Shown: one piece after another, positions 1-64,000 of the stretch
How positions within the stretch are numbered: position 1 is the stretch's first letter
How the letters are laid out: every line of letters begins with the position of its first letter
DNA from: Aquanectria penicillioides
Taxonomy: Eukaryota; Ascomycota; Sordariomycetes; Hypocreales; Nectriaceae
NCBI GenBank assembly: GCA_003415625.1
Contig: PYIU01000004.1
Span: forward strand, 4,154,001 to 4,218,000
Length of the DNA stretch: 64,000 nucleotides
Direction of reading: 5' to 3'
Notes under the pieces: model-generated
Database searches by the model: none
Told to the model about the DNA's origin: nothing
The model's input: only the letters and a program-made list of their open reading frames with translations
Translations under genes and position numbers: made by a program

Positions 1-2244
1 GGCGAATACAGCCTGGGAGGACTTCAGGAAGGGCCTTCTATGGAGTCGAGATCTGATCCAGCACAAGCTTGAGCGACTTGATGCCTCGCCCCCCGGAATG
101 ACGGCGCTGTATGACACGATTATGGCCCGAATCGATCCTGAAATAAAGGAAGAAGCAATTGACATATTCTTCCTTCTTTCTGTTGCTGCACGACCAATGA
201 GTGAGATCGAGTTGGGGATTCTCCTCGGAATGTACCGCCATCGAACAGCCATCACCAACTCACTGGATTTTGAACCTTTTCAAAAGTTGGGTGATCTCCT
301 TGAAAAGCAGTTTAACGACGTTATTACGATCCATAATGATGATATCATCACATTTGGGCATTTATCCTTCAAGGAGTATCTTCAGACCACATGGGAGCGC
401 GAAAACCCGGGTGGGTTGGGACGAGCACGAAGAGGGATGACCCGAGCTTGTTTAAGGTACTTGAAATTGCGAGACCTTCTTGCTGACGCATCCACGGCGA
501 TATCCGAAAAGAGTTAGTAGGACGAGGGTGAATTACAATATCGGTCGATCACTAATTTATTTCAGGACTTGAGAGCAATTACTCATTTGTGTCCTACGCG
601 AGGAGCTTTTTCCTGCACCATCTGCTTTCGCTACCATACGACGACTCGTTATGGTTGGTATTTGGGGATCTCGCTGGACCATCTAGTATCTACACAATCG
701 ATTCCTTGAAACCGGAAGGCTTAATAATTCCCACACCTTTGCGAGCGGTCCTCGACGAGGTTCCATTCCCGGAAAAGCAGACATTGGTTCGAGAACTCAA
801 ACATCATGGTTATGACATAAACGAAAGATGGCTTCCGCGACAATACCGGGGGTTTGCTTTGCAGTATTGCCTATCAATGGTAAAATACCAGCCTGAAATG
901 AAGACGATGGCGAACCTGCTGCTGAACCTTGGCGCGGATCCGAGACTACCTGAAGAGCCGATTAGGTCGAACTTTGCGAGTGCAATCCAGGGAGGTTCTT
1001 GGGACCTATATGATTCTCTTCTCAGGCATCCATGGATCGACCTTAACGCGCGGGACTTTTATGGACAGACTGTGGTGCACAGCTTAGTTCTATACGGTCC
1101 ACTAAAGAGACTTGCTGACCTTGTACAAAACAATCGCGTTGATATCAACATACAGGACATTAATGGATTTACACCGCTACATTTGGCCACCTCTATTGGA
1201 AGGATTGAGAAAGTCAAAATACTTTTGCAGGTTCCTGGAGTCCGATTGGATCTGGCGGACAAATCAGGCCGTACAGTCTTCACACTTGCTACCTATTGGG
1301 GCTATCAATCTATAGCACTAGCTTTGATAGAGACATCTCAGGCCTTTCCAATTTCTGATACGAATCAGCTGAGCGGTCTCGTGTTTGCAGCAAAGCAAGG
1401 TCACAAGGAGCTCTGTTTTCGGACTTTGGAACTTCTAAAGTATGAGAAATTGAGCCTTCATATGGACCACACCGGAAAGGGAATACTGCATCATGCCGCA
1501 ATTAATGATTGGAGCGACGTAATAGAGCAATGCATTGTCCGAGGTGGCCGTGGCTTGCTAGTTGACAAACCGGACCACCCAGGAAGGACGGCTTTGCACT
1601 ACGCCGCGACATTGGGCAATACTGAAAGCTGCGCCATGTTACTTCGGCATGGTGCAAGTACAAGGGTGCAAGATAGAATGGGCCGCACGGCACCACAAGC
1701 AGCCGCCGATGCGGGCTTTACCGATACTCTACTAATGATCCTGCGATCTGGAAATGTTGATCCAAATCAACGAGACATTGAAGGACGAAACCTCGTTCAT
1801 TGGGCAGCTACGATTGATAGCACTTCGGTTATGCATCTTCTCGTAGATATGCCGGACGTGGAGCTTTCGAGGAAAGACTACCATGGAAAGATGCCTATCG
1901 ACATCGCATTTCAGTGCAAGTGCGCTAACGTGGGGAGGCTTTTGGAAGCGAAGATGCGACAGAATCCAGATACTAAAGCCTACTATAGTATCTACTACTG
2001 GGATGGGATGTACAATAGTCCAGAGGTCGAGGCATACGACGACGATGTAGCGGGCATCATCAGTCGCGAGCTGGCACAGCTGCAGGACTTGCGTGGAAGA
2101 AAGAGCCATAAAGCCCACAAAGCATGGGAAAGGTTGCAAAAACAGTACCCGCCGATTCATTGGGCCTTGGTAACTCGAGATAATGAGAGCGAGATCGACA
2201 AGGAACTTAAGAAGGAGATGGGATATTATGACTTCGATGGCTAA
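1..2244 (+). CDS. NACHT-ankyrin STAND protein, 5' end outside window
   Basis: Partial gene, open from the window edge (frame starting at base 2), with an intron at 513-565 (gttagt...ttcag, branch cactaat). Joining the exons restores one frame of 729 residues ending at 2244. The first about 170 residues match the region just after a NACHT NTPase (the segment around MTALYDTIMARID and the following winged-helix-like part). From about residue 280 to 640 there are degenerate ankyrin repeats, for example around NGFTPLHLATSIGR, GRTALHYAATLGN and EGRNLVHWAATID. The P-loop itself must lie upstream of the window. In fungi such proteins are NLR-like sensors, in which ankyrin repeats sense a ligand and NACHT oligomerises. 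The N-terminal effector domain cannot be seen, so the output is unknown. Confidence 0.85.
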
Positions 2245-3454
2245 GGTGTTTGGGCGGATTATAACTTCTATAGATCGAATTAGCATTTCTGGAGTGTGAC
2301 TTCGAATAGTGTAGTTTAGTTTTTGAGGCCGTAGCCGCTAATTAGCTGATGGTTTTGATAATGCGCAGACTCTAGCGTTTACGTCGTAAAGCCGCCAGCA
2401 CGCACATCTATGTGATCACTCAGTTCAGTTTCAGTCCCTATGACCTGAAGTTGAGGCTTGGCATACCTCAATTTTAGGAAATGCATTCGTGGGAAATCTC
2501 CAATTTGAAATAAAGAATTTGTGAACTAATCGATGCAATTCTTTGGAACGAGCCCTGACAGTTGGCGAATGGTAGTCGAGAAGGTGTTGGGAGTGAAGTG
2601 GAAATGAAGTAGATCGCAGATTACAAGAAAATCATCTACGAGCTAACAACTGAAGAGATTGCTGAGCTACTCACGCCCAATTCGCAGATTGACAATGCTT
2701 GCGTAGGCGTCTAGAGTGATCAGTGAGAGCTAAAAAAAAGCAGTGAAAATCAATTTTGAAACACCGGAGAAGATATGCCCCTGACAGTTGCATGCAGGGG
2801 CTTGATAGCTGGTTGGGTTGGGTTGGGTTGTGGACAGCTCCGCAGAAGCTAAAATTGCAGTGAACATAATTTGGAATTCTCCAATAATGTACATTCGTGC
2901 AGGGGCTTGTTAAATTTGTTTAGTTAGGAAACTTCCTCAGAAGCTAAAATTGCAGTGCATTTTCCTTGGTCTTCTATGCAGTTGCCAATAATATCGCTTA
3001 GAACTATTTTGCCATGCCCCAGTCAGACTTCGCCAGATCCCAATCAGAAAATTAGCAATCCTCTGTTTCATAGCCCGCCAACAAGACAATACTGAAAGTG
3101 GCAATTAACTAGTATGAGGTCTTAGTCGAAACACTTGCCAGAGATAGAGAACTCTAGATTATCTGGAAACTCGAGTGCGCTCAATCTAGATTACTCATAA
3201 CGACATGAATTTCTTTTGCCAAGTCAACTACAGGACTAGTAGCTAAGTAGAGTCTACTAAATAATGTAAATGAGCGAGATTGTCATTTTGCTTCCACCAG
3301 CCACGCTGCTTTCAGTGGGATTTCTGGCTTTTTTCACCATTGTATGGTCCTGCTCCAATTAGCCTTATTGCTATCCCTCGCCGCCCTTCGTGCCCTTATG
3401 TGCATAACAATCACTTCCAATTCATATCCTTAATTATCAATACATTCTGCACCC
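2245..3454. other. intergenic, degenerate short direct repeats
   Basis: AT-rich, no credible gene. It holds related blocks: a 12-base block beginning TGCAGGGG at 2793 and 2898, a 20-base block beginning CAGAAGCT at 2843 and 2938, and CCCTGACAGTTG near 2553 and 2779. There is also a short TTGGG run at about 2812-2831. Confidence 0.5.
2793..2957 (+). repeat. two diverged copies of a ~60-100 bp direct repeat
   Basis: Copy 1 runs from the TGCAGGGGCTTG block at 2793-2804 to the 20-base block CAGAAGCTAAAATTGCAGTG at 2843-2862. Copy 2 has the same two blocks at 2898-2909 and 2938-2957. The spacing differs by ten bases, so the copies are old or were rearranged. The origin is unknown. Confidence 0.6.
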
Positions 3455-4388
3455 ATGGGTCTATCTATTAGAAGGCTTTTGCCACTGCGCCTGCGGCTTT
3501 GGCTTGGCAAATTGCTCTTCCATCCCCTTGGTCTCAGTACAGTGAGGGTAAGTTGGCATCGCGCCCTGAAGAGACCATGCGACCCCCCGATGTGGAAGAG
3601 AAGCAATACGTCGCCTCACACACGACAATGCCGTTGCCTAAACTCCACGGTGTTCACATTGAAGAAAATGGCTCTATTTACATCAAGGTGGCTTATATTC
3701 AGGGCGACGACCTTAATAGTGCCTGGAACGACCTGTCGACAGACCAGAGGAATAGAATTTTTGCCGACATCAAACAGCACATATCTTATCTTCGCGAGCT
3801 TCAACCCCTAACACAGGATCTAGTCTCTTCAGTTCTTCAGAATCCTGCCTATGACTGCCGGATTGGAGCTCGGCTTTATGGCCCTCTGAACTATGGGGAG
3901 TTCCATTCTTTGGCGCGAGGGCACCTGCGCATGGAAGATGTCGCACTTTTTCTTGGCCAGCAAGTGGCCAAAATGCACACAACTCACTAACAGACTCGCT
4001 TTACCCATGCAAACTTGGCCCCAAGAAATATAATCGTAAGGCACGGGCGCGTTGCTGCAATTATTGATTGGGCATTTGCGTGATGTTATCCGGAATATTG
4101 GGAGTTCACCAAGGCACACTGTAACTACTTTCCCGGTGAAGATTGGGAGGGTTACCTTCGTATCTGCCTTGCTATGAGATGGAACCCTCTCGCAGAACAG
4201 ACTCTTTGGACAAGATTGCCGGGGCCAGGGACAGCGGGCGTTTCGTATCGGGATGGGGTTTGTGATGATTGGATGGAATGGCACGGCAATTATGAGTAAC
4301 AACCGTCCGAATCTAGGTATTTACCTACCCGTACGAGGAAGGGTACAACATTGGTTGGAGTTCGACTTAAAGAAGCTGGTCTAGAATA
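3455..4388 (+). pseudogene. APH-family phosphotransferase pseudogene
   Basis: Remnant of a fungal aminoglycoside-phosphotransferase/choline-kinase-fold protein. An N-terminal piece (3455 onward, frame 2) and the main piece (3499-3990, frame 1) cover the N-lobe, including the region around HTTMPLPKLHGV and IKVAYIQGDDL. The frame then continues through stops at 3988-3990 (TAA) and about 4081 (TGA) into the catalytic part, FTHANLAPRNIIV and AAIIDWAFA. The normal HGD catalytic motif reads HAN here, so the catalytic Asp is lost. The TGA sits where the family usually has Trp before YPEYW. With two stops, a frame change near the start and the lost base-catalyst, it is almost certainly inactive. The substrate of the ancestral enzyme is unknown. 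Confidence 0.75.
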
Positions 4389-4730
4389 ACTAACGCCATA
4401 TTTAGTTTATAACAAAGCCACTTTTATGCCCTAGAAGAAGCGAGCTCAGTTGCAAGACTACCATTTACCCAAAGCTTCGATGGGGCCACCATCAGCATTC
4501 CGGAAAGGGTATTCGGTATGACTCATACTGACTCTATCATCAATAACAAGCGATATTTATAGTAATCAGATTCCTGTTGTCTTCACATTTCCGAAAATAT
4601 GTAGCTTTTTGATCCATAAGTCGTAGCGCTCCGAAGCGCATTGTTCCAACCATGACCCTGATTGTGCTACTGAGGGTCTACATTCTGACTAGTGAGCGCA
4701 AAGGTGGACCTTTACTCAATGACGAGCTAA
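4389..4730. other. intergenic, nothing recognised
   Basis: AT-rich sequence with stops in all frames; no gene, RNA or repeat seen. Confidence 0.4.
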
Positions 4731-5303
4731 CAAGCCTGGCCAGATGAATGTACGCATATTCTAGATGTAGATCAAGATTGGAAATGGGACGAATTCTATG
4801 GCGCCATCGAAGAATACATCGGTGTCCCTGTTGAAAGACAAATGTTGTTCAATTCGCAGCACGAACTCATTGATCTTCGGAGCAAAGGTCCTATTATAAT
4901 GGACGCTTTAAACGATTCATCTATCCTGCATCTAACAGACTCGTTGCTTTCTATCTCCCTGGGACCTGCAACCTATTGTTGGCACCATGTTATCGCAAAT
5001 GAGATTGTTTTTGCGGGAAAAACCGCCAGCATCACATTCAAAGCCACAGAGGATCCCCCCAATACAGTCATACATTATATAGCAGGTATCGCAACCGTTT
5101 CCAGTGCGGAACGGCAGGATGGCCAATACCCCCCGATTCATTTCGTCCCAAAAGAGACTGGTACATACAGGGCGTTTCTTACACCAGTCTCGATACATAT
5201 GCTAACGCTACATAAACTGTGGATCACAATATCTCTTATGTCACGAGTCTTGTTTTATTCAATATTTTGTTACTGGGAAGTCTGGATTTTTGTATTTAGT
5301 TAA
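4731..5303 (+). CDS. orphan hypothetical ORF
   Basis: Open frame from 4731 to the stop at 5301-5303; the first in-frame ATG is within the segment VERQMLF near 4840, so the true start or an upstream exon is unresolved. The N-terminal part (IEEYIGVPVERQ, then ELIDLRS and DSSILHLTD) loosely resembles the end of a ubiquitin-like fold, but this is a pattern impression only. The C-terminal tail is hydrophobic. The codon pattern looks coding up to about 5200 and poor afterwards, so it could be a gene fragment. No function is proposed. Confidence 0.3.
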   Translation, partial: QAWPDECTHILDVDQDWKWDEFYGAIEEYIGVPVERQMLFNSQHELIDLRSKGPIIMDALNDSSILHLTDSLLSISLGPATYCWHHVIANEIVFAGKTASITFKATEDPPNTVIHYIAGIATVSSAERQDGQYPPIHFVPKETGTYRAFLTPVSIHMLTLHKLWITISLMSRVLFYSIFCYWEVWIFVFS

Positions 5304-7175
5304 GGATTATATCTTACGGTAGACAGCATGCTTCTAAACGCTAATACAATTCTCTTGACATATAAGTAGGGTCCTATTTTATATACCCTGAAACTCTCAA
5401 ACCCTACCACAATCTACACCCTCGATTTTACAATATAACGAGACTGTTCAGCTCGCCCAATCTCTTCTCTAGCCTCACCCTTGTCAATACATCTTCCAGC
5501 TTTGCCATCCTCAATAGATCAGACCAGGAGCCGTGAACATAAATTCTACATCACATCCAAAGCCAACTTCTGAGGAGGCGTTTGAACTATCTTGGAGAAC
5601 ATGACTACTTAAAGCAAGAGGATTTATCGCCGATAGAGCTCTGCAGCAGTCGTATTAATTTATGGGCGACTCTGGGATTTGGTGACGTATTCTGACGTTA
5701 CCATTTGCCGATCACTAAAAGTTAGGATACGACAAAATAAAATAAGTTCACTCTTTTAATGTACGATAGCAGAGTTTCAAGAAAAATGTCCAAATTTAAT
5801 CTAGTAACGTGCGTAGCGAATGGAAATAAGGTCTGCCGTGCAGAGGATGGATTGCCAGCCCATTTGCTGTAGGTGCCATCTATCACTTTCGACGAGAATA
5901 TACCGTGTGCATTAAACATACGAGGCCTCACACAGTTCATCCTGGATTGCTCGAAGGAATATTTGATTGAGTATTTATGGTTTGGGATACTGAAGCGTAG
6001 AATCGTCTTACCGAAATAGTGGACTATCGTACAACGGGATAACGATAACTTGCAACTTGTCAGTCCTGGACACGGTTGAAGCTCGAGATGGGACGGATTA
6101 AACAGGTGAATTAACTTATATGGAGAGGTTTCAGCACACCCTGAGGGGAGAGCGTGGGTACTCTCTCTGGTGATCGTGAAGCCGGGACGACATGTGAAAA
6201 TAACCCAGGCTTCCAGTCCACATATATCTTCTCACGTATGCCATTATCTTTACATCACCCCCCTCTATGATTGACTACTACCAACTTGGCATTAAAGACA
6301 TGAAGGCAGCGGGGAGCGTCCCCAAAGGTCAGCTGAGTGGGGATAAACGTGTGAAAACCGGTCACAATCCCTTCTCAGGGTCAGTTCTAGATCACTCGAA
6401 TGCGGTGCTCCAGCCTAGACCTACAGAATGTGATCTCAATCCAACCTAGGAGAGTTTAAAATGTTACATTTAATAAAGATGAATCGATGAGTGCTGAAGC
6501 GCGAATGGTGCGACTGGCTGGTGTGGTATTTCCAAGAAAAATTAATTGAGATGCGGTGTTTCCTTGCTCCGAAGGTAGAGGGGTTCACATGCGGTTCTAT
6601 GTTCCTTCATGGCCATGCCAGACTAGATCATAGTAATTGCCACTCGGAATCGTACAGTCGGCTCTGAGAAGAAGACTCTGTTCGAGGAAAGTTCCCCTCA
6701 CGGACATTGCCCCAAAAAGACAGAGCCCGAGTCCTTGGGGTCTGATAAGCGTCTTGAGCACAAACCAGAGCCGGGGGTATAGATGCCACGTATCATGAAA
6801 ATTTTATTTGCCGGAAATAGCTCACACAATAAAACATCAAAACTATTCTTCTATAATGTCGGGACATCATCGACCGAGCAAGCGGGGTTGTGTAGGTGTT
6901 ATGGGCTCAGTTGCCCTTTAGCCTAGTTTGGCTGCATATAGGCCTATCTTTAAGCACGCAGAAAGCATATTTTCCCGTCAATCACAAACATTATAGAGAC
7001 GGGGAAATATTCTAAATAGAAAAAGAATAATCTATAAAGGAGAAGCCAAGATACCCAAGAGTTGGTTTAGTGTCAGCATCACAAAGGTTTTTTCAGATAT
7101 TACCGAATAGCAGACCTAATACCGGATAATTTATTACATTTGCCGATTGTACCGAATTTCCACCGATATTTTACC
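5304..7175. other. 1.9 kb intergenic region
   Basis: AT-rich; only short ORFs without protein-like composition. No tRNA, repeat family or coding homology recognised. It includes the promoter of the esterase gene that follows. Confidence 0.5.
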
Positions 7176-8053
7176 ATGAGATTTGACTTAGTTGCTGTTT
7201 TGTCTCCCTTGGTAGCTTGTCTGCCATTCACAAACGCACGCGCAATGCCAATCATGACTCGAAGGTTTGTTCATAAAATATTCTTTAACTTCTTCCGGAT
7301 GCTTGAAGTGCTACATATCGATATTGAAAAAAAATACCGATTTTCTAACATTCATATAGTCTCAACAGCTCCAAGCTTGCTTTCTACCCCGCACCGGAGA
7401 ATAATGGCCGAGGAATCGGAATCCTTGTTCTTCCTGGAGGAGGCTACAGTCACGTTTCACTAGAGAAAGAAGGAGGCAATACAACAGCGTATCTCAATGC
7501 AAATGGGTACGATGCTTGGGTTCTCAATTACTCAACTACGGCTACAGCAGCGGCACCTCTATATCCTATACCACAAAAGGAAGCTCTAGAGGCGGTTCGC
7601 CAGATTAGGGCCGAAAATCGGGTTCAACAGCTGGGTATCTGGGGATACTCAGCTGGAGGTCACCTAGCGGCAATCACAGTAACCAATCCAGAGGCTGATC
7701 TGGATTTCGGCATCCTATCTTATCCGGTCATCACTATGAATTCTACCTATACTCATGCGGGATCTCGGACCAATCTTCTTGGTTCTGATCCCTCTGCTGA
7801 GTTAGTGGACCTCATGTCTGCGGAGCAAGCGGTTTCATCTTCCACTCCGCCTATTTTCTTATTTCACACTGCAAATGACCCGGCGGTCCCTGTGGAGAAC
7901 TCTCTTCTTTTCATTGAAGCCATGGCTGCTCACAGTCGGCCATTTCAGAGTCTTATCCTGCCAGACGGTCCCCACGGTATTGCCCTCGCGCTTAACGACC
8001 CTGTACGCAACTGGACCCCAGAGCTTGAAAGATGGATGAAATACTCTATTTAG
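7176..8053 (+). CDS. secreted alpha/beta hydrolase (acetylxylan-esterase-like)
   Basis: Two exons, 7176-7264 and 7360-8053, with an intron at 7265-7359 (gtttgt, ctaac, atag), give 260 residues. An N-terminal hydrophobic stretch ending near residue 22 reads as a signal peptide, so the enzyme is probably extracellular. The oxyanion-hole segment LPGGGYSH, the nucleophile elbow GYSAGGH, the Asp in FHTANDPAVP and the His in PDGPHGI form a complete catalytic set. The family (BD-FAE / Axe-like hydrolases) removes acetyl or similar acyl groups from plant polysaccharides or small esters. The length is normal and the frame intact. The exact substrate cannot be read from sequence. Confidence 0.85.
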
Positions 8054-8748
8054 AGACTCCAGAAAAGTAGATTAGAATAGAAAGACGACTTTTTGTACCT
8101 GTTGTTAACATGTAGGACCGTGACGAGCAAGTTATGCATAAACGTAGATGTCAAGCCTTGAAGAAAGCTTTGGTAGGATTGATCCTTGTATGTTTGTGAA
8201 AAGTGACACTCCTTAACATCATCCAAGTGTATCGTGATGCTTTGAGGGTAGTTGCAGATGGCAGGAATTGCAAGAAGCGATTGTTGTTGAACTTTCTTCT
8301 GCCATTGCGGCATACTGAAGCAGTCATGCCAAATCTGAATCGGTGCATACTTTTTGGTAGCCGAAAGCAGTGACTTGACTGATGCTTGATACCCGATCCA
8401 ACTGGCGCTCACATCCTCAACCTGTGTATCCTGGGCTTTGGCAAAGGACACATGCCATGCATATGAGACTAGTATATAATCTATCTTTGAGTTTGACACA
8501 GTAGTGATGGCAATTATATATTCGCAACGGATGTAGAGTCAGCGGTGCCCGAGTGATGTCGGCGATAGAATGTGTCGAAGTTTGAGAATACTCAAACCCA
8601 ATGGTTCTGATTGGAGGTGTATCAGTTGATATACACGACTTGCTGTATACCAAGCCAAGTAATCCGAGCCTAGCCCGTCGCCCCATATATATGAGAGGAA
8701 CTTGGACTGTACAGTGTGTCGGATTTTAGAGCCAACGAAGTAGCTCAC
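8050..8748 (-). pseudogene. truncated HET-like (heterokaryon incompatibility) fragment
   Basis: Two minus-strand reading frames abut: 8748-8539 (segment FLSYIWGDGLGSDYLAW followed by LQSEPLGLSILKLR) and 8499-8050 (DYILVSYAWHVSFAK, then IQIWHDCFSMPQWQ). The second resembles the conserved VWxDxxSVPQW-type core of fungal HET-related proteins. No good GT..AG intron joins the two frames, and the usual several-hundred-residue C-terminal part is missing. The second piece overlaps the stop of the esterase gene by four bases. Best read as a 5' fragment of a HET-type gene cut off by rearrangement. The family assignment is from motif resemblance only. Confidence 0.45.
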
Positions 8749-9292
8749 GGTGGGTTATGATTGTGTCTGTCACCGAGTACTTTCTGATGCTTCTGCACAA
8801 ATGAGGGTCTCTTCCATCTGAACTTGGTCTGTGTTTGAACATGGTGCCTGATTCAGTATCGCGGTGTCGGATGGAGGTTGTTCATCCTCAATCGCTTGGT
8901 CGTTGAAAACATGCTTGCGCTTCTTGCGCTTTCAATCTGTGGCCTGTGACAGTGTCATTATTGTGAATCCTAAATCGTTCCAATTAGCTGAAGTCTAAGA
9001 TGAGATCAACGATGGAACTTCACACTCAATATCCTATAGGTTAATGATAAATCGCAAACTTTCCTAATTATTATGTCGCTAGCTATATTGTGCTGTTTGA
9101 TGGCATTTTGAAATAGATCCGTTAAATGATTGAATCCCGGCCCCAAGTCGATGTATCAAATCAAGCAAGGTGCAGAACGTGAGTGTAATCATTAAAGAAA
9201 GATGAATACAATTTGGTTGACTTATAGGGTATGTAGAGTAATAGTCTGAGAAAGCAACACGGGTCGTTGAGTTGAGTGGTAGAAAGGGATTT
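8749..9292. other. intergenic, nothing recognised
   Basis: AT-rich, no credible ORF; holds the 3' flank of the URC4 gene. Confidence 0.4.
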
Positions 9293-10783
9293 TTAGAATA
9301 GCGTTCCATCTCCATCCATGAGTATAGGGCTGGACCGTGTGGACGGCCTATATTTCGCAGCAAGTTCTCGTCCACCCTTCCATGTTCCCGCCTCCAACAC
9401 TTGGGGCAAGCTAAGCTGGACTCCCTCTTTTGCGAAATGGTCACTGGTCATCCCGCATAGCTCATCGAGTAGGGCTACAGTCAAGGCACGCCACTCGACA
9501 ATGGTGTCGCCGGTTGCTGAAAACATTGGGAGGTCTCCTGCAGAGGCGACAAGGCCCTCCTCAAGGACAGTTTTCTTGAGCTGCAGAACCCCCATGTCTA
9601 CCAAGAGGCCGCCGTTTCGATATTCAGGAAGCCCAGTTCCAAGCTCAATATTCTCCCAACTTCGGTCCAGGATACGAACAAAGGGCACACTGAGAGAGTA
9701 AGCTAGCCATTGCGTCAATTTGTGGAATGGCTGGATAGAGCCACCGAGCTCGTATCCTGAGGCTTTTGCGTGATCTGCAAGAACCTGAAGGGGCCAGGCG
9801 TCTCCAATAGGCTCACCAGCAATTTGTGGTCGGTTTTTGGGCCATGCTGGAAGAAGCACAAGCTGAAGGCAGGACCACAAGTCTTCGTAATCGAGATTGT
9901 TTTTCGTTTTAGATACCTTGATCAGGTGGTCTAGTAGATTGGTTAACAATGCCCTTGTGATTTAAAGAGCCCAGGATAGCTAAGACATACCGACAAGGTA
10001 GCCTGGCCTTGCATCTTCAGTGAAGATGGAGGTCAGATTCAACAGTGAAGTGCCCAAGCTATTCATGAGGCCGACACGAGATGGAACTCCGACCATGGGA
10101 TTGTCCTCAGATATCTGAAAGTGCTGCCTGAACGCATCTTCTGTCAACTTCACCAGGCCATTTCCTATTACTTGATTAGTTCGTCGAGGATTCACAGGAC
10201 AACTAGATCGATTAGGTTTACCTGTGACGCACTGAGGCTTAGCATGGTCATCGCTGAAGGCTCCTGCAGTAAACATGTGCAAGCTTGCCACGGCAATGCC
10301 CTCACTGCGGCTGTACGACTGGTTGGATTTCGCCTCAAGATAATTCCAATCATCTCCAGCTCCTGCGTCGAGTAAAACGGAAACAAAGAAGAGATCAACA
10401 AGGCGACGAGCAACTTCAAGTTTGTCGCAACCTTCATTGGTCCATTGCTCGATTAGCGGACTGATCCGGTCAATTCCACCGACATTAAAGTGCTGCCAGC
10501 GCCCGTGAGGTGGTATTTCATGATATCTGTCTGGCCCAAAATCTCTCTATTCAATACATTAGACAATCACTCAGGATGGTAAGAGATATTACGGGAGATA
10601 TCTGGAGTCACTGACCGTGATCACACTAGCCACAAACTGTGCGGCATCTGGCATACGATCCGGATGATAGTCGAAATTGTGTAGACGCCCTTCTTTTGCA
10701 GCTTCAAGAACTATTCTCGATCTTTCTCGAACTGCCTGCAGACTTCGCAGGTACTGCACGATTTGTTTCTCGTTCTCGGCCAT
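9293..10783 (-). CDS. URC4: DUF1688 uracil-catabolism protein URC4
   Basis: Four exons (10783-10616, 10546-10222, 10164-9991, 9930-9293) with introns 10615-10547, 10221-10165 and 9990-9931 give 434 residues in one frame. The whole length matches DUF1688: MAENEKQIVQYLRSLQAVRER at the start, the PPHGRWQHF-type segment after intron 1, VASLHMFTAGAF, NPMVGVPSR, LTQWLAYSLSVP, TGLPEYRNGGLLVDMG, VEWRALTVALLDE and SLPQVLEAGTWKGGRE. In yeast, URC4 is one of the genes required for the second, PRPP-dependent route of uracil degradation; its exact reaction is not firmly known. It is divergent from the UPRT gene at 11577, and the shared promoter holds several GATA-factor motifs. The ATG at 10783 fits the family N-terminus. 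Confidence 0.93.
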
Positions 10784-11576
10784 TGTTAGGTCTGTCTCTG
10801 GTCCTGATTCCCGAGAGCCTTCAAGGGGTAGTTTGGTTATTCAAAAAAGAAGAAAAGGCAATTATGATAGTACGCCCTCGATAAATTCAGCTTGTATTAC
10901 ACTTTCTTCCAGCAGCCAATGCTCTGGTTGTGAAACCATCGCGAAACTCATTGGTCCTCATCGTCGTATGTGGAGCTGCCATCGATGCCACGATCCTGCT
11001 TGGCCTGATAAGATAAACCAACCAACCAAGACCAAGAGCAAACAGGAAGGAGAAAAAGCAATCATTTGCTTGTATTGCCCCACATTTCAGAGGCGTCTTA
11101 TCAGGACTGCAACTGTGTCTTATCTTTCTGCTTATCCTTCTATCTGCGGGGTTGATACCAACCGATTGAGGCAAGATAAGAGCCCAAGTGTCGTCCTGCG
11201 AGAGGATATCAATGCGAGATAGAGTGGCTTCCATATCTTCTGACATGTTTGATCGATTAGATTGGCATGCAGGTACCAGATTTTAGAGGAATAGCCAGCA
11301 CCTTATCAAGTGAACCCCAGGTCTGGTCATGACAACGGTAACGTGACCGAAATCAAGAACGCATACATAGACCTTCCCCATCAATCGTAATCATGAATTG
11401 ACTGGCTGGTAAATTTAGCTATCTGCAGGTAGGCCTCGTTCCATCCGTCGAGGCAATAAGAATCATCCATGATCGCAAATATCTAATTCCAGTTCTACAA
11501 TCATCTCTTCGCTCGTATTTCGTCAATTCTTAAATCCGTCAAGCATAGCGGGCAGCACATCTCCCTGTCGCAAATC
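10784..11576. promoter_or_regulatory. divergent URC4 / UPRT promoter with GATA-factor motif cluster
   Basis: 793 bp between two divergent URC genes. HGATAR motifs on either strand occur at 11006-11011, 11011-11016, 11097-11103, 11119-11125, 11140-11145 and 11174-11180, six within 175 bp. This density is what AreA/NIT2 nitrogen-regulatory GATA factors use for cooperative binding in known nitrogen-catabolic promoters. Regulation by nitrogen status is inferred. Confidence 0.55.
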
Positions 11577-12295
11577 ATGCCTTCCAATTGGGTTCTTTCC
11601 TCCGACCCGGAGCTTGCGTCAGGTCTTTCAAAGCTCCGGGACCAGTCATTAAAACCATCAGCTGTGCGGCGTCTCATTAAGCAAATGGCAGTTGCTTTAT
11701 CCAAAGATGCGGTCGAGGATGCTCTCGCCGAGGACGAACAAATAGCCGTTATCGTTGTCTTACGATCAGGGCTGTCTATGCTAGAGCCGTTCTTAGAAAG
11801 TCTCGCGGATGGTGTTGAGCCTGTTATCTATCACTTGGGTCTCTTCCGTGAACGCCACACCTTGCAACCCGTCGAATACTACAACAAATTACCTCCCAAA
11901 AACCCTAACATCAAGAGAGCCTACATACTTGATCCCCTTGTGGCGACAGGTGGCACTGCTGAGGCTGCAATCAACATTATGAAGTAAGTGTTGGAAAAAT
12001 TGTCCACCTCATTTCTCTGTTCCTCTTCAACCTCTACCAGAGGACATTTGCCCCCCTGGCCTGGCTAAGCGTGAAGTCACATGCTGACAACATTGACAGA
12101 GACTGGGGTGTCGACAAGGTAACATTTCTGTGTCTACTGGCTAGTGAACAAGGATTGGAGCATGCAACGAATGTGTGGGCCGAAGGAACACGCTTCCTTG
12201 TAGGAAATATTGACAAAGATCTAGATGATAAAGGATTGGTGAAACCCGGTATTGGTGACATAGGCGATCGTTTGTACGGGACTACATTGCATTGA
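11577..12295 (+). CDS. uracil phosphoribosyltransferase 1 (URC6-type)
   Basis: Exons 11577-11983 and 12100-12295 (intron 11984-12099) give 200 residues. The enzyme joins uracil to PRPP to make UMP, the entry step of the URC route as well as pyrimidine salvage. Visible landmarks: VVLRSGLSM (the usual PILRAGLGM region), YHLGLFRERHTLQPVEYYNKLP, the PRPP loop ILDPLVATGGTAEA and the uracil-recognition end PGIGDIGDRLYGT. The ATG is in good context and the length is normal for a short UPRT. It sits head-to-head with URC4. A second, diverged UPRT lies at 15049-15983. Confidence 0.92.
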
Positions 12296-12751
12296 GATGG
12301 CATAAAATAGATGACAAGTCAAATAGAAAAATGAGATTGGATGCCTCAAAATCTATCCAAGAAATTTCTTCATGGTACTTTTCTCGCAAAAATATAACTT
12401 CGTAGTTGCTGTCGCTAAACATTTTAGATTTTGAATGGTGATCCAGCTCTCCGGCTTTCCAAGGTGCCTCGACCTAATCTTCATCTCCAATTTTGAATTA
12501 GATAATCTTTAAACAAATTTTATTTCTTTCAAACTTTTCCAACATAACATAGTTTCTTGTCAATTCCAGATTGTTGTGACTGTTTTCGTCATGGTAAAGA
12601 ATTGCCAAGTGCTTCTCCCATGAAGGTTGAGGTCTATGCAATGCATGTTAGGCCCGCTCAGTACCTTATGGCAAAGCCACTTACCACCAAGAAAAGAATC
12701 CTTGTTGCTCGTTCTTAGCACTGATCCGGATGGTGCTAGAAGAAGAAGCGA
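12296..12751. other. convergent 3' flanks of UPRT1 and the ALDH gene
   Basis: AT-rich, no gene or structured RNA recognised. Confidence 0.4.
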
Positions 12752-14400
12752 TCATGTTAGCTCCGAGTCGCGCAAAATTAGTGATAATAAAGTCCACCGA
12801 CCCAATACTGGCACGTTGATGCCAATTTGTCCAACATTGACAGATCGTTGGAATTTTTGTGCACTGATGGGACTTCCAGTGAACAGGGTACAGCCATTTC
12901 CGTCTGTGAAAAGTCAGTCTAGAACGCGAAACTCGCATTTTCTCGACGAAAGAGACAGTACATTTGTTGCTGTTGATCAGCTCTATAGCCTCTTCCATGG
13001 TTTTGGCTGTGAGGCAGATCAAAACGGGGCCAAATATTTCTTCTTGGTAGCAAGCCATGTAAGGCTGAACATCAGTAAGTATGGTAGGCCCAACAAAGTT
13101 TCCGCGGGGGTATTCTGGAACGGTATACGATCTGCCGTCCAAAGCAATCGTGGCCCCCTCAGCCTCTGCACTGGTAATGGTTTCTTCGACTCGGTCTTTG
13201 GCTGCTACTGATATCAGAGGCCCGACATCAATGCCGGGAGTTAAACCGCACCCGACCTTTAACGAATCAGCCAGTTCAACCAGTTCATCAAGCCATTCTC
13301 TGGTGCGCCCGACAAACACAACAACACTCAAAGCCATGCATCTCTGCCCAGCGGCGCCGAACGCACTGCCTGCAATGGCATAGAGGGTTTTGACTTTGTT
13401 CGCATCTTCTAAAACAACGCCATGATTTTTACCACTACATTCAGCTTGGATTCTTTTTCGCGTTGCTTTGGCATGCTCATATACCCTCTCGCCAGCGATG
13501 TCAGAGCCAACGAAGCTAACAGCGCGCACACTGGGTTGTGCGAGAAGCTTATCAACTGCAGATGAGCCCCCGTGGATAACATTGAAAACTCCCGCTGGAA
13601 ATCCTGCCTTGATGAAGCTCTCTGCTAGAATAAATGCCGCCGTTGGTGCTTTCTCTGAAGGTTTTAAGACTACCGTATTTCCAGCCAATATTGCCCACGG
13701 GATAGACCATAACGGAATCATGAAGGGAAAGTTGAAAGGTGCAACGCTTATGCACACCCCCTTGAATTTGATATTAGCGAACAGGGGGCAATGGGCTCGG
13801 GCGCTGGGAAACTAACCAAGGATTCTTGGATAGTATGGGTCTCTATTGATTGATTCACATGATGAGCGCCAAAAATGGCAAATGAATCAGCGCAGGCAGC
13901 TTCAAGGGAGTCAATGCCACGTTCAAATTCTGCGTCGGCATCTGTCAATGTTTTTCCAACTTCGAATGAAAGACAATATTTCTAAGATATCCCATGGTTA
14001 GCAAACTAGGAAGAAAAGAAACGTTCAAATTCTGGCCACAAACTATTCTTGGGGCATTTTCTCGCAGCACGAAGAGCAAATTGTACATCATGGCCCTCCT
14101 CTCTGAAATGGATGATGATGCCCAATCGGGGTGAGCGATCTCGGCAGCTCGAACGGCATTTTGAACCTCCACACTTGTCGACTCCGGAACACGAGTTGTG
14201 AACTTTTGCGAGGCCTGGAAGCATATTAAAATAATATCCAATTCAGATATGGTACCCTATACTCACAGGGTCGTAAAGCTTTGACCAGCTTCGGGAGGAG
14301 GAGAGCAGAAATTGGTTGTCAATAAAGTTATAGGATACGTTCTTGGCTAGGCCGGGTTTATCCTCCTCGGAGGCGAATGAAGATTTGCGACTTTGGGAAT
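12752..14400 (-). CDS. aldehyde dehydrogenase, (methyl)malonate-semialdehyde type
   Basis: Exons recognised: about 14385-14267, 14214-14044, 13981-13817, 13760-12962 and 12903-12752, with introns 14266-14215, 14043-13982, 13816-13761 and 12961-12904, all GT..AG. Joined segments give the MMSDH order: YNFIDNQFL, TTRVPES, EVGKTLTDADAEFERGID, GVCISVAPFNFPFMIPLW, SFVGSDIAGERVYEHA, KNHGVVLEDAN, catalytic Cys in FGAAGQRCMALS, and EEIFGPVLICL. Such enzymes oxidise malonate or methylmalonate semialdehyde to acyl-CoA with NAD and CoA. The URC route yields a three-carbon semialdehyde/3-hydroxypropionate, so the location fits a clean-up role (inference). The start is unresolved: no in-frame ATG exists in the first recognisable exon; an ATG at 14671 is in the same frame but needs another intron. 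After NVGQIGINVPVLG the usual C-terminal about 70 residues are not found, so it may be truncated. Confidence 0.8.
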
Positions 14401-15048
14401 TTCCCTATAAAACCGTTCATCTTAGTAAGGGAATCTTGTATACGATTACACAACTGATTGCACAGTCGACTACGATCAAATCAACACACCTCAAGTCTCC
14501 GCCTTTTCGTGGTCAGATCTTTGTCAGGGCACAATTGTCAATAGGCGGGCCTTTTTTTTTCAAACTCAAGGGAAAAAAGGAAAAGGAGCTTGGGGACGGA
14601 CTTGAATCAGTTCCGGGAGTTTGCGCTGTGCTAATGGGAGACGTTATTTGAGTGGGCGAGGTGGAGGCCATGACGGTTGCTGCTGATGCAGATGATGGCT
14701 TGACAAAACGGTTTATGCTGAGCGCGTTTGCTTGTGCGGTGCTGAGAGGCGGAGACGAGAGCGTGTCCAGGGTTGGGTTACATAATCACGCTGATGGCAT
14801 TGCCGATCAAACCAATTAAATGGTAAGGGGAAAGCGTCCGAGAAAAAAGAAAACCAACAGCAAGCAGCCTGTAGGATAACAAATGCGTTATCAATTTGCC
14901 CGGCGGCCCCGCTTCACTCGGAGCGCTAGGTAATTACTCCTAATAAACCCATGACGGCCATTTCGCCTAAAGCCCTGACAAACCATCAATCAAAAATCCG
15001 AGTCTGAGTACCGCTATAAATAACATCTGGACCTGGATCTGATCTGGA
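14401..15048. other. ALDH upstream region
   Basis: No intact gene. Probably contains the ALDH promoter and a first exon (ATG at 14671 on the minus strand begins an open stretch to about 14517). A TGATAAC-type GATA motif lies near 14886. Confidence 0.35.
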
Positions 15049-15983
15049 TCAATCAGTTGTTCCGTAGAACCTGTCGCCAAAATCTCCCAGCCCTGGGCTG
15101 ATATGGCTGGTCGTCGGAGTTAGCCGATGGGTGTCTCTGTTGCCTGCGGCTTGTCAACTTACTTGGACGCCGTCATGTCTTCATCGACGGCCGCTGTAAC
15201 GATTTTGAGCTTAGGAAATCGGCTGCTGAGAACTTCTAGGCCACGCTGAGATGCCACCAAGTTCACAAAAATAATGTCTTCCTCTTTCACGCCGGCCGCC
15301 CTGAGAACGTCAACTGCCATGCAGGCGGAGCCGCCCGTCGCCAGCATCGGCTCGAGAAGCAGCACCGCTGTGATCGCCAGCAATCAGCTCACCTCGTCCT
15401 CCCCGTTTGAATTGCCCAAAGAGGGAAGTATCACTCACTCTTCGATGATAGGTTCTTGGGAAATTTAGAATAAAGGTGTGAAGGGAGACATGTCGTCTCA
15501 TTGCGCTGAATCAAAATTGACCCAATGCTGAGGGGTCCACTTGCAATAACCAATATTTGTGAGCGGTGATTCTCCAAGACACACATATTATGAAGTAACG
15601 TACGGGTATGCCCTGCGCAATGCAATTTCCATACTATTGCCGGCGCGAAGAATACATATTCCACACACTTCTTTAGTCTGTCGACTGCCGTGAAAAGGTG
15701 CTCCGGTTGGTGAGACGACCGTCACAGGCTCGGTTGGTACTAGGTTCAGGGCTGGAGACAATGGAGTAAGTAAGCTTTATCTAGAAACTCAGAGACCCAA
15801 TCAGTGGTTTTCCTTACCTGCTGGTATCAGTAGACTAGCAATGCGCTCAAATGTTTGAGCGAACGCAGTGCACCCGGTCTTCGCATCACGAACAATCGTC
15901 ATCAAAGATAGCAAATATGGTTCTTGTGGTAAGATGGTGACCTGGTCCATAGTAGGTCCTTTGGTATCGACTTTTCCGTTCAT
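15049..15983 (-). CDS. uracil phosphoribosyltransferase 2 (diverged paralogue)
   Basis: Five exons (15983-15818, 15751-15604, 15539-15439, 15367-15163, 15097-15049) with introns 15817-15752, 15603-15540, 15438-15368 and 15162-15098 give 222 residues. Exon joins restore the family order: QEPYLLSLMTIVRD, GAPFHGSR, CILRAGNSMEIALRRAYP, IGSILIQRN, the PRPP loop LLLEPMLATGGSACMA, LVASQRGLEVL and the final PGLGDFGDRFYGTTD. The Asp normally opening the PRPP loop (DPMLATGG) is Glu here. The first ATG in frame is 15983. It belongs to the UPRT branch often fused to uridine kinases rather than to the short UPRT at 11577, so the two are not recent duplicates. It could serve uracil sensing or salvage, or have a changed substrate. 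Confidence 0.85.
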
Positions 15984-16639
15984 CTTGATATCAATCGTCA
16001 AGTTAACCAGCCTTTAATTGAAATTTGCAGGGCTTCGAAAGTGTATAGTAAGCACTTTTGTGAAATGATGGATTCTTTCAGAATCATACCAGTGGGCGCC
16101 TCATCTAAAGAGTCTAGCTATCATGTGACATTGGTCAAGATTGATATCAATGAAAACCTACTTCTCCGCGCCAAAACTGTATTTCTCCATATGGTGGCTT
16201 AAGCCATGCAACTGTATCAGATGGCCAAGTATCGATAAGACCCAGCGAGCAAAACCCCTCCATTGATAAGAAAGCACCTGCTTGCTGCAGCCAAGCTACT
16301 GCTAGGTAAAGCAAACATTGGTATTGAGGATGGATTAAGAAGGTAGATAAGATAGGTGGGTCTTGGACGTGGCCGGCGGCGGACTGTTATCAGGGTCAGC
16401 AAAACTGGGTACAGATCAATATGTTTTGGCCCAATTGGCCAGAATTCAGGCTAAATACTTTGGTCGATACTGTGCCACGAGGGTGAGTGTTACCCCAAAG
16501 CGCGATATTTGGCCATAGCACCAGTGCAACTGTGCAAATACGTAGCAAAATACCTAGTTCATCCGGCGTGCTCTGTATCATCATACTCGTCTCGTTCGTG
16601 AAAGTCTTGCTGTCGACTGTCAGACTAGGAATTAAATCA
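15984..16639. promoter_or_regulatory. UPRT2 upstream region with GATA motifs
   Basis: About 650 bp upstream of UPRT2 and of the nucleoside hydrolase remnant. HGATAR motifs at 16233-16239, 16264-16270, 16345-16350 and 16350-16355. No gene seen. Confidence 0.4.
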
Positions 16640-17266
16640 AAAAGGCGCCGCGAAAGGTCATTATTTTTAACTGATCCCGGCCAAGACCAGGCGGCGGTAA
16701 TCCTGTTGATGCTTGGGTTCCCAAAAGCCTTCGAGGTGCTTGGGCTTGTCGCAACCGCTGGTAACATCCATTCTCAAACTACTATCCAAAACTCTCTCAA
16801 GTTTGCTGTACCTTATTGCTAGCGGCAGATAATGCCCCACGGATTCAAGAAGTCATAGCCTTGGCCGGTGCCTCCTTTGAGGTTGGAAATATCACACCAG
16901 CGGCGGAGTTCAATGTATACATGGACCCCGAGGCAGCTGAAAAGGGTACTCAACGTAGGTCTTAAATTCACTCTCCTCCCTCTAGATGCGACGCATCAGA
17001 TGCTATCTACAAAGGAGCACCTGGATGTTACGCGAAACCAGGGGACCAAGTGTGGTATCGCGACAGCTGGAATGCTGACGTTTTCGGAAGCATTTGACCT
17101 CAGGAAATATGGATCGAATGGAGCTCATTTACATGACCCTTGTGTGCCGGTATTTTTGATGGAGCCAGATGAATTTTCGGGGCGATACATAAATGTAGCA
17201 GTAGAAACTAGCTCACAATTGACATTGGGTATGACGGTGGCAGATTGGTGGGGAGTTATAGATTGA
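16640..17266 (+). pseudogene. inosine-uridine nucleoside hydrolase pseudogene
   Basis: Recognisable pieces of an IUNH-family enzyme, which splits uridine or inosine to base plus ribose: the Asp-rich start LTDPGQDQAAVILLMLG then VATAGNIHSQTT (about 16660-16790), a piece reading VGNITPAAEFNVYMDPEAA (about 16880-16940), and the C-terminal part TLLPLDATHQMLST to GAHLHDPCVPVFLMEP and LTLGMTVADWW (16942-17266). The first block ends at a stop at 16820-16822. About 100 residues between the first and second block are missing, and a one-base shift separates the second from the third. The gene is therefore dead. Its position inside the URC island suggests uridine was once fed into the route here. Confidence 0.8.
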
Positions 17267-18379
17267 CAAAAGAATGCATTTTGAGTTAAAACGGGAAACT
17301 CGGCGCGATTATATGAGGTTCTCAGCCAAGCTCTATCGCGGCTACCTTGAGTAATACTGAATATATACAAGCAAGAGCATCGTCTCTTAACATGGAGAAC
17401 GGTGTTAAAGATGTAACTGTTGCCAGATGGCGCCAGGAATAAGACCATTGAGGGTTCTTTGGCAGTTCAATGATACAGTTCGCAACACTCAACCAATCAT
17501 ATGAAATCTTGACTATTAATGCGCGCTGTATTAGCGGCATATTCAAAGGCGATTGTGACAGTACACTTCTAAAGTCATGCTGCCCGCACCAAGATGCATC
17601 CACTGGCGAATGACGCAGAAGCTCGGGTCTAGCGATAAGACCACAGAACGATTCAACAGTAAAATAATCACTCGTATCTTAAAAAATTACGAAAATCTCT
17701 ACATTAGAGCAAGGCTTAAGGTCTATCCGCAATCATGGCCCGAGATTGAAGTTCATGTTCATTGCATCACTGTTGGTGGCATGCACAGCCAAATACGATC
17801 TCGATCAACCACGAGATTTGCATTGTGTTCATGTCAAGAGGAATTAAAAAAAATTCCATGCGTCTATCGAAAATTTTTCCACTATAGCTTGTTGCTCAGC
17901 GCTGACACGCCTACAATGCAAGTCGAGATGATAACGACGTAATGTTGGTGGTGGGAGGCTATCATTTATCTACACCCATGATATGAAATGTGGATCCTCT
18001 GAATTTTGTTATCTTTACTGTATCTTGACGAAAGATATGCTTATCTTTGCAGAACAATTCACAGTGAGAGAGCTATCAAAGCGATTCTTATCGATACAAC
18101 AGTACAGACAGTCACCAGTGATCTTCGGTTAGCGTATCTTTGCAGAGACGGCAAAGAGCCTGACCCACCGGTATTCGCTATTCTAAATCTACCAGCAGTT
18201 ACGCTTTGACATATCTCCAAGTCCTTGATTGACAAGTTAGCTGTTCAATAAGGCGCTTAAATATACAACTCGATCGAATTCAGCAACGCCAATTTCGTTG
18301 CAGGCCCGAGTTGCAATTTCTCGTCCCAACGCATGTTATTTCCATCTCTCAACGGCCTTTAAAGTACGCGTCCTATACT
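17267..18379. promoter_or_regulatory. URC1 upstream region
   Basis: 1.1 kb, with short ORFs on both strands but no recognised protein. The last 400 bp hold GATA motifs at 18009-18014, 18040-18046 and 18088-18094, consistent with control shared with URC4 and UPRT1 (inference). Confidence 0.45.
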
Positions 18380-19922
18380 ATGAGCGATCCTGTGACGAAC
18401 GGCGTCGATGAGACGCCTACATCTTCCCCTCAAAAGACCACACGTTCGACCCCAAACTCAAACTACAGTAGTCGCATCATCGTAAGTCTACCGTAGACCT
18501 TGGCATAAATCGTTTACGAAGAAAATTCCACGGCCCGATTAAACGGTTACTAACGAGATGATCCTCCAGTTGACAACATATCCTGGTCAGAGTGTGGTAG
18601 ATCCAGTGCCATTGAAATGGGGTGCAGCGGATCCTGTGGAGCGTGGTCCTATTCTGGTTTCTCGTAATGGAGAGACGCTGAAGCGACGAAACGCCATTGG
18701 CGCTCATGGTGGAAGCTATTCGGTGTACAATGCGCTCGCTATCGCCGCAGGCGATCTGCCTCCAAACTTTCGACCCAGCTTCGAAAACACAGAGCCCACA
18801 TTCAACTTCCCACAACAACCAGCCTGGGGCGATAAGACCAAGATTGTGGCTATGGACCCCTTTGGCCACGATGTTATTCGTCATTTCAAGAAACATTTCG
18901 AAGCAGACCTCGATATTCGACCAACAATCGCTATTACGAGAGCCCACATGCGAGTGGCTGAAATCTGCGATTCCATCAAAGAAGGGCGCCTCCAAGTTGA
19001 TGGCAACATTATAGTCAGCTCTCAAGGCGATGTTCGTGTAACAAAGGCCGCTGTTGAGCCTGTCTGGTACCTGCCTGGAGTGGCCGAGCGATTTGGCATT
19101 GAGGAGGGAACTCTTCGCCGTGCTCTTTTCGAGCATACCGGAGGCAGTTACCCAGAACTCATTACAAGACCTGATATGAAGGTCTTCCTGCCACCCATTG
19201 GCGGATTAACTGTCTACATCTTTGGACCTCCCGAGCGTGTCTCAGATCCCGATGTGAAGTTGGCGCTACGAATTCACGACGAATGCAATGGATCAGACGT
19301 TTTCCAATCTGATATCTGCACATGCAGACCCTATCTCACTTTTGGTATCGAGGAGGCTATTAAGGAAGCACAGAACGGCGGCTCTGGTGTCGTCATCTAT
19401 TTCCGCAAAGAAGGTCGCGCGCTCGGTGAGGTGGTGAAGTATCTAGTCTACAACGCTCGCAAGCGTGGTGGAGATACTGCAGACAAATATTTCGCCCGTA
19501 CAGAGAATATTGCCGGGGTACGAGATGTAAGTTGTCCCTTGCAGTGACCAAGGAACCCTCGTTTCCTAACCTCTTTGCAGATGCGATTCCAGGCTCTAAT
19601 GCCTGACATTCTACATTGGCTTGGCATTAAGAAAATTGACCGTATGCTATCAATGTCAAACATGAAGCACGATGCTATTGTGGAGCAAGGCATCCCAATT
19701 TTGGAACGCATCCCCATCCCAGACCGTAAGTGTTTCCAGTCCTGTTGCGGCTTGATTTTTCACTAACTAACTTTCCCAGACATGATTCCTGATGACTCTC
19801 GGGTGGAAATCGATGCAAAGATCAACGCCGGATACTTCACAACAGGAAAGAAATACAGTGAGGACGAGCTAGCCCACGTGCAGGGCCGCGGGTGGCAAGG
19901 CTGGGAGGATGTCACTCACTAA
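18380..19922 (+). CDS. URC1: URC1, GTP cyclohydrolase II-like uracil-catabolism enzyme
   Basis: Four exons (18380-18481, 18570-19526, 19581-19725, 19780-19922), introns 18482-18569, 19527-19580 and 19726-19779, give 448 residues. The body matches the URC1 subfamily of GTP cyclohydrolase II: RPTIAITRAHMRVAEI, LPPIGGLTVYIFGPPERV, and the zinc site formed by the Cys in HDECNGSDVF and the two in SDICTCRP, then VIYFRKEGRALGEVVKY. The C-terminal DILHWLGIKKIDRMLSMSN is typical of this subfamily. In yeast, URC1 is essential for growth on uracil as nitrogen source and is thought to open the pyrimidine ring of a uracil nucleotide. All joins are phase-correct. Function is assigned by family; the reaction is not fully settled. 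Confidence 0.93.
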
Positions 19923-20897
19923 ATGCTGAAGCATATTCTCATCTCAAGCCTTAGCCTCGGTGTATCATCTGGATTAGCATAAAATTGTCAGGGAATTTTA
20001 TAGAAAATTATTTTTATTTCTACTTGGCGGTTCATGGGTCTTTCTACATGATGATTACGAATGATACTTGTCCAATGCTTCCTAGCTACTACAAGGCCCA
20101 AGAAACGAGGTTTCTAAATCTTTGAGTGTATCTTAATTCGTCAAGTTTCCTTGTATGCATCCTCGTCATCTGCTGGTTTGATACCCACAAACATCAACTT
20201 TGCAGCTGGCGTTCACCGAGCCCCATTCGGGCCCGGTTGTAATCGGGGACCACCATGACATCAGGCACTTCGTGTTGGCACAATATTGGCATGCATTTCT
20301 AGTTTTCCATTGCTTCTGTGTAAAATTTCTTTTTACGAGACCATATCTGAGATTGACCATCTGGATCAAATGCTTGACGAAACTTAGCTCAGCAGAGATT
20401 ACTGTAGCTAGCTATCACGAGTTTCTAATCTTGTTCAGTGGTCTGAGCTGATATTCGTACGGCGAGATATGACATGGATATATCGGTAAGCTCAGTATCT
20501 CTCAGCCAGTTGGGATTGGGTCTTCCGGGGAGCATGCGCCTCTGGAAGGTAAGCGAGATTGATGAATTGATTGACATGATAAGACCATGAGCTCGTATCC
20601 ACCAATGGGGCAGCCCGAAGTGATAGATATCGCAATTGATAACGATTTTGATCCTTATCAGAAAAATCTCGCCATATCGATGGTTAGGTGCACACCATGA
20701 TGTGGACGTGAATTGTTATTTGGCTTTTGCTGCTACCCAGATCTTGATGAACATCGCCTCGCGCAGTAAATTCATTCAGCAAAAAGATTGCCACAGCTAA
20801 TACCTCGTTTATCAGAAACAGAAAGCAACTTCCATGCAATGACCTTGTTCATATCGCAATTACCCAACTTACCTTCCAACTAAAACGTGAGGCCATC
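19923..20897. promoter_or_regulatory. PRPP synthetase upstream region with GATA motifs
   Basis: About 975 bp; no gene seen. HGATAR motifs at 20578-20584, 20636-20641 and 20654-20660, again matching the other URC-island promoters. Confidence 0.4.
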
Positions 20898-22154
20898 ATG
20901 ACTAATGATAGAATTCGATTCCTGGCTGGTAAGATTGTCCGGCCTGCGCCAGTGGTAGGGATTCTCACCTAAATTTCGTAGGAAGCAGCCATCCAGAACT
21001 TGCTAAACTTGTAAGCACCAGGTATGTTGTTGTGCTCATTCATCCCACTCTTCGAGACTAAGTGGATAGGATTGGCTATGATACCGGGTCCAAAGGCCTA
21101 TTCACATCCAGGTTCTCGAACGGAGAGACATTGGTTACCGTAGGCGATTCTGTGAGAGATTCAGATGTCTTTATTCTACAAACTGCATCAGAACCCGTCA
21201 ACGATATGCTGATGGAGCTCCTGATTGCCATCAGTGCATGTAAAATCTCGTCTGCAAGAAGAATTACGGCAGTGCTTCCTTGTTTCCCATACGCTCGACA
21301 AGATAGGAAGGACCGAAGCCGAGCCCCCATCACAGCGAAACTGGTTGCCAACATGCTGGAGACTGCAGGATGCAATCACGTCATTGTATGCCGATATTTG
21401 CCTGCAACCTTGAATTGAGAACCATCTGACAAGGCCTTGCCAAACAGACAATGGACCTGCATGCTTCTCAAATACAGGGCTTTTTCAACATACCAGTGGA
21501 CAAGTGAGTCACAGCAGCAGTATGGCATGTTGTTACACAACTAATAATCTTGCAGTGTATGTGTTGCACCATAACCAGTGACGTACAGTTAGTCTAATGG
21601 CATTGCAGCTGTATGCTGAAAGCGCCATGATCGACTACATCAAACAGGAATACAGCCAAGAAGATTTAGTCATTGTTTCCCCAGATGCTGGAGGCACCAA
21701 AAGGTTCCCATATTTGCACCATTGCATAGACCACGAAGCTGACCATGTATTCTGTAGGGCTGCTGTAATTGCCGATAAGCTCGGGGTTGACTTAGCCATT
21801 ATACACAAGGAGCGTAAAGTAGCTAATAAAGTCAGTCGCATGATACTAATAGGCAATGTCGAAGGAAGGACTGCGATTATTGTTGATGACATTGCCGATA
21901 CTTGCGGTACGCTCGCAATGGCTGCGAGCAAGCTGAAGGAATGCGACGCCAAGCAGTGCATCGCAATAGTCACGCACGGCGTCCTCAGTGGGCCCTCGGT
22001 CGCGGTTGTCGAAGACAGTGATCTAGAATTGCTAGTCGTCTCAAACACAATGCCTTTGCCGGAACATGCCCGCATCTGCCTGAAAATACGTCAGATGGAC
22101 GTTAGCTACTCCATCGCGGAAGCAATTCGAAGGACCCATAATGGAGAGTCGTAA
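20898..22154 (+). CDS. ribose-phosphate pyrophosphokinase (PRPP synthetase)
   Basis: Seven exons: 20898-20928, 20982-21021, 21070-21385, 21448-21503, 21556 (a single base), 21609-21703 and 21758-22154; 311 residues, close to the usual 315-320. The enzyme transfers pyrophosphate from ATP to ribose-5-phosphate. Landmarks: [30 protein letters not shown], the ATP site [34 protein letters not shown], the catalytic loop [11 protein letters not shown] and the ribose-phosphate loop [12 protein letters not shown]. Intron 21704-21757 is 54 nt and open, so the frame appears to run through it. A dedicated PRPP supply beside two UPRTs makes sense for PRPP-costly uracil degradation (inference). It could instead be a housekeeping copy, but its C-terminus is short. 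Confidence 0.9.
21504..21608 (+). other. two 52-nt introns flanking a one-nucleotide exon
   Basis: Intron 21504-21555 (gtgagt...actaat...ttgcag), then T at 21556, then intron 21557-21608 (gtatgt...attgcag). Only this join gives the conserved Asn codon AA+T followed by Leu-Tyr-Ala (IPVDNLYAE). A direct splice from 21503 to 21609 shifts the frame. It may be processed stepwise, as in fungal stwintrons. Confidence 0.65.
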
Positions 22155-22839
22155 GTTGATCATCCCCCCTTTGAGTAACTAAAACGATGACATTTCGCTA
22201 ATCGCGCTTAGAATCTCCATCTTGTTCTCATGATTGATGTGTATCAAATCTTTCGATGATACCTAGAGATTGCGAGGCATAATTAAGCATTGTGGGCATT
22301 AGTATTCACAGGCAACTATCCTAGTAGACTGTATTCATATTTCCTAACCCTATTCGAGAACAAATATCGCCTTCGTCTGAAGAAAGCAGATTCGTTCCGG
22401 TATCCTTGCTAGTCTGTGCATGTTATAACGAGAATGTGCATCGAATGGATCATCGACGGGCAACTTTGGAGGGTTTTTCTCAGCCAAAGAGGAGATCCGT
22501 ACACGTCAGTCCCCATCTCAGCTGAAAAACCAGATACCCGATTCTGGGTAGATCATGTCGATCAATAGTGGAGGAGTGGAGTCTCTGGTCCTGGCCCCAT
22601 GATAGTGTGGAGAAAATTTGGTTTCAACCTCGGCCTGATATCAGGCGGAATTCACCTGAGGGTCTAGCTTGGCTATTACGTATTGATAATATAGATTTAA
22701 GTAACTAAAAGGGCTAATTTATTTACAACAAGAGTAAATTTTACCTGAGAAAGAAAGTTAATGAACATTGTCCTACGGACAACGCGTCAATGTTGACCTT
22801 AGCAGAACAGTTTGTAGGCCACGCTCCTTTCGGGTATCA
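22155..22839. other. convergent 3' flanks, nothing recognised
   Basis: Separates the end of the PRPP synthetase gene from the end of the siderophore transporter gene. AT-rich and non-coding as far as can be seen. Confidence 0.4.
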
Positions 22840-24944
22840 TTAATTCTCGCTCTTAGTGCTCTCCTTCACGCCGCCCTTAGCAGCGACCTCCTCATCTTCC
22901 TCGCCATCGGTCGACTTATTGTCGTCGATCTTCGAATCGTCGACCTTCTCGAGATCGATTGTCTTAAGGGCAAACATAACGAACAGCATGAGAGACAGGG
23001 AAACGGTTGCAGCAATTGCCAGGAGCTTCTGGGTCTCTCGATATGATCGGTCAATTGCAGCACGAACGGGAGTGCCCTTGGCGAACTTCTTGGCGACAAC
23101 CATGGACTTGTAGATGGCGGCGGCCTTGTCTTTTGCATTTTCGGGAAGATACTTGTCGAGCTTATTGGGGAGGACATGGTTCCAGATGGCACCGCTCACA
23201 CTATCCAATTGTCAGATGGTACGTAGACTGATGGGAAACTAAGATACTCACCTGGTTCCAACAGCACCACCAAAGTTCATGGCAGCATAGTAGACACCGG
23301 TAACAACGGCAACATCCTCTTTGGCGACCAATGCCTGGATTGAGACTTGGGCAGCCGTTTGGTAGAATGAACGGCCAACACCAACAAGGGTCTTTGCGGT
23401 AACCATGGAAGCTTCATTGGCTGTGGTTCCGTCCTTGTTAACAAAGTAGATCAGGAGACCTTGCCCAAGAACCATAAGAGGCACGCCGAGGTAGACGAAA
23501 ATCTGGGTACGCTTGGTATACTTCATGAGGATACCGACAAAGACGGAGCCAATCTGGAAGGCAACACGAAGGGCGTTACTGTATGTCCTGGTTAGCAAGC
23601 TGTATGTTTAGGACAAAGAGGGAATCTTACTCAATACGGGTGGCACGGCCTGGGCTGAATCCACCAGCAACCTGCAGATAACTGGGGAAGAAGATGGTGA
23701 ATACAGAGTAGTGGAAGAAGTCGAGCATGGACAAAACGCAGGCAGCAACGACAGTTCGCTCCTTGATCATTCGGAAGGGCATGAAGGGAACCTTGGCAAA
23801 CCTAGCGTCCCACAAGCAAAAGACGAAGAAAATGACAATTCCAACGACAAGCATGGCAATGTAGTTTGGCTTGTCCCAGCGGTCGCTGTTCTTTGAGCCA
23901 GTCATGGACAGTGGGATCAGAGCCAGGGCGAGACCGAGAGTAAGCAGAAATGCTCCCATGAGATCAAGATCAAACCAGATAATCTTTGCAAGACGCATGG
24001 CCTTGCTCTGATTCTGGTCTCCTTCACCCCAGAGGCTCTGTCTGCGGAAACCATTCTTGCGGGCACGCCTCTGCAGGACGTAGAGGGTAATAATGAGAGG
24101 CGCAGCGCAGAAGGGCATGATAATAGCCCACATTCCGTAACCCCATCGCCAGGTCGAGTGCTTGAGGACGCTATCTCCAACAATGGTTCCCAGGTAAAGC
24201 GTCGGGATAGAGGCGACGGATTCGGGGAGCGAGGCCCAAAGACCACGGTTGATCAGGCTGGTCGTATCGGCGATGAAAACTTGTTGCATAATGACGTATC
24301 CAGTGTCACCAATGGACTCGAGAACGGAACCAGCCTACGAGATACATTATCAGGGTTGTTGGCGTCAACCAACGCGCGGAGTAACTTACAAAATATGTGC
24401 CGATGTTCTGGCAGGCTGCGTACAACACCTGGGACAGAACGAAGAGGGCAATGGACGCGGTGACGCCTTCAGCTCGACCAAAGACCTAAATCACAAGAAT
24501 CAATATTGGACAACTTTTGATTAACACGAAGCGTTTGTTGGCTCAATGAGGCTTACGTTGGAAAACTTGGCCATGATGGGATAGGTAACGAGACCGATAA
24601 TTGTTCCCACCACATTGGCCGTCGTCAGCGCGGAATGCTTCTGGAATGCGCTGGTAGCGTAGGCATCGTAGTTCTTGGTCGTGTACTTGAGGAACTGAGT
24701 GACGAAAGTGGTCGCAAACAAACTGGGAGAGGCTGTGAGCACGAGTGCTGGCCGATTGTGGGAGCAAAATGGGGAAATCCTACCCAGAAAAAGCAATAAT
24801 CAAATCCTTTCGGGACCAGGAATCTCGCAGGATTTCCGAGTTGTCTGGGACATGGTGGTGGCCCTCGTTCTTTGCCTGCTCAACGTCGCCGGAGCTGCGA
24901 GGATTCGAGGCCTCGGGGCTGGTGCTGGGAGCTGCCGCCGTCAT
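22840..24944 (-). CDS. siderophore-iron transporter (SIT/MirB family, MFS)
   Basis: Six exons (24944-24784, 24722-24557, 24485-24390, 24334-23631, 23578-23252, 23200-22840) with introns 24783-24723, 24556-24486, 24389-24335, 23630-23579 and 23251-23201 give 604 residues with about 14 predicted membrane helices. Family signatures: TTKNYDAYATSAFQKHS, TANVVGTIIGLVTYPIMAKF, YVIMQQVFIADTTSLINRG, LWASLPESVASIPTLYLG, STWRWGYGMWAI, LDFFHYSVFTIFFPSYLQV and VGRSFYQTAAQVSIQALV. These proton symporters take up ferric siderophores across the plasma membrane. The ATG at 24944 is the first true in-frame ATG. An SREA-type GATA site lies about 290 bp upstream. The C-terminal tail is acidic and lysine-rich. 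The siderophore taken up is not predictable. Confidence 0.92.
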
Positions 24945-27252
24945 TATGGGGTGCTTTTCGCCTTTCCTGTTTGTACTGGTGCTACTTGATGGACTAAAAC
25001 TCTGGCAAAGCCAAAAAGAACTCGACACTCCCTTCCAAAGACGGCCAGAGATAGGCTGTGTTTATATCCATTGCCCGGCCGTGAGGGCAACCTCGACGAC
25101 ACGGCGCCAATTCCGCACCTCCCACGGCACCCACAACACGAAGAGCAGCATCCGAGATCGGTTACGGGCGTCATACCACCCTGGGTGAGAATCCTTCGGC
25201 GCCCAGAGGCTACAAAAGGTGATCTAATCTTATCTGATCCGCATCAACTGGTTCGTCGGCGTGGACCCTGCTCGCCGTCCGGCGTATCGCGGTCCAGCGA
25301 ACTTGCTCCGTTGCGGGGCTTCATGCTTGCTCGCCAAGACGCCGTCGGAGCACTCTGGTGACACGCGTAGCAAAAGGCCACATGGTCCACATCAGGTGCT
25401 GTGGGCTGACTTTGCAACCGCTTCGCTGGGACTAAGGGCTTGGCCGTGTGGGAAAAACCGTGATCGACACAAAGTGCCTCACGATGCGTGAGTTGAAGGC
25501 CAGGCAAGCCGAGAGTTTGCTACCCGACTTGGGTGTAGGCCGGCGGCCGTGACATGCGGTCTCTACACGGCTTCGACTCGGATTGCTTGGACTCTCCTCT
25601 CGGCAATAACATGTCATGTCACCCACCCACTCTCAGTCCCACTTGAGATTCTTGAAGGCCCGTGTCTCATGGTCTGTGTCTTACTGCTTGGCAGCCCAAC
25701 TGGTGTTCGCCAAACTGACTTTGATGCATTTTTCTTCTGGATGCCAAGCCAAAACGGTCCGGGGATGTGGCGGCGTCCGGCGCCAAACATCAACTCCGGG
25801 CGGGAAAATGATGAAGAAGAAGCCCACCTTGTGGAAGACGCTCTCACGGACTGGGGTTTTCCCAGACTAGACTCCACCAGGACAAGGCCAATCCCGAGTC
25901 CGGAATAAGACTCACCAGGTTTGTCAAGATGGATCCGAGACCCCACGATCATATTACCGGCGCTGCAAGTTTTTCTCTTGGGGGGGAGCCGTCAAGAGAC
26001 GGCAAAATTTTCGGTTGATTTCGATGAATGGCATCAGCATGTGAGTCTGGAGCGTGGAATATGAGGAAATCTGTCCACCATCACGGTTCAAATGGGGCCA
26101 TGAAAATTTTTGGCTTGACGGAAACATTCTAAAATTATTCTCTCTCTTTTTCTCCTAGTCGTCGGAAATAACCCACAATGCTACCCAGGGGGGGCCTTTC
26201 GTAGCGAGGTGATCTTCTTCAGGATCTGCCTGCGCGATGAGAGTTTGTTGCCCACAGCGGCACATCCACGAGGATCATCCCCACTTGACATCAGAAGGAT
26301 CCGGTCCATATTCTCCCACTGTCCGGAACCCCCTGGCCAGCGTGCCCACATGCTTTGCAAACGTTCCGGTGAAATCAATCATGGCCTCATGATTGATTGG
26401 CGGCCGCCAGAAGGCGACCAGGGCGAGCCATAATGACTCGACCCCGGCAGGCGTGGGGACTCTGAGGAACTCTGAGCGCTCGCCGCTCGGTAAATTGCAA
26501 CACCAAGCAAAAATCAAGGACGGGAGGTTCGTCATCAGCATCACACCTGAAACTGTTCGCGCCAGCCATACAACCGTGATCACTTACCCTATCGAGAGAG
26601 TGGGCTGTTCTCCTACGTAACTAGCATCTTGGGGCTCCATAAAGGCCAAGACGACTACTACTATACTACGCACGTAGGAAGAAGCAGCCATGTCTTACAG
26701 GGCTGACCTTGGTTAGCAGTTCTTGGTAGAATGGATGGGGCCTCCACGTGGAAGACGCGTCCGTGGCTTGGGGCCGAAGCCAAGTTCCAGCGTGCCATAG
26801 GAAGGCTTCGATATTGCTGACACCCGCTTCGAGCACATTTTTCTAGCCGTATTTCGGCCGTGCCATTACTATATGCGGTTCGTTGCTCGCATGAATTCCG
26901 GATTCCGAAGTAGTCCGAAATACGGTGTGATCTTGACTCGGGCCCTTGATCCTAGCCTGGTCAGAAAAACTTACGTCGCCTACCCTACTTATTTTCGTAG
27001 CTTAAATGCTGAGCTTAACCATAAGCATCTTGGCATATTCTTTCTGCCAAGGTGTCGACTCCAGGATTATATAAAAATTTTGTTTGATCAGTGCGAATTT
27101 CTTTCGCATTAATTGATGCGCTATGTAGTTCTTATATACACAAATATATTTGTTCTCGTTCCATCTTATAGCCCCTCTACCATTCGGTGCCCATTCTTTT
27201 TGTAATCTCTCGTCTAATCAAATGTTTACTTTTAAACACCATTGCTCTAATA
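24945..27252. other. 2.3 kb intergenic region including siderophore transporter promoter
   Basis: Moderately GC-rich part (25000-26600) with overlapping open frames on both strands, none protein-like. The half near 25000 is the transporter promoter. From about 26850 on it is AT-rich 3' flank of the next transporter. Confidence 0.4.
25230..25238 (-). promoter_or_regulatory. SREA/Fep1-type iron-regulatory GATA site
   Basis: The minus strand reads ATCAGATAA, an exact match to the ATCWGATAA consensus of fungal iron-repressor GATA factors, about 290 bp before the ATG of the siderophore transporter. Iron repression of this gene is expected from family knowledge. Confidence 0.6.
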
Positions 27253-29115
27253 TCATAGGTTGTCTGGGCACTTGGCACGGATCTTGGCGCCCCAAAAACG
27301 AAAGACGACGGGCACTGGTACTAAAACAAGGGCGATAAATGCCAAGATGCTGTTCCCCCATCCCAAGCCAATCTTGTCGTACATTGAGAGTCCCGCAAGG
27401 GGAAGCATTGCGCCAGCAATTGATCGGAGAACGGTGACTGCGGCGACCACGGACGCGGCATAGGACACGTAAGCGTCGATGAGGTAGATTTGGAGACACA
27501 TCTATCATGCCATTAGTTTCTCGTCTACGAGTCCGAACGAATGTCCTTACCATAATACCCATGAGGGCAAAACAGAAAAACGCAACGCCAATCATGGGCA
27601 CAATCCAATGCGTGTTATTCTCTGCCGACCAGCCGTACCAAAACAGGGAAGCGACGATGATGATACCGTTAGGGAGGGTCAACCAGATCGGGAGTCTGTC
27701 TTCTGGCACTGTCGTTCCAGTTGTTGCCAGCTTCTTCTTAATGATTACATCTGCGATGCCGCCGAACAGAATGGTACCGATCAACATGCCCACACCAGTG
27801 GGAACGTACGACAAGCCGATGGTGCCGGTGCCAAAGCCGTACTGCTGGGCGAAGACAAAGGTAAATGTGCTGAACATGAGGTAAAGAACTCCGTAAACGA
27901 CAGCAATGTAGATAGACACGATCAACACTGGCGGTTGGGTAAATAGCATCTTCATGGGGCGGACGATGGCATGCTCGAATCGCTTCTTGTGGGACATTTT
28001 CTTATCCTCCAGGATAGAGTAGAGGTCTTGGTTGCCGGTTTCCTTTCTCAGCCGGTCGGTCTTCGACTGGAGAAGCACAGGGGCATAGGTTTCGGTAACG
28101 AGAACGTAGCATAGAATTGAAATGGCGCCAGCCTAAACATCTATATCAGCACGACGTTGATGAAGAACAGTTGAATGTCAAAACACTTACAGCAATGGCA
28201 ATGACCCAGAACACCCACCTCCAGCCAATGGCTTCAACCATGTAGCCTCCAGCCACGGGTCCAATGCAAGGCCCAAGCAACGGACCCATGGCCCAGACTG
28301 CCATGGCCTTGCCTCGCTGCTCGATGGGGAACATGTCAGAAACGGATCCGCTGCCATTTGTGATTGGCGTTGAGCCAGAGAATCCCATCAGGAACCGGAA
28401 GACGATAATCATGCCCATGTTTTTGCTGAGGGCAGTCGCTACGGTGAAGATGATGAAGAGGACGTTGGCAACGTTGAAGCAGATGGCTCGGCCGTAGATC
28501 TCGCTGAGAGGCGCGGCGAGGAGAGGACCGAAAGCAAAACCGAGAACGTAGACCGAGACGACAAATGTTGCCAGGTTAGCATTAGACGACTTGAACTCGA
28601 CCATAATATCTGGTACACCGGGGGCGAACATGGAGGAGCCCTATTCGTGGGTTAGTTGGCGTATAGTTTGGCACGTATGTATTGAGCAACCGACCAGAGG
28701 ACTATCGGGATTGGTTAGCAAGCGGTTGTGGCAACGGTAGGTGACAAAAATACTCGTGCATGATACACGCAAGTGCAGGTGATGAGATAAGCAATAAGCA
28801 GAGGACAAAGAAGATGGTTACTCACGTCAACAAGGTCATCAAAGACAGAGCAAGAATGTTGGACCACTTCTTTCTCGCTGGCCAGTTCATGGGGTTCTTG
28901 GGATCATCAGGGCCATCCCAGCCCACGGCGTTTGGGTCGTCATGTTGGGCAGAGCTTGAAGCTTCTATTTCCTTTTCCCCATCTGGCTGTGCTGCCTCTT
29001 CGTCTGTCACCCTTGGTCGGCCAACACTGTCACCACTGGCGTTGGAAGGCGTCAAAGTACGTTGGCTCTCCGGACGGAGTTCCCCAACCTGGATTTCCTT
29101 TTCGACTTCGGCCAT
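27253..29115 (-). CDS. MFS drug:H+ antiporter (DHA1 type)
   Basis: Five exons (29115-28826, 28701-28695, 28640-28191, 28132-27551, 27501-27253) give 525 residues. Exon 2 is only seven bases and encodes the join LTPLGSSMFAPGV; introns 28825-28702 and 28694-28641 flank it. Further introns are 28190-28133 and 27550-27502. Features: a hydrophilic, acidic N-terminus ending DDPKNPMNWPARKKW, then helices with VSVYVLGFAFGPLLAAPLSEIYGR, the RFLMGFSGSTPITNGSGSVSDMF region, GPLLGPCIGPVAGGYMVE and GWRWVFW, and the central loop before PPVLIVSIYIAVVYG. This is the 12-helix family that exports fungicides and secondary metabolites. The substrate is unknown, and no biosynthetic gene is adjacent. Confidence 0.9.
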
Positions 29116-31333
29116 GGTGTGTCTGGTTATCGGAGGAGGAGATTCGGAGTTGATGAAGGGATTTTTTTTTCTCTCTCAGCCCGACATCTACAAACAGGCA
29201 AAAAGCGACATGGGGCGAGTATTTAAAAGGGAGACAGCAATGCTACTGAAGTGTGGATGGCACCACCCCGTAAGCCATAAGCAGGGCCAACAGAGAGGCA
29301 CGGCGGCCAGACATGGTTCATTATGAGCGCTACGGGGTGGAAATTGGAGAAGCCGATGCCAAAATTGTGTCTTTGGTCTTTTTTGCGGGCCATCGGGCCC
29401 CTTTGGCTGTCCGAGACATGAAATCGCCCTGAATCCATCGAGTCTGGACGAGGCCGTGACAGATTTTGTGCAAATCTGGGCCGGAAGACGCAGTTGCCGG
29501 TGCATTTTATGCAAATGGCTCGACCCATGCGACCACATCGCGCTAACGGGCCCGCTTTTCATAATCGCGAAAGCGAAACCGAGCACTACCCTAGACCATC
29601 TGATCTTAGCGAGACAACACATGACGCTATTGGGGATGGTGTTAACTGCATGGCGGATCCTATCTCCGGGGTTAGGTTAGGGTGTGAAGGACGTGGCAAA
29701 TCTCATCTCGAGGAGCATTGTTACGTGTTCGTGGAGGGTGAAGAAATAGCCTAAATGCGTTGGGATAGCTTCCCTCGTCCGCCATCTCTTGGGATCTGGG
29801 GGGACCAAGATCTAGAGGCTCTGGTTCATCGGAGAGATGTGGATGTGTGGATCGGTCCAGTGATAAACATTGTCGACCGGTGCAATTTAGTCCACAGGCT
29901 AACGGCTCCACGTGTGCGCCAATCCTGAGAAGACGAGTTTCAAATGTTAATTTTCGTATTTTGTCGAAAAATAGAATCCTGGGAACGGTAGCTATCCAAT
30001 TCGGGGTTGCCGAGGTTGGCTCCATGGCGCGGGGCGTTACGCGTCCCGGCCGAGTGCCCGCATGGATGGATGAGATTCCGGAGAAGCTGTAGGGGTACCG
30101 TACCTGTGTTTTAACAAATATGTCACATTCACTTCCGGTTCATTTCTAGAAACACCCCGCGTACCTATTGGCTGGGAAACGGCGGCAATGAATGAATAAA
30201 AGTAATGAAGAGTATGACAACTATTCATTTATCAGTACAGCGTAATTTGATCTATGTTTAATGATAAGAACTGACATATCTTTCCATAGTCTGGTCTCTG
30301 AGTTCTGCGATGGGAACAAGAAAACCCCTCTCCTGCAAAAGAAGCTTAAAAAAATTGAACCAATATACTGAGTTACACAAAATGGCACAGGGTATTTGAG
30401 CATTTCTTTATTATCAGATGCAATTGGTACACAAAGATTTAGCCACCCTTCGCTGTGAAAAAAAGCTGGTCGGTCTCAAGGCCTGAACAAACGTCCCTAA
30501 CGCACATTTTTTTCAGCCGTCTTGAAGTCCTATTTAGGTACTTTCATTTGATAAATTCAGCTTGAAAATTTTTGCCTATTTGCTTTGGTGATGTGATCCA
30601 GTTTGCTATTTCTCAGCCATGTATGTATTCATCCACTTCTCTACATTTTCTCCTGATGGTCTGTTCCTGCCGCTTCTGACCGCCTAGCGGCCTCGGTTAT
30701 GATTCTCGTCACCACTATCATCACTTTCATTGTCAAGAGGGGTGTAAGGATATAGCGCTGGTGCTGAACGTGCGGCGACCAGGGCGCCTTATATACAGTT
30801 GTGTGGCACAATTCCGGCACCTTGTGCCTGAATTGCTTGATCTTTTGGTCTATTGGTCTAGTGGGCATGCCACCCGTTCTCGTCACAAGGGGTGAATATA
30901 TTTCTCAGGAGTTATTCCTGGGTTTTAATATTGAACAAACAGTGATAGAAAACAATGAACTGAATTATATCGGTGAATATTAGAGAAATCATTGATACAA
31001 CTACAAAAGTATTGTACGCATACCGACTATTTCTAGGTACTAGGATATGGAGATGGAATTTATTCAATAATATACGAAACGACATCATGCAAGTGCTAAA
31101 TGGTTAGTAAAGCATATTAATAAATAGAAAAGAATAGATTCTAACTAGTATAGAGTAGACATTTACTTATACAACTCTCTAGACAATTGCACACGTAGAA
31201 GATAAAGAGTTTTAGAGCCAGGTCTGGCATATACCAAATCTTGAAAAGTATACTTCTATCCCGTAGATACTTAAATGCTATCTAAATTAATCGATGGGGT
31301 CTACCCAGTCCTTCTTTCTTGTCTTCTATGCAG
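29116..31333. other. long intergenic region
   Basis: 2.2 kb without a recognisable gene; short ORFs on both strands look random. AT content rises towards 31 kb. Confidence 0.45.
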
Positions 31334-31564
31334 TTAAATACACCGTTCTCCCAAAGCTGGAGCTTCCATGTCATTAGACGACAATGTTGTAAAAGCACAT
31401 TTCCCAACACCACCTGTTATACGAACGACACCCCACTCCACTGGCATGAGATATCCGTCCTCTCGATCATCAATCAAGCCGTGACATGCTGAGCTGATTT
31501 CCATACTATTTGTTGCAACCATTCTCATTGTGCCATTGTGTTCAAAAACAAAAGCCCAGTCCAA
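31334..31564 (-). CDS. hypothetical protein, C-terminal exon
   Basis: An open minus-strand frame whose composition looks coding (DWAFVFEHNGTMRMV, ISSACHGLIDDREDGYLMP, VEWGVVRITGGVGKCAF). It may be the last exon of a gene that continues upstream (towards 31900) after an intron ending in a tag at about 31600. A short hydrophobic segment can be read upstream in another frame. No family is assigned. It may be a decaying fragment. Confidence 0.35.
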   Translation of the reverse strand: MDWAFVFEHNGTMRMVATNSMEISSACHGLIDDREDGYLMPVEWGVVRITGGVGKCAFTTLSSNDMEAPALGERCI

Positions 31565-33540
31565 TAATGACGAGAAGTAGAATCAAAGCTCCCAATATTG
31601 CTAAGATGTACATTTAGTAATTAAGCAGAGTTGAACCGAGTAGGCGAGGACTTACTCGCAATAATAGCAGCAGGGCTATAACTACATGTCGAAAAAGAGC
31701 CCTTCTTGTCCTCTGCTCCGTTGGGAAAAGAAGCAGTAATTCTCTCTACGAATATGCTCCGACCTAAGAAAAAAATGCATGAGACCTGATCCGGTATAAA
31801 GGGGTACCCCGAGTCTTAGAGGTAACGAGATAAAATAGTTGATGTAGCTCGGACTGGCTCGGTGCTCGTCCCAACCTGGATCTCCTTTCTGCCGGTTCGC
31901 TGCCAGAGACATGTTGAACTGAACGCTAGGATGGATCATAGGGCAATCCTTTTCCAGCCCATATATCTCACGTTCTTCAAATTGGGCACTCCAATATCTA
32001 ACTACTTGCCCTTGGCATGGGCATCATCGATATTCTTTCTGGCAGGGCTTGTAGCTGCATACAATGCTTACTGGCACTCAGCATACCAGTGCCAATGAGA
32101 TTGGTGTATCGATTTAAGTACCTGACTGTGTCGCAATCACCTTGATAGATTAGCCTACACCATCCTCATGATCATAGCGACGTATGGAAAGGATGGTGAG
32201 GGAGAGGTTTGGCACCAAAATAGCACTGAAGAATTCAATCTGAACCATAAGAACATGATGACGCCGGGAGAGCCAGACTTTTTCTTGTCGCCAATCGATA
32301 AATTGGCAGCTCTCGTTGGCTTAGCACACAAAAACGTGGAGGATATCACGCACGCTATTGGTTGAAATACTTAGATGGAAGCTACTGTTAGCATACTTCA
32401 CTTGTAGGTGTAGCTTGAATCACTATCAAACCTTTGATGCTGGGATACCAAGGTAATCCTTATGTGGCTGCCAGGACAGCGACACGATTACGGTTCACTA
32501 CTGGACCACTTGAGTTTTAGGACTCTCTGAAATTTAAAATGAATTGCACTGATGGGAGTGATAAACACACGATGTATTGATACGCAGCTTCTTGGTCCAT
32601 AGGCCTGAAGAGCAACTCACCTGATGTAAATCTGATCCATAATTCCTTCTGCGGCTTCCCGCCAACTAAGAAGACCTAGAGCGTACTTGGCGAATGCTAG
32701 GTTGATTCTCGCCACACATATTTGAGCAAGTTCGAGATTTAGAAATGTGTATCTCTCAAATCGGTAGTATAAAGATATTGCCAATACTTTTCACATGTGT
32801 GGGTTGTATCGTTGAAGCACTATTTTCTTAGAATGTAGTTATGTTGAATGATATACCCCATACAGCCGATCCGCGTGTGACAAAAAGATAATTGAATTGG
32901 GAATGATGAGCAACGCTGTTGAGCTGGATAGCACGTATCCTCAACACCTGATATTCAGTGGGTGATTTAGCGGCGATACCAACGGTAACCTGCCCACTAG
33001 TTACATCTCTCCTCGTCTACGAGGTACCTTCGTGTTTCCGCAGCAGGGAAACCCATGGCATAGCCGAATGCCAAGGGCCTATTGATTAGCGCCAAGTGAG
33101 ACCCGGCACGGCCCGTGAGCCAAATGCTGCGTCGTCGCCCCACCAACGCCAGATCCCAAATCAGGACGGATTTCGAGCTCCTGGCACCCGACGTAGGCGA
33201 GCTGAGCTGAAATGGATTTACGGCGCTGGAAAAAAAAATAGAAATAAGGTTAAAATAAGAACTTGGGTTACATGAAATCCATTAAAGTCCTACACGTTGG
33301 GGCTTGGCGCGTCGTCACGCTGCAGGCGTAGTTCGGTTCATCTGCCGCCCGTCCGGCAGAAAGCACCAATAGCACAACAACATTGGACCAGCAAGAGCTC
33401 CCTATATCGGACCATGAGCCACCAAGAAATATTCCGGTGGGGAGGCTAAAATAAATAAAAACATTTAACCGAATCCTACCCCTCTCTACCCACTATCCCG
33501 CTTGTTCCGTCTTCATCCAGGGACTCTCACCTGATCGACA
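31565..33540. other. intergenic region
   Basis: About 2 kb with no clear gene. Short open frames at 31682-31939 (minus) and 31862-32098 (plus) overlap on opposite strands and cannot both be real. The last 300 bp are the methyltransferase promoter. Confidence 0.4.
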
Positions 33541-35037
33541 ATGGCAGAACCGACAGCACAGCATCACATCGAAGTCGATGACACTGTGAGGCGCCGAATT
33601 ATTTGTGCATGGGTTCAGAGTACTAACGGATCGAGTAACAGCGATCGGTGGCTGAAGACGATTCCACCATCGACAAGGAGTTGTACGCACATCCCCGCCC
33701 CTCACCTCATCACCACTTTATCACTCATCCGATCGGCGTTTAGATCTACATACACTGCATCTTTGACCTCCAGCGTTGTTGACTATCCCTACGAACATGG
33801 ACGGCGATATCATGCCTTCCGTGGAGGCTGTATGGACCATGGGCTTAGTGGCTCTGATTTTGCAATACTGACAAATCCTTAGCCTACATCCTACCAAACG
33901 ATGAGGTATGTCCTCGATATGGGACTGGTCCGGAACTCGCTAATGAAGATACGTAACGACAGAAAGAGATGGATCGACTCGACTTGAACCACGCCCTGAT
34001 GACCAAAGTTATCGGTGACAAGCTGTATCTCGCCCCAATCGACGAAACGAGAGTTAACCGAGTTCTTGACATCGGCACCGGAACAGGTCTTTGTACGTTG
34101 AAGAAGGAATTTGAACTGAAATATTTTAACCATGGGCTTTTTTTACAGGGGCTATCGAAATGGGTGACTCTCACCCACAAGCTGACGTACGCAGACTCTT
34201 GCGCATGTGACTGACGTTGTCTGATTCAAACCACTTGCAGGTTTTGGGTAACGATCTGAGCCCAATCCAACCAACATGGTGCGTCGAATTATATAAGCTC
34301 AAGGGTTAGGTTTTTGATTGTTCTTTGATCTAGGGTCCCGCCGAATGTCAAATTTGAAGTCGATGACGTGGAAAGCGAGTGGATGTCTGATGCTCCTTTC
34401 GACTTCATCTTCTGCAGATACATGACGTGCTGTATTCTGGACTGGCCCAAGCTGACCAAAAATGTGTTCGAGTTGAGTTTTACCCGAGAGAAGCCACTGG
34501 ATGCACCTCTCTAATGACTGATTCGATACAGCAATCTCACACCGGGTGGTTGGGCCGAGTTTCAAGACTACGACTTGCAGTACTATTCCGATGACGGAAC
34601 TTTGAAAGAAGACCACAGCACTCTTATCTGGATCAACACCTTGCTCGATGCTGCACGCCAACTGAAGCGCGAGCCTTGCCCCGGACCTCGACAGGCGCAG
34701 TGGGTGCAAGACGCCGGATTCCGGAACGTCAAGCACCAAACCTTCAAGATCCCGATCGGGCCATGGGCCAAGGATCCGAGAATGAAGGATATTGGAATGT
34801 GCAACCTGGCGCAGACGCTCAACGGGCTGGAGGGCTTCTCGCTGCGGCTTTTCTGCGGAGTGCTTCAATGGTCTAACGAGGAAGTCTTGGCGCTCTTGGC
34901 CAAGGTCAGGAACGAAATGAAGCGTGGGGATATCCACATGATTTTCAACTTGTAAGATCATCCATTACTGTTGAAGGTCCAAGCTTGGTCTGCTAACTTG
35001 GCCATACAGCCATGTCACCTACGGACAAAAGCCGTAA
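33541..35037 (+). CDS. LaeA-like class I SAM methyltransferase
   Basis: Ten short exons (33541-33585, 33642-33682, 33744-33829, 33883-33905, 33963-34092, 34149-34186, 34241-34278, 34334-34471, 34532-34951, 35010-35037) give 328 residues. The SAM-binding motif I reads VLDIGTGTGLWAIEM across an intron; [22 protein letters not shown] is the acidic loop, and FDFIFCRYM, NLTPGGWAEFQDYD and the terminal HVTYGQKP are hallmarks of the large fungal LaeA-like family. The N-terminal VVDYPYEHGRRYHAF is also typical. LaeA itself is a nuclear regulator of secondary metabolism, but this large family also holds enzymes of unknown target. No metabolite cluster surrounds it here, so a specific role is not claimed. 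Confidence 0.9.
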
Positions 35038-35608
35038 GTCCCGGGCATTCGAAACGGTAAATTGTGAGATCTAACTGCAAGATAGCGGGGGAGCGGAGGA
35101 AAATTAGCTACTGTCATCACGACATGCTTGAGATACGCCGATGATGAAAATAGTGTTGAATAGACTGCAAGCTCATGACTCATTTCAAATGGACTGGAAT
35201 ATTGCTCGCTAGTATTAGTGTTCCCGGATTCGCACCGATCTGTCAACTGAGCCATGGTTTCGTAATATTTTCATTGATCTAAGGCTGTTCTAAGTCACTT
35301 AAATTATCCAGAAGACACCATGACCCATGACGAGACATCGGGATCATCGTTGCTGGGTTGTCTCATGAACAAGTCCACGACGACTTTCAGCATCTTGACA
35401 TCGGGCTCTGAAATGGTACTGTGGGCTTACAATCTCTCAAGTCGCTACTTGCACGGTTGGTTGCCAATAGAAGTCTCGTGATGGCCTCAGACTTGTTGAA
35501 AATTGCCCGCCAGAGAGGCGTTCAACCTCTAATATCCCTTGCATCAACGTCCACGCCTGGTGCATCCATTAACTCTCTTACCGTATCTTCATGGCTGTTT
35601 GCCGTCGC
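35038..35608. other. intergenic with a tRNA-like remnant
   Basis: No gene. On the minus strand at 35257-35221 an A-box-like TGGCTCAGTTG is followed after a few bases by a B-box-like GGTGCGAATCC; the whole anticodon arm is missing, so it is at most a tRNA-derived remnant. Confidence 0.3.
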
Positions 35609-37292
35609 CTAAAAGATCGGCTTGCGTTTATTTGTGTCTGTAGAGTTGGAATTAACGTGATTAGTTTGTAATGGAGGCTTGACCACTGTTCCATGCCCAT
35701 TCGCTGCCCACCATAGCGGTGGACTGCCACCATTATCCCTTGAGTCGACTTCGACCTCATTCACTCCCAGAAGGAGTTTTATAATACCATGTTGTCCGCC
35801 AATAGCTGACCAGCAGAGTGGAGCTCGTCCCTTGTTGCCCCTATAATTAGCCTTGACTCCCTTCGTTGCCAACAACATACGCACAATCTTGTATGATTAT
35901 TCGCAACTGCCCACCAGAGGGGTGTCTGACCGTTTTGGTCCCTTAGATTCTCAATACCTTCAGTGGCCAACAGTCTTTCCACGATTATCCCATGTCTATT
36001 CCCAGCGGCTCAAGATAGTGGTGTGCGTCCTGCTTTCCCTGGCGATCGATCAACCCCCTCAGTTGCTAGTGGAATCTTCAAAATTGCTCTATGACCATTG
36101 GCAGCTGCCCATGACACTAGAGTATGGCCCTTTGTACTGGCCACAATGCTTGAATGACGTTTGTGAGGAAGAACTCTCGCACTGATTCGTGGATGAACTG
36201 AACTGTCGATGGTTTCGACTGTGTAGGTTCGGCAAGACCCCGTGATCCGCTTGACACAAACTGGGCCATATCCCCTTCCGTGACTTCCTGTCGATCCCAG
36301 GTGTGTAACTGGTCTGGTTGAAGTCTAGTTACCACCGCGAAGTAAAACTCCAGTAGTTTCAGAGGGCGCTGAGCAAATAGGAACTAGTGGATACAGAGGC
36401 GAAAATCCGGCAAATTCCAGTTATCCCTCTGTAGGATGCCCCCAAAAATATCGCTTAGTATTGTTCGAAGACGTTTTCTAATTTGAAAGATCCGACCATC
36501 CTTGTATTCGGAATTGAGGATTTGGACAACCAGGACAACCCACATGAAGATGCCGCTTGCCTTGGGGCAGATTTCGGATCTGATCTCTTCTGCCATTTTG
36601 GGTTTCCCCAACTTGAGTTTGCTGCTCACATAGGTGTCAATGTCTTTGTCGTGACCTTGTACAAAGTCATAATTTGGGCGAAAAAGGTGATCTTGTAAAT
36701 GTATATCCCGGGCATACTTGACCATTTCAGGTTTCTTCCGAAGAGACTCAGCAATTATCGAAGAGATCTTGCTTTGTTGTGATTCATGTTCCGCCCGTAA
36801 CTTGCCAATTGCAGTTAAGAACTCATGAGGAGGCTACATCATCTGGCTGGCCCGTTCGAAAGAACCTCCTTGAACTCTCTTCCCGAAATCATACTGTACA
36901 ACCTCACTACTGACTAAAACATCCCCAAATACATCGACCTTGCCTAGAGCGCCACCTCCAATGCCAACAATTAGCCGGATCGAGATAGAGCGAAAACTCC
37001 ACAGCATGTTGTTTGCCGCGCAGGCCGCGTTGTTTGTGCCATATTGACCGGGAGAAAGCCACGAGATTACAATGTAGTGCATCCCGGTACTCCCTAACGC
37101 CTAACTATCGGTATCGCTTGGGTCCATGGGGAGTGGTTCGTGGGTGACATTGAGCATGACCTCAACCGCAGCCGTCTTGGTCGGCAGGGCACATATCCAG
37201 CCCACATTGTAGCTATCGCGGAATAAAGCCTCTGCTGTAATCAATGGCCTGGGGTATCCGTAATTGGTATACCTCCGTTGTCTCTCAGCCAT
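35609..37292 (-). pseudogene. PNP-NACHT-ankyrin NLR pseudogene with NACHT core deleted
   Basis: Reading from 37292 leftwards: the start of a nucleoside-phosphorylase-like (PNP_UDP) N-terminal domain (YNVGWICALPTKTAAVEVML, then SPGQYGTNNAACAANNML, LIVGIGGGA, VVQYDFGKRVQGGSFERA), broken by stops at about 37101 and 36834. Next comes DIHLQDHLFRPNYDF, running straight into the late NACHT/helical region (PKASGIFMWVVLVVQILN, VQFIHESVREFFL). The P-loop and most of the NACHT domain are absent. Ankyrin repeats follow in two frames (GQTPLWWAVANNH, GRAPLCWSAIGGQHG, SPPLWWAANGHG). Several stops, frame changes and the large internal deletion show it is dead. It is typical of the fast birth and death of fungal NLR genes. 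Confidence 0.85.
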
Positions 37293-37785
37293 ACTCCCAA
37301 GTTTATTGTCCGGCTAGAGGTGGCTGGGCGTTGCTTATGTTCCAAGCAGCAGGCTTCGGCAATTGAATCAGTCATTAAATTCACTTAGGATGAAAGAGCA
37401 TCATGGGGTTACGATAATTGTCAATGTGCATTACTGCGACGCTTAGGATGATGTGCACAACGAATGAGCATCAAGACCTTGTGAGTGATCTTGGGCCTTG
37501 GGGTTTCTTTGTATTATCATTCTTTAGGATGATCCATGTGGCATCGCCTGATTTGTGATAATGTATACAGCTAGGATACACGAAGCCGACTGGCAGTGAT
37601 GCCATTTGGCAATTGCTCTACCAACAAGTTAGAGAGGCACAGAGTCGGGCGAACAACGCGGAAGCCACCACAACATTAAAAAGCATTATCGCCGGGAAAT
37701 ACATTCTCCATTTCTTTTGAGGTTGTTAATAGACTTGTGCCACGGCCAACACTTCACCGTAAGCAGTCTCCACACGATGCGAGCA
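37293..37785. other. intergenic, nothing recognised
   Basis: AT-rich spacer between the NLR pseudogene and the 3' end of the regulator gene. Confidence 0.4.
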
Positions 37786-40116
37786 TTAGTTTGGCACCCA
37801 AGCATCCGTACTCCAGCTCTCCGGAGAAATCTCTGGCCAGTATAGCCCTTGAGAGCCATCGTGGTACATGGAAGCATTGATGAATTGCAGATCCAAGACT
37901 GGCTGTGATAGCAATTCTTGTAGCGAGGGCTCCGACAAGGCCATTCCAGCGGTATTCGTGTCTACTAAAGTTTGGCTGACATCTAGCGGACCAAGGGACG
38001 AGTCCATGAGGCTAGAGGTGTTGCCGGTCATGGGGAAATCTCCTTTGCGCGCTAGTGCAGCTGACATCAAGACTGTCATGGCGTCAATATGCTGGCAAAA
38101 TTCTTTAGCAGCAAAGTTTCCTGTTTCCTTGAGCTGCTCGAGGAACGGGACAGACGCCTCGAATTGCTCCCGGTCATTTCGACAGTCTTTCCCATCCAAC
38201 AGGCTAGAAACAGCTAGCACGGTGGAGGCGGCGAAGAAATATTGGGTGTAAAAGTAGTCAAACGTTGCAAAGGAGCCGTCAATCCAACACTCGATGAGAA
38301 GACGACATGAGTGCCTGGCACATCTTACGCATGCCTCGGCTAAAGTCATTGCCGAAGCGGGCACTTGTGCCTCATTGCTTGGTTGAGAACCCCACGTAGC
38401 AACGTGGGTGCGAAGAACGTGGAGAAGAATAGGCCGTGTTGCGCTAATGACACACTTGAGGGTGTAAGTAAGAGATAGTGTCCTGTGTACGGATGGTCAA
38501 CTTACATGGTTGAAATAGAGATGGAGCGAGAGAGGCTTGGGACTGGGCTCAACAGAGCTATCCTTGGACTCGATGTGGAGATGGGCCGGCAATTCTTCAA
38601 CCCAATTGCGAAGATCCTTCAAGGCCTCTCCGACTCGTTGAGATAGCGGAGTCTGCTGGGGCCGTCTGGTGTAGATGGAGTGACCGATCCCTCCGGCAAG
38701 TCGAGCCAGCTTGATGTGTGCAAGAAGAAACGCCGAGTCCATAAAATCATCATGTCCACTTTCCAACGCCGGGTTTGACGGGAAGTCTACTTCGATGAAC
38801 TTTTCTTCTATGGCGACGGGGTGGCCAAGTCTTGAAGCCCACATCCGATCAAAGCTGTATGCGGTCCACCACACTCGAACTCGGTGCTCTCTAACGGCGG
38901 GGTCTCTTAGTTGAGATTCGGGGACGTTGAGATGCAAGCCCATGACGACGGATAGGCGGACGGCAGACCCCGCCAGTGCATAGGCCGTGTAGCGACGATT
39001 CAGGGCTAGAGAGTAGAATGACTACGGTGACTTGGTTAGGCAACTCGAGAGGGAAGATCCGGTTCACTTACGAGGAGGAGTCGAATTTCGATCGCGTCAA
39101 TTCTCGGACGCTCGCTGATGATGCGCAACACTCGAGTGGCCCTAGCGAAGTATCCCATGCCTGGGAAGTTGCTTTCCACCGCAGCCGTCCTGGTCGAGTA
39201 CATTTCACCAATGGCAAACAGGGCCCATAGCTTGCTCTTCAACAAGGTATCCGTAGAGTGTGGGTTCTGGATTGTCTGCTCGAGACCATCCAAAATCTGA
39301 CTCTTGCGGACGATGTGATAGCATCTTGCAACATATTTGAGGGCCACATTGACAAGAAGCCTAGCTCGTGATGGAAACGGCCATGGGCAGTCAACGTCGG
39401 CGAGTGCCAGCAACCGTTCATCAGTGGCATAGTTTACTCTGGGGATGTGATTGTGCTTGGCATCCGAGAGGGCCTGGCGGAAACGTGTGGCAAAAGCAAC
39501 GTCCGAGGCCTCTCCAATCAAAATGGGTGTATGCGGGATGTTTAAATCGACAAACCAGGGACGCTCCGCGAGCGACGGCGCTGGCAAGCCGGATGTGGCC
39601 TCTGCAGATTCCCGCGCGGGAACAGCTGAGACATCTTTCTGGCCCGTCTCAGTTCTGGCGCGACTGGACCCTTCTCGATTGCGAAGTTTTTGATTTTCAG
39701 CGAGAAGGTCGTCGAGGTACCTATTTCCATTCTGATAAGACTGGGGTCCCAGATAAGGGTGATGATCATCACGGGCCGGAGACTTACTGCTGCGTCACTT
39801 TGACCAGGCGGTTCTTGCGAGGGTACGAGCACTCGGTCGGCTTGCCAGCATGCCGACAGTTGTCACAGGGATTGCCGCCAGAGCACTTGACCTTGCGAGA
39901 ATGACATCTTCGACACCTGATTTTCGACAGGGTGAGTGAAATAATTCAGATATAATCTACGCTCTGGGACTGCACATACGCGGTTGACTTTGTCCTTCGC
40001 TTTGGCCCGACAAAGCTCGGCGTCGACTGGGACACGACGTCCTCCTTGGTCTCTGGCTCGGATGGTGTTACTGAGCCGTGCCGGCTTGCACTCGGCGACG
40101 ACATGGCCGGCGACAT
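37786..40116 (-). CDS. Zn2Cys6 transcription factor with Fungal_trans domain
   Basis: Five exons (40116-39980, 39916-39788, 39720-39072, 39021-38506, 38454-37786) with introns 39979-39917, 39787-39721, 39071-39022 and 38505-38455 give 699 residues. The DNA-binding cluster is C-x2-C-x6-C-x5-C-x2-C-x8-C, beginning CRRCHSRKVKC and ending at the Cys before SYPRKN. Intron 1 lies immediately before its first Cys. A short leucine-containing linker (YLDDLLAENQKL) follows. The middle domain has ALKYVARCYHIVRK, and after intron 3 the characteristic VRLSVVMGLHLNVPESQL and RVRVWWTAYSFDRMWASRLG. The C-terminus is acidic. It is divergent from the MFS gene at 40874 and close to fumarylacetoacetase and isomerase genes, so it may control this group (inference). 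Confidence 0.92.
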
Positions 40117-40873
40117 TCTTGGAGGGGACGAACTCGTCTCCCAAGACACAGTGGAGAAGAGAAACGGTGCCGTGTTGTATTCGCCGGCCGGGCGGGGATA
40201 TGGACCTCCTGGTGCGAGGACGGGAACGAGGTCCGCTCGGCACCGGTACCGCTGCCGAATCTTAGATGGAGATGAATCTGGAATTTGGTCTCGTGCCGAC
40301 TAGAGCCTTCTGTCCGGGTGCTGGTGATAGAGACGATGAAGATTTTGCCGAACGCTTCTCGGCGAAAGCGGCATCTTCGCCGTGATGACTCAGCTCGGGT
40401 GCTGGCGACTCGGCGGGACGCGGACTTTTCGCCGAGCGAATGGGGTCCTGTCGCTCGGTTTCTTCCGCGATTGAGTCGGCATCTTGAAAGACGTTTCCGG
40501 GAATAACCTCGAGTTGGAGTCACAAATTTCGCTACGCCCATCCGACCTCGCAGTGACAGGCGATTCAGGGGCCCACTAGTAGTCATGTTCAGAATCCTTG
40601 GGGGAAGAAATTTTAGCAATTTCGTTGCGTTTTGTTTGCACGCGGCTCTCCTGATATATATGTCCGTGGCGCTGCTGGATGCATGGAATAGCTCTAAGTG
40701 TGACAACCGCGCGCATTCTCATTCTTATTCTCATTCTCATTACACAATTCAATTCAAACCGGGTCCGCCTTGGCACTTGATGTACTCGGCGGGGACCGAT
40801 TTTTAAATTGCTCGTGGTCCTCCACCCCCGCATTTCATCTCTCTTCAACCGTCCCTTTTCGGAAGATTCCATC
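40117..40873. promoter_or_regulatory. divergent promoter between the Zn2Cys6 regulator and MFS transporter
   Basis: 757 bp. Contains a hexanucleotide (CATTCT/CATTCT-like) microsatellite at 40714-40743. Overlapping ORFs here show no protein-like pattern. Confidence 0.4.
40714..40743 (+). repeat. imperfect TTCTCA microsatellite
   Basis: Five imperfect units of a hexamer (CATTCTCATTCTTATTCTCA and onward) about 130 bp upstream of the MFS start codon. Confidence 0.7.
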
Positions 40874-42507
40874 ATGGCGGTTCAGACAAACACCGATGCT
40901 TTGGCATCGCCAGTTTCAGCCTCGACTCCTCTTCCTCCCGTTGGGGCTATTGATGATGACGTTGCTGAGATTCCATCTTGGAGAAAGTGGGTTATCCTCT
41001 TTGTTGTCTGCTGGATGCCGCTCCCCATGACCTTTTGGAGTACGGCAATCATGCCGGCAACCCTCGAGATTGCCTCCACTTTCGGCATCCCGCCAACGAC
41101 CATCAACTCGGTAAACGCCGCCGTCTTTGTAGCCATGGCCCTCTCGGGTCTCATTTGGCTTCCAGTTAGCACCATCATCGGCCGCAAGACAACCTATTTA
41201 GTTGCAAATGTTGTATTGATATCGTGTTCAATCGGAACTTCCCTCTCGCCAAACCTGGCGTGCTTCTCTACCTTTTGGATCGTCGGTGGAACTACTGGGC
41301 CCTTCTTCCTAGTCGCTGGCCAGACGATTCTGGCTGACATCTTCGAGCCTGCAAGTTCAATGTTCCCCCGGCTCAATGTGTATGCATCTGACTAAATATA
41401 GACGGTCCGTGGGACTGCTGTGGGTTTCTTCCTTGGTAGCTGTGTTAGTGCGAACACAATCGGTAAGTTCGATGCAGTCTCCGCCTAGTATTACGAGAAA
41501 TAACCAAACAAGCTCCCTTGGTCGGTAGTATCATAGCGACTTTTACTAGTTGGAGAGTTATCTTCGGAGTCGAGGCCGGCATGTCATTGTTCGGGCTCAT
41601 CCTAGCTTACTTCTTCGTTCCTCGAGCTAGCGAAATCGGCAACCCGAAAGCAGCCGAGGCGTCTCCTCCCAAGGGCAACAACGAGATCCTCGCAGCCTTC
41701 AACCCGATGCATGTCTTTTCTCAGTTCACATATCCTCGGATTCTCCTGGCAGTGGGTATTCTACTTTTGAAGTGCGGGTAGTATGCTAATTCGTTGCAGA
41801 ACGTTACCTGCGGTTTGTTGTCGTTCAACCAATACGGTCTCCTTAGTTCCGTTCGCCGAGTTATTAATCCTCGATTCGATCTCACTTCCCCACTTGAAAG
41901 TGGATTGTTTTACCTGGCTCCCGGCGCTGGCTTCTTGATCGGCAGCACCATCGGAGGCAAGCTGTCCGACCAAACTGTCAAGTGGTACAAGCGCAAGAGG
42001 AATGGCCTTCGCCTGCCAGAGGATAGGCTCAACAGCAGTCTCCCATCCATCTTGGCTGTGTTGCCTCTTGGAACCCTTTTGTACGGATGGAGTGTCCAGA
42101 ACAAGGTTGGAGGCATGGCTCTGCCCATCGTCGCGTCCTTTGTCCAGGGGGTGGGACTCATGTCCTCGTTTAGCGCATTAAACACCTATTCTGCTGGTGA
42201 GTTCAACATCAATACTTTTTCTATTCCCACTGACTCTAGGCAGAGGTTAGACCGGTTTATCGAACTGCTGTTATTAGCGGTAAATACGTTGTTCAGTACA
42301 GCTTTGCCGCCGGAAGTGTTGGTGGTGTGGTACCGATGATTGACGGCGTGGGTGTCGGATGGGCTTTCACTGTCAGTGAGTATAACCACCCGACCTTAAT
42401 CTCTGTTGTTTGGCAGTTACTGACTCGATTTAGCTGCCACGGCTGCCATTATTGGAGGCATCTTGGTGTTCAGCATTGCTAGACTGAGCAAAAGCTGGAA
42501 GCATTGA
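40874..42507 (+). CDS. MFS transporter next to aromatic-catabolism genes
   Basis: Six exons (40874-41350, 41402-41462, 41513-41751, 41800-42196, 42244-42375, 42434-42507) give 459 residues. Intron 1 (41351-41401) has a GC donor (gcaagt) and a tag acceptor; it is needed to join IFEP to TVRGTAVGFFLG. Signatures: WRKWVILFVVCWMPLPMTFWS, SGLIWLPVSTIIGRKTTYL, motif-C-like GPLVGSII, SWRVIFGVEAG, and late GEVRPVYRTAVISGKYVVQ with GVVPMIDGVGVGWAFTV. This is a fungal MFS subfamily of drug/small-acid exporters. It sits between the regulator and fumarylacetoacetase. Transport of an aromatic acid or intermediate is possible but unproven. Confidence 0.88.
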
Positions 42508-43343
42508 TACAAATAGATAGAGTCGGGCGATTAAGCAAGTTAGACGCATAAAATTGCATGGGACGGCGCTATTTCTTTGCACATTTAAAGGGAAACATAA
42601 TATCTACCATTTTACTCAAAGAAAAGGAATGACTAGCTAGACGGTATGGTATAACAGTACATGAGATAGATTTGGGACGGCAATTAGATTTATAGACACG
42701 GATAAGAATGTATGAACTGTTCTTCACAAATCGGTCTCAACATGCCCATCTTCCTGCTTGTAGTGGTGCGAAGGAGCCGCATCAGGGCTCAGGCAATGAT
42801 TAACTTATAATACCGCGGAAGCAATCCGAGTGCGGGAATGGTTTGTTGATGCTAGGTTCGTGGATCGATGGCAAGGCGTCATCACGCGGAAATGGACTAG
42901 TGAACCTACCAGTGCTGAGAATGCAAGGTATAAATGGGGCTTCAACCTGCGCCGTTCGGCTCTTGAGGATCATGTCTATTAGTAACGCGGCTTTGCTTGT
43001 GATACCCAATCAAAATGCACACATTGAAGATCGGAATATTTCCTTCATCCATCGTCGAGGAGTTGACCTGGCGCTGGGAAGTGTCGGCTCGGCTGGGTGA
43101 GGCCTAAAGCAGATGGACTGCGGGGTCATTCCGCCCGGCCCCACGTCGGGCTCGGCCCCGTCCATTGATTCGGCTTGCAGCGGCATGGGCTTGTGAACCG
43201 CTACGCTTGAGTGACGTCTTTATTGCGCCGCAGTCGCTGAAGTTTATGTTTTGCTGCTCTCTGTTTTGGAAGGGAACCAAGCATTTCTTGTTGATTTCAC
43301 AGCTTGCTCTTGTTGAGCTATCCTTTGCCAACGATACGTTACC
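42508..43343. other. intergenic / fumarylacetoacetase promoter
   Basis: About 840 bp, AT-rich at first and then GC-rich near 43100-43200. No gene recognised. Confidence 0.4.
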
Positions 43344-44678
43344 ATGTCGTGGCTCTCCATCCCGTCAGGCTCGCACTTCTCCCTCGCCAACATTCCGTTT
43401 GGCATCATCTCGACGGCTGGAAACCCAAATCCCAGACCCGCCATCGCAATTGGCGACAATGTTCTGGATATCCAGGCCTTTGCGAATGGAGGAGGCTTCT
43501 CTGCTTCCCCTGAGCTCAAGGACCGAGTCAGCATTTTCTCGTCGACGACGCTGAACGCGTTTGCAGCCCTTGGCCGCCCGTTCCATCGCGTGACCCGCAG
43601 CTATCTCCAGTCCGTGTTCGCTGCTGACACGAAGCATCCCGAATTGCTGAAAGACAACGAGCGCCTTCAAGCCTCGGCTCTGCTGCGACGGTCGGAAGTA
43701 ACCAACCACGTGCCTTTGGCCATCGGCGACTACACCGACTTCTATGCTGGAAAGAACCACGCGTACAATGTTGGTGTTCTTTTCCGCGGCCCCGACAATG
43801 CTCTGCAGCCAAACTATACACATTTGCCCGTCGGCTACCACGGGCGCGCAAGCAGTGTCGTCACATCTGGCACGCCCATTCGCCGGCCTTGGGGTCAGAT
43901 TTTGCGACCTGGTGACAAGACCCCGTCGCTAGCTCCATGCGAGAAGCTGGATCTGGAGTTGGAGATGGGAATGTTCATCTGCCGCGAGAACACCCTTGGA
44001 GCTCCAATCTCTGTCAACGATGCGGAGGATTACATCTTTGGCTACGTCCTGATGAATGACTGGAGTGCACGAGACATACAGGCTTGGGAATACGTTCCCC
44101 TCGGCCCGTTTACTTCCAAAAACTTGGGGACCAGCATCAGCCCTTGGGTGGTACTTGCTGATGCTCTCGAAGCATCCAAGGGCCTGGAATCCCCAACGAT
44201 AAGGAGCTACTGCCATACCTGAGACAAGACTCTCCAAACAACATCTTGGGCATTGACCTCGAGGTCGACCTTATCAGTAAGTTCCTCATGCCAATTGACC
44301 AAGACCATCCGGATTTGAAGCTGACACACAATAGCTGCGGCCGGAAACAAGACGACTATTAGCAAGACCAACGCCAAGAACCTCCTCTGGTCGTGGCCGC
44401 AAATGATTGCCCACCACACCATCACAGGATGCAACATGCGCCCCGGCGATCTGCTTGGTTCTGGCACTATTTCTGGGACTGAGCCTGGCACCGAAGGTAG
44501 TATTCTAGAACAAACAAAGGGCGGCAAGATCTTTATGAAGCTCAATGCTGGAGAGGAGCGCAAATTTTTGCAGGACGGAGACACTCTTACCATCCGTGGC
44601 TCGTTTGGAAGTGGAGACAGTGTTGTTGGATTCGGTGAAGTGACGGGAACAATTCAAGCCCCGCTTCCTTTGTTCTAA
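43344..44678 (+). CDS. fumarylacetoacetase with an apparent one-base frameshift
   Basis: Hydrolyses fumarylacetoacetate to fumarate and acetoacetate, the last step of phenylalanine/tyrosine degradation. The N-terminal SH3-like domain (SIPSGSHFSLANIPFG) and the catalytic domain are present: DYTDFYAGKNHAYNVG carries the catalytic Asp-His, LPVGYHGRASSVV, GTPIRRPWGQ, LELEMGMF with the metal-binding Glu, LMNDWSARDIQAWEY, and after intron 44277-44334 LWSWPQMIAHHTITGCNMRPGDLLGSGTISG. Between DALEASKG and NDKELLPYLRQD (about 44180-44197) the frame changes by one base, with no splice signal, so the frame read from the start codon stops at 44220-44222. Exon lengths sum one base short of a multiple of three. 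Either a real inactivating deletion or an assembly error. It lies beside maleylacetoacetate isomerase. Confidence 0.85.
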
Positions 44679-44779
44679 ATTTAGTCAAATAATTCATATT
44701 AAAAGATTGCTCATGGAGAAAAGATTCAATCCAGAGGCTAATTTCTTCCCTCGCGTGTATATCAATGAATTATGGCTAT

Positions 44780-45448
44780 TTATTCAATTCTCAGCTCATC
44801 AGGTGTGTCGAGCTGCCTGAAATACGAAGACGCCATGATGACTGGATGAACCTTCAAGTTTTCCGCGACCCTGTGCACCGTAGGGAACAATGAAATATCA
44901 ACACCAAACCGCTCTGCGTTCCAAACCGCGGGGATCAAGCAGGCGTCTGCCATGGAAATCTCGTCCCCGAATGAATATTTTCCAGCTGACCTGGAAGCCA
45001 CGGCCTCGTAAGCGCGCAAGCCATCGCTCATCAGCTGTAGATTCCACTCCTCTGCTTTGCCTCCCAGCTCCCTCACACGGCGCATGACGCGAAGATTCGT
45101 CACCGGTTGGGTATCCGCGGCGATGATGTTGACGAGCGTGCGGACAATGGCCCGACCTTCAGGGTTTGATGTCGGGGGAAGAATTGGGTTCTGTGGATGT
45201 CGCTCCTCCAAATATTCCAAAGCAGCAACCGATTGCCCAATGGTGAATGCTTGGCCCTCGCTCTTGTGACATACCAGGACAGGCACTGAAAGCGAGGGAT
45301 TCAGAGCGCGGTGCTCCTCTGATGTCTGTTCATTTTTTAGGAGGTTGATGGGCACAACGTCGTAGGGAATCTCCTTGAGCTTCAGCACAATCCGGAGACG
45401 GGCCGAGCACGACGATCTGAAGTAGGAATGGAGCGTGTACTCGGACAT
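44780..45448 (-). CDS. maleylacetoacetate isomerase (zeta-class GST)
   Basis: Single exon, 222 residues, ATG at 45448. The zeta-class active-site motif appears as SSCSARLRIVLKLK at residues about 12-25. It is followed by NPSLSVPVLV, the glutathione-binding IGQSVAALEYLEE (QS motif), and in the C-terminal helical domain FGDEISMADACLIPAVWNAERFGVD. It isomerises maleylacetoacetate to fumarylacetoacetate with glutathione, in the cytosol. It converges with the fumarylacetoacetase gene (100 bp between stops), matching consecutive steps of the homogentisate route. Maleylpyruvate isomerase is a close alternative, but the neighbouring true fumarylacetoacetase favours the first. Homogentisate dioxygenase is not in the window. 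Confidence 0.92.
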   Translation of the reverse strand: MSEYTLHSYFRSSCSARLRIVLKLKEIPYDVVPINLLKNEQTSEEHRALNPSLSVPVLVCHKSEGQAFTIGQSVAALEYLEERHPQNPILPPTSNPEGRAIVRTLVNIIAADTQPVTNLRVMRRVRELGGKAEEWNLQLMSDGLRAYEAVASRSAGKYSFGDEISMADACLIPAVWNAERFGVDISLFPTVHRVAENLKVHPVIMASSYFRQLDTPDELRIE

Positions 45449-46494
45449 TGTAAGTGGATGCGGTGGAACAGACTTGACATTCCTGGTTGGCCTCTGTGTC
45501 TCGGTGCGACTTTATTAGTATTACTCTTGTCGGAGATACCGTCTATTTGGTTTTGATCCGACATCAAGCCCATGACTTATTGCAACCGAGGCGACCCGGT
45601 GCTAGCCACGGGGTGCCGCCGGACATGAACATGTCTCTGCGTTCCGCCAGCACTGGCGTCCCGACCCCGCTGACGCCTCGGAATTACTGAGCTTGAGGTC
45701 ACTTTGCTACCCGCATTCCGGTGCTAAGCTATACCGATTCCGCGTGATGGACTACAACAAGAGCGGCCAGAAAGGAGATGCTCATGGGCGAGACGTTGTT
45801 TTCTGTAGATGATTGACGGATTTCAATAATGTTGGTGTTTTACTCTGTGTAGACGTCCTGTGACTGTGCGAATTGACCGGCATTCTTGAGGCACCAACCA
45901 ACAACCGCAACAATCTTGACAACCGCAACAATCTTGGAGCTTCAAACCGAGCGATTAATGTCAGTCACTGATGAGAAATTCGGTTGCAATTTCTTTCTGA
46001 CTCTTCTGCGCAGGCCCAAAAGCTGCTCTCGTATAACTCTAGTACCGCTTGAATCTCACCCACGCACAGAGTCGCTGTATTGGATCTTCCTCGATCACGT
46101 TGTAATGGCTTGGCGCCCCGCAATCTGCCGTGTCGTTTGCAGCTACCAAATGGGCCATCGGCGCTTATTGGTGTTCCGTGTACTCCGTACAGCAGAAAGG
46201 TAACCTACCTATAATTCAGCAAGGCTGTGAGTATAGCACGTTGCCTATTCAGCATACACTTATGGGTCAAAAACATGATCTAGGCAGCATCATTGCCTCG
46301 TGGGTGCCTTCGGAGCAATGCTCTTCCGATTGGTGAGATTATGCAGCCGAGCCATTTATTCCAGTCAGGGGTTTGCAAGAGTCTCTCCGTCACTGATACG
46401 TATATAATTCGCTTTCGCTACTTCTTCTTCCCTCCTCTTCTACTTCGTTGCTCTGTGAAATCAAAGCATCCCTCTCATACTAGGTCATACAGCG
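45449..46494. other. divergent intergenic region, isomerase and DUF1993 genes
   Basis: 1.05 kb between two divergent starts. Pyrimidine-rich run just before 46450 on the DUF1993 side. No gene recognised. Confidence 0.4.
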
Positions 46495-47013
46495 ATGGCC
46501 TTCACCTTGTACGATGCAACAATCGTCCACGCCAAGTCGGCCCTCAGCAGTCTGGATCATATCCTTACCGAAGCAGAGGAGCAGCCCAATGCGGAGAGCT
46601 TCCTACAAGCACGGTTGTACGAGGACATGAAGCCCCTGACCTTTCAGGTTCATACAGCCACGAGGTACTCGGAAAAGTTGCTTGCCAGGCTGACCGGAAG
46701 GGCTGCTGTGGAGTTTGAGGACAACCTCACGTCCTATGCTGATATGCACGCGCGCATCTCCAGCGCTCTGGATGCTCTTGAAACTGCAGACAAGGAGACC
46801 GTCAACCGACACGGAGAGGAAGTCACGCCAACAAATGTGCCATCAGTAGGATCAATGGATTTGGTTGGAAAGGACTTCGCCATGGGGATGGCAATGCCTC
46901 AGATCCACTTCCATCTCTCGATAGCTTACGCGATCCTGAGGAAGGAGGGAGTGCCGTTGGGGAAGAGACGTTATATCGGGCCTTTTGTCAGAGAGCATAT
47001 GCTGACGGTGTAG
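46495..47013 (+). CDS. DUF1993 protein
   Basis: Intronless, 172 residues, ATG at 46495 after a pyrimidine-rich leader. Matches the DUF1993 family of small helical DinB-like-fold proteins: ALSSLDHILTEAEEQPNAES, FLQARLYEDMKPLTFQVHTA, the central RISSALDALE and the C-terminal MAMPQIHFHLSIAYAILRKEGVPLGKRRYIGPF with clustered His residues. Biochemical function is unknown; members are common and solitary in fungi. The conserved His residues suggest metal binding, but this is inferred. Confidence 0.88.
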   Translation: MAFTLYDATIVHAKSALSSLDHILTEAEEQPNAESFLQARLYEDMKPLTFQVHTATRYSEKLLARLTGRAAVEFEDNLTSYADMHARISSALDALETADKETVNRHGEEVTPTNVPSVGSMDLVGKDFAMGMAMPQIHFHLSIAYAILRKEGVPLGKRRYIGPFVREHMLTV

Positions 47014-47412
47014 TAACGGCTTCTGCCCTAAGCCTTACATAGGCTACTGAGATCGATATGCAATGGAGCCTTGATATTTCCTCTTCGTCTTGTAAGCTGT
47101 CGTTCATATGTCCCATCTTCGACTTTTGACAACGATGTCCTTGCCATGTGGTGAAAGGAGAGAGTTTGGGGTATTACGAAAACAGTTATGTGAACATGCC
47201 ATGACATTGACGCGCCCTTTTTTTTCTTTCTCTTTTTTTTTTAATTTTTTGTTTTCTTTTTTTAAATTCCATGTCTGGATATCCCAATAAACAATATTCT
47301 ATTCTATTCTAAAGCCATGCGGAATTAGTCAATTCTAAGCAAGGAAAATTTTGTATATCTCTAAGGCTTTCCCACCATCCCTTGGGCCGATTCGCGACAC
47401 CCAACAACAGGT
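47014..47412. other. 3' flank with a T-rich tract
   Basis: Pyrimidine/T-rich stretch at about 47216-47265. No gene recognised. Confidence 0.4.
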
Positions 47413-48656
47413 TTACAGTGTCTTTTCATCAAGCCTTTCGGCATTTCGGCACCTTTTAAGGTTGGACCATACGCTTCCAACATGTCCTAGAACCCACCAT
47501 GCAAATAGCACTGGCAAAGCCACCTCTCTCTGAGATTTACAGCCGTTTGACCAGATGTCGACAAGCAGGCGCCAAACATTGTGTGCTGGAAGCGCATATC
47601 CCCAGTGGTAAAAGCCTGCAGACAGCTCAAAAGGAAAGATGGTGCTTCCAACATTGGCGATAATCCAGGTGAGCATGAAGAATGCCATGAACTGCATGGG
47701 GATGAGAGCTCCAACAACAGCATCCATTATGTTGTTGCTAATGTCGGCATAGAACCAAAAGCACATCCATGTCTCGAAGAATTGGCCTGCAGTGACGGGC
47801 CAGCTCTCTCGGTAGGCCCAGATATACCCCGCGGTCCCCAATCCGGAGCAACATGTAAAGATCTTGTTAAGCACGAACCGAAGAAGGCAAAAGTCTCGTT
47901 TTGCAAGCTTGATGTAAAGATGTCCTTGGTCAAAAATGGCGTTTGTGGCCATGATGAAGAAGAATTGCATCAAAACAGGCATGATCATCGTCACGGCATT
48001 GAGTAGGGCGCGGCTACCCTGTTCGGTCGGCATGATGTCGATAGAGCTCGGCTGGATGGGGTTGAGGAACGCAGACGCAGATGTTTCGTCTGACATGTTC
48101 ACCATGTGAAGTGAGCTGGGGCAACCTTGTAATATGTCTTGCCCGCAACACTGATGAGTGTTGCCATATTTGACACAATATACCCCATGGCAGTAGTCGG
48201 GTAGTAGATGCCATTGAAAATGTATGTGATGGTCTGGCTGGAGTTGTGCTCGCCATTGCCTGAAATGGCATTATCTAGCTGTGTTGAAGCACCCGGGTGC
48301 GTGAAGATGACCGCCTAGTATCTATCATTGCACACAGCATCCCTCAGGGATTCTGTGGTAGGATACTGGGACGCAGACCGGAACTCAAGTGTTGGAAAGT
48401 CATCTCCCTTTAAGGATTGACATGCGGTTGAGAGTGCCTGTCCTATTTCTGCGCCGTCGTAGTCGATAGCGAGGACCTTGAGATTGTGCGATCGTTGGGT
48501 GCTTCTGTGAACTGATCCGTAGAGGTATGACATGTTTCCGAGGAAAAGCAGTTGAATTAGCAGGCCAACAGCAGCCGCTGGCATCAAACTCTTCTTCCAT
48601 CGCGATGCCCAGAAAGGGGAGAAAAGGTTCTCTCGGTTAAACTCAGTTATTGACAT
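47413..48656 (-). pseudogene. SNG1-like DUF3533 membrane protein, broken
   Basis: N-terminal part 48656-48318 (WKKSLMPAAAVGLLIQLLFLG, a membrane anchor, then the extracytoplasmic part) stops at a TAG at 48315-48317 where the family has Trp (Y-W-A). The same frame stays open after it (AVIFTHPGAS, TITYIFNGIYYPTT) until a TGA near 48104. A second frame, 48105-47413, carries the rest: FLNPIQPSSIDIMPTEQGSR, several membrane helices and the end VWSNLKRCRNAERLDE. One stop plus a frame change mark it as a pseudogene unless an unusual intron hides the shift. SNG1 of yeast is linked to nitrosoguanidine resistance and plasma-membrane lipid asymmetry. Confidence 0.8.
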
Positions 48657-50005
48657 TGAATTTCAGAAGAAAGAATCGACAGGCAGTTTGAGAGATAGAG
48701 TACTGCTCTAAAATGTTATTTAGTGAGATAGGAAGTAAAAAAGGAGCGTTGGTAATATCAACGGACTAACACGATATACCCGCGGGGAATGCCATCACGT
48801 TTTTATAAGAACATGAACGTGAAAAAAGAAGAAAAAAAGCCCCATGCATCTTCGCAAACTCGGTCTCTTCCATCGGCCGCATACTAAGCCCGACATCCTT
48901 CATCACTCAACGTGCGATAATTCACAATGTCTTTGACCGATATCGTCAGAGTCACGAATGACTAAGCGGTATGAACTCTACCAACCGAGCTACCGATGAG
49001 CCAGGCGGAGCCGAAAGTGGACCAGGCTCGGCCAGGGCCAGGGCAACAGCATTAGTCCTGATTTAAATAAGCCTCACGGGGCCTTGATGTAGGGCTACCT
49101 CCTCAGCCGGTTCTAAGAAGAAAGTCACAGAAACGGTTGGCCCACCGGAGCTTAGATGATGGTTTATATGGAGATCAACGTGTCAAAGCGCAGCTGGTTG
49201 CGCACCGTCGGGTCTTTCAACGAGAGTTGCCCGGAAGCTGGAGTCGATGTAGGCACCGATAGCTCCAGTAAAATCATTCTTGTCATCCCCGGTAAAGCTT
49301 AAAAAGCCCTATTTCAACGGTCGATGGTCGACGCTGGTACTCTTAAATCAACTGCCAATATGCCGCGTGACTGCCAAGACCTTATTGCGAGATGATTCAA
49401 TGCCATTCTTCAAGAGAAATCGCGCATTGAAGAATGAATAATTCCCCTTTTAGGGGATTTGTTTTGATCCTCATCGTACAGCTGCCAGGTTGAACTTGAT
49501 ATCGAGAAGTGCTACGACCAGGGGCTCAATCACTTACAATACAAACCCGAAATTTGCTGGAACAACCATGCATTCAATTTGAGTCTCGTTTCACATATCA
49601 ATTAAGCAAAGATACCTCCGTCATGCTCCGCCTCGACAGCGTCGAGATTGTACCCACTTCGGCCCGTCCGGGCCTTCATGCGCAAAGTGTGGATAGGATG
49701 TGCCTGTGATCTTCTCTTGTACAGGTCAAGTGTTGAGAAAGTCTAGACGATACGCGTAACATAGGCCGGTTCTGATAGCTGCGCCGACTCGCGCCCATCT
49801 GAAAACCCCGACGTTCCGTAGCAGCTCCCACCATGCGTCTGATCTTGTGACGGCAAGATGGGGAATAATGAGCCGAGACATGCCGAATGGCACTGGTCTG
49901 GTTGAAAAGTATTTAGTTAGCCGACTCCCTCTATTGATGTCTTATCTGTCATACATCATCGGTTGTTCCTTCATTGCTCTTCTCAAGCTCAGGGTCTCAG
50001 GCAAA
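48657..50005. other. intergenic with tRNA-like remnant
   Basis: 1.3 kb. On the minus strand near 49008-48930 a clean A-box (TAGCTCGGTTGG) is seen, but no matching B-box or acceptor stem, so at most a tRNA pseudogene. No protein gene seen. Confidence 0.35.
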
Positions 50006-51085
50006 ATGAAATCCATTTCTCTCCTTTCGCTAGCTGGTGTATGCACTGCATACGTCTTCCAACCAGATGCTCATGCGCAATACAAAAACGTAAGCGACCT
50101 ACCCTTCCAATACTCGCAACACTAACCAAACCAGCCATCCATCCCTATTCTTATCGATTTCACCGAAAGCCAGTATGATGTCCAGACTGGGTCATCCTAC
50201 TGGCTGAGCTCTTTCATCACTGGCAAAAATGGAGACCAGTTCCTCGCTATATCTCACATATTGACAACAAAATACCCCGACCCTGTTTGTCGATCATCTG
50301 TACTGGACTTGCAAACCCTTCAGTACTGGGTTGAGCTCACATATTGCACCCCTGGCAACAACAGTGGCTTTGACCGCACCGCCCCCCTCTTTCTGGACTA
50401 TGGTGCCTATGCTTTCGGAGCCACGTCCAATGACAGTGTTACCTCCATGTACGCGTATGCCCATACCAACAAGTCATTTGACATTGATCTCCGCTGGGAG
50501 GCCACCTCCAAGGCTCTAATGAACGGCGGTGCTAGGGTGATTTCCGGGTTCGGAGATGAAACGACAAATGCTACAGAATGGGCTATTCCTGCTGCTAAGA
50601 CTGAGGGTACCATCACCATCGACAACAAGGTCATTACTATCGACCCCAAGACGTCGTTTACTTGGTACGATCGACAGCAATCAAATGGAAGCCCTAAGAG
50701 CTAGACCTGGTTCGAGATCAACTTCCCCGGGTCCGACATCAAAGCCAGTGTGTAGGCATACGACTTCAGCGCAGCTGAGGCTCGAACGCCTCGGTTTGCC
50801 ACCGTACGTGTCGGCAATTCTTTCCAGATCCTGTCGTATACTTTGACCCCCGACATGACTAAGACCTGGACCTCTTCCAATTCTGGACTTGTTTACCCCC
50901 TGCGATGGACTCTCGAGTTCGACAACGGCGACAATATTGTGATTCAGTCAGTCCGTCCAGACCAAGAGATGTACGGAAGCCATGCGCTGGTTGACTCTGC
51001 CTATGAAGGATTCGTGACTGTCAAGGGCAAGTTCATGGGCCAAAAGAAAGGCTTTGGCGTCGTCGAGATGGTCACGGTGTACTAA
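50006..51085 (+). pseudogene. AttH / kievitone-hydratase-like secreted enzyme with two amber stops
   Basis: Exons 50006-50089 and 50135-51085 (intron 50090-50134) form one continuous frame interrupted only by TAG at 50702-50704 and 50753-50755. The N-terminus (MKSISLLSLAGVCTAYVF) is a signal peptide. The body has the lipocalin-like AttH/CrtC features of fungal kievitone-hydratase-like enzymes: YWLSSFITGKNGDQFLAIS, DIDLRWEATSKALMNGG, TSFTWYDRQ, then TWFEINFPGSDIKASV, YPLRWTLEFDNGDN and the C-terminal EGFVTVKGKFMGQKKGFGVVE. Both stops stand where relatives have Trp (x-W-TWFE and S-x-WAYD), so each is a TGG-to-TAG change, the RIP-type CpA-to-TpA on the other strand. Otherwise remarkably intact, so recently inactivated. 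Confidence 0.82.
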
Positions 51086-53065
51086 AGCCGATAAACCGGG
51101 AGGGTTCCCGCGGATCGATGATACCTTGGAGCTGCACTGGGTTTACCCGACGTATAATGAGGTCAGCAAGACAATTATGCGGACACCACACTTTTCACCC
51201 AACACGCGTCCACCATCAAAGCGGGCTAATGTATTTTTCTTCATTGCATGTAGTTAGAGCAGATAGCAAATTTTATCCACCATCCCTCAAGTACACGCGT
51301 GCTTGGACAATAAGCCTTTCCCCACAAAGTCGACATTTCATCAACTCTGCATGTAGGTCAAGGTTTCCGCTCTCTATCCATTGAATATGACGCTGCATCC
51401 TAGAAAGTCGAGCCCTGCTATTTATTTGCCGCCAATCAGCCTCGACAGAGAATAGAACGCGGTAGAGGTCTTGAGCCTTAGTGCGGGTCAGAGCTTGTGC
51501 TTATTTTCTATCTGATCCATCTTTACAGGCCCAACCCTGTTGTCGATGATGCCACAATGCGGCGTGGGTGGATGAGCCCGAATTCCCGATCATCCCTTTA
51601 TTTATCCCTATCTATCCTGGTCATTTAATCAGCCACCGAGCTTGCATGGAATGTAAGCTAGATGAGCCGGTAGGCCGAGCTCCTCCTATTCGTATTTACA
51701 GAGTACGTCCATGTAAATTTGTGTCAGGCCTTATTACTTTTTACCCTGTTTGATAGCAGTAATTTTCAACGCTTCAACCATGACCGACCTGTCATCTGGT
51801 GTAGCACCTTCTTGCCATTTGACTAAACCAGACTTGCTTCATCTACACCTATCCCCTTTTTTTTACTGTTCTCGTACGTCTTCGGCTTACGAAACACGTC
51901 TCGTTCGTAGTATTGAAGATTTCAGCCCGACACCTGCTCTACAACTATCTCGTGTCAAGGGTCAACGAAATTTGCCACCTTAAAACCCATGTCGAGGCTC
52001 AAAAGTACGGGAGGGCAAAGGCTCACATTAAGACCAGAGTAGCTTGTGATGGATTTCTGTTCACTGTAGACCTGGAACAGAGATTATCTTAATGCACTTT
52101 AGCTACCCGGCAATGCTTGGCACTGCAAACCGCAAAGGTTGGCGCCCCAATCTTAAATCAGTGCGCGCCGAACCACTGCTTGACCAGAGGGGTTGTTGCG
52201 GCTTGTCAATTCGCCACATCAAGTTGGAGCCGATAGTTCGGAAATTGGAATTGTCCAGACCACCGAGGTGGAATCGTGGCATTTAACACACACACACACA
52301 CACAAAGAGCAGGGGCAAGAGAATTAGAATCTATATTCCGCTAGCGAGTTACAAAAAAGGACTAGGGATCTTGGGCTGCTAGAATGACTTGGTGTCCGTG
52401 TACTTTCCGAAACAACTTTTGCACTAGTGATCTAAGACACTTCTTTCATACCTCGACAGGTTCATACAAGTAACCAAGCTTTCTATGTCCATCTTGGTTA
52501 GCAAAGTCACTGTCACTGAATCGTTGATGGTACACACATCCAAGACATGTTCCCGCTACCCTATAGTGTTGCATGGTATATCCAAGCAAGCATTCCATAT
52601 CCAAAGACTAATATCACTGAGCTTCGGTTTAATCAAGAAAAGAAGATTCCGCTTTACCTTTTGCGACACCGCGTATCCATTCTCATTTATAGTAGCTCTC
52701 GGGACCTCTCGGACGTATTCACTCCCACGACTCCACTTTTGCAATTGTGAGACTCATTCCCTTCTAGGTCCTAATGACTGAGCCATCTTCCTGTTGTTAG
52801 CAGTGTAACGAATTTTATATAACCAAAGAAAACCAAGACTGCCTTTCTTTTTTAGTCCGCCTTGTGGACTGTTCACAGGTTGCCAGAACGTGGCTGTGTC
52901 CAGGTAGCCTGATGAGAGGACTCAAAATGGCCCCCAACTCAGCCTCATCTCACGTGAAGAGGTGCATGAACTAGCTCAGTTAACAGTTGGTTGTCAAGCA
53001 CACCACCAATAAAACTCGGCGAGGCTCTCTTCATCTCCTTAAACCACGCGCCGAATGAAAGGGAC
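51086..53065. other. 2 kb intergenic region
   Basis: No gene recognised; contains a CA dinucleotide run at 52286-52305 and, near its end, the promoter and possibly a first exon of the protease gene (an ATG at 52927 is followed by a weak splice option). Confidence 0.45.
52286..52305 (+). repeat. CA dinucleotide microsatellite
   Basis: About nine uninterrupted CA units. Confidence 0.9.
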
Positions 53066-56000
53066 ATGGAACCCGGCGAACCTGACGTTTGCGCGTCGCT
53101 TTCGTCGTGCGCGAGGAGAGCTGGCGTCCTGATTGTGAAATTGGCCACTAAAGAGACTGTGGGAGATGGCAAAGCGGGGACGGCTCAGGCGCTTATGGCG
53201 GATCTGGGCACGAGGCTCTTCACCCTATCATCGTTTCTGAAAGATCCAACCGCGCCGATCCTCCCAGACATCGAACAGGATGCAAAGGACGTGATGCTCC
53301 ATCTGTGGAAGGTCTTTATGGTAAGGACTAATTGCTGCGTCCCTGTTGCTTGAGTTGGAGCGAACTCGGCCAGGCTAACCGTGCCCTGTAGTGGACAGCC
53401 TCAGTTGAGCCTGATCCCGATCCTCGCCGAGTTCCAATAGACATCAACACCCGACTTAATGATTGGAACCAAGAGAATAGAGACAACTCTGTTCTGCATT
53501 ATTTTCAGTCGTTTCCTCATGAAGCAGAGAAACTCGGGCATCTTTGCGATATTCTCCGGTCAAAGCTCTCATCAAAGAACTGGCATGCGACTGCCAGTTT
53601 GCCTACAAATGTCAAAGTCCCGGAGCCAAATCGGTATGACGACTCGGTTAACCAAAAGCTATTTACCATTCTCAAAGAGCACACGCATTGCCATCATGAA
53701 GATCACGTATCTTTCGAACTACAAACATCAACCGCATGCCCCGACGCGTGGCTTCCAACAAGGCTACGACTGGGTGGTCCATTCCAAACCTCAAAGTGGG
53801 CAATGTTTGACGTGGTTACGTCTTCCATTACAGAAGGCTTCTGGAACGAGTTCAGGTGGTTCATTTCTACGTAAGATGAGGTTCCTTAGTTAACAGTATG
53901 AAGAATCCGTTGACCGTTTTTTTAGGCAGGGTGAAAGCGAAGAACAGAGTTCAGGAAATATGTTACGTCGAGTCAAGTTCGCGGGGGTTGATGACGAAGA
54001 ACAATATGACCCTCCTACCGACGGGTACTGTGTAAGCCAAGGTGATATCTGTCTTGCTCTGAGCCCCTATGAGACGTCATTTCGTGTCGAAATGCAGCTG
54101 GTACCTGGCATCGGCCTTATTCAGCGGGATGATTTCCTCCCAGTCGAGCCCTTGTATCCGCATCAAGGCGTTAAACTTTCCAGCGTCCTCCAAAGCTATA
54201 ACCCACTCACAGTCAAGGATAAGATTACCCTTGCCCATACTGTCGCTCAGGCCTTCTGGCAACTTTATGCCTCAGATATGATGCAGTCTGCCTGGACGAG
54301 CGAAAACATATGGTTTATGCACGAGCATCCAAAGGACGATTACGGAGATCTGGTAGATGTCCTTCCCAATGAGCTTCCCATGAATGCATATGTTGTTTTC
54401 AACTTTGGCAAAGTTAACGACGCTGTCGAGGAATCCCGGGACTCGCTTCAGTGGGCACGCCCCCGTCCTCTACCTCACCGATTTCCCCATATCCTTGCCC
54501 TTGGAGTGCTTCTGCTTGAAATTGGTCTCGGGAAATCGCTGGGTAAGCCAGACAGCAGGAGCCTATTAGGTCGAGAGCATGTGGTCAGGATTGTGAGCGC
54601 CGCAGCATCTGGTCTGAAAAAGCTGGAAGAGACAAGCTGGGATGGTTTCACGCTTCACAAGATCTTCTTCACTGGAGCGATAAAATACTGCACGAGTTAC
54701 AACGACCGCGCCGGCTCTCTGAAGCCAAACTCACAAGGAGCTAGAATGTCAACGAAGGCAAAAGATCCAGGGCACAAGCCAGAAAGCAAATCGGACATTC
54801 TGAAAAGAAAGGAGTTGCTCTACAAGAATGTTATCAGACCGCTGGCATGGCTTGCTCAAGCTTTCCACGAAGATGACAGCAATGTCACCTGCGCTTACAA
54901 CCTGAGAGCGCCTTACATGCAAAGGCGTGAAGAGACTGATGAGGATGAAGAGGGTTCCAAGTTGACTGTCGCCGAGACGCTTAAAACAAACGAAACTTGG
55001 TTTAAAATGCTAACCAAGTTCAATTTCCGCATTCATCAACAAATGGTAATCAAAGCTAATGGAAATGGGCCCATGAACCCACAACCGATGGTAAAAATCG
55101 CCATCTTAGACACAGGATATAATCCAAACATGGCATTTTTCAAGTCGATGGGGGGTTTTTTGAAAGTCAAGTGGCGCGACTTTGCTAACAAAGCTCCCGC
55201 GGCAAACGGAATAGACGAGGATGGTCATGGAAGTTTAATGTCACAAGTTGTGATGGCAACATCTCCATTAGCAGAGATTCATGTTGTTCGAGTCGCAAGG
55301 AACAGACAGGAGATTTTGAAGAGTCAAGAAAATATTGCAGAGGTATGTGGAATCTTCCTTTCGATACGCCGCATCCCTTCAGGACTAACAAGCCTCCGCA
55401 GGCAATAATCTGGGCAGGTATCAACCAAGAAGTGGATATAATCTCAATGTCATTTGGGTTCGAAGCGAATGATGACAATGTCAAGGTGATGAGCGACGCA
55501 ATCGATAGAGTGGACCGAGAACGAGGGAGGAGAGTGGTGTTCTTGGCGGCAGCAAGCAACAACTCGAGCCATCAAACCAACATGTTCCCAGCGCGTCACC
55601 CATCTGTTTTACCTATACATGCAACCGATAGCAAGGGGATATTTATGTTCAATCCGTCAACGCACGATAGGATCGTCGGCACATACAGCGAAGGTCTTCC
55701 TAATGATGTGAGTTGGATTGTAGTGATTGGAGACTTGGAAATATGATGCTGACTCTATTGTGCAGATTCTCACAGATCTGAACCGAGAATACATGTCAAA
55801 ATTTGACGGCAAGCCCAGCTCATCAGTCGCCACAGCCGTCGCCGCAGGAATTGCTGCCACCACAATTGCGCATATCTCATACCTGAAGTGGTCTAATGGC
55901 GCGAGCAACAAATCGGAAGGGGTCTTCATCATTTCCCCAGGTGAGGTTCTAGAGAGTTTAAAAACGCAGACGGGTATGAGAAAAGTCGTACAGCGGATGG

Positions 56001-56140
56001 CGACTCAAAGCGGTGCGAATGCGTCTCGGCTATTCCTCGACCCAATTGCATTTTGGAGAAGAGCCTCGAGAGACACGTCATCGGATTCACAAATGGATGT
56101 CAATCTTTTGAAGGATATCGACCATTACCTACGATCTTGA
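53066..56140 (+). CDS. DUF7580 - subtilisin (S8) protease, HET-Q2-like
   Basis: Exons 53066-53320, 53392-53870, 53926-55342, 55402-55707 and 55766-56140 (introns 53321-53391, 53871-53925, 55343-55401, 55708-55765) give 943 residues from the first in-frame ATG; the frame is open to 52970, so an upstream exon is possible. N-terminal helical half and DUF7580 core (NAYVVFNFGKVND, HILALGVLLLEIGLGKSLG) at about 1-500, then an S8 peptidase domain: catalytic Asp in VKIAILDTGYNP (about residue 640), His in DEDGHGSLMSQ (about 680) and Ser in GKPSSSVATAVAAG (about 838). No signal peptide is seen, so it is intracellular. Such proteases, unlike secreted subtilisins, act in fungal cell death: Podospora HET-Q2 cleaves the gasdermin-like HET-Q1. 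A gasdermin-like gene lies 2 kb downstream, which supports that role (inference). Confidence 0.85.
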
Positions 56141-56558
56141 ATACGCATTTAATGAGGGTGGATGCACTAATGTTCAGTCCGCTTGTCAAAAATGGGCAGT
56201 CTTGGAGTTACCAATAGTAGTTGGGGAGTGAGAATCCATAGGGAGCTTGAATAATATATCAATATAGACGCAATTTGGTCGGGAATGTGGAGTTGAACAT
56301 ATGTGTATGAAGGTTGCAGCCACAAGTGTATCTCCATTCCCACGCACATGGTACCGTGTGATGAATGCATCCGACGCAATGTAATAGGAACTAAGGATGG
56401 CACTCAAGGGGCAAATGGGGTCAATTCCTATAGGTAGTTCTCTAAACCAGCATCTCCTCTACTCCTCTTCTCTTCTCACCAACTCGAGAGACTTCAGGAT
56501 CATTTTTTTAGCAGGACCTTGACGATGTCAGTACCTATTTACTATGAGTTGCAAAGGG
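56141..56558. other. intergenic, nothing recognised
   Basis: 3' flanks of the protease and the small secreted protein gene; both open minus-strand frames at 56167-56407 overlap and look random. Confidence 0.4.
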
Positions 56559-56962
56559 TCATTTCATACCATAATCTCCGACAAGAACATGCAGTGGTGG
56601 TTGTTGGCAGGCATCGCTTGTAGTTACATTGCCTTTTATACAGCCGTGTGGACAAAACCTCGCAAACTGTAGCTCATTCAATTTCTTGTTTCCGATCGGA
56701 TTGCAACGGAATAGGTAGCCTTCTGTGTCGCCACCTCCAAAACCAGAGTTCCGCGCAAGCATTTCGACTTCTTCCGGGCCTCCTGAATCGGTATTAGCAG
56801 ATATGGAAAGTGTTTGGAGCAAAAATACATGCCGATAATTTCTACAACATTATTACCACAGTAGTACCTGTCTCGTACACATTGAGGCGGCTTGATTGGG
56901 GATGATGAAGTTGAACCGATGCCGATGAGGAAAAGACCGAGATAGATAATGTTGAATTTCAT
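56559..56962 (-). CDS. small cysteine-rich secreted protein
   Basis: Exons 56962-56833 and 56782-56559 give 117 residues. The N-terminus (MKFNIIYLGLFLIGIGS) is a signal peptide. The mature part has six Cys (in KPPQCVRD, RYYCGNN, LFRCNP, ARFCPHGC, DACQQ), enough for three disulfides. The intron 56832-56783 must begin with GC (gcatgt) and end ttcag to keep the frame; branch ctaat is good. A GT donor three bases further on gives the wrong frame. Small secreted Cys-rich proteins serve as effectors, antimicrobials or surface proteins; no family is recognised. It lies between the S8 protease and the gasdermin-like gene, transcribed in the direction of the latter. Confidence 0.6.
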
Positions 56963-58162
56963 CTTGATAAATCGGTGCTGGACTAGATATCAGGGTAGGA
57001 CGGAGGCGGAAAGAGAATGAAATTGTGAGAGAAGAAGCAGAATTTATGTTGTGCGTGGACATCGGGGTTGGCGCCATCATGGTGTGGAACCAAGGTATTT
57101 TTTTTTAGCAAAGCAAACTCTCTTTCTAGCAAGCTACAAACTTACCAGGTCACCACCTGTCCTTGGGTGCCTCATTAAGGTAGAACCGTGATGGCTCAGG
57201 ATCTCGCCATCCGCTTACCTCGTGTGTATGTGACTGGCGGCGATGGCGATGTATGATTGATGCCAGTACCAAGCGTCCTGTCCTAATAGCGGACTAGTAT
57301 CTCGGCTACATCACCTCGATGGCAAATATGGCAGGCGAATCTGTTGGCCTCGCAGCCACAGCTGAACCACACGTGTATTATTCTAAGTATTCAAGCCACA
57401 AACCTTCAAAACTGAAGCCAAGACAACTGGGCACGCCGGCGCTCTAGCAATCCACACAATGGTCGTTCCCACGCATCTCGATCCATATTTCCGCAGGGGA
57501 CGGTTTTAGATGATTCAGAGAGGGAAAATCGCTTCCTGGTCAACACTTGAAAGTCCACTCGCGTCTCCGTGCGTATCTCTCGCAGTAACATTAGCTGAGA
57601 GTGTAGCTCTTGCACGACCTCGGACGGTGGTGCCGATTCACGAGAAGGATTGCGTTGGCGGAGGTCCGACATTGGAAATTCATTCGAGAAAAAAATAGTA
57701 TGCGAGAGTTGGCGATTCTGGGGTGCAGAAAGATAGATGAAGAAAACAAATTCTGCTTCTGCTCGAAGAAGGAACTTGGTGGAGCGGGCTGCCAGCTGTT
57801 TTCACTCAGCCAGCTTGTGGCGGCAACCCAATCGTCAGTCCTGGAGATCTTCAAACAACGATTCCCAACCGGCCAATTGTTGATGGGAATAAATAAGAAA
57901 ATACTAAATTAATTAAATGAGGGATCTTAAAATAAACCTTGAATAAAATAATGTTGTTTATTTCTTATGCTTGTATTGTCAAATCCTCACCCGGTTGTCG
58001 TTGCAGTGGACTCACTTAGCCAACGGGGAGCTGTAGGTGAATAACCAGATCTGGTGTCCACAAAAGCTGCGACAAGTTCTGTCGAGATTTAGCTCGAGAT
58101 GCAATTCGAGGAATCCTATCCAGCCGAAGCTCTCACCAGCTATTTTGGAAGTAAACAGATGC
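56963..58162. other. intergenic
   Basis: 1.2 kb, no recognised gene. Short ORFs at 57406-57672 (minus) and 57610-57912 (plus) overlap on opposite strands; neither resembles a known protein. Confidence 0.4.
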
Positions 58163-59014
58163 TTAATTCTCGACTTCACGAAGGAATTCACTGTTCAATC
58201 CTTCCATATCCCTTGTCACTTCGACACACTCAATGTCATCCAACTCACCCTCGTCTGTCATGAAGGCCGAAGAATCTGCAAACATTGTCGCACGCCGACG
58301 GATTACGTGCATGCAGTACGCAAACACAATCTCTTTCCCTTCAATGGTTTCGTACGAGTGGCTGATGTTTTTGTGACTATCGACGTGTCCCGATACCCCT
58401 CCACCAACCGGGAATGAGGCCGCAGCGTTCGTCACTGAGATATCTCCAGGTTCAGATGCGAATGCGCTGGCCGAGGCTTTTCCGTGTACCGTTGAGTCTT
58501 TGACTTGAGTGACAGAAAACGGGCCCTTGGCTAGTCGCAGCCCCGAAACAACATAAATGGGATTGGGAAGAAGCTGACGAAAGAAGTTCGGCTCAACGCA
58601 TTCTTTCACACTGGCCTGTGCAAGGATAGATTTGACTACTGCGGGCGTAAGAGGATATTTAAACTGAACGATCCTGTGATCAGTTTTCCCAATCGTAAGA
58701 CTATGCTCGCGCTTCACCTCCATTTCGGATGAAGCTGAGACAACTTCAAAGAATTTGAGAGATGCATCGCCTCCGACGGAATTGCTGTTATCGGTGCTGG
58801 AGTGCTCGTGGTTCTTCTCTGTGCCTACAGTCTCCTCAGGTGGCCAGTTGATGGGCGGCGTAGCCTCGTCAATCGCGGGGGAGAAGAGAACTGAAGTTGA
58901 GTCATTGAATGATTTGAGAACAGTTCCAAGCTGAAGCCGTCCGCCCTCGGTGTAGGTAAAGTCTGGAGGACATCCGGGCGAGCCAGGGAGAAACCAGATG
59001 CCTTTGTCCGACAT
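58163..59014 (-). CDS. gasdermin-like pore-forming protein (HET-Q1/RCD-1 type), probable
   Basis: Intronless, 283 residues from the ATG at 59014. The order of features fits the N-terminal pore-forming domain of fungal gasdermins: a short start with TEGGRLQLGTVL, a variable acidic loop, a beta/helix region, the core strand NPIYVVSGLRLAKGPFSV (the LYVVTE-like strand of animal gasdermins), a glycine-rich insertion with alternating small residues (AAASFPVGGGVSGHVD), then KEIVFAYCMHVIRR matching the conserved hydrophobic strand. A short acidic tail follows (about 35 residues), as in HET-Q1, where cleavage of the tail activates the protein. Assignment rests on pattern and on the linked S8 protease gene; there is no single diagnostic residue. 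It acts by membrane permeabilisation leading to cell death if correct. Divergent from the NLR-like gene at 59319. Confidence 0.6.
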   Translation of the reverse strand: MSDKGIWFLPGSPGCPPDFTYTEGGRLQLGTVLKSFNDSTSVLFSPAIDEATPPINWPPEETVGTEKNHEHSSTDNSNSVGGDASLKFFEVVSASSEMEVKREHSLTIGKTDHRIVQFKYPLTPAVVKSILAQASVKECVEPNFFRQLLPNPIYVVSGLRLAKGPFSVTQVKDSTVHGKASASAFASEPGDISVTNAAASFPVGGGVSGHVDSHKNISHSYETIEGKEIVFAYCMHVIRRRATMFADSSAFMTDEGELDDIECVEVTRDMEGLNSEFLREVEN

Positions 59015-59318
59015 CGTAAATAACTGTCGATTTGGAGTTACAATGCGATGCACCTAACTGGGAATGAGAAGAAATCCCACTTGCAGTCGAGCGGGGTAAG
59101 TGATGAAATAACCAGGTTCAGGCAACAAACCGCTCAGCCTCACCTTGCCAACTGCATGCATGAGCTAGTGTTGGGGGCGCTGAGAGCCCTGCTCAGGTTG
59201 TTGCGTCTTTTGAGGCTGGCGTTATTTGACAAGTCACACGCAAGTCTCTGGTCTGAGCCTCATCCAGGATATCCTGCTCCCGACTCCTGCTCGCCCATGT
59301 CCCTCCGAGGGTGGAAGC
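59015..59318. promoter_or_regulatory. shared promoter of gasdermin-like and NB-ARC genes
   Basis: Only 304 bp separate two divergent start codons, so the two genes probably share regulatory DNA. No specific site is recognised. Confidence 0.4.
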
Positions 59319-62300
59319 ATGGAGGAGTCTACGGTCGCTGAGCTGACGGGAGAATGCTTGGATTTATTGCGGCAATGTCGGGAGACTGTAAAAGCCGAAT
59401 CGCTCCGCGTGGGGCTCGACAATCGCCTCGCCGATTTCAGGCTTTGGTCAGATGGTGTGGGAGCGATGGCGAGACAGAGAACTTCCCTGGACTGGAGATT
59501 CAGATCGCGGCCTGATGATCTGGATATGATAAAGGGAATACTAAGCCTTCTCTGCCAGTTCCTTCGAAACTACGTACATGTTGCCGAAAACGAGAAGCCC
59601 GTCGACGAGGCTCTGCGCAATGTTGACTCGGCGCTCGAAAACCTCGCTCTGCTCGCTATGGCGATTCGCCAGACGGGAACGAGATCCCGGTTAGAGAAGG
59701 CTGATGGAAAATACAACCCCGATGACCACAAAGGCCTGAGAGATCATATTGAATGCATAATCCGCATTCGACGCGATCCCGCTGGTCACACATCAAGCTG
59801 TTTAGATCGTCGACAACATCGCCTAGTCGAAGGCAATTTGCGGAGGCGAAACCGATTCATTCAGGCGCAGAAACACTCAAGGAGGTTGAGAGCAGTTGAA
59901 AAGAAGAAAGCCGACGCCATTATTGAACAATTTCAAGCCGGATCGCCAGCAGTAGAGAACCCTCCAGAATTACAGCCAGCACCAGGAAAGTCGCCACAGC
60001 CGTCTCAAGCGAGGACCCCCGATCCTTCGATTGTGAAGCCTGCCGTGGTTCCGATGCGAAAGAATCTCACGGCACCGACCGCATCAGGAAACTCGGCCTC
60101 AGTTCCTGATAGCAGCATGAAATTCGCCTTTAGAGAACCTGGCCGGCGGGCGACAGCCTTAGAAGGACCGAAAACAGTGATTACGAAAATCACCGCGTCT
60201 GCCAGTTACCCATATGTCAAAGTACCGAGTGGCCATAATTCCTTCCAGTGTCCTTGTTGTTGTCAGACCTTGCCACGAGACTACGCCGTTGATAATACTT
60301 TATGGAGGTAAGGAGTCGTACTTCATCAGAATTTTGCTGTGGATCTGACAATATGGTTGCAGGAAGCATCTGGCTAAAGACATAAGTCCTTACACTTGCA
60401 TTGCCGACCATTGCCCAACTCCGCACGCCTATTATAACACCGAGGCAGACCTTGAACATCATCTGAGGCACGATCACCCTCCCACTTGGCAGTGTCCACT
60501 ATGTGAGGAGTACCCCCCTACCTTTAGGACTGAAGAAGGCATTGAAGGGCACTTGGAAGACGAGCACGATACAGTGGAGCCAGACGAATGGCCTGGACTG
60601 CTCGAATTATCTTTACAGTATGGCCTGGGCATCGACTGCTGCCCTTTGTGCGGTGAAACCGATACAGTTGACTCCCCGGAGCTAATTTCCCATGTCCTGG
60701 AACACATGCATCAATTTTCATTACTTAGTCTGCCTTGGTCCAAGGACAATGTGGATGTTACTAGAGCGGATGCTCTCTCGTTCAACCCTACTCATCCAAG
60801 ATTACTCTGGAGCCCAGAACCTAGAGGCGACCTAAACCTACCTATCCCATTCGAATCGGTGAGCATCAAAGAACGGCTCGATGCATGGCTGAGCTCGGAT
60901 TCAGTAGAGCTTCCTCATGACATTGAAGACTCTGAGAGGAGTCGACGGAGTATTGACAAAGACTATATCGATGATGATTGTGACTTCTTTGCTGATCAGA
61001 TTTACTTTGCGGATCAGAGCAGCAAGGGCTCGGTGCGAGTCGGAACGATTTCAGAGAGAAGCGAAATGAGTGTTCAAGGTGCGTCATCATTGTTCTGAAC
61101 GAGGAGCACTGTAATGCCCGTTTGTCACCAAAATGGGACTCATATAATGGCTCTGGGACTCTCAACAAGTAATTTTGCTAACCATTGACACTTATTTTCG
61201 CCGCAACAGACGCCGTCGGCCCCCAATTCCATGTTCCTCACGCTAGGAACCCCGAATGGATTCTTCAACACGAACCCTTTGAGGTCATAAAAACTCTTGT
61301 TCGTGATGCGCAGCAACCCCAAACCGGCCACTCACGACTAACGCTGTTGGGGGTCAGCGGCGTCGGGTATGTTACATTAAAGGTGTCACTCAAGTCCTAC
61401 ACTCACGGTTAAACTAGAAAAACTCAAATCGCGATCGAATTTACCTACTGGGTGAAAGAGCATTATCCCAACTGGTTTGTCTTCTGGGTCGATGCTAGTG
61501 GTAGGGAGAGGTTCTTTGAGGCCATTTCTACAATCGGCCGAAGCTGCGATATTCCTGGGTTCAATGAACCGGGATCGATTTCTCAAATCGATCCGCTTGT
61601 GCATCAATCTGAGAATACTAATCGCCCGTTGGATTTGTTGCAGCTTGTGAAAGACTGGCTTGAACATGACAGTCCCAAACCTTGGTTGCTTGTGCTAGAT
61701 GGCCTCGAAGAAAATTTTGATCTATTTTCTCCCGTTGGTAATCCCAGGATCTCAGGATATATTCCCTCTGGGCTAGGGTCCGTATTAATAACCACGAGAT
61801 CCAATCACGTCGCCAACTCATTCAATGGATCTATGGGAGGACGATCTGTTGAAATCCGCGAGATGGCAACCAGGACTGCCAGCGAACTTGTCCTTCAAAG
61901 ACCTATTTTCGTCAACGAGAGACAGAATAGCATTGTCCAACTCATCTCGAACTTTGGCAATTTGCCTCTTGGATTAGCTCAGGCTGCATCCTTCAACCAG
62001 AAGTTTTCCACCAGCATTGCCCACTACTCGAACCTCATCAGCGGGGAAGATGTCACTTGCTCGACGCTTGGTCTCCCTGATACCAACAAAGTACATGATA
62101 CAGTCGTCAAGGCGTTATTTGTATGCCTGAAACAATTAGCCATGAGAGAAAGATTCGTGTATGACTTCCTTATCTGCATAGCGTACTTTGACTGTCACGG
62201 TATTCCAAGGGAGGTTATCCTCAACTACGCCGCAATATATTATGAAGACCAGAACGACAATGATCCTAGACGGTTTTCGCCCGAGGCCCTAGTTGAATAC

Positions 62301-63579
62301 ACCATCAGGACCCTACTTGAGCTCTCATTGGTAACACAGGGGGCCTCTGGTGGTATATTCATGCACTCGTTGACACAGTCGATTATTCGAAAATGGGCCG
62401 ATCAGCGACAAGAAGGTTTAAACAACTATATCGAAATGGCTTCAAGGACAGCTTTACTCAGCTTTCCTCAACCCCAAGACAATAACATGAGACTATGTGC
62501 GCAACGATTGCCTCATGCCCTTTCCGTGGCCTTCTATGGATTGAGAATGGACATAAACAAACGAGAGTTCTACATCAGACCACTTCAGTCACGAATCTCC
62601 AAATACATTCACTCGCGGGGTGTTCTAGAGGGATCGGATTTGATCTTGGATCAATATTCAAATAATCCTAAAGATGATCACTTCATGGGCGGTCCCTCAC
62701 CTGAATCCGCTGATGAAGGTGCAATGGGTGGCCCTGAAAACCGAGGCTTTGGATCCGATGAAGCCTCGGATTGGCGGGACGAAGAGAATGAGCTGCATCC
62801 ATATTCTTCTGTTGAAGCCATCTCTGAGCTATCAGACAGGTTGAGGCGCCAGGAAGACACAAATCCTCGCACTAAACACACCATTTTCCGCGGTGGCTCG
62901 CCCATTCCCCGGCCACGGAATCCTCCACCGCCTGATCCCAGAGTCGATTCTTCTCTGCTGCCTCTCTTTCGCAATGTAGATAAAAATGGTGAGTGGAACT
63001 TTCCCTAGAGAAGTATTTTTGCTTCGCGATACGTCTATCTCTACTAGTTAAGCAGGATCTACATCCTGTGAGAGGTGATGGCCCCTGCTAACGCTTCTCC
63101 TTCCAGAAACCGGGCACCTCACTTCCAAGGAACTTACCTCGGCCTTGGTGAACGGCGATTGGTCGCAATTCGACCCGGTCACTGTGCGCATGTTAATCCG
63201 CATGTTCGACACTGACCGAAGTGGGACTATCGACTTTGAAGAGTTTTGCAAACTCTGGGAGTTCCTAGCTTCCTGGCGAGCGCTCTTCGACAGATTTGAC
63301 GCAGACCGTAGCGGCAATATTTCGCTCTCTGAGTTTAGCGAAGCTATCACGGCCTTCCAATACCGTCTCAGTCCGCAATTTTTAGCACTGCTGTTCCAAA
63401 CATTTGACAAGCGCAACGAAGGCGCGCTAAACTTTGACCTTTTTGTCCAGGCCTGTATTTCCCTCAAGCGTCTAACTGAGGCTTTCAAAAAGCATGATGA
63501 TGACCGAAATGGGTACATAACCATCAGGTTCGAGGACTTTCTTATTGAGATCCTCAATGCCGTCAAAACACTATTATAA
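59319..63579 (+). CDS. zinc finger - NB-ARC - penta-EF-hand fusion protein
   Basis: Five exons (59319-60307, 60363-61078, 61210-61366, 61418-62988, 63107-63579) give 1301 residues in one frame. Residues 1-130: helical module found in fungal zinc-finger/NLR proteins (SLDWRFRSRPDDL). About 310-410: C2H2-type fingers (FQCPCCC, YTCIADHCPTPH, WQCPLCEEYPP, HLEDEH). About 617 onward: NB-ARC with P-loop GVSGVGKTQ spanning intron 3, Walker B PWLLVLDGLEE, GSVLITTRS and GNLPLGLAQA. No TPR, ankyrin or WD repeats follow. Instead, after a Pro-rich linker (RPRNPPPPDPRVDSS), a full penta-EF-hand domain of ALG-2/Pef1 type begins (about 1130-1301), with EF loops starting DKNETG, DTDRSGTIDFEE, DADRSGNISLSE, and DDDRNGY. 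Intron 4 splits EF loop 1. A calcium-responsive NLR is implied. Alternative: a separate PEF gene with its own internal promoter. Confidence 0.85.
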
Positions 63580-64000
63580 GAGGATGGAAATAACTGAAGA
63601 GAGTATTGGAAAAGAAGAAAATGCCATACGGCAGATTCTTGAACTTGAAACATTAGAAGCTTTGTCAAAGAAAAGGGCTAGGAACTAGAATCAAGTAACT
63701 TTTTTTTTTTAAAGAAGGAATTGTTAAGAGGGTCGTCAGTAATTTTATCACACTATATTTCTATTCAGTAGCTCCCTGATCATACCAAGTTCGCCGCGAA
63801 GCCATTTACCCAATCACTACTAGAATATGTAAGCAATGCTATAGGGGTCATGCATAGATAGGCTTTAAAAGATGCTGTATTTTTTAGTCTATTTAACGGC
63901 TGGGAGTATATACAACATTCGATGCCGTTGACCTTAGACCCTCGTATACGAATAAGGCGGAATGGTGATGGAGATTATTCTGTCTTAAATTTCGAAATAA
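63580..64000. other. 3' flank to window end
   Basis: AT-rich, no gene recognised. Confidence 0.4.

Follow-up and report, generated by a model that had tools for sequence, protein, structure and literature searches.

A 64,000-nucleotide stretch of the Aquanectria penicillioides genome (the window) contains coding sequence for an NLR-type NB-ARC switch that leads into a penta-EF-hand (PEF) calcium sensor. This raises the question of whether the two belong to one gene, and what such a sensor might do behind such a switch. To reconstruct the gene, splice sites were chosen by reading frame from the candidate sites. The resulting inferred plus-strand gene (59319-63579), with predicted splice sites and a predicted start, comprises five exons that are joined into a single frame of 1301 residues (Table 1). 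All four introns are of the GT-AG type and 51-131 bases long, and branch-type motifs were found in three of them, with none seen in intron 3. The five exons very probably constitute one gene that unites the switch and the PEF in a single architecture. An earlier sequence-only reading had proposed this architecture, which stands, whereas its gene start at 61418 does not, the start being the ATG at 59319. Its NB-ARC assignment was likewise retained, but the domain is not confined to the exon from 61418: its first part lies in exon 3, and the P-loop is divided by an intron as GVSGVG/KT, which reads GVSGVGKT in the joined frame. The proposal that the NB-ARC exon stays open into EF-hand 1 was borne out, as no stop interrupts the frame between 61419 and the donor at 62989 (last exon base 62988), and this frame carries on into 63107-63579. 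Within 62640-62988 the gene's frame contains no stop, compared with 3, 14, 3, 4 and 2 stops in the other five frames, which at the sequence level is supportive of the join, if not decisive alone.

Table 1 Features of the NLR-PEF locus and other loci of the same genome that carry the N-terminal module.
Feature	Position	Strand	Description
DUF7580 + subtilase (S8) gene pieces	53894..56140	+	Tail-to-tail with the gasdermin candidate, ~2 kb off
Gasdermin candidate, 283 residues	58166..59014	-	Divergent, ~0.3 kb from the fusion gene's ATG
Exon 1	59319..60307	+	ATG, open frame, donor 60308; helical N-terminus and start of C2H2 module, residues 1-330
Exon 2	60363..61078	+	Acceptor ends 60362, donor 61079; C2H2 fingers to ~60738, then low-similarity segment
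Exon 3	61210..61366	+	Acceptor ends 61209, donor 61367; NB-ARC start with most of the P-loop
Exon 4, first part	61418..62657	+	Remaining NB-ARC, winged helix, helical domain; residues 622-1034
Exon 4, second part	62658..62945	+	Disordered, partly Pro-rich linker with the join; residues 1035-1130
Exon 4, end	62946..62988	+	PEF start and first part of EF loop 1; SLLPLFRNVDKN versus canonical SLLPLFRAVDRD
Intron in EF loop 1	62989..63106	+	Codon and phase match the intron of canonical PEF1 (L010)
Exon 5	63107..63579	+	Rest of PEF (EF1 loop end, EF2-EF5) and stop
L034			Attached RasGEF_N+RasGEF; open frames
L040			No recognised attached domain; open frames
L041			Attached protein kinase; open frames
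L042			Attached annexin, second repeat under cut-off; open frames
L043			Attached WH_RGF3+RhoGEF+CNH, PH sub-threshold; open frames

On the single sequence, the Pfam NB-ARC profile scored 12.8 bits, below its cut-off of 23.5, which is a limit of the score and not a structural feature. The NB-ARC assignment rests on the alignment to NB-ARC-TPR relatives and on the fold match of a predicted model, which, compared by VIA-align, shows the Apaf-1-like fold order. In a 12-row alignment, K622, D715, T746, R748, P804 and L805 were invariant and H937 nearly so (K1, D94, T125, R127, P183, L184 and H316 in exon-4 numbering). These correspond to the P-loop Lys, the Walker B Asp, the sensor-1 TTR, the LPL and the conserved winged-helix His. 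Fungal NB-ARC-TPR NLR-like proteins, such as P0011 (Aspergillus brasiliensis) and P0003 (Rutstroemia) and those at L044, L046-L049 and L036 of the same genome, share with the fusion these motifs, the winged-helix region and an LPHALSV helical segment at 20-29% identity. However, they run on into TPRs, whereas the fusion continues into a disordered linker (pLDDT below 50 at model residues 414-523 of the predicted structure) and the PEF. The longest alignments to NLR relatives stop at residues 1033, 1057 and 1093 (P0007, P0011 and P0013), and the other eight at 827-991. Among 15 other matches in the genome, eight related NB-ARC loci were examined and TPRs were found at or beside the match in seven. 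In the fusion protein, no TPR, ankyrin or WD40 repeats were detected over the whole length (Pfam, E up to 1), and it is therefore named NLR-like rather than a canonical NLR. No known fungal NLR effector domain, such as HET, HeLo, Goodbye, PNP or patatin, was detected at the N-terminus either (Pfam, E up to 0.1 for the exon 1 and 2 frames and up to 1 for the whole protein). The switch regions of Apaf-1 and of plant NRC1 and NRC2 are among the closest known. Apaf-1 has CARD and WD40 and plant NLRs have CC and LRR domains, in place of which the fusion carries a C2H2 module and the PEF.

The C-terminus proved to be a complete PEF, as had been claimed. The alignment with ALG-2/PDCD6, the closest solved structure in a PDB sequence search, extended over 162 residues (5-166 of the 173-residue query; E 6.4e-43) with five EF-hands present, and EF-hand_7 was matched at E 2.1e-23. 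Calcium-type loops were recognized by loop pattern at residues 1142, 1179, 1209 and 1275, and in the ALG-2 alignment the fourth EF-hand departs from this pattern. A complete PEF thus takes the place of the TPR or WD40 repeats behind an NB-ARC switch in one inferred gene, as the sequence-only reading had it. The objection that this might be the only PEF gene of the genome does not apply, since there is one other match, an ordinary PEF1 at C6:3864177 that is 75% identical to the fused copy (124 of 166 residues). This PEF1 has four inferred exons, starts with MAYNRP and is 97.5% identical to Fusarium PEF1. Its last intron splits EF loop 1 at exactly the codon, and in the phase, found in the fusion, whose intron is therefore inherited. 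The main argument first offered for the fusion, that an intron cutting the calcium loop proves the join, consequently fails and was rejected: the intron belongs to PEF1, and the join sits upstream, inside exon 4. The fused copy lacks the first two exons (the start exons) of PEF1 and, while resembling PEF1/ALG-2 in its full-length ALG-2 alignment, its EF-loop pattern and this shared intron, differs in its position behind NB-ARC and in being ~25% diverged from the genome's own PEF1.

The divergence of the copy was assessed over 162 codons with our own Nei-Gojobori script. Synonymous sites were saturated (pS 0.79), pN was 0.156 and third positions were 43% identical, indicating that the reading frame has been guarded for a long period; part of this coding constraint belongs to the PEF1 lineage. 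For comparison, 118 of the 119 sequences P0020-P0138, taken from the best 120 of 879 matches, were combined with the own PEF1; P0132 was dropped because it had no start anchor, and P0019 was left out. P0019 (438 aa), the best-scoring of the listed PEF matches, was rejected as a relative, being a PEF with internally repeated EF-hands. A phylogenetic tree of 42 of the 118 PEF1 rows together with the fused copy, the own PEF1, P0001 and P0002 placed the copy in a 13-row group with its own PEF1 and the PEF1 of Fusarium, Neonectria, Ilyonectria and Mariannaea (support 92/90, not starred), a placement that is unsure because its branch is so long (1.12 versus a median end branch of 0.034). At the 108 columns conserved in at least 99% of the 119 ordinary PEF1 rows (from the best 120 of 879 matches), the copy was changed at 13, mostly conservatively, whereas the ordinary rows depart at 0-2, and some PEF1 functions may therefore be lost. 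Of the 24 calcium-ligand positions, 20 were the same as in the own PEF1 and four carried mild changes (D-N, S-T, G-D and D-N); as a group, the ligand positions were not significantly better kept than other positions (4/24 changed versus 35/138; p 0.45). Among the residues altered in EF5 are two that are otherwise conserved (Y1274H and D1279N). A scan for ALG-2 ligand motifs returned only a bare PGF at residue 667 of the fusion protein. Judged from its sequence, the copy resembles a calcium sensor that still works but has been put to a new use, and the best explanation for the filled sensor slot would be that the 3' part of the PEF1 (ALG-2) gene was copied into it at the DNA level.

To investigate the possible distribution of the architecture, the 8000 candidates sharing most words with the fusion protein (lengths ~716-2276) were scored. 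None of the seven matches was an NB-ARC+PEF protein, and a second genome with the fusion was not found in that same protein search. Two listed PEF fusions, P0001 and P0002, whose partner domains are by accession presumably RdRP and SRF-TF, were rejected as precedents: the N-terminus of P0001 is the canonical start of PEF1 and that of P0002 is Pro/Gln-rich, and on the strength of these N-termini both look like merged neighbouring gene models. The combination had been put forward as not known to be described, and this holds in that searches of the open-access literature returned no fungal NB-ARC protein with a full PEF; a term search of the main text of a fungal NLR survey also returned no EF-hand (PMC9815663). 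An NLR with EF-hands is, however, not wholly new, since such integrated domains are listed for plants in parts of PMC4759884, PMC10934728 and PMC11734081, including EF_hand_5 in NLRs of M. domestica, P. trichocarpa and T. urartu and EF-hand_7 in two soybean genes (excerpts of PMC4759884 and PMC10934728; in one plant domain table, names and descriptions are out of step). In contrast to the present case, these are EF-hand pair entries with no PEF named, and they are not fungal.

The N-terminal part of the protein (residues 1-480) matched no named Pfam domain, though the region recurs in other proteins. It is 42-43% identical to P0008 and P0009 and 35-40% to L034. In the protein database, the module heads P0008 (Fusarium, PI-PLC end), P0010 (Annulohypoxylon, kinase end) and P0009 (Orbilia), a NACHT-type NTPase with ankyrin repeats (Pfam NPHP3_N). 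In a nine-row alignment of the module, the finger Cys/His were invariant and an LP pair closes the module. Thirteen further matches occur at nine loci of the same genome, five of which were read (Table 1), with the attached domains taken from open frames and not from finished gene models. The RasGEF match of L034 crosses three stops, presumably introns, and at L040 and L043 the C2H2 exon alone aligned with the fusion's module. No NB-ARC was detected in the frames scanned at these five loci, so they do not look like NLRs. Further loci in the genome numbered four others for RasGEF, one for WH_RGF3 and at least four for annexin, all lower bounds (the annexin search missed L042 itself); given these copies elsewhere, the module is attached to duplicates of a number of conserved signalling proteins. 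PEF and annexin, two of its partners, act in calcium-dependent membrane repair in mammals, according to a passage of PMC7618577. Among the papers listed for C2H2 modules with annexin or RasGEF, none was relevant.

The surroundings of the gene include a gasdermin candidate and S8 protease pieces. The candidate, which the sequence-only reading had named a gasdermin, matched neither Pfam (E up to 1) nor any PDB sequence, and the pLDDT of its two-row AlphaFold model (28.5) was too low for use; one other match in the genome, on contig C2, is 35% identical. Peptidase_S8 was detected at E 9.6e-8 in 55189-55746 and fell under the cut-off in 53894-55408 (0.026) and 55727-56140 (0.078), the former frame containing DUF7580 (E 9.5e-11). 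At both matches the candidate lies tail-to-tail with an S8 gene, ~2 kb off here and 0.2 kb on C2, and the proteases at the two sites are related to each other (39% over 118 columns). According to a passage of PMC10197012, some 63% of the gasdermin genes of fungi cluster with S8 protease genes, and by analogy the pairing seen here, like that of the C2 paralogue, fits the published arrangement, as exemplified by the het-Q1/het-Q2 gasdermin + S8 clusters. Published gasdermin-cluster sensors, however, contain the protease themselves (a portion of PMC12881547), whereas no protease domain was matched by Pfam in the NLR-PEF protein. Downstream, beyond the window end, lies a thioesterase-like gene.

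A calcium-recruited switch, in which the PEF would sense calcium at a damaged membrane and act on NB-ARC, is tentatively preferred as the function, a plausible rather than a probable reading. Its parts, read from sequence or model, are a one-frame gene, an Apaf-1-like switch, a PEF with most calcium ligands and a disordered tether, and from these we infer the functional steps. At rest, the ADP-bound switch would be inactive. The plasma membrane might then be breached by an external pore-former, by failed cell fusion or by the candidate gasdermin nearby, and entering calcium would bind the PEF. The calcium-bound PEF may attach to the damaged membrane and/or to PEF1 and its ESCRT partners, and this binding would concentrate or release NB-ARC, leading to oligomerisation. 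The N-terminal helical/C2H2 module could relay the signal to a response, either death or membrane sealing. The PEF1 of N. crassa and other fungi goes to the disrupted membrane in dependence on external calcium and supports membrane integrity, as stated in a passage of PMC13232526 citing Schumann 2019. Mammalian ALG-2 brings in ALIX and ESCRT-III, the second of which dampens gasdermin activity (an excerpt of PMC7618577). On these grounds, calcium entry might draw a PEF-bearing switch to its site or release it there. An extended version is rather unlikely: the module would be a fungal receptor chassis that repeatedly captures PEF, annexin, RasGEF, RhoGEF, kinase and PI-PLC copies, with the Apaf-1-like switch here reading pore-borne calcium, possibly from the divergent gasdermin candidate, so that a repair signal becomes a decision to die.

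Calcium could instead be incidental. If the copy is an integrated decoy or guard that mimics PEF1, an attacker or a non-self partner allele aimed at PEF1 would bind the copy and trip the switch. This account, which we consider doubtful, draws on the unfused canonical PEF1 paralogue kept at C6:3864177, on the much faster evolution of the copy, on the joining of the C2H2 module to RasGEF, RhoGEF-CNH, kinase and annexin domains, on the at least one further family locus that RasGEF, WH_RGF3 and annexin each have, and on the guard logic proposed for fungal NLRs in a part of PMC10197012. However, a decoy need not keep most calcium ligands, fast evolution equally fits relaxed constraint, and the five other module loci, with no NB-ARC in scanned frames, are not NLR-looking. 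Quite unlikely as well is that the PEF is an address tag or passenger that only localises or dimerises, for example by pairing with PEF1 via EF5, without gating. The sensing would then fall to the N-terminal module, which occurs on GEF, kinase and annexin genes without detected PEF or NB-ARC and may therefore have a sensing or signalling role of its own; the PEF also hangs, in the predicted model, on a long disordered linker. Yet it occupies the usual sensor slot of NLRs, and Y1274H and D1279N in EF5 may weaken the pairing.

The single gene itself could be questioned. Two Met codons in the linker, at 62685 and 62724, would suit a short new PEF gene that has its start within exon 4 and follows an NB-ARC gene ending before ~62980. 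Such a pair of neighbouring transcripts is improbable: the first in-frame stop does not come before 63008, the PEF part lacks the start exons of canonical PEF1, and the ~40-100 codons between the end of the longest NLR alignments and the PEF leave little room for a terminator and a promoter. Far less probable is an assembly error or recent gene debris. The fusion was seen in this genome alone among the sequences searched, but the frame is open across five exons, synonymous sites are saturated while the protein has changed to a limited extent, and the assembly consists of 13 contigs, all of which argue for a real gene.

Few ligands of fungal NLRs are known, and for the calcium-recruited switch the PEF in the sensor slot provides a concrete candidate, namely calcium together with damaged membrane or PEF1 partners. 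If true, this reading would bring NLRs, pores of the gasdermin type and ESCRT repair together at one locus. Furthermore, a C2H2 family with swappable signalling domains would widen to fungi the idea of integrated domains that comes from plants, and its attached domains point to pathways worth guarding.

In the organism's own genome (G000), the helical/C2H2 module that forms the N-terminus of the NB-ARC/penta-EF-hand (PEF) fusion gene was also found joined to other domains; the four partner sets listed below come from the five of nine module loci that were read. Among database PEF proteins, P0019 of Cordyceps javanica seems to carry more than five EF-hands through internal repetition of the later ones.

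Window features and genomic loci of the helical/C2H2 module
Feature	Position	Strand	Description
Ankyrin-repeat open frame	window 556-2244	+	562 residues; Ank_2 2.1e-32
DUF7580 + S8 subtilase gene	window 53894-56140	+	tail-to-tail with gasdermin candidate
Common upstream region	window 59015-59318		~0.3 kb
L034	G000 C12:3237670		module + RasGEF
L041	G000 C2:2072825		module + protein kinase
L042	G000 C10:3523380		module + annexin
L043	G000 C1:8075936		module + RGF3-type RhoGEF-CNH domains

Another pair of an S8 gene and a gasdermin candidate, of the same kind as that in the window, was located on contig C2 (L035). An ankyrin-repeat frame lies next to this second pair, as does an N-terminus resembling PigL_N/SesA. 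The window's ankyrin-repeat frame lies at the opposite end from the fusion gene. The putative gasdermin and the fusion gene share their upstream region, suggesting that the two may be regulated together.
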